Position numbers and translations under genes: made by a program
NCBI RefSeq assembly: GCF_001278755.1
Contig: NZ_CP012601.1
Span: 3,224,154-3,288,153, forward strand
From: Bacillus sp. FJAT-22090
GTDB lineage: Bacteria > Bacillota > Bacilli > Bacillales_A > Planococcaceae
Length of the DNA stretch: 64,000 nt
Reading direction: 5' to 3'
Shown here: piece after piece, positions 1 through 64,000 of the stretch
How positions within the stretch are numbered: the stretch's first letter is position 1
How the letters are laid out: every line of letters begins with the position of its first letter
Notes under the pieces: model-generated
What the model was told of the DNA's origin: nothing
The model's database searches: none
The model's input: the letters and a program-made list of their open reading frames with translations, nothing else

Positions 1-63
1 ATTTGGGAAGATGACATTACCGCATCAGTTAATGAAGCTTGTGCTCGTGGAGCAGATTTATAG
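1..63 (+). CDS. 3' end of an unidentified gene (partial)
   Basis: The first codon of the window is in frame with a stop at 61-63, giving the last 20 residues of a protein that begins upstream. The tail (ending ACARGADL) is too short for me to assign a family. It is followed within about 20 bases by a copy of the repeat described at 80-110, which probably lies in its terminator region. Confidence 0.5.
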
Positions 64-79
64 AGCGTTTCGGATTATT

Positions 80-110
80 AAGGGAGAACCGTATCATAAG
101 TGAGGTTTTT
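80..110 (+). repeat. Intergenic palindromic repeat, copy 1 (truncated)
   Basis: This stretch carries the core GAACCGTATCATAA followed by a GTGAGGTTTTT arm. The same core occurs at about 3085, 4020 and 7545. This copy lacks the 5' arm seen in the copies at 3057 and 3997. Confidence 0.6.
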
Positions 111-283
111 AGAAAAAGTTTGATGGGAGAAGTGCTATTTTGATTTTTGAGTGACTAGATGAACATTTGTAACATGAATGGTTGTTTTTGTTCAATCAGG
201 ATTTTCTTATCAAAATGAAAAAAATCCTGATTGAACACAACTACAAAAAATGGTTGAATCCTCCATATGCACTTTTGTTGACT

Positions 284-748
284 TTAATATTCGCCTTTAA
301 TTACAAAAAATGAGCCTCGAATTGTTCCAGCAAGTTTAGACTTCTGCCTAGCAAACTTAAACTTTCCTTCTAATTCCTTTGGTACTTCCATCCCCTCAGA
401 AAGCTTAAAACCAACGGCCCGTTTCTTAGGGTCATCAACCGTATACATGACGTTGATCGCAAGACCATCCTCATAAAAGACGTAGGCAAATTTGATATTT
501 TCCACTTGAAAACGTGAAGTCTCTAAAGGTTTGGCAGCAAACTCAATTTCACGTTCTTCTTTCAAAATTCGGTTCACATAATCAAGGGTCTCCTGACTTT
601 CGCTAGCAGGTACAACCGTAAATTCATGCTTATATTTGTTCATAAAGTAACGGGCCTCGTTCGCACGTAAACCAGCAAGCGCTTCTACTACAGGTGAAGA
701 CTCTAAATCAACCGTAGACACATTTTTAAAATCAACTACATAGGACAT
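284..748 (-). CDS. Conserved hypothetical protein, 154 aa
   Basis: I do not recognise the family. The protein is soluble, with no signal peptide or membrane segment, and has alternating charged and beta-strand-like stretches. I place the start at the ATG at 748 because GGAGG lies 8 bases upstream; the longer reading frame (to 763) would start inside that ribosome binding site. It is the last gene of a minus-strand cluster with the DoxX-like gene and an effector-binding gene, and a 15-codon fossil of a second effector-binding gene lies directly upstream. This suggests that it shares the operon headed by the gene at 1328-1807. Confidence 0.7.
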   Translation of the reverse strand: MSYVVDFKNVSTVDLESSPVVEALAGLRANEARYFMNKYKHEFTVVPASESQETLDYVNRILKEEREIEFAAKPLETSRFQVENIKFAYVFYEDGLAINVMYTVDDPKKRAVGFKLSEGMEVPKELEGKFKFARQKSKLAGTIRGSFFVIKGEY

Positions 749-763
749 TTCCCAACCCTCCAT

Positions 764-808
764 TTATCTTTTTTTAACAACAGGAATCCACATTTCACCA
801 AAAAGTCC
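764..808 (-). pseudogene. C-terminal fossil of a GyrI-like effector-binding gene
   Basis: Fifteen codons on the minus strand read GLFGEMWIPVVKKR-stop. They closely match the C-terminal end of the intact gene at 1328-1807, which ends GLVFGEMWIPVVRK. There is no start codon or ribosome binding site. The fragment lies between the DoxX-like gene and the next gene. The simplest reading is that a tandem copy of the effector-binding gene once sat here and was almost wholly deleted. Confidence 0.85.
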
Positions 809-816
809 AACCCTCT

Positions 817-1239
817 TTATAGTTTGCGGCTCTTCGGACGCAGCGCCCATGAAGCGATATTGAGTGCAGCGTATGAAAGAGGAAGGATAACATGAAACCC
901 GTATTCACCATAATCGTTAGCAAACGCATGAGACAAAGCCGCACCAGTCATTAAAAAGAAGAGACCAGCGTGAGCCCATTCTTTAAGTCTAGGAAAGCGT
1001 GGCACGACGATAGCGATGACTCCAAGTATTTTCCAAGTCCCAAGAATATTCGTGATGTATAATGGGTAACCAATATTCGTCACTAACTCAATGTTTCCCC
1101 CCAATTGCATCAGTTGCCCGATACCACTTAACGTAATCGATCCTGCGAGTAGTAATGTGACTGACCAATATGCAATCAAATTTCCATTGAGCTGGGTTTC
1201 TAACTTCGCGGTTGTTTCCGCACCAATAACCTTACTCAT
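817..1239 (-). CDS. DoxX-like integral membrane protein, 140 aa
   Basis: This small membrane protein has four predicted hydrophobic helices (roughly residues 22-44, 58-80, 84-105 and 110-130). The motif TNILGTWKILG and the length fit the DoxX-like family (DoxX_2), whose members are often near stress or redox genes but whose biochemistry is mostly unknown. The start chosen is the ATG at 1239, preceded by AGGAGGGATCAA; the in-frame ATG at 1257 has no such site. It lies between two minus-strand genes and is probably co-transcribed with the effector-binding gene upstream. Confidence 0.8.
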   Translation of the reverse strand: MSKVIGAETTAKLETQLNGNLIAYWSVTLLLAGSITLSGIGQLMQLGGNIELVTNIGYPLYITNILGTWKILGVIAIVVPRFPRLKEWAHAGLFFLMTGAALSHAFANDYGEYGFHVILPLSYAALNIASWALRPKSRKL

Positions 1240-1327
1240 TTGATCCCTCCTAATCATTGTTTTAAGTGAAAACTTATTAAACGTTACAAATTTTCTAAAT
1301 AATCAACTCCTAAATAGACACCTCCCT

Positions 1328-1807
1328 TTATTTCCTAACAACAGGAATCCACATTTCACCAAATACTAAGCCGTTTCGCTGCCCCATCACAACAGCTGTA
1401 TTTGGGCCACCAACATAGGCAACATTATTTGCTTCTGGCAAGGCTTCTCCAAAGGCAATGCCAGTAAGTTTGTTACTCAACTCTTCATCTGTATTCGCTT
1501 CCCCTTTAACAACGAGGTATTCTCCCTTAGGAAATTGGATAACTCTAGTTGCTTCAGGTAATGTTCCCTCTGTCATGACACCAGCATAATGCATCATCTT
1601 GTTATTCACGGCTTCGTTAACGACGAAAATGTATTCATTTGTGGCTAGGGCTTTTAACGTGTCAAGCCGTCCATCTTGTTTGACTGACTGCCAAAAGTCT
1701 GACTTTTCCTTGTTTATGCCAGCATAGTCTGTGTAATCGCTCGTAAGCTCAGTTCCCAAACCTAAAACGATAAAGCTGTCTTTTTCTTCTAAAGTATAAT
1801 TTGCCAT
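1328..1807 (-). CDS. GyrI-like effector-binding domain protein (AraC_E_bind type)
   Basis: At 159 aa this is a stand-alone effector-binding domain of the GyrI/SOUL-like fold, the ligand-binding half of BmrR- and Rob-type regulators. The C-terminal GLVFGEMWIPV strand is typical. Stand-alone copies bind small hydrophobic molecules and may sequester or process them. There is no DNA-binding domain. The ATG at 1807 is preferred because AGGAAGG lies 8 bases before it; a TTG two codons earlier is too close to that site. It is divergent from the WYL regulator at 1919 across a 111-bp region, so that protein is a likely regulator of this cluster. Confidence 0.8.
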   Translation of the reverse strand: MANYTLEEKDSFIVLGLGTELTSDYTDYAGINKEKSDFWQSVKQDGRLDTLKALATNEYIFVVNEAVNNKMMHYAGVMTEGTLPEATRVIQFPKGEYLVVKGEANTDEELSNKLTGIAFGEALPEANNVAYVGGPNTAVVMGQRNGLVFGEMWIPVVRK

Positions 1808-1918
1808 TTTCAAAACCTTCCTCTTTTTTAAAATTTATCAAATGATTTATCTTTTCACTTGATGAGTTTATAATAGTCTTTAATAGTGTCAAAAAATGAT
1901 ACTGTTTAGGAGGTCCAG

Positions 1919-2881
1919 ATGAAAAAAGTTGAACGGATTAATATCATCATGCGGTATATCAACAACCGATCCCACTTTACAATTTCTGAGATCATGCAAG
2001 AATTTAACATCTCTCGTTCAACCGCTATTAGAGATATCAGAGAAATTGAAGCCATGGGGATGCCCCTTGTTGCTGAAGTTGGAAGGGATGGGGGCTATTT
2101 TGTCATGAACAATTCTGTCCTGCCCACTGTCCGCTTCACCGATAATGAGATTAAAGCTCTCTTTATTGCCTTTATGGCCACAAGAAATCAACAACTCCCT
2201 TATCTAAAGAGCCGTCAGTCTTTAGCTGAAAAATTACTAGGCCTCATTTCAGAAAACCAGCAAGATGACCTCGTTCTTTTAAATCAAATCTTGCTTTTTG
2301 AAGGAACTAACCCTAATAATCCCGACCTACTTGATCTGTCAGACCTCCCCCATCCTATTTTAGAAAAACTTATCCAAATCCTTCTTTTGGATCGCTATTT
2401 ATTGATTACTATCGAAGAAGAGAAGATAGTAAAGACTTATCCAATTTATCTCTTGCACCTTTATCGTGAAAAAAGCCTTTGGCTGATTGAAGGATTTGAC
2501 TTAAAAGAAGAGAATAGGGGGATTTTTCCTGTCGACAATCTCACCAATGTCGAGCCATACCCTACGAAAAAAAGATTAAGTAAGAAAAATATTTTAGAAA
2601 AACTAAGTAAGCAGGAAGAAGTAATCAACCTTGTCCTTGAACTTGGTCCAAAGGCAATTGCCCAGTTCAAAAAATACCATCCTTTAAAAGTTTCAATTTC
2701 CTATACAAATCCTTACCAAACCACAGCCATTCTAAAGACTTTTATCAATGTTAATAATTCAGGAGAATTGACCGAAATAACAAATTGGCTGCTTTTCCTA
2801 GGCGAGGATATCAAGGTCAGGGAAGTGCCAGAAGAAGTCTTAGAAGGTTTACATGAGAGAGTATGTTTATTCTGCCCTTAA
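1919..2881 (+). CDS. YafY-type transcriptional regulator (HTH + WYL domain)
   Basis: The protein has 320 aa. Residues about 5-60 form a winged helix-turn-helix (HTH_11, with the recognition region FNISRSTAIRDIREIE), and the rest fits a WYL-type ligand-sensing domain followed by a C-terminal WCX-like extension. This is the layout of YafY-family repressors. AGGAGGTCCAG precedes the ATG. It is transcribed divergently from the effector-binding/DoxX cluster, which is its most likely target; that link rests on position only. Confidence 0.85.
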   Translation: MKKVERINIIMRYINNRSHFTISEIMQEFNISRSTAIRDIREIEAMGMPLVAEVGRDGGYFVMNNSVLPTVRFTDNEIKALFIAFMATRNQQLPYLKSRQSLAEKLLGLISENQQDDLVLLNQILLFEGTNPNNPDLLDLSDLPHPILEKLIQILLLDRYLLITIEEEKIVKTYPIYLLHLYREKSLWLIEGFDLKEENRGIFPVDNLTNVEPYPTKKRLSKKNILEKLSKQEEVINLVLELGPKAIAQFKKYHPLKVSISYTNPYQTTAILKTFINVNNSGELTEITNWLLFLGEDIKVREVPEEVLEGLHERVCLFCP

Positions 2882-3056
2882 GCAATGCGGTTAAAAGCCA
2901 AATAATTTTGAGCTTGGCCAATTGCAGTGCCTCTCAATTTTGCACACATTGGGGAGATATATACTTCTGATTAGTGTAAATACTTTGAGAGGTTAATAGC
3001 ATTTTTATCAGTACTGTTCTTTATTGAATTTCTAGTAAAATCATTTTAACAAAAAA

Positions 3057-3117
3057 GGTAAAAACCTCATTTAGATGTGTTACGGTGAACCGTATCATAA
3101 AAAAGGCGTTTTTTTAT
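3057..3117. repeat. Intergenic palindromic repeat, copy 2
   Basis: It consists of a 5' arm AAAACCTCATTTAGA, the perfect inner palindrome ACGGT-GA-ACCGT, then ATCATAA and a T-rich tail. The copies at 80, 3997 and 7524 share the core. The 428-bp gap 2882-3309 otherwise holds only this repeat, the terminator at 3135 and AT-rich DNA. Confidence 0.75.
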
Positions 3118-3134
3118 TTGTTGAATAGATAAGC

Positions 3135-3170
3135 AAAGTATGCAAAATTCTTTATTTTGCATACTTTTTC
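3135..3170. terminator. Strong intrinsic terminator (14-bp perfect stem)
   Basis: AAAGTATGCAAAAT pairs perfectly with ATTTTGCATACTTT across a 5-base loop, followed by more T. It lies about 250 bp after the WYL regulator and 160 bp before the LURP-one gene, so it isolates the two. Confidence 0.8.
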
Positions 3171-3333
3171 GTATAGAAGGTATTTCGATATAATACGTTG
3201 AATATATATAATAAATATTTTTTTCTCTTTAGCAAATTTTATTAAACAAAATTCAAAATAACATTCTTATCACTATTAAGAACTATGGTGAGATCGGTTC
3301 TTTAATAATATGCTATATCGAAGGAGGCGTAGT

Positions 3334-3831
3334 ATGAAGCAACTTTATATAAAGCAGAAGGTATTCAGTCTAAGTGGCAAATTTACGGTAAAAGATCAGC
3401 AGGAGAAGGATGTCTATTACGTGGAGGGCAGTTTTATGCAGATTCCAAAGACTTTCTCCATTATGAATACAACAAGAGATGAAGTCGCGCTTATTACGAA
3501 AAAGGTGTTTAGCTTTTTACCTAAGTTTTTTGTTGAGGTGAATGGTCGAGAGGTGTTAACGATTAAGAAGGAGTTTTCTTTCTTTAAAGCACGCTATACG
3601 ATTGATGCTGCAGACATTGAGGTACACGGTAACTGGTGGGATATGGATTTTCAGGTTTTACAGCATGGTGTAGTCATAGGTAAAGTGAACAAGGAGTGGT
3701 TCACTTGGGGTGATAGCTACAAGGTTCAAATATTAAATGAGGAGATGGAGGCTATCATTATTGCGTTCGTTGTCGCAATTGATTGTGTGAAAGCTGACCA
3801 AGCAGCTGCATCCTCAGCAGCGGCGACCTAA
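3334..3831 (+). CDS. LURP-one-related protein (YxjI-like), 165 aa
   Basis: The protein matches the LURP-one-related/YxjI family, which has a tubby-like beta-barrel fold. The N-terminus KQLYIKQKVFSLSGKFTV and the later VNKEWFTWGDSYKV strand are typical. The biochemical role of bacterial members is not established; membrane or lipid association has been proposed from the fold. The ATG at 3334 follows AGGAGGCGTAGT, whereas the upstream in-frame ATG at 3310 has no site. It ends in an Ala-rich tail. It stands alone, bounded by terminators. Confidence 0.88.
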   Translation: MKQLYIKQKVFSLSGKFTVKDQQEKDVYYVEGSFMQIPKTFSIMNTTRDEVALITKKVFSFLPKFFVEVNGREVLTIKKEFSFFKARYTIDAADIEVHGNWWDMDFQVLQHGVVIGKVNKEWFTWGDSYKVQILNEEMEAIIIAFVVAIDCVKADQAAASSAAAT

Positions 3832-3916
3832 TGTAAGGATTTACAATGTAAAATGCTGACGCGTTTACTTTAGATATTCAAAATTATAAATAACAGTTGA
3901 AATACATCAAATAAGT

Positions 3917-3948
3917 AGGGAAATCATAAACGAATTCCCTCTTTTTTT
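3917..3948 (+). terminator. Intrinsic terminator after the LURP-one gene
   Basis: AGGGAA pairs with TTCCCT across a 12-base loop and is followed by a run of T. It lies 86 bp after the stop of the gene at 3334-3831. Confidence 0.6.
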
Positions 3949-3996
3949 ATTGAGTTGTAATGAGAATATTTACATGATAACTGGATTAATTTTATA

Positions 3997-4052
3997 AAAC
4001 CGCATTTAGAATACTTACGGTGAACCCTACCATAAGTAGGTGCGGTTTTTCT
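3997..4052. repeat. Intergenic palindromic repeat, copy 3 (most complete)
   Basis: The outer arms AAAACCGCA and TGCGGTTTTT are complementary and enclose TTTAGA, the TACGGTGAACC core and CATAAGTAGG. The unit can therefore fold into one long stem ending in a T run, so it may act as a terminator. The 437-bp gap 3832-4268 otherwise holds two hairpin terminators and no gene. Confidence 0.75.
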
Positions 4053-4145
4053 TAATAATAAATTTCCATTAAACCAACAGGGTACAAATAAGATAGTTAC
4101 ATAAATTTATTTAATTATGAGTTTATAGAGAGCATAGACTTTAGA

Positions 4146-4178
4146 AAAGTGAAGCAGATAGCTTCACTTTTTTTGTTT
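4146..4178. terminator. Intrinsic terminator hairpin
   Basis: AAAGTGAAGC pairs perfectly with GCTTCACTTT across a 5-base loop, followed by TTTTGTTTT. It lies about 90 bp before the start of the PEP-mutase-like gene, with no gene just upstream. It could end read-through transcription or a short untranslated RNA. Confidence 0.7.
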
Positions 4179-4268
4179 TATAAGACAGACCATAAGAGCA
4201 AGAATGAGGACGAAATGAAGATTGATTGCTTGTTAAAATGAATTCAACGAACATTAGGAGGAAATAAA

Positions 4269-5039
4269 ATGAACAAGATTCAGGAATTCAAAGAGATGCA
4301 TTTTTCAAATGATATATTATTTCTAGGCAACGCTTGGGATTTACTTTCAGCCTTAACACTTGAAAAAGCAGGATTCAAAGCCATAGGAACAACCAGTTGG
4401 GGTATTGCAAACTCACTAGGATTTTCAGATGGAGAATTAATTGATTTTGATAGACATCTAGGAATCCTCAAAACCATAGTAGAGAATGTGAAAATTCCTG
4501 TTTCAGCCGATATTGAGGCTGGGTATAGCGAAGACACTAACATGATTATTGATAATGTTTTAAGGACGGCCGATGTGGGGGTAGTGGGTATCAATATTGA
4601 AGATTCATTGAAAAAATCAATTGGCTTAAGAGAGGTTTCAGCGCACGGTCACCTTCTGGAGAAAATAAGGATAGCATTGGACCAGAATGGTTATAAAGAT
4701 TTTTATATTAACGCTAGAACAGATACTTATTTTCAATTGCAAAATCCTATAATAGAAACAATCGAACGAGGGAAGGCATATGTTGAGAGTGGCGTTAGTG
4801 GGATTTTTGTTCCTGGCTTGAAAGAGCATGACGAGATCAAAGAAATCACCATGAATGTAAATGCTCCACTAAATGTATTATCTTTACCTGGACTAACAAA
4901 TTGTAATAAGCTTAAAGAATTAGGCGTGAGGAGATTTAGTTTTGGGAATGCCCTATCTGATAAAGTAAACGCTTATTTAGAAAAGAATGCGGATGAATTA
5001 CTAGCGTATATGGATACTTCTCATTTGTATGAGAACTAG
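4269..5039 (+). CDS. Isocitrate lyase/PEP mutase family enzyme
   Basis: This is a 256-aa TIM-barrel protein of the ICL/PEPM superfamily. Family features visible are GTTSWGIANSLGFSDGE near residue 40, the metal-site region PVSADIEAGY near 80, VGINIEDS near 105 and NARTDTY near 145. Members cleave or form C-C or P-C bonds next to a carboxylate (methylisocitrate lyase, carboxyvinyl-carboxyphosphonate mutase, oxaloacetate hydrolase). I cannot tell which reaction applies. AGGAGGAAATAAA precedes the ATG. The gene is 28 bp upstream of the broken adaA and reads the same way, so it may be part of that operon. Confidence 0.85.
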   Translation: MNKIQEFKEMHFSNDILFLGNAWDLLSALTLEKAGFKAIGTTSWGIANSLGFSDGELIDFDRHLGILKTIVENVKIPVSADIEAGYSEDTNMIIDNVLRTADVGVVGINIEDSLKKSIGLREVSAHGHLLEKIRIALDQNGYKDFYINARTDTYFQLQNPIIETIERGKAYVESGVSGIFVPGLKEHDEIKEITMNVNAPLNVLSLPGLTNCNKLKELGVRRFSFGNALSDKVNAYLEKNADELLAYMDTSHLYEN

Positions 5040-5067
5040 TATAAGTGCAGAAAGGATGGTGGAATAA

Positions 5068-5630
5068 ATGGTGATAAAAATCAACCTTTCATTTGAAGAG
5101 ATGTGGGAGAAAATTATCGCTTGTGATCGTAAATATGATGGTCTATTTTTTACGGCGGTAAAAACAACGAAAATTTACTGCCGTCCTTCTTGCAGATCAA
5201 GGAAGCCCAAAAAGGTAAATGTGGAATTTTACTATGAGATCAATGCAGTTGAAGAAGCAGGTTTTCGCCCTTGCAAAAGATGTCAGCCTGAAATTGAACA
5301 ATCACCACATATTGAGATTGTTAAAAAAATTATTACGCTTCTAGTCAATCATTATAAGCAAAAAATAGTATTAAAAGATATAGCGGATCAAGTCGGTTTA
5401 AGCCCTTATTATCTAGAACGCTTATTAAACAAGAAACCTCCGAAACTCCGCGTACTTATCTGGAAAAAATACGCATCGATAAAGCAGCCTATCTTCTTAA
5501 AAGTACAAAAATGTCGAACCTTGAGATTTGCTATGAGGTCGGCTTCCAAAGCCCTTCCAATTTTTATAAAGTGTTCCGAAGTTTTAACAACTGTTCACCT
5601 AGCGAATATAGAAAGGTGATTCCAAAATGA
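5068..5630 (+). pseudogene. adaA: AdaA-type methylphosphotriester-DNA methyltransferase/regulator, frameshifted
   Basis: The N-terminal domain has the four zinc cysteines of Ada (CRPSC near residue 38 and CKRC near 69), the first being the methyl acceptor. It is followed by an AraC-type helix-turn-helix. Reading frame is lost near 5425: TTATTAAAC stands where the family needs a Leu-Phe-Lys codon run, as if one T were missing. From there a second frame encodes the normal remainder (TPRTYLEKIRIDKAAYLLK, then VGFQSPSNFYKVFRSF) to a TGA at 5628-5630. The in-frame protein instead stops at 5619 with a nonsense tail. Either the regulator is inactive or this is a single-base sequencing error. Its normal job is to sense alkylated DNA and induce the repair genes downstream. 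Confidence 0.9.
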
Positions 5631-5797
5631 ATTGGACTGATCACGAATCTTATATAAAAATTGTTCCTCCAAATGAATTTATTTTTGATGAGTGTTTAAT
5701 TTTTTTAGGGAGATCTAATCAGGAAGTGCTTCATCAAATAAAAGACGGAGCTGTATATAAACTAATAAAAATTAAAGACGCTAGTGAAGGATGGTAG
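5627..5797 (+). pseudogene. Truncated AlkA-like DNA-3-methyladenine glycosylase (N-terminal 56 codons)
   Basis: An ATG overlaps the restored adaA stop (ATGA at 5627-5630) and opens a 56-codon frame. The sequence VPPNEFIFDECLIFLGRSNQE, then HQIKDGAVYKL resembles the N-terminal domain of Bacillus AlkA-type glycosylases, which are normally about 290 aa. No helix-hairpin-helix or catalytic domain follows; the next gene starts 36 bp later. A deletion appears to have removed the rest. The gene order adaA-alkA-ogt is the classic adaptive-response arrangement, which supports the reading. Confidence 0.7.
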
Positions 5798-5832
5798 GCA
5801 TATGCTACCTATTATCTTTGGAGGTCATTATT

Positions 5833-6321
5833 ATGACGAAAAAATATAGATTAGACTATGAATCACCGATTGGCATAATAGAAATAATTGGTACTCGTGA
5901 AGTTATCAATTCTATACTGTTTTCTGAAGAGGATAATAAAGAGAATTCATTACAAGCTGAAACCCCTCCGCTTTTAACAGAATGCTACAACCAACTTGAC
6001 GAATATTTTAGGGGACTTCGCCAAGAATTTACATTCCCATATCAATTTGAAGGGACTGACTTTCAAAAAACAGTATGGAACGATTTAACAAAAATATCTT
6101 ACGCTAATGCGGTATCTTATAAGGATATAGCTATTTCCATCGGAAATGAAAAGGCAATCAGAGCAGTAGGGAGGGCAAATGGGAAAAACAAGTTAAGCAT
6201 TGTCATTCCTTGTCATCGAATTATCGGTTCTACAGGAAAATTAACAGGTTATGCAGGTGGTCTATGGAGAAAGGAATGGCTGCTTAAGCATGAAAAATCT
6301 ATTAGAAGTATCAAGCCTTAA
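5833..6321 (+). CDS. ogt: Methylated-DNA--[protein]-cysteine S-methyltransferase
   Basis: At 162 aa this is an O6-alkylguanine-DNA alkyltransferase (Ogt/AdaB type). The active-site motif is IPCHRIIG, whose cysteine takes the alkyl group in a suicide reaction, followed by GYAGGLWRKEWLL. The N-terminal ribonuclease-like domain is present. The ATG at 5833 is preceded by GGAGGTCATTATT; the longer frame from 5791 overlaps the alkA remnant. It looks fully intact, unlike the two genes upstream, so direct reversal repair probably remains while its AdaA control may be lost. Confidence 0.95.
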   Translation: MTKKYRLDYESPIGIIEIIGTREVINSILFSEEDNKENSLQAETPPLLTECYNQLDEYFRGLRQEFTFPYQFEGTDFQKTVWNDLTKISYANAVSYKDIAISIGNEKAIRAVGRANGKNKLSIVIPCHRIIGSTGKLTGYAGGLWRKEWLLKHEKSIRSIKP

Positions 6322-6353
6322 AAAGTATCTTACCATCGGTGTCCATTTTCTTA

Positions 6354-6396
6354 ACGATCAACCTTTATATATAAATATCTACTAAGGGTTGATCGT
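6354..6396. terminator. Bidirectional terminator hairpin between ogt and an EamA transporter
   Basis: ACGATCAACCTT pairs with AAGGGTTGATCGT across an AT-rich loop. It lies 32 bp after the ogt stop and abuts the stop codon of the convergent EamA gene. Confidence 0.7.
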
Positions 6397-7292
6397 CAAG
6401 AATGCTTTCTTATTGGGAAAAGGTTAGTACCGAGTTCATTTAATCCAATAGCCACTATAATAATAGCCGTGCCTAACCACTGAAGCGGAGTTACTGCTTC
6501 TGACAAAATAAGGCTAGCTGATAGAATTGCGATAGGTAATTCAATGGATGTTAATATATTTGCGATTCCTCCCGAAACTAAAGGTGCACCAACCGCGAAA
6601 AATAATGGTGGTAGGACTGCTCCAAATAAAGAAACCCCTACAGCAGCAGTGAATAACTCTTTCTCCAATGGCAATACAGAGGGAATCTCATGCATAAATA
6701 GGATAAATACTAAAATGGTTGATCCTGTTACCATAAATGAGCTCCGCATCCATGGATCCACATCGACAGCGACCTTTCCACTGAAAAATATAAATCCAGC
6801 ATAAGTGAATGCGGATAGAATTCCAAAAATGAAACCTTTAATAGGAAGGCCTTGTATCTCCCCATTTAAAACATTTGAAGCAAAAAAGACCCCGACTAGG
6901 ATCAAAATAATGGACAATACTGTTACAGGTGCGGGTTTTATTTTGCTGAAAATCCATTCTAAAATGATCCCTATCCAAACGAATTGAAACATTAAAATGA
7001 TGGCCAATGAAGCGGGCAAATATTGCATCGAACCATAATAAAAAATACTTGTTAACCCGATAAAACAACCGGTCATCATTATTTGAAGAACTTTCTTCTT
7101 ATTAAGTCCCTTGATGCTAGAGCGTTTCAATAGCGTAAAAGACCATAATAATATAAAGGAAATCGTCATTTGAACGATATTGATTTGGCCAAGTGTGTAA
7201 CCGTAGCTAAACCCCAATTTAGCAAATATAGGTGTAAAACCAAAAAATGATGCACCTAATAATATATATAAAATACCTTTATTTAATTTCAT
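6396..7292 (-). CDS. EamA/DMT-family transporter
   Basis: The protein has 298 aa with ten hydrophobic helices in two repeats of five, as in EamA drug/metabolite exporters. Typical features are the first helix ILLGASFFGFTPIFAKLG and the second-half ASLILSEAVTPLQWLG. Substrate cannot be read from the sequence; amino acids or their derivatives are common. The ATG at 7292 follows AGGAGGTCTCACA, so the 11 residues upstream in frame are not used. It is monocistronic. Confidence 0.88.
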   Translation of the reverse strand: MKLNKGILYILLGASFFGFTPIFAKLGFSYGYTLGQINIVQMTISFILLWSFTLLKRSSIKGLNKKKVLQIMMTGCFIGLTSIFYYGSMQYLPASLAIILMFQFVWIGIILEWIFSKIKPAPVTVLSIILILVGVFFASNVLNGEIQGLPIKGFIFGILSAFTYAGFIFFSGKVAVDVDPWMRSSFMVTGSTILVFILFMHEIPSVLPLEKELFTAAVGVSLFGAVLPPLFFAVGAPLVSGGIANILTSIELPIAILSASLILSEAVTPLQWLGTAIIIVAIGLNELGTNLFPIRKHS

Positions 7293-7523
7293 TGTGAGAC
7301 CTCCTTGGTGCTTAAAAACAACCATACTATTATATCATAAATAAGGAAGAAAATTGGCTGTGACTATCCCAAATCATTTATGAGCATTAGACTAACTCTT
7401 TACTATTTTTTACTTTTCATACGCTCAGGTGAGAGTAGCTTCAGACAACTCTTCAGTATGTAAAAAACTCGAAAAGTAATTCAGGAATTAGATAGGAAAG
7501 CTCATTGAATTGAATAACCAAAG

Positions 7524-7565
7524 AATCTCATTTTTTTTAGTCACGTAGAACCGCACCATAATCAT
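7524..7565. repeat. Intergenic palindromic repeat, copy 4 (diverged)
   Basis: The core here reads ACGTAGAACCGCACCATAA, behind an AATCTCATTT arm. It matches the copies at 3057 and 3997 but has lost most pairing. The gap 7326-7898 also holds a hairpin at 7584-7614 (AAAGCC..GTTC pairing with GAAC..GGCTTT) and a 41-codon open frame that I do not accept as a gene. Confidence 0.6.
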
Positions 7566-7583
7566 AGATAAGTTTTCATTAAT

Positions 7584-7620
7584 AAAGCCGAGTTCTTAAA
7601 AGGAACGAGGCTTTATAACT
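7584..7620. terminator. Hairpin, possible terminator
   Basis: AAAGCC-GA-GTTC pairs with GAAC-GA-GGCTTT around a short loop, followed by only a weak T tract. No gene lies immediately upstream on either strand. Confidence 0.4.
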
Positions 7621-7898
7621 TTTCTATGGAAATAAGGTGCTGAAATGGATTGGACATCAATTCATGTATGATATAGACGTCCAACATGAGAAACTACATT
7701 CAATACAATTTAATTTAAATGAAGAAATCTATTTATTAATAGGAAAACTCTCTTCTTATTAATTTTTTATGTTAAGGTAATAAATAACAAAAGATTAATT
7801 TTTGAAATTTACTAAGTTAGATAGATCTAGATTTTATTTCATGATAATCTACGTGATTATATATAGATCAATAAAAAAAAGAGGAAGTACCAGTTTGC

Positions 7899-9203
7899 AT
7901 GAAAAATAGTAAAATAAAACTAATTTTAATATTATCAACGGTCTTATTATTATTGTTTACAAGCTTAAATGTCTTTACCTCTTATGTGAAGATGAAAAGG
8001 ACCGTTGAAGAATCAATTGGAAGCCAAAGTCTGGAAGCAGCAAAGTCTATTGCGTCAACGTTAGATATAGAAACATATGAGCAATTTTTGAAGGACCCCG
8101 TAAGAAACGAATATTATTGGGAATTGAGAAGCTACTTAAATGATGCAAGAGAAAAACTGGGTGCTTTATATGTGTATACATTGAAAATTGATAATCCAAA
8201 GGTATCGAAAGCAATGATAGCTGGAGTACCTCAGGAAATAGAAGAGGGCTTTATAATTGGAGAAGCTTGCACAGTACCAGAAAAGCAGGTAAAAAGAGCC
8301 TATGAAGGAAAGACATATGTAACCGGTGTAATTGAGGACCCCATTTATGGTTCTTATCTTTCTGTTGGAGTACCGATAAAGGATGAAGCAGGAAAGGTGA
8401 TAGGCTACTTAGGTATCGATCTAAGTGCCGATACAATCAATGACATAAAAAGAGAAGTATTGGAAAATAATCTCTTTCTATTCATTTTTAATGGTGTATT
8501 TATTTTGATTGTAGTAGGATCTTTTTTATTTTTACAAAGATGGTATCAAAAAGAAGTGACGAAGGAGATAGGGGATACAGAAGATACATACCAAGCAGAA
8601 ATTAAAACATTAATCACCTCTGTATCGTCTTTAAAACACGATTTCACCAATCATATTCAAGTATTACACGGACTTCTTCAATTAGGTCAACATGGCCAGG
8701 CGCAACAATATCTCTCATCACTTTCTAAAGAAGTTCAAGCTATCGAATCTCTAAAATATAATATTGATCACCCTGGTTTATCTATATTATTACAAACAAA
8801 GAAACTGGCTGCACAAAATTATAATATTGATATGGATTTTACGATTTCTGATGATGCATTCAATAAAATTAAAACAACAGATTTAATCAAAATATTATCG
8901 AATTTAATAGATAATGCTATGGAGGCAACGATAGAATTACCTGAGAGTGAACGTAAAATTACGATTTTCGGTGAAGCAGATGAGACGCATTATGTATTTA
9001 TGATTACAAATACAGGAACAAAGATTATCGAAAATGAACATATTTTTAAACGGGGGTATTCAACAAAAAAAGGAGAGAAGGGAAAAGTCAGAGGGCAAGG
9101 TTTATTTATAGTAAAAGAAATAGTGAAAAAATATAATGGAAAAATCTCAATTGATTCAGATGATTTAGAGACTATTGCGATTGTGAAAATTCCTCTAAGA
9201 TAA
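7899..9203 (+). CDS. Orphan membrane sensor histidine kinase (Spo0B-type dimerisation)
   Basis: The protein has 434 aa. It has a transmembrane segment at about 7-28, an extracellular Cache/PDC-like sensor at about 30-185 (with GSYLSVGVPIKDEAGKVIGYLGID), a second transmembrane segment at about 195-215, then a Spo0B-like helical domain with the phospho-acceptor SLKHDFTNHIQVL. A GHKL ATPase domain follows, with N-box NLIDNAMEA and G-box GQGLFIV. The layout resembles CitA/DcuS-like and agr-type kinases. There is no response regulator beside it, so its partner is elsewhere. GAGGAAG lies 11 bases before the ATG. Confidence 0.88.
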   Translation: MKNSKIKLILILSTVLLLLFTSLNVFTSYVKMKRTVEESIGSQSLEAAKSIASTLDIETYEQFLKDPVRNEYYWELRSYLNDAREKLGALYVYTLKIDNPKVSKAMIAGVPQEIEEGFIIGEACTVPEKQVKRAYEGKTYVTGVIEDPIYGSYLSVGVPIKDEAGKVIGYLGIDLSADTINDIKREVLENNLFLFIFNGVFILIVVGSFLFLQRWYQKEVTKEIGDTEDTYQAEIKTLITSVSSLKHDFTNHIQVLHGLLQLGQHGQAQQYLSSLSKEVQAIESLKYNIDHPGLSILLQTKKLAAQNYNIDMDFTISDDAFNKIKTTDLIKILSNLIDNAMEATIELPESERKITIFGEADETHYVFMITNTGTKIIENEHIFKRGYSTKKGEKGKVRGQGLFIVKEIVKKYNGKISIDSDDLETIAIVKIPLR

Positions 9204-9306
9204 TTTTGAAAGAAAATGTAAGCTTGGAACTTAGCTGATAAAATTTCCTTACTTTAGAGAATTATTTATAGTTGAATTCTTCCATAATATAAAGCTCTTG
9301 AATGTA

Positions 9307-9350
9307 CAAGGCAGTGCGCTAACATATGTGTGCACTGCCTTGTTTATGCG
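9307..9350. terminator. Bidirectional terminator
   Basis: CAAGGCAGTGC pairs perfectly with GCACTGCCTTG across a 14-base loop, followed by TTT. It separates the kinase at 7899 from the convergent gene at 9386. Confidence 0.8.
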
Positions 9351-9385
9351 TTTAAGGATACTAACGATGTTTTTTTATATAACAA

Positions 9386-9877
9386 CTAACACCAAACGAT
9401 TATTTTATAAGGTGTAGTTTGGGCGGGGATACTCCTTGTGGTAGGACCATAGATAACTATTAGATTTCGGTTTGCAGGGCTTCTTGTAAAAGCTTGCCCA
9501 TTTGTTAATAATATTTGAGCATATGGTGAAATATTTAATTTTAATTGACCATCACTACTCTCGAATTGACTATTAAAGTAATCTACTTTTACATTTTGAT
9601 TAGGATTATCTTTTACTACAATAAGGGCCCGATATTGCGGTGGGTAAATAAGAGGAACAGGGGCATTTCCATCATAGTATCCCGTTACGGTATCTCCTAC
9701 AGCTACCATTACATTGTCAACAAAGTAAGTAGTGGGTGACACCACGAAATTTACTAAAGACCCGTTTCCGTTATCTACTGCCATTAATGTATAACAACCT
9801 TCCCCTTCCCCATTAAGCCCTATCATAAAATCACTAATCATGGTAACGGTACCACGAAAAGCTTGAAAATTTACCAT
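9386..9877 (-). CDS. Conserved hypothetical protein, 163 aa
   Basis: I do not recognise a named family. The protein is beta-rich, with no signal peptide. It contains NFVVSPTTYFVDNVMVAVGDTVTGYYDGNAP-like segments that suggest an OB-fold-like barrel. The start is the ATG at 9877, which follows GGAGGCTGGTGT; the in-frame ATG at 9925 has no site. It is a single gene with its own terminator and no functional neighbour. Confidence 0.7.
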   Translation of the reverse strand: MVNFQAFRGTVTMISDFMIGLNGEGEGCYTLMAVDNGNGSLVNFVVSPTTYFVDNVMVAVGDTVTGYYDGNAPVPLIYPPQYRALIVVKDNPNQNVKVDYFNSQFESSDGQLKLNISPYAQILLTNGQAFTRSPANRNLIVIYGPTTRSIPAQTTPYKIIVWC

Positions 9878-10019
9878 ACACCAGCCTCCATCACTTTTAT
9901 ACGTATACCTATATATGCTATGCATACCTAATACTTTGTGCTATTCGTAAAAAATATAGATAGGAAGTAGTGAAAGAGGGAGAATTGTTTCTAAATTACC
10001 TTGTAATCTTTTAATTAAT

Positions 10020-10514
10020 TCAAGAAGTTACCCTAATTTCGGGATTTTTCAAACGTTTCCGAGCGGAGTTGCTATCTACATTAATTTGGATATGCTCCAT
10101 GGCCTTTGCTAAACCGTATATAGGCATATTTCCATAAACGGATTCATAATTTCCTGGTTTTACTTCGTAGGTTTCGTGATAGATTCCAACAGCATCATTA
10201 TTTCCGATTTTTTTATTGAAGTTTTTCCAAGCAGTCAAATGCCGCTCATTTTTAGCATATTTCAATAAGTCCTCTGTTGAACGCCAATATTGAATCATAA
10301 CAGTCGTTTTTAGTCCAAAATAGCTTTCCATAGATAAAAAACCTAAGTCTTCTTTGTGTGTATAGAGCTCTCTAATCATCCCAGGCATTGCATTAAATAC
10401 AGGTAGCCATTTGTTCAGAGCAAATGGTTTGTTAATCCTCATTCCTATTAGAAAAACGACAACCGGATCACTGTTTTCGGTTGTATAACGCCCTGTATAA
10501 ATCTGTTTCTTCAT
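10020..10514 (-). CDS. DUF4188 (monooxygenase-like) protein
   Basis: The 164-aa protein fits DUF4188, whose members have a ferredoxin-like alpha+beta fold related to antibiotic-biosynthesis monooxygenases. Visible features are VVVFLIGMRINKPFALNKW at the N-terminus, MIQYWRSTEDLLKYAK in the middle and VGIYHETYEV. The activity is not established. Its ATG overlaps the stop of the PadR gene (ATGA at 10511-10514), so the two are translationally coupled, and the PadR protein probably controls both. Confidence 0.85.
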   Translation of the reverse strand: MKKQIYTGRYTTENSDPVVVFLIGMRINKPFALNKWLPVFNAMPGMIRELYTHKEDLGFLSMESYFGLKTTVMIQYWRSTEDLLKYAKNERHLTAWKNFNKKIGNNDAVGIYHETYEVKPGNYESVYGNMPIYGLAKAMEHIQINVDSNSARKRLKNPEIRVTS

Positions 10515-11068
10515 TTCAATTCCCCCTTGTTTTCTAATTGTTTGAGAGTATCGATACACCATTCAATTGCAGCTTTTGTTATTCGTTTACCATAATCCAA
10601 TGTAAATAACCAATACTTTAAATCATCTCCAGTATTATGAGTGGAAATAACTTGTTCAATGTTTTCATATGTTTGGTAACGTATTTCTAATTTCTCCTTA
10701 TAGTCGTTAAGAAGTAATATTGAATGCTCTATACTTTGATTTCTTCCAAAGAATAATTTAAGTAAAACTTCATTTCTCTCTATTGGTATTTGTTCAATTG
10801 GTTGTTCCAGCCAAACTTTTAACGTTTCAATACCTTTAGAAGTGAGGGAGTATTCTTTGCGGTCCGGCTTCCCATCTTGAGCAGAAATATCGACCGTTGC
10901 CAAACCTTCGTCAACAATTAACTTTAAGGTAGGATAAATCTGACCGTAACTAATTTTCCAAAAATGATTTAAGCTTTGATCGATTAGTTGTTTAATTGCA
11001 TATCCAGACCTACATTCTGTTGTTAAAATTCCAAGAATCGCATATGTTGTGTGATTATATTTTTTCAT
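10511..11068 (-). CDS. PadR-family transcriptional regulator
   Basis: At 185 aa it has an N-terminal winged helix (about 8-80: TTYAILGIL, then YGQIYPTLKLIVDEGLA and the wing KEYSLTSKG) and a C-terminal helical dimerisation domain of the Vir_act_alpha_C type. PadR proteins repress genes for handling phenolic or antibiotic compounds and usually their own gene. I chose the ATG at 11068, with AGGATGG 5 bases before it, over the ATG at 11077. An inverted repeat lies just upstream (11081-11106). Confidence 0.88.
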   Translation of the reverse strand: MKKYNHTTYAILGILTTECRSGYAIKQLIDQSLNHFWKISYGQIYPTLKLIVDEGLATVDISAQDGKPDRKEYSLTSKGIETLKVWLEQPIEQIPIERNEVLLKLFFGRNQSIEHSILLLNDYKEKLEIRYQTYENIEQVISTHNTGDDLKYWLFTLDYGKRITKAAIEWCIDTLKQLENKGELK

Positions 11069-11080
11069 CCATTCCATCCT

Positions 11081-11106
11081 ATCTAAATGATATGTATCTT
11101 TTAGAT
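11081..11106. promoter_or_regulatory. Probable PadR operator
   Basis: ATCTAAA and TTTAGAT form an inverted repeat with an inner GAT/ATC pair. It sits 12 bp before the chosen PadR start. Its position and symmetry fit autoregulation; binding is inferred. Confidence 0.6.
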
Positions 11107-11368
11107 ATATAATACTTTATTTTAAATAATAAAGTAAAGTTCTAATTATCAGAAAAAACAGTGAGGAATTTGAGACGAAAGAAATTTCGATGAATAATGA
11201 TTTGTAGTAATAAGGTTGGTACACGGTTACAAAATTCACTCAGAAGCTATCGTATGCTTGGTTTCAGCCTTTGCTTACGAAAGTATGTGCCAAATGACAG
11301 TCCAAACATTTTAAGCTATAATTGAAAACGTTGTGACCACCCTTCACCTACTAGAAAGGGGTTTTTTT

Positions 11369-12118
11369 ATGATTAAATTACATAACGTCGGTAAAAGCTT
11401 TTCAAGGTTTCAGGCTATTAAATCTGTGTCCTTAACGATAGATAAAGGGGAGATTCATGGAATTATTGGAGCTAGTGGAGCTGGTAAATCCACCTTGCTG
11501 CGGCTAATGAATTTGTTGGAATTCCCAGATGAAGGTGAAGTAGAAGTGAATGGTCAAAAGTTAACAAATTTGAGCAGCAAAGAACTTCGACAAGCACGAA
11601 AATCAATCGGGATGATCTTTCAACATTTTAATCTAGTGGCGAATAAAACGGTTTACGAGAATGTAGCTGTACCTCTAGAGTTGGCAAGCTTTCCAAGAAA
11701 CGAACGCAAAAGTCGAGTAGTGGAGTGTCTACGATTTGTTGGTCTGGAGAATTTGATAGACAAATATCCTGCACAATTAAGTGGTGGACAAAAGCAGCGC
11801 GTTGCCATTGCAAGAGCATTAGCGAATAAACCCCAAGTTTTGTTGTGTGATGAACCGACTTCTTCGCTTGATCCAAATACAACTGCTGAAATATTAGAGG
11901 TATTAGAAAATATAAATAAAAACCTCGGAGTTACAATTGTCATTGTCAGTCATGAGATGGAAGTGATTAAAAGTATATGTAATCGCGTAACTGTAATGGC
12001 TGCAGGGGAAATATACGACACAGTAATAATCGAACCAAAAAGGATTCAACTTATAGACAATAGTCCAAGATACTTTGTAGAACAATTAACAAAGGATGGT
12101 GAGATGGACAATGCCTGA
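11369..12118 (+). CDS. metN: Methionine ABC transporter ATP-binding protein MetN (no NIL domain)
   Basis: The 249-aa ABC ATPase has Walker A GASGAGKS, Q-loop FQHFNL, signature LSGGQKQR and Walker B VLLCDEPTSSLD. It resembles MetN and is followed by metI and metQ. MetN usually has about 340 aa with a C-terminal NIL domain that senses internal methionine and shuts the transporter; this one ends about 90 residues early. The start is the ATG at 11369 behind AAAGGGG. Its last codons overlap metI by 8 bases. No S-box precedes the operon. Confidence 0.9.
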   Translation: MIKLHNVGKSFSRFQAIKSVSLTIDKGEIHGIIGASGAGKSTLLRLMNLLEFPDEGEVEVNGQKLTNLSSKELRQARKSIGMIFQHFNLVANKTVYENVAVPLELASFPRNERKSRVVECLRFVGLENLIDKYPAQLSGGQKQRVAIARALANKPQVLLCDEPTSSLDPNTTAEILEVLENINKNLGVTIVIVSHEMEVIKSICNRVTVMAAGEIYDTVIIEPKRIQLIDNSPRYFVEQLTKDGEMDNA

Positions 12119-12773
12119 TATATTAGTTCAATATGAAGCTGAAATATGGGTGTCTATTGGAGAAACCTTTGTAATGGTTGGTATGTCTATTTTAGCTGCA
12201 GTTTTATTTGGCCTCCCAGTTGGGACTTTACTTTACCTTTGCAAGAAGGGACAAGTTCTTGAGAATCGGTTTGTTTTTTCGACTTTAAATTTATTAGTAA
12301 ACATTACTCGTTCTTTTCCTTTTTTGTTGTTAGTAGTTTTTTTAATCCCATTTACAAGACTAATTATTGGGACAGCAATTGGCACAGCGGCCGCAACAGT
12401 TCCGTTGTCAATAATAGCTATCGCACATTATTCACGGTTAGTAGAGCAATCTTTGTTGGACGTACCAAGAGGCGTAATGGAAGCAGCTATTTCAATGGGT
12501 GCTTCTGTTAAGGAAATTATATTTAAATTTCTTTATGTGGAAGCTCGTTCGGGACTTGTTCTCGGTTTAACAACATCGATTATTAGTTTTATTTCATATT
12601 CGACAATTATGGGGGTTGTCGGAGGTGGTGGTATAGGAGATTTTGCTATTCGGTACGGATATCAACAATTCAAAACAGAGTTAATGATTTATATGATTAT
12701 CATTATGGTCATACTGGTACAGCTCATCCAATTTATCGGAACAACTGTATCAAGAATGATTGATAAAAGATAA
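12111..12773 (+). CDS. metI: Methionine ABC transporter permease MetI
   Basis: The permease has 220 aa with five membrane segments and the EAA loop (EAAISMGASVKEII at about 125-140), the usual size and form of MetI. It pairs with MetN and MetQ to import D/L-methionine or close analogues. The ATG at 12111 lies inside the end of metN and is preceded by GGTGAG. An in-frame ATG at 12096 is less likely because it sits directly on the possible site AAAGG. Confidence 0.93.
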   Translation: MPDILVQYEAEIWVSIGETFVMVGMSILAAVLFGLPVGTLLYLCKKGQVLENRFVFSTLNLLVNITRSFPFLLLVVFLIPFTRLIIGTAIGTAAATVPLSIIAIAHYSRLVEQSLLDVPRGVMEAAISMGASVKEIIFKFLYVEARSGLVLGLTTSIISFISYSTIMGVVGGGGIGDFAIRYGYQQFKTELMIYMIIIMVILVQLIQFIGTTVSRMIDKR

Positions 12774-12790
12774 ATACCAGGAGGAAGAAA

Positions 12791-13615
12791 ATGAAGAAAA
12801 TAATTTTTCTAATTACAATGCTAATGTTAATTTTAGCTGGTTGTGGGCAAGAGAATGAGGCGAAAGATAAAGAAAATGTAGACAAGGTTCAAGAAGAAGT
12901 AACATTGAAAGTAGCTTCGTTAATTCCACCTATGACGGAAATCCTTGAACTTGTTAAACCAAAACTAGCGGAGGAATCCATTAATCTTGAAATTGTTGTA
13001 CTAAGTGATAATGTTCAACCTAACAGTGCTTTAGCGGCAGGTGAAGTGGATGTGAACTTCTTCCAACACGTTCCTTATATGGAGGAATTCAATCGAAACA
13101 ATGATGCAGAACTAGTTCCAGTTGTACCTATATACTTTGCGAATTATGGCGTATATTCTAAAGAATATAAAACAATCGACGAACTTCCGGAAGGTTCCGT
13201 CATTGCCATTGCAAATGACGTTTCGAATATAGATCGTTCTTTGGCTTTGTTAGCTCAACATGGTGTAATCACTTTGCAAGATAAAACAGGACCATACTAC
13301 ACGAAGGCTGATATTGTGGACAACCCTAAAAACATAAAGTTTGAGGAAGTCGATTTGTTAATGTTAGCGAGAATGTACGATGACGCAGATGCAGTAATCA
13401 TGACACCTGCTTATGCTGCACCACTTAATTTGACACCAAAAAGTGATGCACTACTAACGGAAGGTGTAGAAAATGACTTTGCGATTACTCTAGTAGCACG
13501 CAAAGATAATGCTGATTCAGAGGCGATCAAAAAGTTAGCAGAAGCAATGACGAGTGAAGAAGTACGCGAATTTTTAAAAGAAAACTATGATGAAACTGCA
13601 ATTCCAGCATTCTAA
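12791..13615 (+). CDS. metQ: Methionine-binding lipoprotein MetQ
   Basis: The 274-aa protein is of the NlpA/MetQ family. A type II signal peptide ends in the lipobox LAGC (Cys at about residue 18), so it is anchored on the outer membrane face. Family segments include EVDVNFFQHVPYMEEFN and VIAIANDVSN, followed by a C-terminal domain. It captures methionine for MetNI. AGGAGGAAGAAA precedes the ATG, 17 bp after metI. Confidence 0.95.
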   Translation: MKKIIFLITMLMLILAGCGQENEAKDKENVDKVQEEVTLKVASLIPPMTEILELVKPKLAEESINLEIVVLSDNVQPNSALAAGEVDVNFFQHVPYMEEFNRNNDAELVPVVPIYFANYGVYSKEYKTIDELPEGSVIAIANDVSNIDRSLALLAQHGVITLQDKTGPYYTKADIVDNPKNIKFEEVDLLMLARMYDDADAVIMTPAYAAPLNLTPKSDALLTEGVENDFAITLVARKDNADSEAIKKLAEAMTSEEVREFLKENYDETAIPAF

Positions 13616-13627
13616 TACAGTTATAAA

Positions 13628-13677
13628 GAAAGGGTCTATTCAAGTTGTTTATGCAACTGAGAGTGGACTTTTTTTTA
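13628..13677 (+). terminator. Terminator after metNIQ
   Basis: A hairpin with imperfect arms around GTTG..CAAC is followed by eight T. The remaining 13678-14090 is AT-rich and holds the mqo promoter region; TATAAT is present at about 13849. I see no gene there. Confidence 0.6.
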
Positions 13678-14090
13678 TAAAACTGTAAGCGAGACCGATA
13701 AGAACAATATTAGTTTGAAAGAACTTGGAATATGTTTCAAAAACCTGTAAATATTTTATGAGCCGCAAGTACTAAAATGTTCTCAATGCTTTCTGTTTAA
13801 GCATTAACTGACAAAATGTACACCTATTTTACGACATAATGTTATATAATGAATACGTAGTATTTTAAAGTTCATTCAATAACTAATAAAATACTATCAG
13901 AGGTTTAACTAGCTTTTAATTAATTTTATATTATATAGTGGTAAATATTTTAATTTTCGTCGAACGATTAAATAGAATACGTTAAGTTTAAAATGGATAC
14001 AGAAATGGTGTGTTCCGAAGTCTCGCATTTGCTTGTTGTAGGGAACGCTTTCATTCTTTCTGCAAATCTAATAGTATAAGGATGGTAAAA

Positions 14091-15593
14091 ATGACTAACA
14101 AACAAACTAATACAGACGTTATTTTAATTGGTGCCGGAATCATGAGTGCAACTTTGGGATCAATACTGAAGGAGTTAGCACCAGAGTGGAAAATTAAAGT
14201 GTTTGAGAAACTTGCAAACGCTGGAGAAGAAAGTTCTAACGAATGGAATAATGCGGGAACTGGGCATTCTGCACTGTGCGAGCTTAATTATACAGCCGAA
14301 AGAGCGGACGGATCTGTAGATATTAGCAAAGCTATTACTATTAATGAACAGTTTCAGCTTTCAAGACAGTTCTGGTCTTTTCTTGTAAAACGCAAACTAA
14401 TCAGTAATCCGCAGGACTTTATCATGCCAATACCTCATATGAGTTTAGTAGAAGGGGAGAAAAATGTAACGTTTTTGAAAAAACGTTTTGAAGCGCTAAC
14501 AAACAATCCCCTGTTTCAAGGAATGGAATTTTCCGATAACCCAGAGAAGCTGAAAGAATGGATTCCCCTTATTATGGAAGGTCGTACATCAAATGAGCCG
14601 ATTGCTGCAACAAAAATCGACTCAGGAACGGATGTTAATTTTGGCGCACTGACACATATGTTGTTTGACCATTTAACAAACCATAACGTAGAGTTAAACT
14701 ACAAACATACAGTCAAGGATATTAAACGCACTAGTGACGGCTTGTGGGAAGTAAAAGTGCATGATATAGATAGCAATAAGATTGAATATCATACGGCGAA
14801 ATTCGTCTTTATCGGTGGTGGGGGCGGAAGTCTGCCTTTATTACAAAAAACTGGTATTCCAGAATCAAAACATATTGGTGGATTCCCAGTAAGCGGATTA
14901 TTCTTAGTATGTAACAATCCAGAAGTTGTAGCACAACACCATGCAAAAGTATACGGAAAAGCTAAAGTTGGTGCTCCGCCAATGTCTGTTCCGCATCTTG
15001 ATACAAGATATATCGACAACAAAAAATCATTGCTGTTTGGACCGTTTGCGGGCTTCTCACCAAAGTTCTTAAAAACAGGGTCAAATTTTGATTTAATCGG
15101 TTCTGTAAAACCAAATAATGTCTTTACTATGTTGGCAGCAGGTGCAAAAGAGATGTCGTTGACGAAATACCTCATCCAGCAAGTTATGTTATCAAATGAA
15201 CAGCGTATGGAAGAATTAAGAGAGTTTATTCCGAACGCAAAGAGCGAAGATTGGGATGTAGTAGTAGCGGGTCAACGTGTGCAAGTGATCAAAGATACGG
15301 AGGCTGGAGGTAAAGGAACACTTCAATTTGGTACGGAAGTTGTTACTGCTGCTGATGGCTCGGTAGCTGCATTGCTAGGTGCTTCTCCGGGTGCTTCTAC
15401 TGCTGTACACGTAATGCTTGAAATCATTAATAAATGCTTCCCACAACACATCAAAGAATGGGAAGAAAAAATAAAAGAAATGATTCCTTCTTATGGTATG
15501 TCACTAGCGGAAAACCCAGAGCTTCTTCAAGAAATTCATACTTCAACAGCTGAGACGCTTCGTCTTAGTGACACGGAGCTAGTCAATAGTTAA
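14091..15593 (+). CDS. mqo: Malate:quinone oxidoreductase
   Basis: At 500 aa it has the usual length of Mqo. The N-terminal FAD motif reads [14 protein letters not shown], and the family segments [16 protein letters not shown] and [16 protein letters not shown] are present. It is a peripheral membrane flavoprotein that oxidises malate to oxaloacetate and passes electrons to menaquinone, a TCA-cycle step. The ATG at 14091 follows AAGGATGG; the 27 upstream in-frame residues are not Mqo-like. It is a single gene with its own promoter region and terminator. Confidence 0.97.
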
Positions 15594-15639
15594 TTCTAGG
15601 GTGTAGTAAAAAAGGTATCGAATGAAAATAGATTAATAA

Positions 15640-15686
15640 AAAAAAGAGGGAGAATGCTTGTTTTACAAAGCATCCTCCCTTTTTCA
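15640..15686. terminator. Bidirectional terminator between mqo and an ECF gene
   Basis: AAAAAGAGGGAG..ATGCTTG pairs with CAAAGCAT..CTCCCTTTTT, giving A and T runs on both sides. It serves the two convergent genes. Confidence 0.85.
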
Positions 15687-15741
15687 TGCAGTATAAAATG
15701 ATGTTAAAAAAACTACATAGTTGTTGTAATCTTTTTAATAC

Positions 15742-16275
15742 CTATTTAAAAAGTGGAATTCTTTTCAATACAACACAAACTGGAATGGCGATGATAATCC
15801 CCACTACATTTTGAACGATGTTTCCAGGAATTGAAGCCACTGGTATAACCCAACTACCATAAAGAACGACTTCACAGATGTAATAAACACCTAGCATAAC
15901 TGGAATTGAAACGATAGTAGCTAGTAGATTGAAAGCAATACTGTTTCCATCGCGACCGAACGACCACGCTATTTTTCCAACTATATAACCTTGCAAGCCA
16001 CGTGCCACAATCGTGAATGGTGCCCACAATGTCCAACCAGATACCCAGTCAAATAACCCCATGCCTATAGCTCCGGCAAGTGCTGCTTTTTTAGGGCCAA
16101 ATAAGATAGATGCTATAAAGAGCATAGCTGTTCCAAGATGCACTAGCCCTCCATTTGCCGCGATCGGTAGTTTAATATTTAATAAGAGCGTTGCAACGAA
16201 AACGAGTGCTATTAACATGGATGTTACGATTAAATCGAAAGTGCGTGCGTTTGAATAACTTGTTGTTTTTTGCAT
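15742..16275 (-). CDS. ECF transporter S component (substrate unknown)
   Basis: The 177-aa protein has six hydrophobic helices and fits the ECF S-component family (ECF-ribofla_trS / HmpT-like). Typical stretches are NGGLVHLGTAMLFIASILFGPKKAALAG and the loop LFDWVSGWTLWAPFT. It binds a vitamin or precursor and docks with a shared EcfAA'T module that is not in this window. AGGAAGG lies 9 bases before the ATG. The substrate cannot be read from the sequence; hydroxymethylpyrimidine, pyridoxine and riboflavin-like compounds are options. Its 5' leader (about 16276-16420) may fold (see findings). Confidence 0.85.
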   Translation of the reverse strand: MQKTTSYSNARTFDLIVTSMLIALVFVATLLLNIKLPIAANGGLVHLGTAMLFIASILFGPKKAALAGAIGMGLFDWVSGWTLWAPFTIVARGLQGYIVGKIAWSFGRDGNSIAFNLLATIVSIPVMLGVYYICEVVLYGSWVIPVASIPGNIVQNVVGIIIAIPVCVVLKRIPLFK

Positions 16276-16518
16276 AGTCCTAAACCTTCCTTATCTTTAC
16301 TTTGTAGGCATCGGGAAATAGTTACGCAAGGTTTCCTTTTTCCTTTAATTTCTTACTGATTAAAATTAGTTTTTAATTTACTGATAACATTAGCAAAGGA
16401 TTGGTGTTTTTAAAAGTATCAATTTAGTGAAAATCATAGGGGTCAGTTTATACACATTATCGTTCCTATTTGAATAAGATGTCTAAGGGAAATACCTTAT
16501 AGCTAGGAGTACGATAAT

Positions 16519-17511
16519 GTGAATAGATGGATTGCGTTGCTTATAATTTTATGTTCAATAGGACTGGCGGGTTGTCTAGATAAATCAGTAAACGAAGAAG
16601 TAGAAACAAATAACCTTGAACAGAAACAACAACTGGAAGAAGAACAAAAAGAGCCTAACACTAATAACGAAGTAGAGGAACAGGAAACAAAGCCATTAGT
16701 TGTAAATATCATGGATCCAAATACTTCAAGAATAATTAAAACTGTGTCACCGAAAGATTTAGGTTATGAAGATGATTTTGAAACTTATAAAAAGGAAATT
16801 GAAAAATTAGCTTATGAGTTGGCAAGAGGCACAGAAACGGAAGCTGGTTATGACAAGAGAATGGTTCTTGATAAAATTGATGATAACGGTCAGGTGATTA
16901 AAGGAAGCCCAAGAATTATTTTAAAAGAAGATGAATTGGTAGAAAGGATTATAGAAGCATCTAGTACAGGCGAGGATGTTAAAATCCCCTTGTATGTGAC
17001 AGAAAGTAGTTATGATGTGAAAGATATTCCTCATTTAGATGATGTATTAATTGCTTCTTATACAACTTATTTTGATGCCTCGGATGTAAACAGGAACAAA
17101 AATATTGAAATTTCAGCAAGAGCCATTAATGATGTGATTGTTGGAAGTGGAGATTATTTCTCGTTTAATGAGTTGACAGGACCGAGAGACAAAGCAAATG
17201 GATACCAACCAGCACCTGAAATTATTAATAAGAAACTTGTTATGGGAATAGGGGGAGGAGTTTGCCAAACGTCCTCCACTCTTTTTAACGTAGTTGATCA
17301 ATTGTCGGTAACATATGTGGAAAGAAACCATCATTCTTTAGATGTGGGATACGTCCCAAAAGGAAGAGATGCAACTGTTTCATATGGTACATTAGATTTC
17401 AGATTTCAAAATACAAGTGGAGCACCTTTTTTAATAAAAGCAATCTTTGGAAGTAACTTCCTTACAATAGAAGTAAGAACTTCGGAGGAATATAGAGAAA
17501 TGCTAGAATAA
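16519..17511 (+). CDS. VanW-family lipoprotein
   Basis: At 330 aa it has a signal peptide ending LAGC (lipid-modified Cys at about 19), then a Glu/Gln/Asn-rich linker (about 25-55). A C-terminal VanW domain (about 180-325) carries GGGVCQTSSTLFNV and ERNHHSLDVGYVPKGRDATV. VanW domains occur in vancomycin-resistance clusters and many Gram-positive envelope proteins, with no settled biochemical role. The start is a GTG, with AGGAG 9 bases before it. A terminator follows directly. No resistance genes are adjacent, so it is probably a housekeeping envelope protein. Confidence 0.88.
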   Translation: MNRWIALLIILCSIGLAGCLDKSVNEEVETNNLEQKQQLEEEQKEPNTNNEVEEQETKPLVVNIMDPNTSRIIKTVSPKDLGYEDDFETYKKEIEKLAYELARGTETEAGYDKRMVLDKIDDNGQVIKGSPRIILKEDELVERIIEASSTGEDVKIPLYVTESSYDVKDIPHLDDVLIASYTTYFDASDVNRNKNIEISARAINDVIVGSGDYFSFNELTGPRDKANGYQPAPEIINKKLVMGIGGGVCQTSSTLFNVVDQLSVTYVERNHHSLDVGYVPKGRDATVSYGTLDFRFQNTSGAPFLIKAIFGSNFLTIEVRTSEEYREMLE

Positions 17512-17529
17512 GTCTATAAAGAAAAAGAT

Positions 17530-17566
17530 AAAAGCACATCAACTTTAAATGTTGATGTGCTTTTAT
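17530..17566 (+). terminator. Terminator after the VanW gene
   Basis: AAAAGCACATCAAC pairs perfectly with GTTGATGTGCTTTT across a 7-base loop. Confidence 0.85.
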
Positions 17567-17670
17567 TGGTCTGCTGATTTATAAGGTATTAGTAAGTTTA
17601 TTGATAAATTCTAGGAGGGTATTTTGTATTTATTAGAGCAGAAAAATAGATCCTAAATATAGGAGGAAAA

Positions 17671-17895
17671 ATGGATGCTAAAAATATTATATTAAGTCAA
17701 TTAAGTGCCTGTTATAATCAAAATAATAGTTTGTATCGCTAAACAGTTCAATAAATGGACTTTCTGCTGATCATGCCATGGAAAAGCAATGAAACGGTAA
17801 ATTCCATTTGGGAAATCGTCACTCATTTAGCAACGGTACTTGGTTCAACACAAGGGTTCATTAACCTTAATACTAAATATGAGAGTGGAGAATAA
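17671..17895 (+). pseudogene. Decayed DinB-family gene
   Basis: A strong AGGAGG and an ATG at 17671 open MDAKNIILSQLSACYNQN. After a frameshift near 17735, another frame reads LNSSINGLSADHAMEKQ. A further shift near 17790 gives NETVNSIWEIVTHLATVLGS, and the frame ends at TAA 17893-17895. Together these make the N-terminal half of a DinB-like four-helix protein, including the IWEIVTHL helix that carries a metal-binding His in the family. At least two frameshifts and the loss of the C-terminal half show that it is dead. Its stop abuts the ATG of the next gene. It fills the gap 17571-17895. Confidence 0.8.
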
Positions 17896-18678
17896 ATGGA
17901 TAAAATAATTCAAAATAAATTGAGAGAAATCGAAGAGAAGTTTCAAGTAAAGGTTCTATATGCTGTCGAATCCGGTAGCAGAGCTTGGGGCTTTCCTTCC
18001 AAAGATAGTGATTATGATGTTCGTTTTATTTATATTCATCAACCACAGTGGTATTTGTCTATCGATCCACAAGGAATTGGTGCTAAGAGAGACGTAATAG
18101 AGGTCCCAATTAACGATTTACTAGATATAAGTGGTTGGGAAATAACAAAAGCATTGCGTCTTTTTAGAAAAAGTAATCCCCCATTATTAGAATGGATGAG
18201 AAGTAATATAATTTATTATCAAATGTACTCCTTTATTGATAAGTTGCGAAAGTTAGAATCTGAAGTGTTCTATCCGAATCCTAGTTTGCATCACTACTTA
18301 AACATGGCAAAAAATAATTATCGAGAGTACTTACAAGGAACAGAAGTAAAGATTAAAAAATATTTTTATGTACTTCGACCTGTATTAGCTTGTAAGTGGA
18401 TTGAAGAATACAAAAATGTTCCCCCAATTGATTTTCATGAATTATTGCAAAGTATGATTCCAGCTGGTGAATTAAAAAATGAAATTGAACATCTTTTACA
18501 AAGAAAGATAATAGGTGATGAATTAGATATAGAACCACAAATCAAAGTAATTAACGAATTTTTAGACAGCGAAATGATACGTCTTGAAGCATACATTAAA
18601 ACTATTAAAGTTGAAGTGGAGGACCCTACATTAAAATTAGATAATTTGTTTAGAGATACATTGAAAGAAGTTTGGTGA
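17896..18678 (+). CDS. RlaP-type nucleotidyltransferase (pol beta superfamily)
   Basis: The 260-aa protein begins with the nucleotidyltransferase motif SGSRAWGFPSKDSDYDVRFIY (residues 27-47), with the DxD metal ligands in DYDV. The rest is helical, as in the RlaP/YcgL family, which has been linked by gene context to RNA repair. Here there is no RNA ligase or RtcB nearby. It starts directly after the DinB fossil, with GAGTGGAG as a possible ribosome binding site within the fossil's last codons. The target is unknown. Confidence 0.85.
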   Translation: MDKIIQNKLREIEEKFQVKVLYAVESGSRAWGFPSKDSDYDVRFIYIHQPQWYLSIDPQGIGAKRDVIEVPINDLLDISGWEITKALRLFRKSNPPLLEWMRSNIIYYQMYSFIDKLRKLESEVFYPNPSLHHYLNMAKNNYREYLQGTEVKIKKYFYVLRPVLACKWIEEYKNVPPIDFHELLQSMIPAGELKNEIEHLLQRKIIGDELDIEPQIKVINEFLDSEMIRLEAYIKTIKVEVEDPTLKLDNLFRDTLKEVW

Positions 18679-18705
18679 TAAAAAAACGTGTAGAATTTAG
18701 TTTAC

Positions 18706-18745
18706 GTGCCAGGTACATAAGAATATATCCTGGCACTATTTTTAT
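18706..18745. terminator. Terminator between convergent genes
   Basis: GTGCCAGG pairs perfectly with CCTGGCAC across a 15-base loop, followed by TATTTTTA. Confidence 0.75.
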
Positions 18746-18752
18746 ATAAATA

Positions 18753-19181
18753 TTAATAAAAAACTTTTTTGTGAAGAATGTCTAAGGCTTTTTCAATTTC
18801 CTCTAAATCTTCCTTAGAAGCATCTTTAATTCTTTTTAAAAAATCAGACTCTATCAATTGAAACGCAGAATTCATCATGGTTTCGCCCTCTTTAGAGAGT
18901 CGGATATACTGTTTTCTTCGATCCTCTATATCCCCAAATTTATCTATTAAATTTTTTTCACTCAATTTTTTGAGCTCTCGACTTGTATTGGGCATTGACA
19001 TATACTGACAATCACTAATTTCGCTTGGGGTAACAGGCTGACTGACATATACATATTCAAGAATATTATATTGCACGGGTGTGATTGTATCTAACTTTGC
19101 ATTTTTTGTTAACTCGTGTGTAACGCGATGAACTGAAGTTGTAAACGCCACAAATTTATGAAAAAGATTATTTTTGTTCAT
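18753..19181 (-). CDS. MarR-family transcriptional regulator
   Basis: The 142-aa protein has the MarR layout: dimerisation helices at both ends and a central winged helix (about 30-100) with TPSEISDCQYMSMPNTSRELKKL and the wing DIEDRRKQYIRLSKEG. It is divergent from the oxidoreductase gene at 19301, and the shared 119-bp region holds two inverted repeats. A repressor of that gene and of itself is the natural reading. The ATG at 19181 follows AGAGGTGAT. Confidence 0.88.
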   Translation of the reverse strand: MNKNNLFHKFVAFTTSVHRVTHELTKNAKLDTITPVQYNILEYVYVSQPVTPSEISDCQYMSMPNTSRELKKLSEKNLIDKFGDIEDRRKQYIRLSKEGETMMNSAFQLIESDFLKRIKDASKEDLEEIEKALDILHKKVFY

Positions 19182-19215
19182 ATTTATCACCTCTAATTAA
19201 AAAGATAGCAAAAAT

Positions 19216-19245
19216 GTTGTCATAATACAATTATCATTTGACAAC
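19216..19245. promoter_or_regulatory. Inverted repeat, possible MarR site near its own start
   Basis: GTTGTCA and TGACAAC form 7-bp arms 16 bp apart, about 35 bp before the MarR start. The inner sequence TTATCATTTGA resembles the palindrome at 19269. Confidence 0.5.
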
Positions 19246-19268
19246 TAAAATAATTGAGTTTATTATTT

Positions 19269-19286
19269 ACTTATCAAATGATAAGT
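19269..19286. promoter_or_regulatory. Perfect palindrome, probable MarR operator
   Basis: ACTTATCA-AA-TGATAAGT is a perfect 8-bp inverted repeat 14 bp before the oxidoreductase start. Its size and symmetry suit a MarR dimer. Confidence 0.65.
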
Positions 19287-19300
19287 AAGAGGTGAGCTTA

Positions 19301-19885
19301 ATGAAAATGCTAATTATTTACACACATCCAAATCATAGAAGTTTAAGCTATTCATTTTTGCAAAAAGTATTAAAAGGAAGTAGTGAAAGTCCTGTTATAA
19401 GTGAAATACAAATATTAGATTTATATGAGGAAGGATTTAATCCAATCCTCGAATTCAATGAGTCAAAACGAAGACGCGATATGCATAGCGATTCAAACTT
19501 TGAAAAATATAGGAAACAATTGCTGTGGGCGGATAAGATTGTTTTTATCTATCCAATTTGGTGGGGAAGGCCACCAGCAATGCTTATGGGATATATAGAT
19601 CAATTATTTGCTTCGAATTTTGCTTATAAGGAGAAGGGAGGGCTTTTACCAGAAGGACTTTTGAAAGGAAAGTCTGTAGTTTGTATTTCCACTATGAAAG
19701 GTCCTACGAATTATCCGTTATTTCTCTTAAACAATAGTCATAAAATTTTGATGAAAAGAGCATTATTTAATTTTGTGGGGATCAAAAAAGTGAAATTTTT
19801 CGAATTTGGTAATATGGAGAGTCCAAAGGGCAATCATGCGAAAAAATTAGAGAAAATTTATTCGTATTTCAGAAAAATAAATTAG
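19301..19885 (+). CDS. NAD(P)H-dependent oxidoreductase (Flavodoxin_2 family)
   Basis: The 194-aa protein belongs to the flavodoxin-like quinone/nitro-reductase family (KefF/MdaB-like). It shows the FMN-binding N-terminus MLIIYTHPNHRSLSYSF, the segment VFIYPIWWGRPPAMLMGYIDQLF and a C-terminal helix. Members reduce quinones or azo/nitro compounds with two electrons. The ATG at 19301 follows AAGAGGTGAG. The divergent MarR gene and the operator-like palindrome suggest induction by an electrophile or quinone. Confidence 0.88.
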   Translation: MKMLIIYTHPNHRSLSYSFLQKVLKGSSESPVISEIQILDLYEEGFNPILEFNESKRRRDMHSDSNFEKYRKQLLWADKIVFIYPIWWGRPPAMLMGYIDQLFASNFAYKEKGGLLPEGLLKGKSVVCISTMKGPTNYPLFLLNNSHKILMKRALFNFVGIKKVKFFEFGNMESPKGNHAKKLEKIYSYFRKIN

Positions 19886-19910
19886 TGACTACTTAAACTA
19901 CTTAAGTAAA

Positions 19911-19948
19911 AAAATAGATGCTCCTTTTTAAATCGGCATCTATTTTCA
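19911..19948. terminator. Terminator between convergent genes
   Basis: AAAATAGATGC pairs with GCATCTATTTT across a 14-base loop. Confidence 0.8.
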
Positions 19949-19986
19949 CTATATTATTTTTCGAATTTTATCGCTAATGGACGTTT

Positions 19987-21390
19987 TTAGGATAATCCCT
20001 TTTTAATCGTAAAATTATCATATAATAATGTCCAGTTTTGAGGGTATGGATAACCTAAAGCCCAGTAACTGATACCGCGTAGATTATGTTGTTTGGCCAA
20101 GTCAAACTTGGCTTGAGCGCTTCGTGCATCTTCAAACCATACTTCATGACGACGGCCTTGCTCATCTACATAGCGGAAAAATGGAGACTGTGCGGTTGTA
20201 TCATATTGAATGACTGTACCATATTTTACAGCTCTTCTTATAGCCTCTTGAGGACTAAATGTTTCTGCTTCTTGACCTTGAACGTGGGGGAGAAGCCAAT
20301 CCCGGGCATAAATTTGAAAGCCTAAAAATATTTTTTCAGCAGGCATGACAGATAGGGCATATTCTACAACTCTTCTCATTTGGTTAATAGGAGAGATTGC
20401 TTGTGGAGGTCCTAATCGATATCCCCATTCATATGTCATCAAGACCACAAAATCTGCAATCCTCCCATGTGCCTCATAATCGTGCGCTTCGTATAATAAA
20501 CCACCTTGTGTTGCACTGGTTTTTGGTGCAAGAGCAGTCGATACCAAATATCCTTTCGGATGAAGCCGATCAACAGCCAATTGAAGAAAAGTGTTATAAT
20601 TCTCACGATCTTCAGGTAATACATTCTCAAAGTCAATGTTTAGTACTTTATATTCTTTGGCATCCATTACTTGTAGAACGTTGGTAATTAACTTTTCTCG
20701 TAAATCCGCACTCGACAAAATAACATGTGCTAAATTGGATCCAGCTTCTGTTGAGGAGAAATTCGTAATCGACATCATGGGAACTATATTTTTAGAAATT
20801 GCTGAATCGACCATAGCCTGATCATTCATCATTTGTAATGTTCCATCTTCCTTAATCATATAAGCAAAGGGACTAAAATAAGTGAGGAGAGGACCAACCT
20901 CATTCAGTGAATTGATAGCATCTTCGTTTGATTGGTACGAATAGGCATTTACTTCTATAGTCGGCTTTGGTCTGGGAATAACTAAGCGCATTCCAGCATA
21001 TATCAAATTCGGGTTTTCTATTTTGTTTTCAATAATAATTGCTTGAATTGTAGTACCGTGCCGGTTCGCAATTTGCCCTAACGTCTCTCCCGGCTGCACT
21101 ATGTGTATTATAGGTGGAATAATTAGTTTTCCACCTGGGTACAGAGCGTTTGGATTTGTTAGATTGTTTGCTTGTATAATCAATTGAATAGTAACTCCAT
21201 ATTGCTGTGCGATCGACCATAATGTTTCCCCATATTTAATGATATGAGTTGTACCAGGTATAGGAATAACTAACGACTGTCCAATGATTAATTGATTTGG
21301 GTTTGGTAACCCATTTACACGTACAATCGAATTCATATTTACAGCATAACGGTTTGCAATTTGCCAAAGCGTTTCGCCTGCGCTTACCAC
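19987..21390 (-). CDS. LysM-LysM-LysM-GH18 spore cortex-lytic-type glycosidase (SleL/YaaH-like)
   Basis: Three LysM repeats (about 1-43, 49-92 and 95-140) are followed by a GH18 domain (about 150-460) with the catalytic segment VLNIDFENV and later VLMTYEWG and WALGYP. This matches SleL/YaaH-type N-acetylglucosaminidases that degrade spore cortex fragments during germination. There is no signal peptide, as in that family. The GTG at 21390 is 17 bases from the only ribosome binding site (GGGGGAG, 21408-21414) and would clip the first LysM. An ATT at 21399 is 8 bases from it and gives the normal IHVVSAGETLW opening, so translation may start there. Confidence 0.9.
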   Translation of the reverse strand: MVSAGETLWQIANRYAVNMNSIVRVNGLPNPNQLIIGQSLVIPIPGTTHIIKYGETLWSIAQQYGVTIQLIIQANNLTNPNALYPGGKLIIPPIIHIVQPGETLGQIANRHGTTIQAIIIENKIENPNLIYAGMRLVIPRPKPTIEVNAYSYQSNEDAINSLNEVGPLLTYFSPFAYMIKEDGTLQMMNDQAMVDSAISKNIVPMMSITNFSSTEAGSNLAHVILSSADLREKLITNVLQVMDAKEYKVLNIDFENVLPEDRENYNTFLQLAVDRLHPKGYLVSTALAPKTSATQGGLLYEAHDYEAHGRIADFVVLMTYEWGYRLGPPQAISPINQMRRVVEYALSVMPAEKIFLGFQIYARDWLLPHVQGQEAETFSPQEAIRRAVKYGTVIQYDTTAQSPFFRYVDEQGRRHEVWFEDARSAQAKFDLAKQHNLRGISYWALGYPYPQNWTLLYDNFTIKKGLS

Positions 21391-21499
21391 ATGAATAATT
21401 ATAAAGACTCCCCCTAAACGATTTCATTAATGCATCATATGTAATGATTAATAAAAAGTGTATTTTTACAAAGCCGTTTAATGAAACTAGAGTGTGTAA

Positions 21500-22690
21500 T
21501 TATAAATATAAAGCTGACAGAAAAATCCCCAATGACTCTTCATAGATTTCGTCAAACTGAGTAAGGGGTAGCGGATTTGTTCCTGTTCCAAGCTCGATAG
21601 TAAAACCAGGTCTTCGCCAATCCTGAATAAACCAGTCTTTATAACCTGCATAGCTTTCAATTGTTTGTATAGGCTCATAACCACTGACTCTACTAAATTC
21701 CATAGCAAGAACTTCCGTTTCAGGAGGCTCGAGGTCTTCAAATCCCCAATAAATAACTTCCCCTTGTGTATGGAAAGCAAGTACTCTTGCAAAATCCCTT
21801 CTTCTTGTTAGGTCTGCCATTGCAATAGCCTCTGGTTCGGACAATGGACTTTCCCCACCATAATCGCGTGGTCCCGGAGTTTTTGGATTGCGTGCTCTTT
21901 CCAAATCCCACTTAGCAGGAAATTGATCGTTCAGATCTACTCCACGTATATTTGCTTTCCATCCAGAAAAGTCCGAACTGCCATTATTCCATTCAATCAC
22001 TCTACTACTCCATGGCTCATTTGTAGGAGGTCCATTTATGACCAAGTTTACACCATCCGGGTTCACCATCGGCACGATGGATAATGTGGTTTGTGTATAT
22101 AAAGGGGATGTTTCAATACCTCGAATCGTATTTTGGTTTGTTAAGGATAGCAAATAATCATTTAAAAATGTCATAGTGATGGGAGTAGTAATCCATTCAT
22201 TAGCATGAAATGAACCATTGAAGTGAACTCTTTTATCCCCATTTCCTATTAAAACCTCAGGTATTTCCCGATCTAATACAGTCTTTCCAATAGAAGAAAC
22301 TTGCAGGAATGGGTATACAGTCTGTAATCGTCTTATATCGTTTCTCATTGTATCGTAGTCATAATTTTGCTTACCGTTTACAAGTCTCCAAGTAACTCTA
22401 AGAGGAACGCTTATGGTCTGCCCGATTTGGAGACGATTTGTACTAAGTCCAGGATTAACAAGTAGAATTGCATCGAGCGGAAGGTTTCGGTTTTGGGCAA
22501 TGGACCAGATGGAGTCTCCAGGCCTGATTTGATAGTTGGTAACAACGTATCCCGGAATTTGTATACGTTGACCTATCGAGAGTATTTGGGGGTTAATGTT
22601 TCTATTAGAATCGTTAATAAGCTGTAGGGGAATCTTAAATAATTGGCTAAAATACCAAATTGAATCCCCGCCTCTAACATATACGTCCAT
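21500..22690 (-). CDS. LysM-LysM-M14 gamma-D-glutamyl-L-diamino acid endopeptidase
   Basis: The 396-aa protein has two LysM domains (about 1-45 and 51-96) and an M14 carboxypeptidase domain (about 105-395). Zinc ligands are visible in FHANEW (His and Glu) and in LAFHTQGE; the catalytic Glu is in FTIELGTG. The layout matches the Bacillus endopeptidase I, which cuts gamma-D-Glu-meso-Dap bonds in spore or vegetative peptidoglycan. There is no signal peptide. The ATG at 22690 follows GGGAAGATACGAA. It lies upstream of, and in line with, the SleL-like gene, so the two may act on the same spore wall. Confidence 0.9.
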   Translation of the reverse strand: MDVYVRGGDSIWYFSQLFKIPLQLINDSNRNINPQILSIGQRIQIPGYVVTNYQIRPGDSIWSIAQNRNLPLDAILLVNPGLSTNRLQIGQTISVPLRVTWRLVNGKQNYDYDTMRNDIRRLQTVYPFLQVSSIGKTVLDREIPEVLIGNGDKRVHFNGSFHANEWITTPITMTFLNDYLLSLTNQNTIRGIETSPLYTQTTLSIVPMVNPDGVNLVINGPPTNEPWSSRVIEWNNGSSDFSGWKANIRGVDLNDQFPAKWDLERARNPKTPGPRDYGGESPLSEPEAIAMADLTRRRDFARVLAFHTQGEVIYWGFEDLEPPETEVLAMEFSRVSGYEPIQTIESYAGYKDWFIQDWRRPGFTIELGTGTNPLPLTQFDEIYEESLGIFLSALYL

Positions 22691-22844
22691 TTCGTATCTT
22701 CCCTTCATTAAAATTTCACATTATATAAGAATATGAAATGGAAGAGAGTATTATGATTTTAATACTTTACGGGAATTAGAACGAAAGGAAGTAAAAAAAG
22801 CAATAATGACTGTGAATGAGTCAAGATTGCTTTTATAGATAAAT

Positions 22845-23009
22845 TTAGAACATGTCGTTAAGCTCGGTATCTGAATAGACGGATATTAAAACAACGGCTT
22901 TGCTGCTACCAATATTTTTTACAATATGCGGCACGCCGAATGAGGCTGGCATTTTTTCCGACGAGCTTAATGTTTTTTTATTAACAATTAGTAAATAATC
23001 TCCTCTTCT
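22845..23009 (-). pseudogene. C-terminal fossil of a cupin gene
   Basis: An open stretch on the minus strand reads GDYLLIVNKKTLSSSEKMPA, then SFGVPHIVKNIGSSKAVVLI, ending VYSDTELNDMF-stop. This is the second half of a cupin fold (the proline-rich VPHIVKN strand and the final beta strands). The first half and any start are missing; a stop lies at once upstream. It explains most of the gap between the M14 gene and splA. Confidence 0.7.
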
Positions 23010-23050
23010 TTAGCCAAGCTAAAAAAAAGATACGAGGAAGGTGATGACAT

Positions 23051-23275
23051 ATGCATTACGATTATAATGCTGGTGATATTGTCTATATATTTTACCGAAA
23101 TCCACATATACAGGACGTAGCGAATATACAAGAAGCGGCTGTTGTAAACAACCCGGAAAACCCGGAAGAATTAGCGCTTTTTCTTTATGAAACATATTAC
23201 CCTTTAACTACTGAAATGGCCATTTATGCAAATGAAACAGATGCTGAACAAGCGTATCGCCAGTATTTTCATTAA
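23051..23275 (+). CDS. splA: SplA, regulator of the spore photoproduct lyase operon
   Basis: The 74-aa protein is recognisable as SplA by its position 13 bp before splB and by the DYNAGDIVYIFYRNPHIQDV N-terminus. In Bacillus subtilis SplA is a small negative regulator of splB expression. AAGGTGATGACAT precedes the ATG. A sporulation (sigma-G) promoter would be expected upstream; I could not place one with confidence. Confidence 0.9.
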   Translation: MHYDYNAGDIVYIFYRNPHIQDVANIQEAAVVNNPENPEELALFLYETYYPLTTEMAIYANETDAEQAYRQYFH

Positions 23276-23288
23276 AGGGAGATAGGAC

Positions 23289-24317
23289 ATGAGAATACCA
23301 TTTACACCACAGCTAGTATATTTTGAACCGAATGCATTGGAATATCCACTTGGCCAAGAACTAAAAGAAAAATTTGAAAAGCTGGGGACAGAAATTCGTT
23401 ATACGACTTCCCATAACCAGGTACGAAATTTACCTGGGGACAATGATTTTCAAAGATACCGTATTGCAAAGTCGACCCTAGTCGTTGGTATTCGAAAAAC
23501 ACTTAAGTTTGATACGTCCAAGCCTTCTGCTGAATATGCTATACCTTTTGCTACAGGGTGCATGGGGCATTGCCATTATTGTTATTTGCAAACTACTATG
23601 GGAAGTAAGCCATATATTCGTACATATGTGAATGTGGATGAGATTCTAGAAGCAGCGGATCGTTATATAGATGAGCGTGCGCCTGAAATCACAAGATTTG
23701 AAGCATCCTGTACCTCCGATATTGTAGGAATCGATCACTTAACACACTCTTTGAAAAGAGCCATTGAACATTTTGGTCAATCAGAATTAGGTAGATTGAG
23801 ATTTGTGACTAAATTTCACCATGTCGATCATTTACTAGATGCCAAGCATAATGGAAAAACAAGGTTTCGATTTAGTGTAAATGCCGATTATGTCATTAAA
23901 AACTTTGAACCAGGTACGTCACCTTTAGAGAAACGTATAGAAGCCGCTGGAAAAGTAGCGAGAGCAGGTTATCCTTTGGGCTTTATCGTAGCTCCTATTT
24001 ACCTTCATGAAGGGTGGGAGGAAGGCTACTATCATATGTTTGAACGCCTAAATGCAGAATTACCTATGGATGCACGAGATGATATAACGTTTGAATTCAT
24101 TCAACACCGATTTACAATGCCAGCTAAAAAAGTAATTGAAAAAAACTATCCAATGACTAAACTGGAATTGGATGAAACTTCGAGAAGATACAAGTGGGGG
24201 AAATACGGAATAGGCAAATACATCTATCAAAAAGAGGAAGAAGAAGATATAAAAGAACATCTATATGGCTATATGGAGAAATTTTTCCCAAATGCTAAAT
24301 TTGAATATTTTACGTAA
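23289..24317 (+). CDS. splB: Spore photoproduct lyase
   Basis: At 342 aa it is a radical SAM enzyme. The cluster motif is CMGHCHYC (CxxxCxxC, near residue 91), and the conserved hydrogen-donor cysteine lies in EASCTSD near residue 141. It reverses 5-thyminyl-5,6-dihydrothymine lesions formed by UV in spore DNA, acting at germination. AGGGAGATAGGAC precedes the ATG. With splA it forms a two-gene operon ended by a hairpin. This is strong evidence for an endospore former. Confidence 0.97.
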   Translation: MRIPFTPQLVYFEPNALEYPLGQELKEKFEKLGTEIRYTTSHNQVRNLPGDNDFQRYRIAKSTLVVGIRKTLKFDTSKPSAEYAIPFATGCMGHCHYCYLQTTMGSKPYIRTYVNVDEILEAADRYIDERAPEITRFEASCTSDIVGIDHLTHSLKRAIEHFGQSELGRLRFVTKFHHVDHLLDAKHNGKTRFRFSVNADYVIKNFEPGTSPLEKRIEAAGKVARAGYPLGFIVAPIYLHEGWEEGYYHMFERLNAELPMDARDDITFEFIQHRFTMPAKKVIEKNYPMTKLELDETSRRYKWGKYGIGKYIYQKEEEEDIKEHLYGYMEKFFPNAKFEYFT

Positions 24318-24323
24318 ATAATT

Positions 24324-24363
24324 AAAATAAGCACATCACTACGAAGTGAAGTGCTTATTTTTT
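24324..24363. terminator. Bidirectional terminator between splB and pgeF
   Basis: AAAATAAGCAC..TCACT pairs with AGTGA..GTGCTTATTTT, followed by T. It overlaps the pgeF stop codon. Confidence 0.85.
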
Positions 24364-25110
24364 TCTCATTATAAAGCTCAAATGTCTGCCACTTTTTTTG
24401 TCTTGTCGATAGGAGAATCCTTCTGGGCTTACAAATGTACAGGTAGGATCAATAGTAATGTTTTCAGATGGAATCCCCGCAAGCTCACACTGCTTTTTCA
24501 CCGTTAGCTGGTTGTCGATATGATACTTGTTCGTTTGATTATTATAATAGATAAAATCATCCGCGTAGCCAAGGTCTTTAAATTTTACATATACATCTTT
24601 ATCGACTTCAAATTTATCCTGGCTCAATGCTGCACCAATTTGGACTTGGAAATCACTCATTGTACAATGTTCCGCTTGTTTTAAATGCTTAAAAAGTTGC
24701 AAAGTAATTTCTTTGACTGTACCTTGCCAACCGGAATGAACAACTCCAACAAGATCATTTACTTCATTATAAAAAATCACTGGCACACAATCGGCCGTAA
24801 AGCTACATAGTAACAAATTTGGCTCGTAAGTATATAATGCATCTGTATCTGCAATGGCAGTATCTGATTGATAAGAACCAAGTCCTTTATCATCAAGTGT
24901 AACCCGATGGAAATTTGAGCTATGTGTTTGATTGGCACAAACAAAATCATCCAACTCACAATGTAAGGAAGCAGCTAACAGCTTACGATTTTCCAATATA
25001 TTATTAGGATTTTCACATACATGAAGTGCCATGTTGTTTTTTTCAGGTTTGTTTTCATCCTTAAGGGTTATTCCCGCAATAAATTTTGCATTGTTTAAAT
25101 ATGTTTTCAT
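24355..25110 (-). CDS. pgeF: Peptidoglycan editing factor PgeF / multicopper polyphenol oxidoreductase (YfiH/YlmD family)
   Basis: The 251-aa protein has the Cu-oxidase_4 (YfiH) motifs QTHSSN, CSFTADCVPV and VVHSGWQG, with the metal-binding His and Cys residues. Family members have been described as laccase-like oxidases, purine nucleosidases and an amidase that edits peptidoglycan precursors. AAGGTGATTAT precedes the ATG. It stands alone here, whereas the ylmD gene of Bacillus lies in the division cluster, so this may be a paralogue. The C-terminal SFRYRQDKKSGRHLSF-like segment is complete. Confidence 0.88.
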   Translation of the reverse strand: MKTYLNNAKFIAGITLKDENKPEKNNMALHVCENPNNILENRKLLAASLHCELDDFVCANQTHSSNFHRVTLDDKGLGSYQSDTAIADTDALYTYEPNLLLCSFTADCVPVIFYNEVNDLVGVVHSGWQGTVKEITLQLFKHLKQAEHCTMSDFQVQIGAALSQDKFEVDKDVYVKFKDLGYADDFIYYNNQTNKYHIDNQLTVKKQCELAGIPSENITIDPTCTFVSPEGFSYRQDKKSGRHLSFIMRKK

Positions 25111-25311
25111 ATAATCACCTTGTTTTAATATATATTAGTGAACTGTTGATGTATAGGAAAGTTTCTTGAAAGTAGATATGAGACAAGCAAGGTATTTTTT
25201 TATGGCAAATCTTCACCAATTAAATTAAGCTTGCTACGTTGAATTTTATTGTGAGAGAAAAATGATGTATCTTTAATAGAAGATAAAATATATAGGTTAT
25301 AGGTGAATGAA

Positions 25312-26592
25312 ATGTTTTCTAAAAGCAACCTCTTTTTAAGTAAATTTAATAGAAGCGAAAAAATTATATTAATTTTTACGGCCATACTGACGACACTTGC
25401 AAGTGAAGTCAAGGTAGTGCCTTTTGAAGAAGAAGCATTTCGTTTTGGACTGGGGAGTGTTGCATTTTTTCTCCTTATTTTAATTTGGACACCAGTGTCC
25501 TATTTACGAACCGGTTTGGTTACCGGTATAACAGTAGTGTGTTTTCGTGTGTTGGAAGAATCGATGCTTGATGGCGTTCAAGTTGTAATCAGTTTGAAAA
25601 ATAACTTCCCTGCATTTTTCTTTTACTTTGTATTTGCGATGGTATTAGACTTGATCAAAATAGAAAAGTATAAATCTTCTCCTCTTATTTTAGGAGCATG
25701 GGCAACCTTGTTAGAAGTGATTGGAAACGTATCGGAGCATGTTTTGAGACACGGGTTATTGCACCAAGACTTATTAAGTTTCAAGGATTTTGCTTTAATA
25801 TGTGGAGTAGCTTTATTTCGTAGTTATTTTGTTGTTGGATTATATAGTTCTATTACAGTTTCGGAGCAAAAAAAACAAATGCAAGAAATGCTTGGTGTAG
25901 GTTCCGAACTATATGCAGAAACCCTTTATTTACAAAAATCCTTAAATCATATAGAGCAAATAACTGCCTCAAGCCATGATTTATATAGGCGTTTAAAAAA
26001 GAAAGAATTACATGACCTTAGTATTCAGGCATTACATATCGCACAAGAAATTCATGAGGTAAAAAAAGATTCTCAGAGGATTTTATCTGGGCTGACTAAA
26101 ATAACGAAGCAACAAAAAGAAACACCTCTCTTTCTTTCAGATGTAATGGGCTTTGTTATTAGTGCAAATGAAAAATACAGTGAACTATTAAAGAAAAAGA
26201 TTTCTTTTCAACTATCCATGTCCGTCGATTTTGAAACAGATAAGCAAATTCCTCTATTGGCCGTGTTAAATAATCTGACTGCCAATGCTGTTGAAGCAAT
26301 TGTTGGTTCGGGTGACATTACGGTTACACTGTTTGAAGAATCTGAATTCACTTGTTTTGTTATGAAAGATACAGGTAAGGGTATTCTGAAAGAGGACGAG
26401 TCCATTATTTTCGAACCTGGATATACGACTAAATATAATGAGCAGGGAGTTGCTGCCACAGGTATTGGCCTGTCTCATGTAAGGGAAATTATTCAACAGT
26501 TGAATGGAACCATTCAAATAGAATCACCTCCAATTGGAACCATTTTTCGAATTCATATCCCTACGGAAAACATACGAAAGCGAGTGGAATAA
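25312..26592 (+). CDS. glnK: GlnK-like membrane sensor histidine kinase
   Basis: The protein has 426 aa. About five hydrophobic helices (residues about 15-190) are followed by a kinase core with the phospho-acceptor EIHEVKKDSQR, N-box NNLTANAVEA, G-box DTGKGI and GIGLSHV. It belongs with the YcbA/GlnK kinases that sense glutamine or related amino acids. The paired regulator starts 2 bp after its stop and has the YcbB domain that defines GlnL. The ATG at 25312 follows AGGTGAATGAA. The ligand here is inferred from the pairing and the glutamate-type transporter downstream. Confidence 0.82.
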   Translation: MFSKSNLFLSKFNRSEKIILIFTAILTTLASEVKVVPFEEEAFRFGLGSVAFFLLILIWTPVSYLRTGLVTGITVVCFRVLEESMLDGVQVVISLKNNFPAFFFYFVFAMVLDLIKIEKYKSSPLILGAWATLLEVIGNVSEHVLRHGLLHQDLLSFKDFALICGVALFRSYFVVGLYSSITVSEQKKQMQEMLGVGSELYAETLYLQKSLNHIEQITASSHDLYRRLKKKELHDLSIQALHIAQEIHEVKKDSQRILSGLTKITKQQKETPLFLSDVMGFVISANEKYSELLKKKISFQLSMSVDFETDKQIPLLAVLNNLTANAVEAIVGSGDITVTLFEESEFTCFVMKDTGKGILKEDESIIFEPGYTTKYNEQGVAATGIGLSHVREIIQQLNGTIQIESPPIGTIFRIHIPTENIRKRVE

Positions 26593-26594
26593 AA

Positions 26595-27482
26595 CTGCGT
26601 TATTTTATTGTAGATGATGATAAAGCTAGTAGAACTATGCTTAAAAATATAATAATTGATCATGAACTTGGCATTGTTATAGGTGAGGCAGTTAGTGGAG
26701 CGAGTAGCCTCTCAACTATTCTATCCATGCATCCAGATGTTGTGCTAATAGACTTATTAATGCCAGAGTTGGACGGTATTGAAACAATCGAACAGTTGAG
26801 AAAGGAAGGATTTCAGGGTCAATTTATTATGATTTCCCAAATAGTAAACAAAGAAATGGTAGGGGAAGCGTATGAAAAAGGAGTAGAATTTTTTATACAT
26901 AAGCCTATTAATCGTGTGGAAGTACAAAGTATTTTAAAAAAGACAGCGGAACAATTTAAACTAAAAGATTCACTTCTAGCAATTCGACAATCATTAGAAA
27001 ATATTGCTCCAGGCAAACCGATAAAGAGACAGCAAAATGTAAAAGAAATTGTATTGTCTATGTTAAATGATATAGGGGTAATTGGAGAAACAGGAAGTGA
27101 TGATATTGTTTCGATAATAGAATATTTAATGGAGCGAGAGGAACTATCTGTTCAATTACCACCATTGAAGGACCTATACGAAATTGTTGCTTCCAAAACA
27201 CATCCGGCAGATATAAAAAAGGAGAGTAGAGCAATCGAGCAGCGTATTCGTAGAACGATCCTATCTGCTATGAATAATTTAGCTTCTATGGGTTTAATCG
27301 ATTATACGAACCCCAACTTTGAATATTATGCTCCTCGTTTTTTTGAGTTTCAAGAAATTAGAAATCAAATGAGACATATGAATGAAGAAACTGATGTAGC
27401 AACAAGAGTAAAAGTTAATATTAAAAAATTTCTTCAAGTGCTCTATTTAGAAACAAAGGATAAATACAATCAAAAGAAATAA
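26595..27482 (+). CDS. glnL: GlnL-like response regulator (receiver + YcbB domain), probable CTG start
   Basis: The receiver domain (about 1-120) is followed by a YcbB/GlnL DNA-binding domain (about 150-290). The first in-frame ATG (26637) would remove FIVDDDKAS, which carries the acidic pocket needed for phosphorylation. Reading back, CTG at 26595 gives the normal LRYFIVDDD opening, 2 bp after the kinase stop and 6 bases after GAGTGGA. No ATG, GTG or TTG exists between. The phospho-acceptor Asp is in DVVLIDLLMPELDG. It should activate the symporter gene that follows, whose promoter region carries direct repeats. Confidence 0.85.
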   Translation: MRYFIVDDDKASRTMLKNIIIDHELGIVIGEAVSGASSLSTILSMHPDVVLIDLLMPELDGIETIEQLRKEGFQGQFIMISQIVNKEMVGEAYEKGVEFFIHKPINRVEVQSILKKTAEQFKLKDSLLAIRQSLENIAPGKPIKRQQNVKEIVLSMLNDIGVIGETGSDDIVSIIEYLMEREELSVQLPPLKDLYEIVASKTHPADIKKESRAIEQRIRRTILSAMNNLASMGLIDYTNPNFEYYAPRFFEFQEIRNQMRHMNEETDVATRVKVNIKKFLQVLYLETKDKYNQKK

Positions 27483-27483
27483 A

Positions 27484-27514
27484 TTTTGTTTTGTCGGATT
27501 ACGTCGGATTTTGT
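27484..27514 (+). promoter_or_regulatory. Direct repeats, probable GlnL-type binding site
   Basis: GTCGGATT occurs twice, 10 bp apart (27493 and 27503), flanked by TTTTGT at 27484, 27489 and 27509. TTTTGT direct repeats are what I recall for B. subtilis GlnL sites, there with a 4-base spacer. The site lies about 80 bp before the symporter start. Confidence 0.55.
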
Positions 27515-27590
27515 AAGTTGCCTTTAATATATTCTAAAAGCTACTCCGAACGAGAGAAAGCGTTTTCAATATAAAAGGGGTGACGGATTC

Positions 27591-28865
27591 ATGAAGAAAA
27601 AGTTTAAATTTACTCTGGCATATCAAATTTTAGTCGGATTAATATTAGGTATAGTTGTGGGAGCCATCTTTTTTGGTAATCCTGCTGTAGAAAAATATTT
27701 ACAACCAATTGGTACTATTTTTATTAATATGATTAAAATGATTGTTGTACCGATTATTGTTTCTACGTTGATCCTAGGCGTTGCTGGAACAGGTGATATT
27801 AAACAACTAGGTAAGCTCGGTGGAAAAACAATAATATACTTTGAAATAGTTACGACTATCGCAATAGTTGTAGGCTTATTGGCAGCTAATATCTTTAAAC
27901 CAGGTGTTGGTGTTGATATGTCAACTTTATCTAAAGGTAATATCGATCAGTATGTACAAACGAGTGAAGAAGTGCAAAGTCATGGATTTGCTGATGTAAT
28001 TGTAAATGCTGTGCCAAGTAATATCGTTCAATCTATGTCAGATGGTAATATGCTTGCCATTATATTCTTTTCAGTCTTATTCGGTTTAGGAGTAGCTGCT
28101 ATTGGGGAAAGAGGGAAACCAGTCCTTGCCTTTTTCCAAGGAACTGCAGATGCTATGTTCTGGGTAACTAATTTGATTATGAAATTTGCACCATTTGGTG
28201 TATTTGCGTTAATAGGTGTTACTGTTTCTAAATTTGGATTGGAATCTTTATTGCCACTCGGAAAGTTAATGATACTAGTTTACGCTTCTATGCTATTCTT
28301 CATTGTTGTTGTACTAGGTGGTATTGCAAAGTTAGTTGGTATCAATATCTTCCATCTAATTAAAGTATTAAAAGACGAATTGCTTTTAGCTTATTCTACA
28401 TCTAGCTCCGAAACTGTTTTGCCGAAAGTAATGGAGAAAATGGAGAAGTTTGGATCACCAAAGGATATTGTTTCCTTTGTAATACCAACAGGATATTCTT
28501 TCAACTTAGACGGCTCCACGTTATACCAAGCGATTGCGGCAATTTTTATTGCACAGATGTATGGAATTGATTTGAGTATTATGCAACAAATTACACTCGT
28601 TTTAGTATTAATGGTAACATCTAAAGGAATCGCTGGAGTACCAGGAGTTTCCTTCGTCGTACTATTGGCTACTCTAGGAACTGTAGGAATCCCACTAGAA
28701 GGACTTGCGTTTATCGCTGGTATTGACCGTCTTCTAGATATGGCTCGCACAGTAGTAAATGTAGTAGGTAATGCATTGGCTACAGTCGTTATGGCTAAAT
28801 GGGAAGGTCGTTTCGATAAAGAAAAAGAAGAAAAATACTATGCTTCTTTGGAAGAACTAGCATAA
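27591..28865 (+). CDS. Glutamate/aspartate or dicarboxylate:cation symporter (DAACS family)
   Basis: The 424-aa membrane protein is of the GltP/GltT/DctA family. It has the hairpin motif STSSSETVLPKVMEKM, the substrate/cation segment GYSFNLDGST and the late GIAGVPGVSF hairpin. The usual eight helices plus two re-entrant loops fit the length. SSSET rather than SSAAT at hairpin 1 is typical of GltP/GltT glutamate-aspartate carriers. AAGGGGTGA precedes the ATG. Its position after a GlnK/GlnL-like pair suggests amino acid-responsive control, as for glnT in B. subtilis, though the carrier family differs. Confidence 0.9.
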   Translation: MKKKFKFTLAYQILVGLILGIVVGAIFFGNPAVEKYLQPIGTIFINMIKMIVVPIIVSTLILGVAGTGDIKQLGKLGGKTIIYFEIVTTIAIVVGLLAANIFKPGVGVDMSTLSKGNIDQYVQTSEEVQSHGFADVIVNAVPSNIVQSMSDGNMLAIIFFSVLFGLGVAAIGERGKPVLAFFQGTADAMFWVTNLIMKFAPFGVFALIGVTVSKFGLESLLPLGKLMILVYASMLFFIVVVLGGIAKLVGINIFHLIKVLKDELLLAYSTSSSETVLPKVMEKMEKFGSPKDIVSFVIPTGYSFNLDGSTLYQAIAAIFIAQMYGIDLSIMQQITLVLVLMVTSKGIAGVPGVSFVVLLATLGTVGIPLEGLAFIAGIDRLLDMARTVVNVVGNALATVVMAKWEGRFDKEKEEKYYASLEELA

Positions 28866-28872
28866 TAAAAAT

Positions 28873-28926
28873 AAGAGGGGCTGTCCTTAAAGTCATAAAA
28901 AATGACTTTTAAGGGTAGCCTCTTTC
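28873..28926 (+). terminator. Terminator after the symporter, at the left end of an element
   Basis: AAGAGG..CTGTCCTTAAAGTCAT pairs with ATGACTTTTAAGG..CCTCTTT. This long stem also forms part of the left inverted end of the decayed element at 28864-29501. Confidence 0.75.
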
Positions 28927-28944
28927 TTCATAGCTTTTATTAAA

Positions 28945-29215
28945 AAGTGCGATAGATTTCGGTTCCAGACGGATGCTTTCCGCGGGCGAGTGCCGAGCCT
29001 CCTCAGGCCAACATGATGTTGGTCATGAAGGCGTTGAGGCCCACAGGGATGTGGGTCATGCAATCGTTGTCGCAGAACGCGGCGAACTTAGATTGCCTTC
29101 CATTTGAAGAGGCGGCCTTAGCCTTCCTTCCTCTCTAACGCTACGTGCGGGGTCTCGGACTGTCTCGCTTCCCGCAGGAGTCACCGCCTGAAACGAAAAT
29201 CCATTACTTCATTCA
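28945..29215. repeat. GC-rich intergenic repeat with internal palindromes
   Basis: This block is far richer in G+C than its surroundings. It carries CTTTCCGCGGGC at the left and CCCGCAGGAGTCACCGCC at the right, phrases I recognise as a dispersed intergenic repeat of Bacillales. Inside are two hairpins: GGCCAACAT/GATGTTGGTC and GGCCCACA/TGTGGGTC. No coding frame is supported. Confidence 0.65.
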
Positions 29216-29552
29216 ATCAACAATATAATAAAACGGGATAGTATACAAAAAAACCGCCAAATTTCTTATAATGTAAGTGACCAAACCAACAAAAAGAAAC
29301 GGCGATTTTTTATGTGCAATCCAATGATTACTACTATAAATTCTAAAATGACAATTCCTACCCATGTTCAAACCATATAACAATCATCAAAGTATGGTGA
29401 TTTTCAACTTACAAGATCTAATCCCTACTCATCATATTGAAAGTAGCAGGCATTCGTCTCGCTTCTATTTTAGGAACTTATTGAACAGCCTCTTATTTTT
29501 ACAGCCTTCTAGCAGATAAGCAATTGATGGACGAACCAGCTTTTTAGTATTA

Positions 29553-31106
29553 CTACCAGATAACTTTCCAATTACGGTTAACTGTTGCCTTTATCGTTTT
29601 TCGCTCCAGTATATAGTTAGCAAGGATTTCCGACATGTCTATCGGAATATCTTTCACAATGTCTTTGCCCTTAAACATCAAATAGTCTCCACCGCCACCA
29701 GCACGATAATTATTCATCACGACATCATATTCATGCTGAAGGTTTAAAAGAGCACCTTTGTAATTCAATGTAGTTACTCTGTTTCCAACTGGGTTACGAA
29801 TATCTAAAATATACTCTATGCCTTCCCACATATCATAATTATAATGCTGTGGTTTTGGTTGTATGTAATTAGGATTTACTTCAAGCATTCCTTCTCGATT
29901 CAAAACAAAATAACGTGCGCTTTGTTCTAATGCATCTTTTATATCTTGCCCGGACAATCGAAGCACCTTTAATGTATTTGGATACTTGTAATTAGAAATG
30001 ATGTCGCGCATCGTTACATCTGGTTCAAAGCCAGGAGACGAATTGCTAAAAAGAGAAGTATTAGAGATTTCTACCCCAGCTGTTTCCATTTGTACTTTAT
30101 TAATAAATTCTATTAGAGGATTGTCACTTGTTCTAATAAGAAATGGATCCTTGATTAACATATCGCCTTCTACTTTGCCGATTGGTTGATCCAGCCAATG
30201 TTGAGTTTCTTCTTCAAAACGAGAAGCCTTTTTTAAAACCTCTTCATCTGCTTCAACATTATCTACTACTAATAATTCAGAGGATTTATTTATAATCTCG
30301 TTCTGATTATTTAGCGTTAGAGTAACTTTACTTATCATTTGCCCGTTATTAGACGGCTGAACAGTTTCTACACCATTTAAATTGCCAGTTAAAGAGCGAT
30401 GCTGATGCCCTGTTAGGAGGACGTCTATTTCACTAATTTCCTTACATATGGCATATCCCTGATTTTCTCCCGTTAAGTTTTCTGTTGGTTCTCCAGTCTC
30501 CAGATCTCGTTCAAATCCTCCATGGTAAGAAACAATTAATACGTCAGGATGCTCTTTTTCACTAATATATGTAACCCATTTTTTTGTTTCTTGGAGACAA
30601 TCCTTAAAATCCAAACCAGTTATATTGTGCTCGTTTTCCCAATTTGGGATGTAATGAGTTGTGACACCTAGAATAGCTATTTTTACAGATTCAATTTCTT
30701 TGATGATATAAGGACAGCCAAAATAAGGCTTCCCCGTATTTGTGTCTAAGATATTAGCAGATAGCCAAGGAAACTGGGATTCTTCAACCGCCTGATTTAA
30801 TATATCCAACCCATAATTAAACTCATGATTTCCAATAACGGCAGCATCATAGGACAGTTCATTTAAAATGCTGATCATGGGATTTTTTTCATCCTTTAAA
30901 AATTGAATATAGTAATATGTTAGCGGAGTTCCTTGAATTAAATCACCATTATCGATCAAAATTAATTGCTCGTTTAATTGTCGCTCCTGTTTTATTATCG
31001 TAGCTAATTTCCCTAAGCCAATATTAGCTTGTTCGTTATTTACATAATTAATCGGAAAAATGCTTCCATGTATATCACTAGTTTGCAAGATCGTTATCTT
31101 TTTCAA
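29553..31106 (-). CDS. Bifunctional metallophosphatase/5'-nucleotidase (UshA/YunD-like)
   Basis: The 517-aa protein has a calcineurin-like phosphatase domain (about 1-260) with the metal motifs QTSDIHG, DNGDLIQGTP, GNHEFNYG and LLTGHQHRS. A 5'-nucleotidase C-terminal domain (about 320-490) carries NYKYPNTLKV and MNNYRAGGGGDY. It has no signal peptide, unlike secreted UshA, so it resembles the cytoplasmic YunD type. Translation starts at a TTG, with GGAG 9 bases before it. Likely substrates are nucleotides or nucleotide sugars; the exact one is open. Confidence 0.9.
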   Translation of the reverse strand: MKKITILQTSDIHGSIFPINYVNNEQANIGLGKLATIIKQERQLNEQLILIDNGDLIQGTPLTYYYIQFLKDEKNPMISILNELSYDAAVIGNHEFNYGLDILNQAVEESQFPWLSANILDTNTGKPYFGCPYIIKEIESVKIAILGVTTHYIPNWENEHNITGLDFKDCLQETKKWVTYISEKEHPDVLIVSYHGGFERDLETGEPTENLTGENQGYAICKEISEIDVLLTGHQHRSLTGNLNGVETVQPSNNGQMISKVTLTLNNQNEIINKSSELLVVDNVEADEEVLKKASRFEEETQHWLDQPIGKVEGDMLIKDPFLIRTSDNPLIEFINKVQMETAGVEISNTSLFSNSSPGFEPDVTMRDIISNYKYPNTLKVLRLSGQDIKDALEQSARYFVLNREGMLEVNPNYIQPKPQHYNYDMWEGIEYILDIRNPVGNRVTTLNYKGALLNLQHEYDVVMNNYRAGGGGDYLMFKGKDIVKDIPIDMSEILANYILERKTIKATVNRNWKVIW

Positions 31107-31184
31107 CTATCATTTCTCCACTCTCTTATGGTAAGTATATACATTAGATTATATATAAATAGAACCGACTGTCCAATTGGTAGT

Positions 31185-32360
31185 TTACAATCGCACGGGA
31201 CTAGTTCTAGGGGTTTTAACCTTCCACATACAAGCTAATGCAAAAAGCATACTTACTGCCGTAGCATTAAATAGTACATCATATCCAAATATATCTATTA
31301 ATAAGCCTAAAGAAGGTGGTGAAATTATAGCTGCTAATGAAGATACTAAATAATATAATCCGGTTCGAGTACCAAAGTTATGTTCACTTCCGAGAGAGAC
31401 AATGAAAGGGTATGAATTTATATTTATGCATGCCCAAAACATTCCACCAATTAATAGTAGTAAGCGCAGGGTAAAAAGGGATTCCACCCAATTTAATAAA
31501 AAGAAGACAAAAAATAAACCGATAACTCCCGTTAAGATTACTTTTTTCTTACCAAACCTAGCACCTAGAATACCGCTTGGTATAGCAGCCAGTACAAAAC
31601 TTAATGAAAAAAATGCAAGTGAAAAGGCAGATGAGCTCTTGGATAAATTAAGCTCGTTTACACCATATAAAGTAAATAAAGCTTCCATCCCTTGAATTGC
31701 TACAAACCAAAAGAATATTGCGGTTAGAAGAAAGATGGTAGGTTTATTTAACTCTGCTTTGTAATCTATCTTTGAATTAGTTGTAATGGTAAAAGGAATA
31801 GCATCTCTATTTTCATTAATGTTTTTAAAGACAACTACTAGCGCTAATAGGAAGATTGCAGAGACCGCTAAAAATGGGAGGGATTCCTCCACTCCAAAAA
31901 GAATAGAGCCTACACTGAAAGCTAAAATTCCGCCAAGTCCTCCCATAAAATTGATAACACCATTTGCTTTCGTGCGTTTAGCCTCAGGAGTAATATCTGG
32001 CATTAACGCAATAGTAGGGGAACGGAATATCGCCATGGATATATTCATTCCTACCATAAAAATCACTAATGTGGTCAAACTTGTGTGGAAGGGAATAAGT
32101 GCATAAAACAAAGCTGCTAACGGTATACCAATTAATAGATATGGCATCCGTCTACCAAAGCGTGAATGTGTGCGATCACTTTTGTTTCCTATATATGGCT
32201 GTAAGAAAAGAGCAAAATAATTATCAATTGTCATGAGAAAACCAATTAATGCAGTACTTGAAAGAAAGTCGTTCAGAAAAAAAGGAACAAACGCATTATA
32301 TAAAGACCATCCTAAACTAATACTAAAAAAACCAAACCCTAATAACCACATCTTTTTCAT
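31185..32360 (-). CDS. MFS transporter
   Basis: The 391-aa protein has twelve hydrophobic helices. The first cytoplasmic loop reads GNKSDRTHSRFGRRMPYLLIG, typical of the GPH/SLC45-like sugar and drug carriers within the major facilitator superfamily. The substrate is not evident. It lies 78 bp upstream of the nucleotidase gene and reads the same way. No terminator is evident between them, so they may be co-transcribed. Confidence 0.85.
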   Translation of the reverse strand: MKKMWLLGFGFFSISLGWSLYNAFVPFFLNDFLSSTALIGFLMTIDNYFALFLQPYIGNKSDRTHSRFGRRMPYLLIGIPLAALFYALIPFHTSLTTLVIFMVGMNISMAIFRSPTIALMPDITPEAKRTKANGVINFMGGLGGILAFSVGSILFGVEESLPFLAVSAIFLLALVVVFKNINENRDAIPFTITTNSKIDYKAELNKPTIFLLTAIFFWFVAIQGMEALFTLYGVNELNLSKSSSAFSLAFFSLSFVLAAIPSGILGARFGKKKVILTGVIGLFFVFFLLNWVESLFTLRLLLLIGGMFWACININSYPFIVSLGSEHNFGTRTGLYYLVSSLAAIISPPSLGLLIDIFGYDVLFNATAVSMLFALACMWKVKTPRTSPVRL

Positions 32361-32463
32361 CGCATTCCCCCTCTAAAAAGAAATCATTATCGTAAAAAAA
32401 ATTTCACTTTATATATATGGTTTTGTGGAAGTAAAGAGTCCTGGGTTAATAATATCAATTAAT

Positions 32464-32493
32464 TAAAAATCACCCTGTAGGAACTACAAGGTG
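32464..32493 (-). terminator. Terminator hairpin, minus strand
   Basis: CACCTTGTAG pairs with CTACAGGGTG on the minus strand, followed by ATTTTTAATT. It is the second hairpin after the permease gene at 32736 and lies about 100 bp before the MFS gene. Confidence 0.6.
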
Positions 32494-32554
32494 CATTAGT
32501 AATATTGTATAAACAAAATAACCCTATGAGTTGTTGGATAAATAGTTTTGAGGG

Positions 32555-32603
32555 TAAAAGTAGAGTAAAACCAATTAGGCAACCAGCCTACTATAAACTC
32601 TAC
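32555..32603 (-). terminator. Terminator hairpin, minus strand
   Basis: GTAGAGT pairs with ACTCTAC, with an inner GGC/GCC pair, followed on the minus strand by TTTTA. It lies 133 bp past the stop of the permease gene. The gap 32361-32735 holds these two hairpins and no gene. Confidence 0.5.
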
Positions 32604-32735
32604 CTCCTGAGAGAAGCGAGAATATAGTATAAAAAACGAATTATAGGCCGAAGAAAAGGCTATCTGGAAGTTAATAAATGAAGGGTAAGCTGATTGAATG
32701 GTTAATAGTTGCGGGTAGAAAAAATCTTTTAACTA

Positions 32736-34136
32736 TTATGCAATATAATCTTCCTTAGGAATGTCATTAGGAAGCTTTTTGCTATAATATTTACCTTTTG
32801 TAAAAATGGCTAAAATCACGGTAAGAATAGCTGCTAGAAGTGCTGCGAAGAATGCCGCAGTACTTTCCAGAAATGATCCCATATAACCTAGTGCGGCTAT
32901 CGTACCTAAACCACTTGAGATAAGTAAAGATACTACTCCAACAGGATTCCATTTATATAAATATTCGTGTCGAGCCTCGTAATAACCTGGCCCAATTTTT
33001 AATAGTTTTTTCACGATCATGGCATCCGTAACTAGAATCGATGCCCAAGCGAGTAAAAAGACTCCTTGGAATGTCATGGCTGTATCTAAATGATCCACAA
33101 TACCACCTAACATCAAACCTATTGCACAAATACCTGAGACAACAACCCAAAATCGTCTGCCTGGTGTAAATCTAAATACGTTCTCGAAGAAGTTAGAAAG
33201 TGATAGGGAACTACTGTATATATTGGTAACGTTAATTCTAAGCTGAGTTAACATAGTGAATAATACGCCACCTAAACCTAAGAGTAGAACGATATAAACA
33301 CCTGGATTTGGTTCACCTAAACGAACACCGAACCATATACCAAGACCACCCATAACTCCAAAACAGAAAATTTGTGGAATAAAACCAATTGCAAAAGATC
33401 CAATTTTTAAATCCTTTGGTTTAAGAAAACGTGCGTAGTCTGAAGAGAGTAATGCTGTCAGACCCATTATTCCGTGTTGCATTCCTATACAAAGTAGTAA
33501 AGCTTGGCCACCCACCTGTACTCCTTCTGGCATATACGTCCAAAATGCTCCTTCATAAACCGTTGGAGTGAAGAAAGACATTATGATGGCACACAATAAA
33601 AAAATACCGAAAATCGGTAAAGACCATTTTTGTAATTTATCTAGTTGTTTAATACCAAACCAATTTAATGGAATAACAATAGATCCGAAGAAAATGATTA
33701 GTGCCCATTCAGGTAGGGCGGGGAAGAAGGTGTGAACTGCGGAAACTAAAATCAGGCCTTCAAAGGCACAGTACATGATAAAGTTTGTTGCATAAATGAA
33801 TGAGGTTAACGATGCACCTATGTAACCAAAACCTCCGCCTCTTGATAATAAGTTAACGTTCATCCCGGATTTGGCTGATAGATAAGCTATGAACGTTCCG
33901 ATTATACCGGCAACGATTATCGCATATATGGAGGATATGATAGCATTTATAGCCCCGAATTGAAGTGCCATAACGCTTCCCATTTGAAAATAAAAAATTG
34001 CCGTTGCGATACCAAATGTGATATTGGTAATACTAAACCAACCCATCTTCCTTTGGTCTCGAGGCACTCGATCTAATGAATAATCATCTTTCATTTCTTC
34101 TGACACTTTGTGATCTGCGACTTTGACAGATCCCAT
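32736..34136 (-). CDS. NCS1-family cytosine/purine permease
   Basis: The 466-aa membrane protein has about twelve helices and fits the purine-cytosine permease family (CodB-like). Characteristic stretches are WFSITNITFGIATAIFYFQMG in helix 1, SKSGMNVNLLSRGGGFGYIG-like residues near 95, and ITNVTNIYSSSLS-type residues near 315. It imports a nucleobase, allantoin or a similar ring compound with a cation. It is a single gene, with no catabolic gene beside it to define the substrate. Confidence 0.85.
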   Translation of the reverse strand: MGSVKVADHKVSEEMKDDYSLDRVPRDQRKMGWFSITNITFGIATAIFYFQMGSVMALQFGAINAIISSIYAIIVAGIIGTFIAYLSAKSGMNVNLLSRGGGFGYIGASLTSFIYATNFIMYCAFEGLILVSAVHTFFPALPEWALIIFFGSIVIPLNWFGIKQLDKLQKWSLPIFGIFLLCAIIMSFFTPTVYEGAFWTYMPEGVQVGGQALLLCIGMQHGIMGLTALLSSDYARFLKPKDLKIGSFAIGFIPQIFCFGVMGGLGIWFGVRLGEPNPGVYIVLLLGLGGVLFTMLTQLRINVTNIYSSSLSLSNFFENVFRFTPGRRFWVVVSGICAIGLMLGGIVDHLDTAMTFQGVFLLAWASILVTDAMIVKKLLKIGPGYYEARHEYLYKWNPVGVVSLLISSGLGTIAALGYMGSFLESTAAFFAALLAAILTVILAIFTKGKYYSKKLPNDIPKEDYIA

Positions 34137-34366
34137 AATATCAACTCCTTTATTAAATTAATACATAAATATTTCACTTCCATTTGTTTGATAAATTCGT
34201 CTACCACTTCATCCATAACCTATTATAACAGTAATGCCAACGTTTTTTAAAATAACGATTGAGATTAGTTAGCTAGAGTTTATTATTTCCTTTAGCGTTT
34301 GAAAAAATGTATTTACTGTTAAAAGATTATTTTCAATTCAGAAACTTGTTATTACTTCTAGAATGA

Positions 34367-34395
34367 TTGACAGATAGTATTTCTTATTGTAGACT
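34367..34395 (+). promoter_or_regulatory. Sigma-A-type promoter of the lysine riboswitch transcript
   Basis: TTGACA at 34367 and TAGACT at 34390 are separated by 17 bp. The predicted start (about 34402) lies about 30 bases before the riboswitch core. Confidence 0.7.
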
Positions 34396-34430
34396 ATGGA
34401 CAATAATTAAATACGACCTCACTTATGTAG

Positions 34431-34615
34431 TGGGGTAGAGGCGCGATATTTAACAGTCCTTAGTGGAGTTTGAGAAGCCATGATTCTAGGGAGAAGGAAA
34501 TGTCGCCGAAGTTTGTAATAGTTCTCGGTATTACTTGCTGGGTCTGTAGTGAATAACTACAGGACTGTCCGCTATAAACATCCCGGTTTATAGTGGTGTG
34601 CTATCTCATTTGGGA
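34431..34615 (+). ncRNA. Lysine riboswitch (L-box)
   Basis: The L-box conserved blocks occur in order: AGAGGCGCGA near the 5' side, GGGAGAAGGAAATGTCGCCGAAG near 34491, TTGCTGGGTCTGTAG near 34538, AGGACTGTCC near 34560 and GTGCTATCTC near 34600. The hairpins between them can pair (GTAGT/ACTAC and CTATAAAC/GTTTATAG). A terminator follows at 34650. High lysine should end transcription before the ABC transporter genes. Confidence 0.95.
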
Positions 34616-34649
34616 AAAGTAGAGGATTTAGGGCAACTATACATATTGC

Positions 34650-34679
34650 GACCTGAGTTCATCTCAGGTCTTTTTTTAT
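34650..34679 (+). terminator. Riboswitch expression-platform terminator
   Basis: GACCTGAG pairs perfectly with CTCAGGTC across 5 bases, followed by seven T, 60 bp before the first transporter gene. Confidence 0.85.
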
Positions 34680-34738
34680 GTAAGTTGTCCTTTTTTAGTA
34701 GTTAAAAACATAAGTATATATAAAAGGAGAGTAATAGA

Positions 34739-35584
34739 ATGAAAAACAAACTAATAGTTTTAGTAATGTTCGTGTCTATCATGATGCTTTTAGCAGCATG
34801 TGGGTCAAGTAATACAGAAAATAAAGAATCATCATCTTCTAAAGGTGACGACAACACTTTTACAGTTGGTATGGAAGCAGGATATGCTCCATTCAACTGG
34901 ACTCAATTAGATGATTCAAACGGCGGTGTAAAAATTGACGGCAATGCAGAATATGCAGGTGGATACGATGTAGAAATTGCCAAAAAAATTGCTGAAGGAT
35001 TAGGAAAAGAGTTAGTTATTGTGAAAACAGAATGGGACGGACTAGTTCCATCCTTAGAGTCAGGTAAAATCGATGCAATTATTGCAGGGATGTCACCGAC
35101 AGCTGAACGTAAAGAAACAATCGACTTCTCTGAAAACTATTACACTTCTAACTTTGTAATGGTAGTTAAAAAAGGTGGACCTTATGAGGGAGCTACTTCT
35201 ATTCAAGATTTTAGCGGGGCAAAAGTGTCAGGACAATTAAATACTTCACATTATGGCGTAATAGATCAAATTAAAGGTGTAGAAAAACAACCAGCAATGG
35301 ATAACTTCCCTGCAATGCGTGTAGCACTAGAATCTGGAATGCTAGATGGTTATGTTTCTGAGCGTCCAGAAGGAATTAGTGCTTCATCAGCGAACGAAAA
35401 CTTTGCGATGGTTGAATTTACCGATGGATTTGTTGCGGATGAGGAAGAAACAGCAGTTGCGGTTGGACTTAAAAAGGGCAGTGACTTAACAAAACAAATT
35501 AATGATATATTGGCGGGCATTTCAGAAGAAGATCGTCAAAACATTATGGATACTGCCATTAAAAATCAACCCGCTTCTGAATAA
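34739..35584 (+). CDS. Amino acid ABC transporter substrate-binding lipoprotein (lysine by riboswitch)
   Basis: The 281-aa protein has a lipoprotein signal ending LAAC (Cys at about 21), a Ser/Asn/Lys linker and a family-3 periplasmic-type binding domain (VGMEAGYAPFNW, VEIAKKIAEGLGKEL, then AIIAGMSPTAERKETIDFSENYY). It binds a polar amino acid. The lysine riboswitch upstream makes lysine the likely ligand. AAAGGAGAG precedes the ATG. A hairpin after its stop (35597) may keep its level above that of the permease and ATPase. Confidence 0.93.
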   Translation: MKNKLIVLVMFVSIMMLLAACGSSNTENKESSSSKGDDNTFTVGMEAGYAPFNWTQLDDSNGGVKIDGNAEYAGGYDVEIAKKIAEGLGKELVIVKTEWDGLVPSLESGKIDAIIAGMSPTAERKETIDFSENYYTSNFVMVVKKGGPYEGATSIQDFSGAKVSGQLNTSHYGVIDQIKGVEKQPAMDNFPAMRVALESGMLDGYVSERPEGISASSANENFAMVEFTDGFVADEEETAVAVGLKKGSDLTKQINDILAGISEEDRQNIMDTAIKNQPASE

Positions 35585-35596
35585 AGATGAAGTGAT

Positions 35597-35631
35597 ACCG
35601 GCTGCATCTCTTTGCAGTCGGTTTAATTTTT
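35597..35631 (+). terminator. Intra-operon hairpin (partial terminator)
   Basis: ACCG-G-CTGCA pairs with TGCAG-T-CGGT across 6 bases, followed by TTAATTTTT. It sits between the binding protein and permease genes, where leaky terminators often set subunit ratios. Confidence 0.6.
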
Positions 35632-35644
35632 GAGGAGGATAAGT

Positions 35645-36400
35645 ATGAGCATTGAGTATATAATATCAATGGTTACCAATAACTGGCCGATGTTCCTACG
35701 TGGAGCAGGGATGACGCTCTTAATCTCTATCATTGGTACAATCTTTGGAGCCATTATTGGTTTGCTGGCAGGAGTTATTCGAACAATCCCTATGCCAGAA
35801 CGAAAAGCAAAACGAATTTTCTTGAAGATAGTAAATGCAATTCTAACGATGTATATTGAATTTTTCCGTGGTACACCTATGATTGTACAAGCGATGGTTA
35901 TCTATTATGGGTCTGCTTTAGCTTTTGGTGTGGATATGGACAGAACTGCTGCAGCTATTTTTATCGTATCTATTAATACGGGGGCATACATGGCCGAGAT
36001 TGTCCGTGGTGGTGTCATTTCCATTGATAAAGGACAATTTGAATCAGCACAAGCAATCGGTATGAATCATATACAAACGATGCTTCATGTAGTATTACCA
36101 CAGGTAGTACGAAATATTTTACCAGCTACAGGAAACCAATTTATTATAAATATTAAAGATACGTCAGTACTGAATGTAATAGGTGTAACAGAACTATACT
36201 TCCAAACAAAAACCGTTGCGGGAATCAGCTTCAAATATTTTGAGCCGTTTTTTGTTGCGTGTATTTTGTACTTCGTTATGACGTTTACGGTGACAATCAT
36301 TTTACGTTATGTTGAAAGAAGATTAGATGGTCCTGAAAATTACAGTATGATTGGTCAACCAACACAAGTCACACTACCAAAAAACAATGCGGGATTATAA
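35645..36400 (+). CDS. Amino acid ABC transporter permease (lysine by riboswitch)
   Basis: The 251-aa His/Glu/Gln/Arg/opine-type permease has five or more helices. It shows the family segment [19 protein letters not shown] and the EAA loop [21 protein letters not shown]. The ATG at 35645 follows AGGAGGATAAGT. It forms the membrane channel for the importer with the genes on both sides. Confidence 0.93.
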
Positions 36401-36419
36401 AAAGGAAGGAGTGGATAAT

Positions 36420-37154
36420 ATGGAAAAAGTAATTGAAATACAACATTTAAATAAATCCTTTGGTAACCATGAAGTATTAAGAGATATAGACTTTTCCGTG
36501 AGCAAGGGAGAAGTTGTATGCATCATCGGTTCTTCTGGATCTGGTAAATCCACACTTCTCCGTTGCGTAAATCTATTAGAAAAACCAAGCGGTGGACAGA
36601 TTATTTATCATGGTGAAAATATATTAGATGATAAACATGATATCCATGCTTACCGAACAAAGCTAGGAATGGTTTTCCAACAATTTAACTTATTTAATAA
36701 TCATAATGTGTTAAGTAACTGTGTTGTTGGGCAAGTAAAAGTGTTAAAAAGGTCTAAAGAAGAAGCAGAGAAAAAAGCACTCAAATATTTGAAAGTGGTT
36801 GGTATGGACCAATATGTGAATGCAAAACCAAGTCAATTATCAGGTGGCCAAAAACAACGTGTTGCGATCGCTCGAGCTTTATCGATGGAACCAGATGTTA
36901 TGCTGTTTGATGAACCAACCTCCGCTCTGGATCCAGAGATGGTGGGAGAAGTTCTGAAAGTAATGAAGGAACTAGCCGAAACAGGGCTTACTATGTTAAT
37001 CGTAACGCATGAAATGGAATTTGCAAAAGAAGTTTCCGATCGAGTTGTATTTATGGATAAAGGGGTTATTGCAGAAGAAGGAAGCCCTGAACAAATTTTT
37101 AATAATCCAACACAAGAACGAACGAGAGAGTTTTTAAAGCGTACATTAAAATAA
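36420..37154 (+). CDS. Amino acid ABC transporter ATP-binding protein (lysine by riboswitch)
   Basis: The 244-aa ABC ATPase has Walker [10 protein letters not shown]-loop FQQFNLF, signature LSGGQKQR and Walker [13 protein letters not shown] followed by the switch His in VTHEMEFA. The ATG at 36420 follows AAGGAGTGG, 20 bp after the permease stop. It is the last gene of the lysine-riboswitch operon and is followed by a terminator. Confidence 0.95.
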
Positions 37155-37205
37155 GAATTGTATATCCTTTTAGGACAATTTTATTATTATACTTGATTAT
37201 TATTT

Positions 37206-37241
37206 GGTTTCCCTTCAACATGAGAAGGGAAGCCTTTTTTA
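37206..37241 (+). terminator. Terminator of the lysine ABC operon
   Basis: GGTTTCCCTTC pairs with GAAGGGAAGCC across a short loop, followed by six T. Confidence 0.85.
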
Positions 37242-37368
37242 TTTTCCTTTATTAAACTTCATTGTTGATAGAAAAATATATTTAAGGATAGAGCATGTTA
37301 AGATGCATGTGTAATAAATAACGGGGCCTGTAGTATAAATATTATTAGATTCTAAAGGGGTTATATTA

Positions 37369-38169
37369 ATGGCTAATGTTATCGTTCGTAATAATGTAAA
37401 AGTACTGGGAGATGGAGAGAAAACGATACTATTTGGGCATGGATTTGGTTGCAGTCAAAGTATGTGGCGATTGATGGTACCTTTTTTTGAATCGAAGTAT
37501 CGGATTGTTTTATTCGATTATGTTGGGTCAGGTAAGTCAGATCTCACAGCATATGACCCAGAAAAATATAATACGCTAAATGGTTATGCTCAAGATTTAA
37601 TAGAGATTATAGAAGAGTTAGATCTTAATAAGGTCATTTTTGTAGGTCATTCCGTAAGTTCGATGATAGGGATGCTAGCTTCTATAAAACGTCCAGACTA
37701 TTTTGAAAATATTATTATGATAGGTCCATCTCCTCGCTATTTAAATGACGGAGCCTATGTTGGAGGCTTTGAAAGTAGTGATGTAACGGAACTTCTAGAT
37801 TTGATGGAAATGAATTTTGAAGGATGGGCAAGCTTTATGTCACTACTTGCAATGCAAAATCCAGAAAAGCCAATGCTTGCGCAAGAGCTGGAGAAAAGCT
37901 TTACTTCAGTAGATGAAGAAATAACTAGACAATTCGCTAAAGTGACCTTCTTATCTGATCATAGAGAGGATTTGGCACAGTCTACTGTTCCTACGCTCAT
38001 TATTCAATGTTCACATGATAGTATCGTTCCAATTGAGGTTGGAGAATTTTTGCATCATCATCTGAAAAATAGTACGTTTCGATTAATGAAAGCAAAGGGT
38101 CACTATCCTCATCTTAGTCATTCTGAAGAAACAGCTCGTTTAATAAATGAATATCTTTTGTTATCTTAA
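37369..38169 (+). CDS. RsbQ-like alpha/beta hydrolase
   Basis: The 266-aa protein matches the RsbQ/KAI2-D14-like hydrolases: FGHGFGCSQSMWR at the oxyanion region, LFDYVGSGKSDL, the nucleophile elbow GHSVSSMIG (Ser near 96), the acid in CSHDSIVP and the base in KGHYPHLSH. In B. subtilis RsbQ supplies an unknown small hydrophobic signal to the PAS domain of the phosphatase RsbP in the energy-stress pathway. Here the gene 33 bp downstream encodes a PAS-GGDEF protein instead. AAAGGGG precedes the ATG. Confidence 0.88.
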   Translation: MANVIVRNNVKVLGDGEKTILFGHGFGCSQSMWRLMVPFFESKYRIVLFDYVGSGKSDLTAYDPEKYNTLNGYAQDLIEIIEELDLNKVIFVGHSVSSMIGMLASIKRPDYFENIIMIGPSPRYLNDGAYVGGFESSDVTELLDLMEMNFEGWASFMSLLAMQNPEKPMLAQELEKSFTSVDEEITRQFAKVTFLSDHREDLAQSTVPTLIIQCSHDSIVPIEVGEFLHHHLKNSTFRLMKAKGHYPHLSHSEETARLINEYLLLS

Positions 38170-38202
38170 ATGTAATTTGTTCTTCGAAAGGTTGTGTAAA
38201 AA

Positions 38203-39195
38203 ATGAAGGAGAGGCTAAACTCGGCTCCTTTTGGCTATCTTTGTATTACAAATCAAGGCGTGATCACTGAAATAAATGAAACGTTTTGTAATATGGTCGG
38301 TCATACATTTGAAGAATTATTAAATACTCATATAGAATCTATCATGTCTATTGCCAACAAGTTACTTTTTCATACATACTTTTATCCGTTTCTCCAATTA
38401 AATGGGCATGTGGAGGAAATGTATTTAAGCTTAAAAGATCATGAGGGAAAAGACGTTCCCTTGTTATTAAATGCAAAATCTTTTAAACAAGATGATGTTG
38501 AAGGTGTCGACTGTGTATTCATGCAAATGGGAAAACGTATTGATTACGAGCAGCAAATACGTTCAGCTAAAAAACAGGCAGAGGAAGCATTACGAGAAAA
38601 AAATCAAGCACTAGATAAACTTGAACAGCTTCACAAGGAAATAGAAACAAAGCAAAGTCTATTAATGGAGTTAAATACAAAGCTAGAGAAACTATCCGTG
38701 ACAGATTCACTTACGGGATTAAAAAATAGACGCTTTTTCATGGAAAGACTGGAAGAGCATATCGTTTTATTCCAAAAAAACAACTTGCCTTTCTCATTAC
38801 TCATTATAGATATAGATTTTTTTAAAAAGGTGAATGATACTTGGGGACATCTAATAGGAGATCGTGTATTAATAAAACTAGCTGAAATTTTGAATAGTAC
38901 TTTTAAAGTGGAGGATATTGTTGCCCGTTACGGTGGGGAAGAATTTGTAGTCCTTCTACCGGACGCAAATAAAGAAAAAGCGAAAGAAAAAGCTGAAGAA
39001 TTTAGAAGAGCTGTACAATCCGCTGAATGGAAAATCGACCAAATAGTAACGGTTAGTATTGGAGTGGCTACAATCCAAAATGGCGATTCCGATATGTTGA
39101 TTATATCCAATGCGGACCAAGCACTTTATACATCTAAAGAGAACGGAAGAAATCGAGTGACGCATATAGAGGATATTTTAGAAAGACTTAGATAA
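38203..39195 (+). CDS. PAS-coiled coil-GGDEF diguanylate cyclase
   Basis: The protein has 330 aa. A PAS domain (about 1-110, with GYLCITNQGVITEINETFCNMVG) is followed by a charged coiled coil (about 115-165) and a GGDEF domain (about 168-325). The active-site loop is ARYGGEEF, and SVTDSLTGLKNRR leads in. It should make cyclic di-GMP. It has no membrane segment, so its signal is cytosolic. The RsbQ-like hydrolase gene directly upstream probably delivers the ligand for the PAS domain, as RsbQ does for RsbP. GGTTGTGTAAAAA precedes the ATG, a weak ribosome binding site. Confidence 0.9.
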   Translation: MKERLNSAPFGYLCITNQGVITEINETFCNMVGHTFEELLNTHIESIMSIANKLLFHTYFYPFLQLNGHVEEMYLSLKDHEGKDVPLLLNAKSFKQDDVEGVDCVFMQMGKRIDYEQQIRSAKKQAEEALREKNQALDKLEQLHKEIETKQSLLMELNTKLEKLSVTDSLTGLKNRRFFMERLEEHIVLFQKNNLPFSLLIIDIDFFKKVNDTWGHLIGDRVLIKLAEILNSTFKVEDIVARYGGEEFVVLLPDANKEKAKEKAEEFRRAVQSAEWKIDQIVTVSIGVATIQNGDSDMLIISNADQALYTSKENGRNRVTHIEDILERLR

Positions 39196-39292
39196 AACTT
39201 AGTGCAGGACTGCTCGCTGCAAGTTAACGTAAAGAAAATGAATAATTATCATTGTCAATAAAATAGAATGAATAGTTCCTTTAAAAAATGAG

Positions 39293-39319
39293 GAGGTTGT
39301 TAATGTACCTCTTTTTTTT
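39293..39319 (+). terminator. Possible terminator after the GGDEF gene
   Basis: GAGGT pairs with ACCTC across 9 bases and a long T run follows. The stem is short, so support is modest. Confidence 0.5.
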
Positions 39320-39392
39320 GTTGAAAGTAATTTCATACTTTCCTCACAAAGAGTAGCTATACTAGGTTAAAGATATAATAAGGAGGATTATC

Positions 39393-39923
39393 ATGAAAAA
39401 AATAATTTTAGTATCATTTATTTTCATGTTTGCTTTTGCAAATTCAGCTTGGGCACATACAGGATTAGAGAGTTCCAATCCTGAAAGTGGGCAAGTTGTA
39501 ACAGAAGAACTAAATGAGATTTCCCTCATTTTTGAAGGGAAAATAGAACAAAGTAGCACCTTTGAATTAATGAATTCTAATGGTGAGTCAATTCCAGTTG
39601 AAAATATTTCAGTAAATGAAAATCAAATGATTGGAACTTTAGCGATACCTTTAGAGACTGATAGTTATGAAATCGCTTGGAATATCGTTGGAGCAGATGG
39701 GCATCCAATTGAAGGAACTGTTCCTTTCACTGTAGAAATTCCTGCAGCGGAAACAACAGAGAACGAGGAAGTAGAACAAGCAGAGACTATAGCAGCACCT
39801 AGTACAGACCAAGTTGAGCAAACAGAAGAAAGTCAATCTTCATCTAGTACAATTCCTATTATTGTTGTAGCATTGATTGTTATCATTGGTGGGGTCTTCT
39901 TCTGGTTACGTAGAAAGAAATAA
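39393..39923 (+). CDS. CopC-domain copper-binding protein with C-terminal anchor
   Basis: The 176-aa protein has a signal peptide cut after SAWA, leaving an N-terminal His in HTGLESSNPESG, the expected copper ligand. A CopC immunoglobulin-like domain (about 22-118) contains a second His in ADGHPIEG. A Glu/Thr/Gln-rich linker and a C-terminal transmembrane helix with an RRKK tail follow. It should hold Cu(II) on the outer membrane face and pass it to CopD, encoded 3 bp downstream. AAGGAGG precedes the ATG. Confidence 0.9.
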   Translation: MKKIILVSFIFMFAFANSAWAHTGLESSNPESGQVVTEELNEISLIFEGKIEQSSTFELMNSNGESIPVENISVNENQMIGTLAIPLETDSYEIAWNIVGADGHPIEGTVPFTVEIPAAETTENEEVEQAETIAAPSTDQVEQTEESQSSSSTIPIIVVALIVIIGGVFFWLRRKK

Positions 39924-39926
39924 TAG

Positions 39927-41015
39927 ATGCTTATGACTGTTTTTAGTGAGGTACTATTATACCTTTGTTTCTCCATTTTGATAGGTAGTTTTCTAATTTC
40001 TCTTGTACCAAGTTCTTTTAAACCTGAGATTCTTGTACAAAGAAGGGTTCAAATTATCGCTACTGTTGGAATTGCACTTTTTTCGTTTATTCCAATTTTG
40101 CTGCTTGTCTTACAATTAGATCAGGAAGAAAATTTTGTAGGAACACTTCAAATGGTCTTAAATACATTTGAAATAGGTAAAGCTTGGTTTTTTACATTCA
40201 TCGTAGCTAATATGTTATTTATATTTCTTCTTTGGTTTGATGATCAAAAGAATCAGTTATATGCATACGGAGGACTTGCTTTCACTTTCCTTTTAATTTT
40301 AGGTTTTGGCTGGGCAAGTCATGCAAGCTCTGTAGGATACATAAAAGGGTTTATCATTCATACAAGTCATTTTGCAGCGGTAACGGTTTGGGTGGGAATT
40401 CTACTTGTAGTTAGTTGGTTTTCAAAAGGATTTTCAAACTGGTTGAAGTTTTTAAAATGGTTTTCACCAGTAGCAATCGTATGCTTCAGTATTACAATCG
40501 CTTCGGGAATAGGGTTAATGACGTTCGTAATGGATTTTGCAACGTATACAGATACCTGGATGCTCTCATATGGACAACTTCTGCTTATTAAACATTTATT
40601 CATTATTCCATTGATTGTATATGCAGCTATCAATAGCTTATTCGTTAAAAAGAAATTAATAAAATATCCAAACTTTAACCCTAGACCTTGGTCAAAAATA
40701 GAGAGCCTAATTATTCTACTCATTTTTTCTGTCACTGCAGCACTTAGCAATCAATCACCCCCTAGTGAAAATACGTTTAAAAATGAGGGGCCATCTAGAC
40801 TGTTCAGTTATTTCTATCAAGGTCAAAACCTTCAGGTAATGCATGTAGAACTAGCATTTAATGCTACAGGTTTTTCTCTATTTGTATTATCTATACTTTT
40901 AATAGGGTTAACTATTTATGCTTTTCTTAAAAAAGCACCAGCTTTGATAACGTTCTTTTTAAGCATACTATTTGTCTTTTCAAGTTATTTAGCGTTAATT
41001 TTGAGTATTACATAA
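39927..41015 (+). CDS. CopD-domain copper transport membrane protein
   Basis: The 362-aa protein has about nine hydrophobic helices, with the CopD signature in HTSHFAAVTVWVGILLVVSWF near residue 145. With CopC it is thought to move copper inward; in Bacillus a CopC-CopD fusion (YcnJ) does this. Here the two domains are separate genes 3 bp apart. The ribosome binding site is weak (AGAAAGAAATAATAG), consistent with coupling to copC. Confidence 0.88.
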   Translation: MLMTVFSEVLLYLCFSILIGSFLISLVPSSFKPEILVQRRVQIIATVGIALFSFIPILLLVLQLDQEENFVGTLQMVLNTFEIGKAWFFTFIVANMLFIFLLWFDDQKNQLYAYGGLAFTFLLILGFGWASHASSVGYIKGFIIHTSHFAAVTVWVGILLVVSWFSKGFSNWLKFLKWFSPVAIVCFSITIASGIGLMTFVMDFATYTDTWMLSYGQLLLIKHLFIIPLIVYAAINSLFVKKKLIKYPNFNPRPWSKIESLIILLIFSVTAALSNQSPPSENTFKNEGPSRLFSYFYQGQNLQVMHVELAFNATGFSLFVLSILLIGLTIYAFLKKAPALITFFLSILFVFSSYLALILSIT

Positions 41016-41017
41016 GA

Positions 41018-41062
41018 AATAGGCTATCCTCTAAGTTTTATTAGAGGGAAGCCTATTCTTTT
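41018..41062. terminator. Bidirectional terminator between copD and an MFS gene
   Basis: AATAGGCT..CCTCTAA pairs with TTAGAGG..AGCCTATT, followed by CTTTTTG. The genes on both sides converge here. Confidence 0.85.
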
Positions 41063-41064
41063 TG

Positions 41065-42255
41065 TTACTCTGTAGCTAAATTAGCTTTTTCTTTTCGTCC
41101 ATGAAGGAGAAAATATGGAACAATAGTAAGGAGAACAAGTGCTCCTAAAATAACATATAGCAAGCTATATCCAGTAAAAGGAATGATAAAACCAAGAAGA
41201 TATGGTCCAAAACCAAGACCTGCATCCAAGAATATAAAAAATGTAGATGTTGCGAGGCCCATCCGGTGGGGTGGGGTAAGTTTTACAGCCACTGCTTGAG
41301 TGGTAGACTGCATATTACCAAAACCAAGTCCAATTAGTACACCAGCTAATAAAAAAGTGAAGCTATTATTTGCTACACTGAGTAGAAGCATACCAACGCC
41401 AAAAATGATAAAAGCAGGATACATAATGTAGTTTGCACCTTTAATATCTAGTAGGCGGCCAGTAACTGGTCTAGATATAAGGATTGCTACAGCATAAACG
41501 ATAAAGAAGAAACTAGCTGTTTCCACTAATTCAATTTTTATCGCATAAAAATTAATAAAGGATAGAACACCGGAGTAACAAAATGCGACGGTTAGAATAA
41601 TGAACGCGATGGGTAAAGTCTTTGGTTCCACAAAATTGGATAGTTTAAAACCTTTTGTTTCTTCGTTTTTGATAACCTTTTCAGTTGCAGGTACATATAG
41701 AAAGAAGGTAGTGAGGAGACTTATGATTCCTAATGCTAGACAGAAACCGAAAATGACTTGGAAACTAGTATGTTGACTCATATAAATTCCGATGAAAGGT
41801 CCAATGGCAGTTGCCAGCGTAGAACTCATACTGAAATAACCAATACCTTCGCCTTTTCTAGACATTGGTATAATTTGTGCAACAATTGTTCCGGCTGCCG
41901 TACTCGCTATTCCCAAAGTTAAACCATGAAGGAATCGATTGATTAGTAAGAAAGTTAAGCCGAAATTCACATAATATAAAGAGGTTGTTAGTGTAAATAA
42001 AGCTAAACCAACAAATAATGTTTTTTTCCGACCAATCACGTCCATAGGACGACCAATGAAAAGTCGACCAATTAAAGTTCCAATGATAAAAATTCCTGTT
42101 ATTAAACCTGCTTCACTAGTAGAAGCCTCGTATTCACTTACTGCATAAACGGCTATTGTGACCATCAACAAATAAAAAATTAATATTAATAAAAAGTTAA
42201 TGGACGATACGACAATAAAATCTTTCGTCCATAGTTTGGCTCTTGATTGATTCAT
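41065..42255 (-). CDS. MFS efflux transporter
   Basis: The 396-aa protein has twelve helices, with motif A as GRLFIGRPMDVIGRKKTLF between helices 2 and 3 and motif C-like GIASTAAGTIVAQ in helix 5. It looks like a drug-type antiporter (YfmO/YttB-like). Its start overlaps the stop of the MarR gene by 4 bp (42252-42255). This pairing and the palindrome upstream argue for an inducible efflux unit. Confidence 0.88.
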   Translation of the reverse strand: MNQSRAKLWTKDFIVVSSINFLLILIFYLLMVTIAVYAVSEYEASTSEAGLITGIFIIGTLIGRLFIGRPMDVIGRKKTLFVGLALFTLTTSLYYVNFGLTFLLINRFLHGLTLGIASTAAGTIVAQIIPMSRKGEGIGYFSMSSTLATAIGPFIGIYMSQHTSFQVIFGFCLALGIISLLTTFFLYVPATEKVIKNEETKGFKLSNFVEPKTLPIAFIILTVAFCYSGVLSFINFYAIKIELVETASFFFIVYAVAILISRPVTGRLLDIKGANYIMYPAFIIFGVGMLLLSVANNSFTFLLAGVLIGLGFGNMQSTTQAVAVKLTPPHRMGLATSTFFIFLDAGLGFGPYLLGFIIPFTGYSLLYVILGALVLLTIVPYFLLHGRKEKANLATE

Positions 42256-42686
42256 TCGTGTTCACCTTTCGTTAAAATATTTTTTCGTATTTCTTCCATC
42301 AAACGAATTGAATTAAGTTGATCGGACTCAGAAATTCCTTTTAAAATATGCTGTTCATATTTATCTACTGTTAGTCGAACCTCTTCATATACCTGTTTGC
42401 CTAGTAAGGTCAACTGTATTCTTTTTTCGCGTTTATCTTTACTGGGCATTTGTTCTACAATTCCTAGTTCTTCTAAACGGTTTATTGTTCTTGTGACGGT
42501 GGGTTTTTCAACATTTTGGTAATTAGAAAGTTCGACAAGTGTAGCGGAAGACTGATTGGATAAGTAATATATGATGGTCCACTGTGCTCGATACAAGCCG
42601 TGTTTAGCCAGTTGTAAATTTAAATGATGCTCAAAAGGACGGTACAAAAGTGAAAATTGACGAAAAAATTCACGATACGTAGTCAT
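42252..42686 (-). CDS. MarR-family repressor of the MFS gene
   Basis: The 144-aa protein has a winged helix at about 30-100 (TLVELSNYQNVEKPTVTRTINRL and the wing PSKDKREKRIQLTL) with dimerisation helices at each end. It is the first gene of a two-gene operon with the MFS exporter. A 12-bp inverted repeat lies 20-62 bp before its start, probably its own operator. Confidence 0.9.
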   Translation of the reverse strand: MTTYREFFRQFSLLYRPFEHHLNLQLAKHGLYRAQWTIIYYLSNQSSATLVELSNYQNVEKPTVTRTINRLEELGIVEQMPSKDKREKRIQLTLLGKQVYEEVRLTVDKYEQHILKGISESDQLNSIRLMEEIRKNILTKGEHE

Positions 42687-42705
42687 AATCTAACACTCCT
42701 AAAAT

Positions 42706-42748
42706 AAATTAGTTACCCATGATAATAGTTATCTTAGGTAACTAATTT
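42706..42748. promoter_or_regulatory. Inverted repeat, probable MarR operator
   Basis: AAATTAGTTACC and GGTAACTAATTT form perfect 12-bp arms 19 bp apart. The position just upstream of the MarR-MFS operon suits autorepression. Confidence 0.75.
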
Positions 42749-42870
42749 AATATAACAGAGAATTAATGAGTTGAAAAGACCTTTTATAAAATAGCTATGT
42801 AAATGTAATTTATTTCTATGTTGCTCGCGCATCTTTAAAATATCCGTTTATTATAATAAATTAACAAAAA

Positions 42871-42910
42871 AGCTCCTACTTAACCGTAATAGAACAGTTA
42901 AGTAGGAACT
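42871..42910. terminator. Terminator after the heme monooxygenase gene
   Basis: AG-C-TCCTACTTAAC pairs with GTTAAGTAGGA-A-CT around a 12-base loop. On the minus strand it follows the stop at 42919. Confidence 0.75.
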
Positions 42911-42918
42911 AATTATCA

Positions 42919-43257
42919 TTATTTAGATGGTATGGCTTCAATTGTAGAGGCAACTTTTGTAATAACTAGTTCACTTCCTAGAAGTGGTGATTCTTGAGAA
43001 GTAGATTTTGATTCGGAATTTGGTCGTTTGTGCGATTCTTTGAAGGCATCACTGTTTTTCCAAGCCTCGAAATTCTCAAGGTTTTCCCAATACATATTTA
43101 CATTTAACTCATCATATTCTGTAAGGTTTTGTGTAATTGTTACTTCTACTTTTACAAAACCCTCCATTTGTTGTAATGCACCTGGTTTAGTGAAATTAGG
43201 TGCCATTTTTTCAGCAAAGCCTGGTTTTGTTTTAATTTTGTTTGTGACAATATACAT
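42919..43257 (-). CDS. Heme-degrading monooxygenase (IsdG/HmoA-like, ABM fold)
   Basis: The 112-aa protein begins MYIVTNKIKTKPGFAEKM and has the segment FEAWKNSDAFKESHKR, with an Asn in the first strand, a Trp and a His in the positions known to matter in IsdG-type heme oxygenases. It is predicted to open heme and release iron. The ATG at 43257 follows AAAGGAG; 28 extra in-frame codons upstream are not family-like. I could not find a convincing Fur box in the 219 bp upstream. Confidence 0.82.
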   Translation of the reverse strand: MYIVTNKIKTKPGFAEKMAPNFTKPGALQQMEGFVKVEVTITQNLTEYDELNVNMYWENLENFEAWKNSDAFKESHKRPNSESKSTSQESPLLGSELVITKVASTIEAIPSK

Positions 43258-43476
43258 GTAGCCATTACTCCTTTTCGAGTTATTTGATAAAAACAGTATA
43301 CCATCTTTTATGTGTTTCACCTTGTAGGACGCGCAACCCAAAAATTTTCCTCTCTAAACAGTAAAACTTAATTGATATTTATCTTAATCTAATCCATTAT
43401 TAATAATAGACAGTCTTTTCGTAATCCGTAAATAGAGGATACGCAGAAGAAATATATTCTATGAAGGAAGAATTTT

Positions 43477-44643
43477 GTGAAAGAAGAAAACATTACTCGC
43501 ATAAATTTAGATGGCAGAGAATTGATCTTGATTGGAACAGCACATGTCTCCAAACAAAGTGCGGAACAAGTAAAAGTAGTAATTGAAGCAGTGAGACCAG
43601 ATTCTGTTTGTATTGAGTTAGATGAACAAAGATATCAATCTGTTATGGACGGAAGTAAATGGAAAGAAACAGATATTTTTAAAGTCATTAAAGAAAAGAA
43701 AGCGACATTGCTTCTGATGAATCTAGCAATATCATCTTTTCAAAACCGTTTAGCAAAGCAATTTGAGATAAAACCAGGTCAAGAGATGATTCAAGGAATT
43801 GAGTCTGCCAAAGAAACTGGTGCTAATCTTGTGCTTGCAGATCGGAACATACAAACTACGTTTTCTCGTATTTGGCATAATCTCGGATGGTCTGGTAAGG
43901 CACAGCTGCTCTCCTCCGTATTCTTTAGTATTTTTAGCAGAGAAACAATTTCAGAAGAAGAATTAGAAAAGATGAAATCACAGGATACGCTCAATGCAGT
44001 TCTTGCAGAGTTTACAGAATCATTTCCAAAACTAAAGACTCCTTTAATTGATGAAAGGGATCAGTACTTGGCACAAAAAATTAAAGAAGCTCCTGGGGAT
44101 AAAGTAGTTGCGGTATTAGGTGCGGCACATGTTCCAGGTATCTCGAAAGAAATTTATAAAGAACATGATTTGGAAAGACTCAATCAAGTACCACCGAAAT
44201 CGATTGTTCCTAAAATCCTTGGGTGGGTAATACCAGTACTTTTAATAGCCATAGTTGTTTACACCTTCTTTGCAAATCCAACTGCGGGCTTGGATCAGGC
44301 TTTGAGCTGGATAATATGGACAGGAAGCTTTGCTGCCATCGGTGCTGCAATTGCTTTTGGACATCCGCTTGCTATACTCTCTGCCTTTATTGCAGCTCCA
44401 ATAACTACATTACATCCCTTAATAGCGTCGGGATGGGTTTCGGGAATAGTTCAGGCTTATTTCCGACGCCCAAATGTAGGGGATTTTGAAAATCTTTCGG
44501 AAGATGTTTTTACGATAAAAGGGTTTTGGCGCAATAAGGTTACACGAATTTTACTAGTAGTTGTTTTAACTAATTTAGTAGGATCAATCGGAACTTTTAT
44601 TGGTGGGGCAGATGTTATTCGGGTATTTTTTAATAATCTATAA
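43477..44643 (+). CDS. TraB-family protein with C-terminal membrane domain
   Basis: At 388 aa it has an N-terminal TraB/PrgY domain (about 1-245) with GTAHVSKQSA, CIELDEQRY and GAAHVPGI, which hold the conserved metal-type His and Glu residues. The C-terminal membrane region (about 250-385) has four or five helices. The family includes PrgY, which limits peptide pheromone in enterococci, and is thought to be a metalloprotease-like fold. Its role here is unknown. The start is GTG, with AAGGAAG 6 bases before it. It is a single gene. Confidence 0.88.
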   Translation: MKEENITRINLDGRELILIGTAHVSKQSAEQVKVVIEAVRPDSVCIELDEQRYQSVMDGSKWKETDIFKVIKEKKATLLLMNLAISSFQNRLAKQFEIKPGQEMIQGIESAKETGANLVLADRNIQTTFSRIWHNLGWSGKAQLLSSVFFSIFSRETISEEELEKMKSQDTLNAVLAEFTESFPKLKTPLIDERDQYLAQKIKEAPGDKVVAVLGAAHVPGISKEIYKEHDLERLNQVPPKSIVPKILGWVIPVLLIAIVVYTFFANPTAGLDQALSWIIWTGSFAAIGAAIAFGHPLAILSAFIAAPITTLHPLIASGWVSGIVQAYFRRPNVGDFENLSEDVFTIKGFWRNKVTRILLVVVLTNLVGSIGTFIGGADVIRVFFNNL

Positions 44644-44697
44644 TGTAAAACCTCCTTTTTTGCTAAATGGCAAGGAAAGGAGGTTTTAGTTTTTTGT
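44643..44697 (+). terminator. Terminator after the TraB gene
   Basis: TAAAACCTCC..TTGC pairs with GCAA..GGAGGTTTTA, followed by TTTTTTG. Confidence 0.85.
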
Positions 44698-44743
44698 AAT
44701 GGGTTAGGAGTGGATATTATTTCATCTTAAATAAAGGAAATAA

Positions 44744-44778
44744 AAAACCAACTATTCATAGAATAGCTGGTTTGCCAC
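44744..44778 (-). terminator. Terminator after tatA
   Basis: AACCA-G-CTATTC pairs with GAATAG-T-TGGTT on the minus strand, followed by TTTTTTATTT. It lies just past the tatA stop. Confidence 0.75.
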
Positions 44779-44779
44779 A

Positions 44780-44980
44780 TTATATTTTCTTTTTAGCGTC
44801 TGTATTTTCTTCTAATTTAAATTCTTCAGTAACATCGTCAACGATGTCTTTAGTGGAGTTTTTAAATTCTTTTAACGTTTGACCTACTGCTCTTCCTAAC
44901 TGAGGAAGTTTAGATGGTCCAAAGACGATTAATGCGATGATTAGAATGATTATTAAACCTGGTACGCCGATGTTTGGCAT
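44780..44980 (-). CDS. tatA: Sec-independent translocase subunit TatA
   Basis: The 66-aa protein is TatA: one N-terminal helix (PGLIIILIIALIVFGPSKLPQLG) with the FGPSKLP hinge, then an amphipathic helix (RAVGQTLKEFK) and a charged tail. It forms the protein-conducting pore of the twin-arginine pathway with TatC, encoded 100 bp upstream. AGGAGGAAC precedes the ATG. Confidence 0.96.
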   Translation of the reverse strand: MPNIGVPGLIIILIIALIVFGPSKLPQLGRAVGQTLKEFKNSTKDIVDDVTEEFKLEENTDAKKKI

Positions 44981-45080
44981 GGATTGTTCCTCCTTATAGT
45001 ATGTTACATTTATTCCAATGGCGATGTGTATGCAGTAGTAAACTTATCTTTAGTATAACACGCTTAGGAGAAATTAAGCC

Positions 45081-45842
45081 CTAGACTTCATTTTCTAATG
45101 CCTCTTCTTCCAAAGCTCTTTTTGCTAACTGTTTTTTATATGCCCAGCTCGAAACAAGGATACTGATTTCGAATAACAATAATAACGGTACAACGATGAT
45201 AAAGTCAGAAATGAAGTCCGGAGGTGTAATAGAAACTCCAACTACTACAAGTATAAAGTAAGAAACTTTTCTCATCTTACGTAGTCGATTAGGTGTGATG
45301 ATTCCCAGCTTTGTTAAAAACAATATAATCACAGGTAGCTCGAAAACAATTCCAACTGGAATAATCAAATTAAACATGAACGTAAAATATTGTTGCATCC
45401 CGTATGTTTCTAGGGCTCCAATTGAATCATTAATATTAGACATGAAGTTCAACATCAAAGGAAATAAAATAAAATAACTAAAACTAATCCCAGCTAAAAA
45501 CAGTAAAAAAGAGACAGGGATAAAGTAAATGGTTCCTTTTGCTTCTTTCTCTAATAGTCCTGGTTTAACGAATAACCAAATTTGGTGCATCGCAATTGGC
45601 AACGTTATTAATATAGATAGTATTAGAGCACATTTGACATAAATCATTAAACCATCTGTATATCCAAATACATTCCATTCCACGTGAGCAGCTGTAGGTT
45701 GTGACTTAAGAAATGTTAATGTCCTTGGGGCCATCCAAAATCCTAAGGCTAGAGATAGAATAAATGTGACGGCTACAATAATGAGCCTTTTTCGTAATTC
45801 TGTTAAATGTTCAACAAGCGTCAATTCTGGTTCGTGTGTCAT
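45081..45842 (-). CDS. tatC: Sec-independent translocase subunit TatC
   Basis: The 253-aa protein has six helices, with the TatC hallmark LTLVEHLTELRKRLII at the N-terminus and FELPVIILFL in the centre. It recognises twin-arginine signal peptides. The ATG at 45842 follows GGGGTGG; an ATG at 45860 has no site. No intact Tat substrate gene is adjacent, but the region upstream holds the wreck of a GMC-type dehydrogenase (46478-46727), a class often made with Tat-exported partners. Confidence 0.95.
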   Translation of the reverse strand: MTHEPELTLVEHLTELRKRLIIVAVTFILSLALGFWMAPRTLTFLKSQPTAAHVEWNVFGYTDGLMIYVKCALILSILITLPIAMHQIWLFVKPGLLEKEAKGTIYFIPVSFLLFLAGISFSYFILFPLMLNFMSNINDSIGALETYGMQQYFTFMFNLIIPVGIVFELPVIILFLTKLGIITPNRLRKMRKVSYFILVVVGVSITPPDFISDFIIVVPLLLLFEISILVSSWAYKKQLAKRALEEEALENEV

Positions 45843-46167
45843 TAGTGTGTACCACCCCATTTTCTCAAATAAAGTGAGATATTTATATGCTTAGAAAAGC
45901 ATGTTTACTAAAATATAATAGTTACTACATGAAACTGTTGTTTTGTATCATCTCACATTATACTCCAACAGTCGAATTTGTAAATAAAAGCACCTTTTAT
46001 TTTTCAATTAATATAGGAAAAAAGTTTTTATATATACAAACTTTTTCTAAAACAACCAATATAAATTTGAAACTATTTATGTACAGTTTAAGAAAAAATG
46101 TAGTAAATGATAAGCTCGTTTGAATATATATCCTTATTAAGGATGAATAAAATCGGCTCAGTATCAT

Positions 46168-46353
46168 TTGAAAGATGAAAATATTAAATTAAGTCTTCTT
46201 GGCTTTATTTTAGTAGTAGATTTTGCATTGTTTCTTACTTTTAATAATAGCGTTTTTCCACGGTTTGCTTTACTTGTATCTGGTATTGGTCTATCCATTA
46301 TAGTTCTTTGCTGGACAGGAAAAAAATATACTTATTTTCTTTCACCATTGTGA
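46168..46353 (+). CDS. Possible small membrane protein or gene remnant, 61 aa
   Basis: A frame opening at TTG encodes two hydrophobic helices (about 8-27 and 32-50) with a charged N-terminus. I see no ribosome binding site and recognise no family. It lies in the degraded stretch 45861-46941, so it may be debris. Nothing else in 45861-46477 looks coding. Confidence 0.3.
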   Translation: MKDENIKLSLLGFILVVDFALFLTFNNSVFPRFALLVSGIGLSIIVLCWTGKKYTYFLSPL

Positions 46354-46477
46354 GTTTGTACAGAAATATTTTCAATAGTTTATAATTTGCATTCTACCAT
46401 TAAGGAAAAATAGTATATATCTGACTAATGTTTAACTAAGTAAATAAATTAGTTTTGGATAATTAGGAGATTTTATT

Positions 46478-46727
46478 GTGTTAGTTGGAGCGCTTGGTAT
46501 TCTCCTTGTATACAAAGAGAAGGCACAAACAAAAGAAGATCCAGCTACTTCAGCAGTTAACTCTTATCTACAAATGTGAGAAGCAGAGAACGTATTTGTA
46601 GTCGGAGCATCTATATTTCCTCATAATAGTAACTTTAATCTTACCGGAACAATTGGAGCTACTTTCTTACCGTGCTGCAGAAGGAATTCAAACTTATTTA
46701 AAACAAGGTGGACTTCTAGTTAAATAA
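46478..46727 (+). pseudogene. Decayed GMC-family dehydrogenase (gluconate 2-dehydrogenase-like), C-terminal end
   Basis: A good ribosome binding site (AGGAG, 8 bases) and GTG at 46478 open a hydrophobic segment VGALGILLVYKEK. A stop at 46577 follows SYLQM, where the family has Trp (TGG to TGA). The frame then gives EAENVFVVGASIFPHNSNFN and LTGTIGA, the conserved C-terminal FAD-binding block with its catalytic-type His and Asn. A last frameshift leads to SYRAAEGIQTYLKQGG and LLVK-stop. Most of the roughly 570-residue protein is gone. Confidence 0.8.
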
Positions 46728-46736
46728 TAATCAATA

Positions 46737-46779
46737 AAACTCCTAAATAGCTTAATACAAGCAATTTAGGAGTTTATTT
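46737..46779. terminator. Terminator after the GMC remnant
   Basis: AAACTCCTAAAT pairs perfectly with ATTTAGGAGTTT across a 15-base loop. It still looks functional although the gene before it is dead. Confidence 0.75.
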
Positions 46780-46941
46780 AATTTGCGCTAGGCTATTTAA
46801 AAGGTCACTACGCATTCGATACAGGATTCAGTGTTTGCTTTTTTAACTTTTTATAGAATGTACTATAAAATTTGCGATTTTGAATATGAAACATCTCTAT
46901 TTAGTAACTATCTAGAATGCTCATGCATGCAATTCTTCTTA

Positions 46942-47478
46942 TTAACCTTGTGCAACTTCCTCGTCTTGGTAGACTGGTACCCATCCTTCAGTTGTTACAA
47001 AGATTCGTGCTGCTACTACTTTACGGTCTTCAGCAAGTGTGAAGTAATGTGTGATATTCTCCGGAACTGAGATTAGATCTCCAGGTGATAGATGCACTTC
47101 AAAGAAATTTTCATCTTTTCCTTGAATAATAAATACTCCGTGACCGCTAACAATGTAACGAACTTCATCATCTGTATGAAGATGTTTACGTTCAAAGTTT
47201 TTTAATAGTTCATCTAAGTTTGGATTAGAGTCAGATAAAGAAATGATATCAGCTGCTTTGTACCCACGACGTTCTGATATATCATCTATTTCTGCTTTAA
47301 ATGCATTTAAAATTTCTTCTTTTTCTGCATCGCTAAGATCATACTTTTCACGAAGTTTCTCTGGTAATTTTTCTATATCCCAATGCTCATAAATTACTTC
47401 TTGTTGCTCTAAAAATGCAGCAACCTCATTTTGTGCTTCAATTGTTTCATTTGTTCCTTGAATTTTAATGATAGCCAT
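46942..47478 (-). CDS. mtnD: Acireductone dioxygenase
   Basis: The 178-aa cupin has the ARD metal motif HLHTDDEVRY (two His and one Glu) and the fourth ligand in NITHYF. With Fe it converts acireductone and O2 to the keto acid 4-methylthio-2-oxobutanoate and formate, the step before methionine; with Ni it gives off-pathway products. It is the last gene of the minus-strand mtnWXBD operon under a SAM riboswitch. A ribosome binding site GAGAGGAAG precedes the ATG. Confidence 0.95.
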   Translation of the reverse strand: MAIIKIQGTNETIEAQNEVAAFLEQQEVIYEHWDIEKLPEKLREKYDLSDAEKEEILNAFKAEIDDISERRGYKAADIISLSDSNPNLDELLKNFERKHLHTDDEVRYIVSGHGVFIIQGKDENFFEVHLSPGDLISVPENITHYFTLAEDRKVVAARIFVTTEGWVPVYQDEEVAQG

Positions 47479-47499
47479 CTAAATCTTCCTCTCTTATTT

Positions 47500-48111
47500 T
47501 TATTTTATTTGACGTAAAGTCAACTGATACTGAAACAAAAATTCACAAGCTTCAAGTAACTTCTTTGCTTCGAAACCATCCCTACCCCAAACAGTAATAC
47601 CGTGATTTCGTATAAGTACAGCTCCTTTATCACCATCTATATATGTCTGAAACTCTTCGGCGAGAAGTGGAATATGGGCATGATTTGGAATGATAGGAAT
47701 AGAAAGAATTGCATCTTCTTCCCACAAATCGAAAGCTTTAATAAGTTCTTGCCCTTGAAAATCTATTTTTCCCTGATCACCGTATAATTCGGAGATGACG
47801 TTATTAGCAACAGTGTGAACATGGAGACTACAGCCCGCAGAAGTTTTAGAATAAATAGCACAGTGCAATAATGTTTCTGCAGACGGCTTTAAAATGGTAT
47901 CTTCTATTGGCTCTCCATTTATATTTACATGTAAAAAGTCTTCTTTTGTTCGCTTATTCTTATCTTTTCCGCTTGCTGTAACTAAAAACTCTACTGGTTC
48001 ATCATTCACCTTAATTGCTAAATTTCCACTAGTTCCCATAAACCAATCTCGTTTAGCAAGTTCGTCTTTTATATCTGCTAACTCTTCCCATCTACCACGG
48101 AGCGTTATCAT
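47500..48111 (-). CDS. mtnB: Methylthioribulose-1-phosphate dehydratase
   Basis: The 203-aa protein is of the class II aldolase family: TSGNLAIKV near the N-terminus, then the zinc ligands in [10 protein letters not shown] and RNHGITVWG. It dehydrates 5-methylthioribulose-1-phosphate to the 2,3-diketo compound used by MtnW. Its start overlaps the mtnX stop by 4 bp, so the two are translationally coupled. Confidence 0.95.
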
Positions 48112-48773
48112 GTTTGAACACCTAACCTTGTTTCAATAATAGTCATGACATCTCGAAAATTTTCGAAAGGTTCATATGGAATATTCAATTCCTTGCACTT
48201 TTCAATAAGAAAATCCCGTGCTATGACAACATCTGCTAATTTTGCAGCTTCTAAGTCAGTAATAGAATCACCAATTACAACACTTAACGAATCTTTTTCT
48301 TGGAGCTTTCGAATAATGGATGGCTTACAGCATCCGCAACCTTTGCTCGTACATAAATCATCGCAGACATGCGGAAAATTGATTTGTATTCTTTCTCCTG
48401 AGAAGTCGGCTTCATTACAATAAACGCCCGAAAAAGGACCAAACTTTTCTAGCATTGGATGAACAAAAAAATCAATTCCACCACTAACAATATAGAGAGG
48501 GATATCGTGCTTTCTTGTATAAGAAACAAAATCGGCGAATCCTTCTCTAATCTCTGCCTGATCAAGCAAGTAGCTTATAATTTGATCTTTTATAGCTACA
48601 GGTAACAGAGAGAACATTTGAGCAACACCTTCTCGGATAGATTGCTTTTGCCCTAAAATATTCTCTTTGATCGGCAAGTATGCTGGGGGAGCAAATTTTT
48701 TCATAATGGATATAATATTGTCTTGGTTTGTAATGGTCCCATCAAAATCACAATAGATTACTAGCTTACTCAT
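48108..48773 (-). CDS. mtnX: 2-hydroxy-3-keto-5-methylthiopentenyl-1-phosphate phosphatase
   Basis: The 221-aa HAD-family phosphatase has motif [12 protein letters not shown] and motif III/IV region [13 protein letters not shown]. In between is a Cys cluster near residue 130. It removes phosphate to give the acireductone used by MtnD. The ATG at 48773 follows GGGGGTAAGCATT, just past the mtnW stop at 48779. Confidence 0.95.
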
Positions 48774-48778
48774 AATGC

Positions 48779-49993
48779 TTACCCCCATAGTTCCAATGCT
48801 GCTTTTAGTTCTGGAAACTGTTTTGCTGCTTCAGCTAACGGAATTCCATCAAGGACTGCTGATACGGCCTGCCTAAAGGCAAGCCCTCCTCCTGTAGCGC
48901 CAGTAGGATGACCATGCACTCCACCACCTGCATTTATAATGCTGTCTATGCCATAGTCTTCGATTAACAAAGGAACCAATCCAGGATGAATTCCAGCCGA
49001 AGGAACTGGAAAAGTTCGTTTTACTGCACTTTCTTTCGTCAATTCTTCCCCAAGTGATAGTGCAGCTGTTTTCTCCAGTGCGACGCTTCCGTATGGTGAG
49101 GGGAATAATGAAAAATCTGCCCCTGCATAACGAGTCAATTTACCAAGTAAAAGTGGTGTTGAAACTCCATAAAATGAGGATGATGTAAAAGCACCACTAT
49201 AGGCTGGATGGGCCATGAATGGCAACTGAATATCTTCATCTTCCACAAGTTCTTGAAGTACATCTAGACCATATGCATGAACATTAAATAATAGAGCGTC
49301 AGCCCCAAGCTCTTTTGCCTTTTTTGCTTTTGATTTTAAATCGGATGTCCGCCCAGAGAGGTTAACCGCATAAAGTGTTCGATGTCCAGTTTCCTCATAC
49401 ACCTGACGTAGTACTTCTTTAGCTGTAATAATTCTTTTTTCAAAAGGAGTAAGGGGGTTTTCAAAGAGAATTTCATCATCTTTTACTAAATCTACTCCAC
49501 CTAGAGCTTGGTTACGTAGCTGTTCAGATAGGTAATTGATATCTCTTCCAATTACTCCTTTAAAAATACTCATCACAAGTGGACGATTATACACTCCTAG
49601 CAATTCACGAATACTTTCAATTCCGAATCTAGGTCCTGGGAAATTATCTAAAAGGTCTGATGAGAATTCCAAGTCTAGTAGCTTTACTTCACCGTCTAGC
49701 GATAGTTTGCCGAAAACAGTTGTTAATATCGCAGGTAAATCTGCAGAGAAATTAGCACTAGGATAGTTTATTTTAATCTCTGCTTTGATTTCATCTCGTT
49801 TTAGCGGATGGTGACTATTTTCAAATTCAGTTATCGATATAACATTTCCTTTATGCTTTTTTAATTGCTCTTGCTCTAGTAACGGCAAATCAGTCCAGGA
49901 TCCTATTGTTAAACCGAGCGCAATTCCTTCAGCTTTTTTTTCAAAAGTTCCAGGTTTACCGTAAACCTGATAGAGAGTAGTAATTCCACTCAT
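48779..49993 (-). CDS. mtnW: 2,3-diketo-5-methylthiopentyl-1-phosphate enolase (RuBisCO-like)
   Basis: The 404-aa RuBisCO-like protein (form IV) has the segment [23 protein letters not shown], with the Lys that is carbamylated in the family and the acidic metal ligands, and [10 protein letters not shown] near 265. It enolises the diketo phosphate made by MtnB. It is the first gene after the minus-strand SAM riboswitch. The length is normal for MtnW. Confidence 0.95.
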
Positions 49994-50066
49994 TTATTAT
50001 CACAATCCTTTATATAACAAATTTCTACTTAGTCAATGTCCCAGCGTTTTGCCCCTTCTAAATATA

Positions 50067-50100
50067 AAAAAACCTCTTCCAAATAAGAAGAGGTTAAAAA
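50067..50100 (-). terminator. Expression-platform terminator of the mtnW SAM riboswitch
   Basis: On the minus strand AACCTCTTC pairs with GAAGAGGTT (with a TTATTTG loop), followed by seven T. It lies about 75 bp before the mtnW start. Confidence 0.85.
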
Positions 50101-50109
50101 ATTAACGAC

Positions 50110-50212
50110 TTCTTATTTCTCAGTCTACTGACTGCAAGAATTAGCACCGTGTCCATAATGGATCGGTTGCCGGGTATCATAGGGCTCGTCCCTCCACCTG
50201 CTCTAAATAAGA
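50110..50212 (-). ncRNA. SAM-I riboswitch (S-box) of mtnWXBD
   Basis: Reading the minus strand, the P1 arms TTCTTATTT and AAATAAGAA enclose the S-box blocks AGAGCAGGTGGAGGGACGAG, CCCGGCAACCG and GACACGGTGCTAATTCTTGC in the usual order. A terminator follows. A promoter with TTGACA (50272-50277) and AATAAT (50249-50254), 17 bp apart on the minus strand, would drive it. High SAM should stop transcription of the salvage genes. Confidence 0.95.
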
Positions 50213-50314
50213 AAAAGTTATTTAATTGAGTTAGTCAAATTAATAATGATTATTTCATGCAATATAAAGATTGTCAATATAGTTATTAGAATTTTTTTTG
50301 TTTTAAAAAAATGA

Positions 50315-50344
50315 TTGACATGTGTTTTTTGAATATGCTAGGAT
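50315..50344 (+). promoter_or_regulatory. Sigma-A-type promoter of the mtnKA transcript
   Basis: TTGACA at 50315 and TAGGAT at 50339 are 18 bp apart, about 35 bp before the riboswitch P1 stem. Confidence 0.6.
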
Positions 50345-50378
50345 GATTTTCAAATAGTATACGTTTTAATTAATAGCA

Positions 50379-50533
50379 CTCTTATCAAGAGCAGGCAGAG
50401 GGTAATGGCCCGATGAAGCCCAGCAACCGACCGTAATACCGTTGTGAGACGGGGCGCATTTTGCGCCGAGATGAAAATCTCCTAAGGCACGGTGCTAATT
50501 CCATCAGAAAGGTAACTTTCTGAAAGATAAGAG
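50379..50533 (+). ncRNA. SAM-I riboswitch (S-box) of mtnKA and the ABC importer
   Basis: P1 arms CTCTTATC and GATAAGAG enclose the canonical blocks AGAGCAGGCAGAGGG, GATGAAGCCCAGCAACCG and GGCACGGTGCTAATTCCATC, then the P4 arm AGAAAGGTAACTTTCT. A GGGGCGCATTTTGCGCC hairpin lies in the P3 region. The 3' P1 arm runs into AAGAGGCG, which can pair with CGCCTCTT of the terminator downstream as the antiterminator. Confidence 0.96.
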
Positions 50534-50554
50534 GCGAGAGATCTCTTATTCTAC

Positions 50555-50588
50555 GCCTCTTTCTTATGAAAGAGGCTTTTTATTTTGA
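50555..50588 (+). terminator. Expression-platform terminator of the mtnK SAM riboswitch
   Basis: GCCTCTTTC pairs perfectly with GAAAGAGGC across 4 bases, followed by TTTTTATTTT, 20 bp before mtnK. Confidence 0.88.
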
Positions 50589-50607
50589 AACGGAAAGGTA
50601 GAGAATA

Positions 50608-51798
50608 ATGACGACAGCTACAAAGAGACAATATGAATCATTAACAGAAGAAAGTGCTATTTTATATGCAAAAGAACTTAACTTCTTCCCACAAGACACA
50701 GAGTTGGAGTGTCGTGAGATAGGTGACGGTAATCTTAACTATGTATTTCATATTAAGGAATTGAACGGTGATAAGAGTCTTATTATTAAACAGGCTTTAC
50801 CATACGCAAAGGTTGTCGGAGAAAGTTGGCCACTAACGTTAAAACGAGCAGTGATTGAAGCAAATGCATTAAAAAAACATGCTGAATTTGCAGCCAATCT
50901 TGTTCCGACCGTATATGCAATTGATGAGGATCTTGCGCTTACGGTAATGGAGGATTTATCTCACTTAAAAATTGCACGTGAAGGGTTGATTAAACTTGAA
51001 TCATATCCAAACCTTTCAAAAGATATTGGAGAATATTTAGCTCAAACACTATTTCATACATCTGATTTTGCATTACACCCTTTTGAAAAAAAGAAACTAG
51101 TTTCAGAGTTTTCCAATCCAGAACTTTGTAAAATCACAGAAGATCTTATTTTTACAGATCCGTTTTTTGACTATGAAACAAATGACTTTGAAGCATTGTT
51201 GCAAGAAGACGTAGAAACTATTTGGAATAACGGGCGCTTAAAGCTAGAGGTTGCAAAATTAAAGAATAGCTTCATGACAGAAGCGGAAGCATTATTACAT
51301 GGAGATTTGCATACAGGGAGCATCTTTGCTAGTGAAACCGAAACGAAAGTAATAGACCCAGAGTTTGCTTTTTATGGACCTATTGGCTTTGATATTGGAT
51401 TGTTTTTAGCAAATCTAATCGTGCAAAATGTTACAAGAGAAGAGGATGAGCGGGGAGTTATTGTCACCCATATCAAACAAACTTGGGATGTCTTTTCGAC
51501 TAAATTTTCGGAATTATGGGACAAAAAAAGTGTCGATTCCTATAAAGACACAGATGGCTATAAAGAATATGTCTTGGATAAAATTTTCCGAGATACACTA
51601 GGCTTTGCTGGATGTGAATTAATTCGTCGTACAATCGGGCTAGCACATGTGAAGGATTTGGACAGTATCGAAGATGACGAACAACGGATTAAATTCAAAA
51701 AGCAGACCTTACAAACAGGGGAAGCACTTATATTAAAACGCAAAGATATCCATTCAATTGATGAAGTATTTGAATTATTAGAGGGGTTTCGCAAATGA
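50608..51798 (+). CDS. mtnK: S-methyl-5-thioribose kinase
   Basis: The 396-aa protein is an aminoglycoside-phosphotransferase-like kinase with the catalytic loop [10 protein letters not shown] near 231 and the metal-binding [17 protein letters not shown] near 248. It phosphorylates methylthioribose (MTR) at C1, the first committed step after MTR is formed from methylthioadenosine or taken up. It is the first gene after the SAM riboswitch. Its stop overlaps the mtnA start by 4 bp. Confidence 0.96.
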
Positions 51799-52850
51799 GT
51801 ATTCCATTATCGATAGAGTTGAACGACAAAGAATTTCGGATTTTGGATCAGCAAAAATTACCTCACGTAGTTGAGTATTTAACACTAGATACTTTAGAAG
51901 ATGTATATGATGCTATTATCACTCTGAAGGTGAGGGGTGCACCAGCAATTGGTATTACCGCTGCATATGGATTGGCTAAAGCAGCCGAAAAGTATGAAGC
52001 AAATACATTAGAGGAATTTCATCTGCAACTCAACAGGGATTTCTTGTATTTAGCTAAATCTAGACCAACAGCTGTAAATTTAGTTTGGGCTCTAGAACGT
52101 TTAAGAAGTGCAGTTGAAAATGTAGCAAGTGTACAAGAGGCGAAGGAACTTTTGATAGAGGAAGCTATAAAAATTCATAGAGAAGACGAAGCATCCTGTA
52201 GAAATATTGGCGAATATGCGTTGTCCTTGTTTGAAGGTCAAACAAAAGTTATGACCATTTGTAATGCAGGTTCAATTGCAACCGCAAAATATGGTACTGC
52301 ATTAGCACCATTCCATCTTGGGAGTGAGCGGGGAAAACAGTTTGAAGTTTATGCTTGTGAAACTAGACCTGTATTTCAAGGATCAAGGCTAACTGCGTGG
52401 GAGCTTCAGCAATCTGGAGTGGATGTAACACTTATAACAGACAGCATGGCTGCACATACAATCGGAGCAAAAGGAATCGAAGCAATTATTGTAGGGGCAG
52501 ACCGGATAGCAGAAAACGGCGACACGGCAAATAAAATCGGAACACTTAACTTAGCATTATTAGCAAAAGTGTTTAACATCCCTTTTTATGTGGCAGCTCC
52601 TTCTTCCACTTTTGATTTGACCATTAAGAATGGAAAAGAGATCCCGATTGAAGAACGTCCAGCGGAAGAAATAACGCACATTGCAGGGAAACAGGTAGCT
52701 CCGAAAAATACAAAAGTATTTAATCCTGCATTCGATGTTACACCGGGTGAATACATTACAGCCATTATTACTGAAAAAGGAATTATATATCCGGAATATA
52801 CAAAAAATATTCCTAGTTTAATAAATATAGAAAAAGGAGAACTCGCATGA
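51795..52850 (+). CDS. mtnA: S-methyl-5-thioribose-1-phosphate isomerase
   Basis: The 351-aa protein is of the eIF2B-like aldose-ketose isomerase family: VRGAPAIG near 50, the catalytic Cys in [16 protein letters not shown] and the catalytic Asp in [17 protein letters not shown]. It turns MTR-1-phosphate into MTRu-1-phosphate for MtnB. It is translationally coupled to both neighbours: ATGA overlaps occur at 51795 (with mtnK) and 52847 (with the binding protein). Confidence 0.96.
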
Positions 52851-53926
52851 AATCAAAAACAGCATGGCTTTTATCCGTATTATTAGTAATTGGAATTATC
52901 TTAACAGGGTGTCAACCAAAAGGGGATGCAAAAGAAGCAACAACTACTCCTGCTGATTCAGAAGCATCCGATAATCCGCTATCAGGGAAGAAAATCGCAT
53001 TGGTTATGCAACAAAATCTTGGTACTTTTTCTGCTCAATACATTGAAGGTGTAAAAGAACAAGTAGAGAAATTTGGTGGGACTGTAACAGTGTTTACGTC
53101 GGAAGGCGATTTAGCAAAAATGGCTTCCAATCTAGATGCAGCTGTAAACCAAGGTGTAGATGGAATTCTGATTGATCATGGAACAAAAGAAGCGTTAAAT
53201 CAAGGAGTTCAAAATGCAGTTGATAAAGGAATACCAGTCGTCGCTTTTGATGCAGGTGTGGAAGTAGAAGGAATCACAGTTTTAGAGCAAGGCGATCAAA
53301 AGATGGCTGAAATGACATTAGAAAAATTAAAAAATGATGCTAATGGTGAAGCGAATATAGTGAAAATCTGGGTAGCAGGTTTTGCACCTATGGAAAGAAG
53401 ACAAGTTGCCTACGAGCAATTCTTAAATGAAAATCCAGGTATTAAAGAAATTGCAACATTTGGTGCAGCGACACAAAATACAGCATTAGACACACAATCG
53501 CAAATGGAAGCGATTCTAAAACAATACCCAAATGAAGGAGAAATCACAGCAGTTTGGGCAGCTTGGGATGAATTCGCAAAAGGTGCAGTACGCGCTATTG
53601 AGCAAGCTGGAAGAACAGATATTAAAGTTTATAGCATTGATATGAGTGATGAAGATTTACAAATGATACAAAAAGAAAATAGCCCATGGGTTGCCTCAGC
53701 GGCAGTGGATCCAATGGATATAGGACGTATTCAAGTGCGTTATTTATATCAAAAAATAAATGGTGAAACTCCTGAAGAAAAAGTTGTTTTAGAACCAGTG
53801 TTTGTGGATGCTGAAAAGCTTCCGGAAGAAACAGTGACGACAAATGACTTACATGAATATATCGAAGGTTGGGGAGCAAGCGAACAAGGTTACACAGAAG
53901 CTTTGAAAGAGTTAGAAAAACAATAA
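52847..53926 (+). CDS. Sugar-type ABC transporter substrate-binding lipoprotein (probable methylthioribose)
   Basis: The 359-aa protein has a lipoprotein signal ending LTGC (Cys at about 22) and a periplasmic-binding-protein type 1 domain of the ribose/galactose kind ([21 protein letters not shown], then [27 protein letters not shown]). Its ATG overlaps the mtnA stop, and it shares the SAM-riboswitch transcript. A purine-type or pentose ligand is expected for the fold; methylthioribose or methylthioadenosine is the inference from context. A hairpin follows the stop. Confidence 0.9.
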
Positions 53927-53938
53927 TGATACAAATGT

Positions 53939-53973
53939 AGCTGCCCTAAAAGGGGGGCAGCTTCTTTTTAAGA
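53939..53973 (+). terminator. Intra-operon hairpin after the binding-protein gene
   Basis: AGCTGCCC pairs perfectly with GGGCAGCT, followed by TCTTTTTA. It may end part of the transcripts so that binding protein exceeds the membrane subunits. The 220 bp beyond it (to 54195) holds no gene I can support. Confidence 0.7.
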
Positions 53974-54195
53974 AGCTTTGTTTCATCGGAAGTTTCCGGG
54001 AGGTACGAGCGATGATGGGCTCTTTCAATCTGCGGAGGCTCATGTGTAACTTTCGGCAACAAAGCGCACATTCGTGTTTTGTTCATTAGCGTAATTAAAC
54101 ACATTCTATAAAACGCTTCTAAAATCAGCATTCACAATAACAAGGCCAACTAGTTAAAATTCAACTGGTATATTGCCTTAAGAAAGGAGATCATC

Positions 54196-55701
54196 ATGGC
54201 TAATCCTTTTCTTTTTATGACTTCCATACGTAAATCATTTGGAAATGTGAAGGCACTAGAAGAGGCCGAATTTCATCTTGAAAAAGGGGAAGTACATGCA
54301 TTGCTAGGTGTTAATGGAGCAGGTAAAAGCACGCTTATTAAAATTTTATCCGGCGTATATGAGCAAGATGAAGGTGAAATAGTTTTAGAAGGTAGTAGTG
54401 TTCGGCTTCGTTCCCCGAAAGCAGCAAAGGAACACGGTATCTATTGTGTTTATCAAGAGGTGGATACAGCAATTGTTTCGGAATTATCGGTCGCAGAAAA
54501 TATTATGCTAGATAAAATCGCTACGAATAATAATTTGTTTTTATCCACATCCAAGCTACAAACGGAAGCTAAAAAAGCACTGAAGCATTTGCAAGTAGAA
54601 AACATTGCTGTCAATCAACCGGCATTTAAACTTACATTAGCTGAAAAACAATTAGTATTAATTGCACGAGCTCTTGTAAGCTCGGCAAAGATTATTATTT
54701 TTGATGAACCAACTGCCCCTTTGTCTCTCCACGAATCCAAAAAGCTTTTTTCGGTAATTGATCATCTGAAATCGCAAGGAGTCGGCTGTATATTTATCTC
54801 TCATCGTCTTCCAGAAGTATTTGAAATCAGTGATCGAATCACTGTAATGCGAGATGGAAAGCTTGTAAAAGTTTTTAACACAGAAACTGCTCAACAGAAT
54901 GAGATTATTGAAGCGATGCTAGGAGTATCTTTTAATTTTGAACAGGCAGATACAAATCATACTTTAGGAGAAAAAATCCTACAGGTTACAGAATTATCGG
55001 ATGGACAGAAATTAAAGGAGCTTTCCTTTACTGTTTCTGAAGGGGAGATTGTTGGTATTGTAGGCCTTGTAGGAGCAGGAAAAACGGAGCTAGCTAAAGC
55101 CTTATTTGGCTTGGGATCATTAGTAAAAGGTAGTGTGAACCTTTCAGGCAAAGAGTTAAAAGCGAAACATCCAGCAGACGCCATTCGAGCAGGAATGGCA
55201 CTAATTCCAGAGGAACGCAGAAAAGAAGGCTTATTTGTACATGAGTCGTTACAAACGAATTCTTCCTTTCCGAATTTAAAGAAATTTTCACGGCTTCTGT
55301 TTATGGATAAAGCTGCTGAACGCAACTTTGCAAAGGACATCATCAATCGCTTAAAAATTAAAACGGATCATACGGAAACACCACTTGTGCATTTAAGTGG
55401 AGGAAATCAGCAAAAAGTAGTAATCGGAAAATGGATGTCGCGCAACTCTAAAGTGTATTTATTTGATGAGCCGACTAAAGGTGTTGATATTGGAGCGAAA
55501 AAGGACATTTTTAATTTAATTCGTGAGCTGGCGAATAATGGTAAAGGGTGTCTATATTTTTCGAGTGAGATTCAAGAAGCAATTGGTATTTCCGATCGAC
55601 TTCTAGTTATGTATAACGGTCAAATCGTGAAGGAGTTTTCACGTGAGGATGCGACCCAAGAAAGGATTTTGTTGTATGCAAGTGGTGGAAAAGAAGAGTA
55701 A
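54196..55701 (+). CDS. Sugar-type ABC transporter ATP-binding protein (two ABC domains)
   Basis: The 501-aa protein has duplicated ABC domains of the RbsA/MglA type. The first Walker A is GVNGAGKS and its signature region (LTLAEKQLVLIARAL) is degenerate; the second Walker A is GLVGAGKTEL, with signature LSGGNQQKV and Walker B VYLFDEPTKGVD. Such degeneracy is normal in this family. AAGGAG precedes the ATG. It powers the importer with the neighbouring genes. It overlaps the permease gene by 26 bp. Confidence 0.92.
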   Translation: MANPFLFMTSIRKSFGNVKALEEAEFHLEKGEVHALLGVNGAGKSTLIKILSGVYEQDEGEIVLEGSSVRLRSPKAAKEHGIYCVYQEVDTAIVSELSVAENIMLDKIATNNNLFLSTSKLQTEAKKALKHLQVENIAVNQPAFKLTLAEKQLVLIARALVSSAKIIIFDEPTAPLSLHESKKLFSVIDHLKSQGVGCIFISHRLPEVFEISDRITVMRDGKLVKVFNTETAQQNEIIEAMLGVSFNFEQADTNHTLGEKILQVTELSDGQKLKELSFTVSEGEIVGIVGLVGAGKTELAKALFGLGSLVKGSVNLSGKELKAKHPADAIRAGMALIPEERRKEGLFVHESLQTNSSFPNLKKFSRLLFMDKAAERNFAKDIINRLKIKTDHTETPLVHLSGGNQQKVVIGKWMSRNSKVYLFDEPTKGVDIGAKKDIFNLIRELANNGKGCLYFSSEIQEAIGISDRLLVMYNGQIVKEFSREDATQERILLYASGGKEE

Positions 55702-56695
55702 GGTCAAAGAAAGAGGAATTCAATTTCTATTTAAATATGGTGCAATTGCCTTGCTATTGATAATTATATTGTACTTTAGCACTATAAGCAGTGCCTTTTT
55801 TACATATGGAAATTTCACAGATATATTACGTTCCATTTCCATTGTAACGCTCTTAGCATTAGGAGTTACCTTTACGCTAGTAGTAGGAGGTTTCGATTTA
55901 TCAGTAGGTTCTACGATGTCTCTATCTACTGTCATTACTGCTTCGTTAATGGTGTGGTATGAGATGCCGCTTTGGCTCGTACTAATCTTACCTATTGTAA
56001 TAGGAGTGTTGGTTGGATTATTGAACAGTTTTCTTATTGTAGTTTTAGGAATTCCAGATTTACTTGCAACGTTAAGTATGATGTATATAGTGGCGGGCTT
56101 TCACCGTACATATACAGAAGGATACTCGATATACAATAATATGCCGCTTACTTCTGGAGGGACGGCACCGGGGCAATTCTCTGAAGCATTTCTTTGGATT
56201 GGCCAAGGGAGAATGCTCGGATTACCAGTTCCAGTTTGGATAATGCTTGTCCTAGTAATTATCGCTTATGTTGTACTTAACCATACTCGTTGGGGACGTG
56301 TTTTGTATATGACGGGTGGAAATGCTGAGGCTGCAACATTGTCAGGAGTGAATACCCGTAAAGTAAAATGTGCTGCATATGTAATTTCTGGTGTTTTTGC
56401 TTCGATGGCAGGTATATTGTTTACAGCACGTGTTGGTTCAGGTCAAATTGATGCGGGTGCACCACTTTTAATGGAAGCTGTAGCAGCTGTCTTTGTTGGA
56501 TATTCTGTCCTTGGTGCTGGAAAACCAAATGCTATCGGAACATTTTTTGGAGCAGCGGTTATCGGGATTCTCTTGAATGGATTAACGATACAAAACTTAC
56601 CGTATTATGCCTTTGATATTATTAAAGGAGCAGTGCTCGTTTCAGCTCTTGCCGTAACTTATATTTACGCTAAAAAACGGTTCACCCAAATCTAA
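55676..56695 (+). CDS. Sugar-type ABC transporter permease
   Basis: The 339-aa protein is an RbsC-like permease with about ten helices. It has the family segments GVTFTLVVGGFDLSVGSTMSLS near 70 and NTRKVKCAAYVISGVFASMAGI near 220. The ATG at 55676 lies within the ATPase gene and follows AAAGGA by 9 bases; the longer frame from 55643 lacks a site. It completes the probable thiosugar importer of the mtnKA operon. Confidence 0.92.
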   Translation: MQVVEKKSKVKERGIQFLFKYGAIALLLIIILYFSTISSAFFTYGNFTDILRSISIVTLLALGVTFTLVVGGFDLSVGSTMSLSTVITASLMVWYEMPLWLVLILPIVIGVLVGLLNSFLIVVLGIPDLLATLSMMYIVAGFHRTYTEGYSIYNNMPLTSGGTAPGQFSEAFLWIGQGRMLGLPVPVWIMLVLVIIAYVVLNHTRWGRVLYMTGGNAEAATLSGVNTRKVKCAAYVISGVFASMAGILFTARVGSGQIDAGAPLLMEAVAAVFVGYSVLGAGKPNAIGTFFGAAVIGILLNGLTIQNLPYYAFDIIKGAVLVSALAVTYIYAKKRFTQI

Positions 56696-56788
56696 ATAAA
56701 TTTTGTGTCTCGAAGTACTTGTTTTCTGCCCGTGCAAGTATATAATTCAAGCATATCCTTTATTATTTATCGAATGGGCTGACAAAAT

Positions 56789-57985
56789 TTGAGACCGTAT
56801 AATGAAAAAATAAGTATTTACCATGGAATGGCATCTACTATTGCATTAAATTTTTCCAATAACTTTTTTCCGATCTTTGCAATTACCATATTAGGGGCAA
56901 CCAATTATCAGGTGGGATTAATAAGTTCGTTGCCGCCATTAATAGCGTTATTAATGACTATACCAGCAGCTATTCTACTAAATCGTGCAAGTGCTCAAAA
57001 GAAACTCGTGGCGATGTCTGTTTTACTGGCACGATTAATGTTTTTGCTTATTGTACTAGTAGTTTATTTGCCTTCTGATTCGCTACAAGCATGGGCATTT
57101 TTAGGAATTATTGCTTTCATCAGTGTTCCGAACACTGTAGCTAACGTAGGTTGGCAAACGTTGATAAGTGGAATGATTGATGAGTCTAGAAGAGGACAAT
57201 TTTTTAGTGATCGAAATCGTCTGTTAACGATGGTCGGTCTTATATCAACTTTAGTTATTGGTGTTTTAATGAAGGATGCTTCCGAAAGCGTTACTGCCTA
57301 TCAAATTCTTTTTGCGATAGCTTTTGGTTTCGGTTTGCTAGAAGTTTTTTTCTTATTAAAACAAGAAGATATCATCCCTTCATCAGATGTTCTAGTTAAA
57401 AAGAAGTCAATGGACTGGAGCATTTTTAAACATGTGAACTATGTCTGGTTTTTAGCTGCAGCTCTCTTTTTTAATTTTGCATGGCAAATGGCATGGGGAT
57501 TATTCAACATTTACAATGTCCGAGTAGCAGGAGCAACAATCTTTTGGATTAGTATGTTTTCAGTTGGTAGTATGCTCATGCAGTTTTTAACATTTCCTTT
57601 ATGGAAGAAGTGGGCAGATAAGTATTCGAATATGCAAGTTTTTATATGGGCAGCTATTGGAATGTCCACTACACCTTTTTTAACAATGCTATCTACGAAC
57701 TTATATTATTTAACGCTCATTCAAACGACATCCGGATTCTTCTTATCTGGTACTGTTTTAATATTGTTTAATTTATTGTTGGAGCAATCACCTGAACAAT
57801 ATCGTACGTATTGCATTACAACTTATAATGTACTGCTTGCTTTCGTCGCATTCATTGCACCACAAATAGGTATTTGGCTTTTGAATGAACTAGGCATGGA
57901 AGTAGCTATGTACATTAGTTCTAGTTTACGATTTTTAAGTGCTGGTGGATTTTTATATGTATTTTTACGAAATAGAAAAGTATAA
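56789..57985 (+). CDS. MFS transporter downstream of the mtn importer
   Basis: The 398-aa protein has twelve helices. The start appears to be a TTG at 56789 with only a weak site upstream. It lies 93 bp after the permease gene, reads the same way and is followed by the first clear terminator after that gene, so read-through from the SAM-riboswitch transcript is possible. The LINRASAQKKL-type first loop is not diagnostic, and the substrate is unknown. Confidence 0.8.
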   Translation: MRPYNEKISIYHGMASTIALNFSNNFFPIFAITILGATNYQVGLISSLPPLIALLMTIPAAILLNRASAQKKLVAMSVLLARLMFLLIVLVVYLPSDSLQAWAFLGIIAFISVPNTVANVGWQTLISGMIDESRRGQFFSDRNRLLTMVGLISTLVIGVLMKDASESVTAYQILFAIAFGFGLLEVFFLLKQEDIIPSSDVLVKKKSMDWSIFKHVNYVWFLAAALFFNFAWQMAWGLFNIYNVRVAGATIFWISMFSVGSMLMQFLTFPLWKKWADKYSNMQVFIWAAIGMSTTPFLTMLSTNLYYLTLIQTTSGFFLSGTVLILFNLLLEQSPEQYRTYCITTYNVLLAFVAFIAPQIGIWLLNELGMEVAMYISSSLRFLSAGGFLYVFLRNRKV

Positions 57986-57997
57986 GAACAAAAAAGA

Positions 57998-58026
57998 AAA
58001 GCACAATTAATGTGCTTTCTTTTTTT
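57998..58026. terminator. Terminator between the MFS and TetR genes
   Basis: AAAGCACA pairs with TGTGCTTT across 5 bases, followed by CTTTTTTT. The flanking genes converge. Confidence 0.8.
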
Positions 58027-58030
58027 GTGT

Positions 58031-58672
58031 CTATTTTTTTCCTATTCCATGTAAGATAAACTGAACAGTGCGTTCTGTTTCAAGTTCGTCATCCCATTCA
58101 CTCTCTGGGAAAAGAATGTAACGTGAAATCAAGTAGCCAAATATACTGCTAACGGCTAATCTAGCAACGCTTGATGGTGGTATATCGATTATTTGACCCT
58201 TATCTTGATAATTTTGAATGACAACCAAAATCCGCTCGTATGTTTTTTTAGCTACCTGTTCAACAAATTGTTCCCTAAGTTCGGGTTGAAAAGGTATTTC
58301 TTGCATAATAATTTTAATAACAGGAAGAAGCTTCTTAAATACTTCTCTTCTGTTTTCGATTGTGGCTCTTATAAAGTCCTCGGCATTTTCATAAGGCTGG
58401 TCTAGTACTTTGTGAAAATCTCTTACAATAAATGGACCAAATACCTTAGAAATGAGAGGAGTAACAATGGATACTAGCAACTCTTTTTTCGTTTTATAGT
58501 GTCGGAAAATGGTTCCTTCCGCTACTCCAGCCTTTTTGGCAATCTCACTTGTAGAGGTAGCAGCATACCCTTTTTCGGAGAATGTATCTATTGCTGCAAG
58601 GAGTATTTTTTTTTGCTTATCTGTTAATTTTTCTTCATCAAATAGCTGTTGTAACAATATTTCTTCTTCCAT
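58031..58672 (-). CDS. TetR-family transcriptional regulator
   Basis: The 213-aa protein has an N-terminal helix-turn-helix (about 17-65: ILLAAIDTFSEKGYAATSTSEIAKKAGVAEGTIFRHYKTKKELL) and a helical ligand-binding domain. It is the last gene of the operon behind the ABC-2 exporter, 24 bp after the permease. A perfect 10-bp-arm palindrome in front of the operon is the likely operator, so it probably represses exporter and itself. Confidence 0.9.
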   Translation of the reverse strand: MEEEILLQQLFDEEKLTDKQKKILLAAIDTFSEKGYAATSTSEIAKKAGVAEGTIFRHYKTKKELLVSIVTPLISKVFGPFIVRDFHKVLDQPYENAEDFIRATIENRREVFKKLLPVIKIIMQEIPFQPELREQFVEQVAKKTYERILVVIQNYQDKGQIIDIPPSSVARLAVSSIFGYLISRYILFPESEWDDELETERTVQFILHGIGKK

Positions 58673-58696
58673 TGCTTACTCCTTTCTAGTAACAAT

Positions 58697-59797
58697 CTAG
58701 ATTTTTCGATATTTCTTTAAGGCTAATATATTTAAAATAACAAAAATCAGTGCAAACCCTAACAAAATAAAGAGTTCATTTTTAATACTATCTATTCCGA
58801 ATCCCTTATACATAACGTCTACTAATGCATTTCCACCATAGTACATCGGCATAAATTTCGCAATAATTTGCATCCATTCTGCCATTCCCTCTATAGGGAG
58901 AATACCTGCGAAGAATACTTGTGGAACAATCGCAATTGGTATAAATTGCATCATTTGAAACTCAGAGTTTGCAAAAGCCGATAAGAGAATTCCAAGTAAC
59001 AATGCAACTAGTGCAAGAGATAGATTAATGAGAACAACATTCCAAAGAGAACCAACGATTAAAATATCTAAAACCTTTACTGCATAAAAAACAACGATAA
59101 GGGTTTGAATGATGGCAAAGAGTCCGTAACCAATTAAATAACCAAAAACGATATCCCTTCTTTGGATTGGAGTCGCTAATAAACGTTCCAACGTGCCTGT
59201 TGTTCGTTCCCGCAATAATCCTATTCCTGAAATGAGAAAGACGAAAAAGAATACAAAGAAGCCAACAAGAATAGGACTTAACTGATCAAAAAAGGTTGTT
59301 TCGCTATTTCCGTAAATATAATAAGTATTGATTTCTGGGGTACTTAGTTGGTTCACTTGAACATTCGGCAGTTTATCTTGAATATCTGCAAACACTTTGG
59401 TTAAATTAGTTGCTTGCTTCTTTGCATTTTCACTGGAGATGGCTTGCATGACTTTTGATTGTAACACCTTCGATGTAGAAGGCTCATCGTTAGTAAGTGT
59501 TAAACTCAGTTTATCCTCTTCTATATGAAGGACTCCATCTAATTGATCTTTTTTTATAACTTGTTCCGTATTTTTTAGATTTTCATTTGGTATTACTACA
59601 ATTTCTTTGCCTTTTAATTGTTCTATTAAAGCTTCTTCTGCACCATGTACTCCTAGGCGAGGAACTGTTGTATCAGCAGATAGTAAATAATGAAGCAAAG
59701 TTAAAATGACTAGAGGCGCAATCATCATCAAAGCGAGTGTTCGTTTATCTCGTACCATTTGGATACAAATTCTTTTAATTAAGGCGATTGTTCTCAT
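58697..59797 (-). CDS. ABC-2 type exporter permease
   Basis: The 366-aa protein has one N-terminal helix, a large extracellular domain (about 45-170) and five C-terminal helices with the ABC-2 segment RERTTGTLERLLATPIQRRDI. This is the YhgE/YbhR-like exporter form. The ATG at 59797 follows GGAGG by 8 bases and lies within the end of the ATPase gene. Substrates are typically drugs or lipids; none is indicated. Confidence 0.88.
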   Translation of the reverse strand: MRTIALIKRICIQMVRDKRTLALMMIAPLVILTLLHYLLSADTTVPRLGVHGAEEALIEQLKGKEIVVIPNENLKNTEQVIKKDQLDGVLHIEEDKLSLTLTNDEPSTSKVLQSKVMQAISSENAKKQATNLTKVFADIQDKLPNVQVNQLSTPEINTYYIYGNSETTFFDQLSPILVGFFVFFFVFLISGIGLLRERTTGTLERLLATPIQRRDIVFGYLIGYGLFAIIQTLIVVFYAVKVLDILIVGSLWNVVLINLSLALVALLLGILLSAFANSEFQMMQFIPIAIVPQVFFAGILPIEGMAEWMQIIAKFMPMYYGGNALVDVMYKGFGIDSIKNELFILLGFALIFVILNILALKKYRKI

Positions 59798-60515
59798 CTT
59801 TTTCACCTCCAGCTAGTAAAAATACCTCTTCAAGACTACTAATTTGGTATTGGTTTTTCAGTTCTAATGGAGAACCACTCGAAATTATTTCCCCATCTCT
59901 AACCATGGCCAGTTTGTCGCATTTTTCTGCTTCATCCATCACATGTGTAGTTATTAAAATTGTTTTACCTTCCATTTTTAAACGGTTAATCTCCTCCCAA
60001 ATGGACTTTCTAAGCTTAGGATCGATTCCGACGGTCGGCTCATCTAATATTAATAGTTCTGGGTCGTGTATTAATGCAATGGCTAAAGATAATCTTCGCT
60101 TCATACCACCTGAATAATTCTGAACTCTTTTAGATAAATGGGAAGTAAGACCAACTAAATAGGCTGCGTAAGCAATACGTTCCTTTTGAATTTTCTTGTT
60201 CAATTTGTAAAGAGATGCAAAAAAGGATAGGTTTTCTCGACCTGTTAAGTCATTGTATAAAGCATCTGATTGAGCCATATAGCCAATTTTCTGGGATAGG
60301 TATAAATGAGGAACTGGTGTATCCAATACATGTATTTCCCCATTGGTAGGTTGGTCCATACCAACAATCATTTTGACTAAAGTAGTTTTTCCTGAACCAG
60401 ATGGTCCGATTAAACCAAATATTTCTCCAGAATGAACGGAAATACTTACTTTATTTAAAACTGTTTTCTTTCCAAAACTTTTACTAACTTGATTCAAAAG
60501 AATGGTGGATGACAT
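59775..60515 (-). CDS. ABC exporter ATP-binding protein
   Basis: The 246-aa ABC ATPase has Walker A GPSGSGKT, signature YSGGMKRRLSLA, Walker B LLILDEPTVGID and the switch His in TTHVMDEAEKCD. The signature SGGMKRR places it among ABC-2 drug-type exporters. It is the first gene of the ATPase-permease-TetR operon. Its final codons overlap the permease start by 23 bp. Confidence 0.92.
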   Translation of the reverse strand: MSSTILLNQVSKSFGKKTVLNKVSISVHSGEIFGLIGPSGSGKTTLVKMIVGMDQPTNGEIHVLDTPVPHLYLSQKIGYMAQSDALYNDLTGRENLSFFASLYKLNKKIQKERIAYAAYLVGLTSHLSKRVQNYSGGMKRRLSLAIALIHDPELLILDEPTVGIDPKLRKSIWEEINRLKMEGKTILITTHVMDEAEKCDKLAMVRDGEIISSGSPLELKNQYQISSLEEVFLLAGGEKDENNRLN

Positions 60516-60535
60516 TTATAAACCCCCTTTAAATT

Positions 60536-60561
60536 TGAAAGTGAGTAATCACTCACTTTCA
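60536..60561. promoter_or_regulatory. Perfect palindrome, probable TetR operator
   Basis: TGAAAGTGAGT-AATC-ACTCACTTTCA is a perfect 11-bp inverted repeat 21 bp before the ABC operon. TGAGT..ACTCA palindromes are common TetR-family targets. Confidence 0.8.
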
Positions 60562-60673
60562 TTATAGGCATAACTATTTCAACGTCAATAGCATATGTAT
60601 CGAATACACGAATAAATATATAAAAAGATTTGTATAACGATTATGAATACAGTAAATGATTGAAAGAGAGGTG

Positions 60674-61759
60674 ATGAACATTAAAATTCTAGTTTCATTT
60701 TTATTATTATTTGTTTCGGTCTTATCGTATTTTAATATGCAAATTACAGAACCATTCGATGAAGAGTTCCACGGGAAACAATTTTCGACATTTTACGTGG
60801 ATTATGAAGAAAAAAGAATGGAGATTGGTATGATTGGAGATATTTTATTGCATCTTCCTTTATATAATTACGCTAGTTTTCTACCTTCATTTGAGCCAGT
60901 AAGAGAAGAATTGGAATCCCTAGATTTATTATTGGCTAATCAAGAATCGATTCCCGCAGGTCCTGAGTTTGGATTATCAGGTTATCCTAATTTCTCAAGT
61001 CCAACACATATTATTAGAGATTTGAAAGAGGTGGGAGTTGATATGATATCAATGGCCAATAATCATACGCTAGATCAAGGGGAAGCAGGTGTTTTATCTG
61101 CTATACGTCATATGAAAAAATACAGCATGCTCTATATGGGTGCATATGAATCTATAGAGGATTCACAGACTGACCGTATTTTAGAAGTAGAAAATATCCA
61201 TTTTGGTCTTCTCAATTATACATATGGTATGAATGGCTACAATACACCAACTGGTAAAGATTATTTAGTTAATAGAATAGATGCTGATCGTATTATAAAA
61301 GAGATCCAAGTTCTAAAAGATAAAGTGGACTTTGTTATTGTAAGTATTCATTGGGGATCAGAGTATGAACTTGAAGCTAATGATCAGCAAAAGCAACTTG
61401 CGCATGCCCTGGCAGAAGCGGGAGCCGATATTATTTTCGGACATCATCCTCATGTTATTCAGCCATATGAAGAAATTGCTACGAAAGACGGTCACACTAC
61501 GCATGTTTTTTATTCTTTAGGAAATTTCTTTTCTGCTCAAAGTTTTGATTTCACAAATATTGGGGGAATTGCAAAGGTTAGTGTATTGAAGAAAACCATC
61601 AACGGAAAAGAAGTGCTGAAATTGGAGGATCCTTCCTTTAAAGCTACTGCAGTTATAAAGGAAAATCCCTATAAAGTATATCCACTTGAAGAGGTAGAAT
61701 CTAAGGTCAACCAAACCAATGAATGGGTTCAAGAGCATCTATTTAATTTTAAAGATTAA
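60674..61759 (+). CDS. CapA-family (PGA_cap) phosphoesterase-like protein
   Basis: The protein has about 361 aa. One N-terminal membrane anchor (about 2-20) is followed by the PGA_cap metallophosphatase-like domain, with GMIGDILLHLPLYN, LLLANQESIP, SMANNHTLDQG, VSIHWGSEYE and IFGHHPHVIQPYE. CapA is needed for poly-gamma-glutamate capsule in Bacillus, but no capB or capC is nearby, so this is a stand-alone relative. The start is uncertain: the ATG at 60674 lies inside the extended ribosome binding site AGAGAGGTGAT, and an ATT at 60680 has the better spacing. Confidence 0.85.
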   Translation: MNIKILVSFLLLFVSVLSYFNMQITEPFDEEFHGKQFSTFYVDYEEKRMEIGMIGDILLHLPLYNYASFLPSFEPVREELESLDLLLANQESIPAGPEFGLSGYPNFSSPTHIIRDLKEVGVDMISMANNHTLDQGEAGVLSAIRHMKKYSMLYMGAYESIEDSQTDRILEVENIHFGLLNYTYGMNGYNTPTGKDYLVNRIDADRIIKEIQVLKDKVDFVIVSIHWGSEYELEANDQQKQLAHALAEAGADIIFGHHPHVIQPYEEIATKDGHTTHVFYSLGNFFSAQSFDFTNIGGIAKVSVLKKTINGKEVLKLEDPSFKATAVIKENPYKVYPLEEVESKVNQTNEWVQEHLFNFKD

Positions 61760-61822
61760 ATGCATAATGTTATAGTGATAAATATTTTAGTGGTAAAATA
61801 AAATAATGAAGGAGGGTAATCA

Positions 61823-61943
61823 ATAAATAAACCAAAAGTCGAACATCAGGGATAGGAAAAGGAATAGCATCTGCGCGCGTAAAAGAAGGTATATTTCTGA
61901 TCAAAAAATAAGGCTGGACGGCGGAGCTACTAAACTAAGATAA
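61823..61943 (+). pseudogene. SDR-family gene fossil (both ends kept, middle deleted)
   Basis: A strong AGGAGG site is followed at 61823 by ATA-AAT-AAA-CCA-AAA-GTC, which looks like an MNKPKV start with ATG changed to ATA. A frameshift leads into SGIGKGIASARVKEG, the glycine-rich NAD(P) motif of short-chain dehydrogenases. After a stop, another frame ends LDGGATKLR-stop, the usual SDR C-terminus. About 200 residues are missing in between. An intact SDR gene starts 30 bp later. Confidence 0.7.
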
Positions 61944-61973
61944 ATCTTTTATAACGGAAATGGAGTGACGATG

Positions 61974-62783
61974 ATGGGGCGTGTACAAGACAAAGTTGCG
62001 TTAGTAACGGGAGGTGCATCCGGTATTGGTCTATCAGCAGCAACATTATTAGCTAAAGAAGGTGCTAAAGTAGTTATTGCCGATTTTAATGTCGAGGGTG
62101 CAAAAAAAGCAGCCGAGAATATTAAAAGTCAAGGTGGCGAAGCAGTTGGTATTTTTTTAGATGCTTCGAAAGAGGTTTCTATTAAAGAAGCAGTTGATTT
62201 TACAGTAGAACATTATGGAACTATAACAGTTTTATACAATAATGTTGGTCTGACCAATCTTCAAAAGGATTTAGATGTAGTTAATATCGATTTAGATGAA
62301 TGGGATCGACTAATGAACGTAAATACAAAAAGTGTACTTTTAGGTTGCCGTTTCGCTATTCCACATATGGTTAAAGCAGGGGGTGGCTCAATTATTAATA
62401 CAGCCTCTATGGCGGCATTTGCAGGTGACTCTGTTCGTTCTGCATATGGGGCTTCCAAGGCAGCTGTTGTAAATCTAACAAAATATATAGCTGCACAATA
62501 CGGGAAGGATAATATCCGGTGTAATGGAGTAGCTCCTGGTCTCATTTTAACTCCAGCGGCTGAGAGTAATATGCCAGAAGCTGTATTAGATATTTTCGAA
62601 AAGTTTAATGCACTTCCATACCATGGAGAAGCTGATGATATTGGGTATACAGTATTGTTTCTAGCTTCAGATGAGTCAAAATTTATCACAGGACAAACAA
62701 TTCAAGTGGAGGGTGGCCATTACATGGCAAATCCAAGTATTGCAGATTTCAAGGAATTTGTAAGTAAGGCGCCATCTAAATAA
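61974..62783 (+). CDS. Short-chain dehydrogenase/reductase
   Basis: The 269-aa Rossmann-fold SDR has the cofactor motif TGGASGIG (residues about 12-19), IADFN after strand 2 (Asp suggests NAD preference), YNNVG, and the catalytic Ser, Tyr and Lys in NTASM and YGASKAAVV. It is close to glucose-1-dehydrogenase-like members that oxidise alcohols or sugars. The ATG at 61974 lies 8 bases after GGAG. The fossil SDR directly upstream suggests a past tandem pair. Confidence 0.9.
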   Translation: MGRVQDKVALVTGGASGIGLSAATLLAKEGAKVVIADFNVEGAKKAAENIKSQGGEAVGIFLDASKEVSIKEAVDFTVEHYGTITVLYNNVGLTNLQKDLDVVNIDLDEWDRLMNVNTKSVLLGCRFAIPHMVKAGGGSIINTASMAAFAGDSVRSAYGASKAAVVNLTKYIAAQYGKDNIRCNGVAPGLILTPAAESNMPEAVLDIFEKFNALPYHGEADDIGYTVLFLASDESKFITGQTIQVEGGHYMANPSIADFKEFVSKAPSK

Positions 62784-62787
62784 ATCC

Positions 62788-62822
62788 TAAAAACTCAGAT
62801 GTGCTTGCATGTCTGAGTTTTA
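62788..62822. terminator. Terminator between the SDR and LysR genes
   Basis: AAAACTCAGA pairs with TCTGAGTTTT around TGTGCTTGCATG. It overlaps the LysR stop and serves both convergent genes. Confidence 0.8.
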
Positions 62823-63728
62823 TTTATGGAATGGTGCTCCTTTTCGATTTTCCAGTAGTGTTTCTTTAAACGCTAGAACATGTCGTTTATTTTCCATGAC
62901 AGGAGAGCATATACAAGAAAACATTCGTGTAAAAGGTCGTTGGTCAAGAGGTATGATGGAAAGGTGATGATGTTGTATATCTCTCTTTATTGCGTGAATG
63001 GATAGGAGGGATAACCCTTCTTGTCGACTATGGATAATCGTCTCTTTAATACCTTGATTACTACTAATAGTGAGAATGGACTTTACCTTTAAGCCATTGG
63101 AACGTAGGACATGTTTTAAATATTCACGTGTTCCTGAACCTTCCTCTCTCATAAACCAAGTTTGGTTTTGTAAGTCGGCTATACTCACGGAATCCTTTGA
63201 AGCTAACTCATTTTCTGAAGAACCTATTATAAATAACTCGTCCTCCATAAAAGCTTCCACTTGCAACTCCTTTTCATTTGTTTGACCTTCTATTAAACCA
63301 ATATCCGCAGTAAGTAGTCGAACAGACTGTACAATTTCTTCTGTGTTTCCGATAAATACTTCTAGCTCCAGGTTTGGGTACTTTGAGTGAAGCGCTAGAA
63401 GGATAGAGGGAAGAATATATTCGCCAATTGTAAAACTTGCACCAATAACAAGCTTTCCTTTAATGTCCTCTTGATAGTCTAAAATATCCTTTTGAGTTTG
63501 CTCATACATGGAGAGTATTTGTTTCGCACGCTCATATAAGATCTCTCCTGAAGGAGTGATCTTTATTAATTTTGGAGAACGAATTAGTAGCTCGGTGTTA
63601 AACTCTGTTTCTAAATTTTTTATATGTACGCTAACGCTTGGCTGAGATATATGAAGGAGCTGTGCTGCTTTTGTGAAATTTTTAACTTCCACTAGTGTTA
63701 TAAATGTTTTTAGGGCATCATAATACAA
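62820..63728 (-). CDS. LysR-family transcriptional regulator
   Basis: The 302-aa protein has an N-terminal winged helix (about 1-60: FTKAAQLLHISQPSVSVHIKNLE) and a type 2 periplasmic-binding-like effector domain (about 88-295). The TTG at 63728 gives the normal MYYDALKTF opening and follows GGGAG by 7 bases; an ATG at 63746 lacks a site. It is divergent from the YeiH-like gene at 63841, an arrangement seen for YeiE/CysL-type regulators, so it probably controls that gene. Confidence 0.88.
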   Translation of the reverse strand: MYYDALKTFITLVEVKNFTKAAQLLHISQPSVSVHIKNLETEFNTELLIRSPKLIKITPSGEILYERAKQILSMYEQTQKDILDYQEDIKGKLVIGASFTIGEYILPSILLALHSKYPNLELEVFIGNTEEIVQSVRLLTADIGLIEGQTNEKELQVEAFMEDELFIIGSSENELASKDSVSIADLQNQTWFMREEGSGTREYLKHVLRSNGLKVKSILTISSNQGIKETIIHSRQEGLSLLSIHAIKRDIQHHHLSIIPLDQRPFTRMFSCICSPVMENKRHVLAFKETLLENRKGAPFHK

Positions 63729-63840
63729 TTTCTCACTCCCAATCATTAAAAATATTAATGCGATCTATTATGTATATGTATTTTACTAATAATAAAAAAC
63801 TACGTAAAGTAAACATACAGGAAGAGAGGAAGCGAGTTTA

Positions 63841-64000
63841 ATGAATATGGATAGAGAAGCTAAAAGTATTAAAATTAATAAAGCATTTTTTATTGGAATT
63901 GGTATTACGTTAATCATCGCAATTGTAGCTAAATTATTTTCTAGCATCCCATTTCTATCGATTATGGGGCAATTAGTAATAGCCATAATAATAGGGATGA
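63841..64000 (+). CDS. YeiH-family (UPF0324) putative membrane exporter, 5' part only
   Basis: The frame runs off the end of the window after 53 codons. It shows a basic N-terminus, a helix FFIGIGITLIIAIVAKLFS, SIPFLSIMGQLV and a second helix, which fits the start of the Cons_hypoth698/YeiH membrane family (putative sulfate or sulfite exporters). AGAGAGGA lies 10 bases before the ATG. The divergent LysR gene supports the call, but too little is visible for certainty. Confidence 0.65.
   Translation, partial: MNMDREAKSIKINKAFFIGIGITLIIAIVAKLFSSIPFLSIMGQLVIAIIIGM

Follow-up and report, generated by a model that had tools for sequence, protein, structure and literature searches.

The methionine-salvage (mtn) pathway is established, with MtnK acting on free 5-methylthioribose (MTR), and S-box operons are typically controlled by a switch between a leader terminator and an antiterminator. 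With regard to uptake, a candidate methylthioribose ABC transporter, MtnABC / MtrACB, was reportedly described by Rodionov et al. 2004, and MtrA/YfnA of B. subtilis is a non-ABC transporter. An MTR importer has been predicted before: a 2011 article already lists a probable ABC transporter for MTR, associated with an S-box, in Bacillus cereus, describing it as not functionally characterised and giving the gammaproteobacterial MtnABC / MtrACB systems met boxes (MetJ) in place of the S-box (PMC3228920). For B. subtilis, another methylthioribose importer has been assigned, namely MtrA (YfnA), a single influx protein that has the same substrate and pathway as proposed here (PMC5743806).

The locus considered here lies in a window of 64,000 nucleotides (the whole stretch of DNA analysed) from Bacillus sp. 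FJAT-22090, a relative of Psychrobacillus. On the + strand, a SAM riboswitch is followed by mtnK, mtnA, and the genes of an ABC importer of the sugar type (Table 1), an order asserted in a preliminary description and borne out here, the RF00162 match (78.5 bits) falling exactly where that description had placed the riboswitch; the opposite strand bears a second S-box and mtnWXBD, of which mtnD was without an NCBIfam match. We consider it probable, at roughly 85%, that these genes form an operon for methionine salvage that includes a dedicated MTR importer, a reading drawn from sequence comparison. By description, the system resembles MtnABC / MtrACB, which is likewise a sugar-type ABC importer associated with an S-box (in B. 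cereus) and methionine-salvage genes and has the same predicted substrate. The same genome has genes for MtnN and SpeE at other sites, so methylthioadenosine (MTA) and MTR are native metabolites.

Table 1. Features of the mtn locus, in window coordinates, with the matches or observations on which each assignment rests.
Feature	Coordinates	Strand	Basis
mtnD, acireductone dioxygenase family	46942..47478	-	Pfam ARD 148 bits, cut-off 27
mtnB, dehydratase	47500..48111	-	TIGR03328 205.8 bits, cut-off 137.05
mtnX, phosphatase	48108..48788	-	TIGR03333 309.9 bits, cut-off 303.2
mtnW	48779..49993	-	TIGR03332 651.5 bits, cut-off 513.6
Second S-box, divergent, facing mtnW	50110..50213	-	RF00162, 81.6 bits
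Sigma-70-type promoter-like site (TTGACA, 18 nt, TAGGAT) before S-box	50315..50344	+	10/12 matches, TG preceding second hexamer
SAM riboswitch (S-box) aptamer	50379..50533	+	RF00162, 78.5 bits, gathering 44.4
Predicted antiterminator (P1 3' strand of aptamer paired with terminator 5' half)	50524..50566	+	50515-50568 folded alone
Leader terminator hairpin, then T-run	50555..50576	+	Hairpin search, predicted fold
mtnK, S-methyl-5-thioribose kinase	50608..51798	+	TIGR01767 550.6 bits, cut-off 275
mtnA, ATGA overlap with mtnK	51795..52850	+	TIGR00512 448.8 bits, cut-off 279
Lipoprotein-type solute-binding protein, MTR binding predicted; ATGA overlap with mtnA	52847..53926	+	Peripla_BP_4 140.9 bits
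Terminator-like hairpin (9 pairs) and T-run between binding-protein and ATPase genes	53939..53962	+	Hairpin search
Repeat-like DNA (approximate limits) by which the gap reaches 269 nt	53965..54150	.	Genome matches and relatives' gaps
ATPase of the sugar-type ABC importer, with two ABC domains	54196..55701	+	Two ABC_tran stretches
Sugar-type ABC importer permease	55676..56695	+	BPD_transp_2 145.8 bits

The leader has the architecture that an S-box operon requires. The + strand aptamer scores above its curated threshold and precedes the first gene, with 75 nt between its end and the start of mtnK; a chance match was set aside on its score and position. An insert of ~45 nt lies within one of its arms, owing to which this box was omitted from an S-box alignment that covers the other 11 of the 12 in the genome. 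Predicted pairing yields a terminator and a competing antiterminator, the latter stretch folding alone at -17.9 kcal/mol (z -3.6). The site at 50315-50344 may serve as the promoter, the main argument being its position, as such sites are no commoner than in shuffled sequence.

All three subunits expected of a sugar-type importer, a binding protein, an ATPase, and a permease, are encoded together. Both ATGA overlaps claimed in the preliminary description, at 51795-51798 (mtnK/mtnA) and 52847-52850 (mtnA/binding protein), were read in the sequence, and from them we infer translational coupling, with the binding-protein gene also having its own AAGGAG site; this site and the lipobox LTGC of the encoded protein were read by eye. 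Translation of the permease probably begins at ATG 55676, overlapping the ATPase gene, because of the ribosome-binding site AAGAAAGGA (read by eye), the longest open reading frame beginning at 55643.

Across a sample of 299 genomes of the class, in which genomes of the same family are not independent, the binding-protein family was detected in 105 genomes, 104 of which carry mtnK, a gene found in 144 genomes overall (no match to the transporter family was found in 40 of these 144). Among the 106 copies of the family, 58 have mtnK no more than 5 kb away; mtnK is upstream on the same strand for 38 copies, with mtnA in between for 37 of them. A ribose-type query, most of whose matches were just 33-42% identical, served as control: it too accompanies mtnK above chance (93/141 genomes, odds ratio about 4), but none of its 150 listed copies was linked to mtnK, and chance nearness of importer and mtnK was set aside on this comparison. 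Fisher tests on these counts overstate significance on account of kinship within families. All 105 fetched loci encode the ATPase and permease, and 74 of these 105 other loci have an upstream S-box on the same strand; in 29 of the 74, the S-box is no more than 700 nt from the binding-protein gene and mtnK was not found within the fetched stretch. The search with model R1 found no S-box at the remaining 31 loci, of which 17 belong to family f3, 7 have at most 1.6 kb of upstream DNA, and 7 fall in neither group; ten of the 31 were rechecked at Rfam gathering thresholds, and no family matched. Linkage to mtn genes and to S-boxes in other genomes, both anticipated in the preliminary description, is evident from these counts; as for MtnABC / MtrACB, linkage and co-regulation with methionine-salvage genes recur across genomes, the 31 loci being the exceptions. 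The survey supports the view that the transporter family would belong with methionine salvage across Bacillales.

The binding protein also bears on the substrate. Its best solved relatives by sequence are 5ulb (223.6 bits, and 422.3 bits with profile A3), a Yersinia enterocolitica sugar ABC transporter whose title names no substrate, and, second, 4ry8 (214.9 bits) from the distant species Thermotoga lettingae, entitled "5-methylthioribose transporter solute binding protein TLET_1677" and presumably crystallised with MTR; a literature search on 4RY8 found no paper. The comparison with ribose-binding protein proposed earlier proved informative: in sequence alignment, the window protein and 4ry8 have G59, F61, Y65, D110, H111, G112, W240, and D288 in common, whereas the residues of ribose-bound 2fn8 at these positions are N, W, L, N, P, T, N, and F. 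A model of the binding protein folded without an alignment was poor (mean pLDDT 47.9), and its alignments were not used as evidence, apart from one identity figure, 32% to 4ry8 over 107 residues, which is subject to the poor quality of the model. Given moderate identity and differences from 4ry8 at positions 62, 136, 183, and 287, fine specificity could differ from that of 4ry8.

It is hardly credible that the importer is an ordinary transporter of ribose or another sugar merely adjoining mtnKA. The subunit make-up and general family are indeed those of the ribose importer RbsABC, and in NCBIfam the three subunits score highest against RbsB, AraG, and ribose permease, respectively; nevertheless, each match is under its curated cut-off (59.7 bits vs 337 for RbsB, 486.1 vs 689 for AraG, and 206.6 vs 398 for the permease), and of the residues that we take to contact ribose in 2fn8, the window protein retains aspartates 135 and 265 but has D, A, W, and V in place of N110, R136, N240, and Q287, placing the protein outside the RbsABC pattern. 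The near-constant company of mtnK argues against this explanation as well, as does the presence in the genome of a separate binding protein (C1:3850071), for which the closest solved structures carry ribose in their names. Somewhat less improbable, yet still unlikely, is another 5-modified ribose as the main substrate, e.g., 5-deoxyribose, S-ribosylhomocysteine, or MTA itself, given that the ribose part is common to all candidate ligands and is not resolved further by the positions compared. MtnK and MtnA are enzymes of the DHAP shunt. Such a shunt exists for 5'-deoxynucleosides and 5-deoxypentoses (PMC10986504, PMC12632272); against this, the locus has the methionine branch mtnWXBD under S-box control and 4ry8 is named for MTR. 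Survey and pocket support the interpretation given in the preliminary description; of the two substrates suggested there, MTR is likelier than MTA because MtnK acts on free MTR, MTA being open to MtnK only after cleavage by the nucleosidase MtnN.

The proposal of a single transcript calls for more caution: it is weakened within the importer by the 269 nt that separate the ATPase gene from that of the binding protein, where a hairpin resembling a terminator is followed by a repeat-like insert. The hairpin could end the transcript, with a separate promoter in the gap driving the ATPase and permease, an arrangement that we regard as rather unlikely. It would accord with the nine pairs and T-run at 53939-53962 and with a 10/12 promoter-like match at 54131-54160; however, promoter-like matches are no commoner than chance (14 found vs 22.2 in shuffles), the hairpin directly abuts the ATPase ribosome-binding site in six Psychrobacillus relatives, leaving no room for a promoter, and, taking the beginning of the ATPase match as its far end, the gap is <40 nt in 46 of 105 loci (at least 40 nt in 59). 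Six of 7 Psychrobacillus relatives have a similar hairpin at the same place, as do survey loci L053-L057, but it is not general across the survey, only 12 of 105 loci passing a strict hairpin-plus-T test after the binding-protein gene; hairpins in the region (10 found vs a shuffle mean of 5.2, sd 2.4) are partly expected by chance. Elsewhere in the genome, the repeat-like DNA is partially matched at 14 further sites (71-80% identity), and of the 7 Psychrobacillus relatives, 6 have a corresponding gap of just 57-63 nt.

In the proposed mechanism for MTR import, low SAM would let the antiterminator form in the leader, such that transcription enters mtnK-mtnA and the importer genes, and at high SAM the aptamer would free the terminator. 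The lipoprotein would capture extracellular MTR, which the ATPase and permease would import unphosphorylated; MtnK would then phosphorylate it and MtnA isomerise the product, with the divergent S-box operon mtnW-X-B-D continuing towards methionine. Because of the hairpin past its gene, the binding protein is probably expressed at a higher level than the ATPase and permease.

Paenibacillus copies of the importer are without an S-box, often lie behind spoIVA, and bear another motif. Read-through from spoIVA was set aside, as a terminator-like hairpin and a promoter-like site lie between the genes at locus L249 (by eye, few loci). A tentative and, in our estimation, doubtful extension is that the MTR importer is a sulfur-scavenging module moving between regulatory regimes, under an S-box in most Bacillales sampled (with or without mtnKA adjoining). 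The Paenibacillus copies would have parted from the S-box and, with few exceptions, from mtnKA, often settling behind spoIVA, and a DNA-binding repressor would act on them at an operator of the AATTCCNA/TNGGAATT type; this repressor may be a cysteine-sensing protein of the Rrf2 family (CymR-type). CymR is a tentative candidate; a CymR consensus was sought in the literature and did not appear in the portions available.

The understanding of S-box or mtn systems is unchanged by these findings. Through survey evidence with a control, an old prediction from context can now be put to straightforward tests of binding and growth, and the Paenibacillus lineage, as a natural case of the same importer without the riboswitch, helps to ask which sulfur signal matters.

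The proposed association of this transporter type with mtnKA is borne out by a survey of 299 genomes of the class, in which 105 genomes contain the binding-protein family (106 copies, with E values of 1e-30 or below), 144 contain mtnK and 104 carry both. Fifty-eight of the 106 copies lie within 5 kb of mtnK, which is upstream on the same strand in 38 (mtnA standing in between in 37), downstream in 13 and divergent in 7; the ATPase and permease genes are present in all 105 fetched loci, the window excluded. The only survey genome with the family and without an mtnK match (G005, locus L060; 2.0 Mb) is in approximately 100 contigs, so mtnK is perhaps absent from the assembly only. When the genome's own ribose-type binding protein (C1:3850071, C1 being contig NZ_CP012601.1) was used as a control query against the same 299 genomes, its family was found in 141, 93 of them with mtnK, and none of the 150 copies listed lay within 5 kb of mtnK. 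Co-occurrence of the control with mtnK is also above chance, albeit far weaker than that of the importer family, and the control is a mixed set because most matches are just 33-42% identical and a few copies fall beyond those listed.

In the 4.21-Mb genome, which is one contig (window at C1:3224154-3288153), mtnK and mtnA follow the S-box (SAM riboswitch, RF00162) on the forward strand, and after them come the genes for a lipoprotein-type binding protein, an ATPase containing two ABC domains and the permease. Both S-boxes of the locus (see table) are among 12 genome-wide. In the leader, stem P1 of the aptamer (its 3' strand) is predicted to be able to pair with the terminator (its 5' half), and this stretch folded alone gives -17.9 kcal/mol (z -3.6); the leader is of ordinary S-box design, predicted to be off at high SAM. 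One arm of the forward-strand S-box is extended by an insertion of about 45 nt, and S-boxes of 149-157 nt stand at the same place in Psychrobacillus (the source of the best named binding-protein relative, 89% identity), Planococcus and a Lysinibacillus relative.

Regulatory and intergenic features of the locus (positions in the window)
Feature	Position	Strand	Remark
Second S-box	50110-50213	-	81.6 bits; ahead of mtnW, mtnX, mtnB, mtnD
Promoter-like site	50315-50344	+	precedes SAM riboswitch
SAM riboswitch (S-box)	50379-50533	+	78.5 bits
Leader terminator hairpin and T-run	50555-50576	+	
Hairpin and T-run	53939-53962	+	in gap after binding-protein gene
Repeat-like DNA	53965-54150		in same gap; nearly 190 nt

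The preliminary description had placed these genes on a single transcript joined by ATGA overlaps; the overlaps are real (51795 and 52847), but the binding-protein gene is separated from the ATPase gene by 269 nt that contain a hairpin followed by a T-run, which qualifies the claim. Six of seven Psychrobacillus relatives have a gap of 57-63 nt, in which a similar hairpin is followed directly by the ATPase ribosome-binding site; in the seventh (L174, 161 nt), no comparable hairpin was seen by eye. The repeat-like DNA partly matches 14 other places of the genome (71-80% identity), and the extra gap DNA of the window is read as an insertion. Among the 105 survey gaps, 46 are shorter than 40 nt and 12 pass a strict hairpin-plus-T test. 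The hairpin in the window would act as a damper, leaving the binding protein in excess of the ATPase and permease; such an excess is common in ABC operons.

A same-strand S-box lies upstream of the importer in 74 of the 105 survey loci: ahead of mtnKA in 36, at most 700 nt from the binding-protein gene in another 36 (7 with divergent mtnK, 29 without mtnK in the fetched stretch), and approximately 3.3 kb upstream, ahead of mtnW, in 2. No upstream S-box was found in the other 31, comprising 7 with at most 1.6 kb of upstream DNA, 17 of locus family f3 and 7 others. In the best 80 of a larger number of matching named loci, a set that overlaps the survey, all 40 from outside Paenibacillus have an upstream S-box (22 with mtnKA in the window's order, 3 from Aneurinibacillus with mtnK otherwise arranged and 15 without mtnK in the locus). 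The presence of an S-box at the importer even without adjacent mtnK speaks most strongly for counting the importer itself as part of the SAM regulon. Four survey loci (L068, L065, L071 and L061, from G066, G127, G160 and G181, respectively) have two same-strand S-boxes upstream of the importer, spaced by about 185-200 nt in three and about 760 nt in L061.

The 40 Paenibacillus loci of the best 80 (within L207-L252) show neither S-box nor mtnK at the importer. Together with the 17 f3 loci (L070, L072 and L074-L088, less L073) they make 57 Paenibacillus-type loci, which represent fewer than 57 genomes because at least two are counted in both sets (L249 and L251 agree with contigs of G123 and G198 in length and range); none of the 57 shows an S-box at the importer, and mtnK follows the permease in 2 of the 17 f3 loci (L074, L088). 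Upstream on the same strand lies spoIVA in 14/40 named and 15/17 f3 loci, the matches mostly being about 190-360 nt apart. AATTCCNA or TNGGAATT occurs within 250 nt upstream of the binding-protein gene in 30 of the 40 named Paenibacillus loci, against a background of 4% in random stretches of the same DNA, and also in 9 of 34 loci (of 40) tested from outside Paenibacillus. This motif, which may resemble a CymR-type operator, is possibly a repressor operator. A TGTGA-N6-TCACA palindrome is present in 16 of the 57 leaders (L249, L070 and 14 more, some loci being the same genome twice); its count across all 717 kb of Paenibacillus-type locus DNA is likewise 16.

With respect to substrate, the best solved relatives of the binding protein by sequence are PDB entries 5ulb and 4ry8 (223.6 and 214.9 bits); the best relative named for ribose scores 98.4 bits. 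The title of 4ry8 reads, in part, 'Crystal structure of 5-methylthioribose transporter solute binding protein TLET_1677 from Thermotoga lettingae TMO TARGET EFI', and its crystal presumably contains 5-methylthioribose (MTR). The pocket was compared using what we take to be the ribose-contacting residues of RbsB-type proteins. At eight aligned positions (G59, F61, Y65, D110, H111, G112, W240 and D288), the window protein agrees with 4ry8, whereas the residues of ribose-bound 2fn8 are N, W, L, N, P, T, N and F, respectively; the three proteins share D135, R185, D241 and D265. Positions 136/287 are R/Q in 2fn8, A/V in the window protein and L/T in 4ry8, and the window protein differs from 4ry8 at 62 (S versus F) and 183 (E versus D). 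In these sequence alignments, two aspartates of the ribose pattern are kept, and a large part of the remaining pattern has changed, mostly as in 4ry8.

The preliminary description had predicted uptake of MTR or methylthioadenosine (MTA). The name of 4ry8 and the substrate of MtnK, by family definition free MTR, favour the former; MTA is a much less likely substrate, as are 5-deoxyribose and S-ribosylhomocysteine. The 2004 abstract of Rodionov and colleagues reportedly names MtnABC. The prediction of MTR import by such a system is already in print, and the kind of system has been described before: a passage of PMC3228920, whose source is Rodionov et al. 2004, presents a candidate MTR ABC transporter, with an S-box in Bacillus cereus and met boxes in gammaproteobacteria, as not functionally characterised, and '5-methylthioribose ABC transporter' or putative methylthioribose ABC transporter appears as an annotation in text of PMC9502454 and PMC7843439. 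For B. subtilis, a passage of PMC5743806 attributes MTR influx to MtrA/YfnA.

The genome encodes an MTA/SAH nucleosidase (352.6 bits) and a spermidine synthase (400.5 bits), and MTA and MTR should therefore arise in the cell. E. coli excretes MTR, according to passages in PMC3228920 and PMC6302742. In the organism studied here, the importer would recover MTR that has leaked out or is present in the environment.
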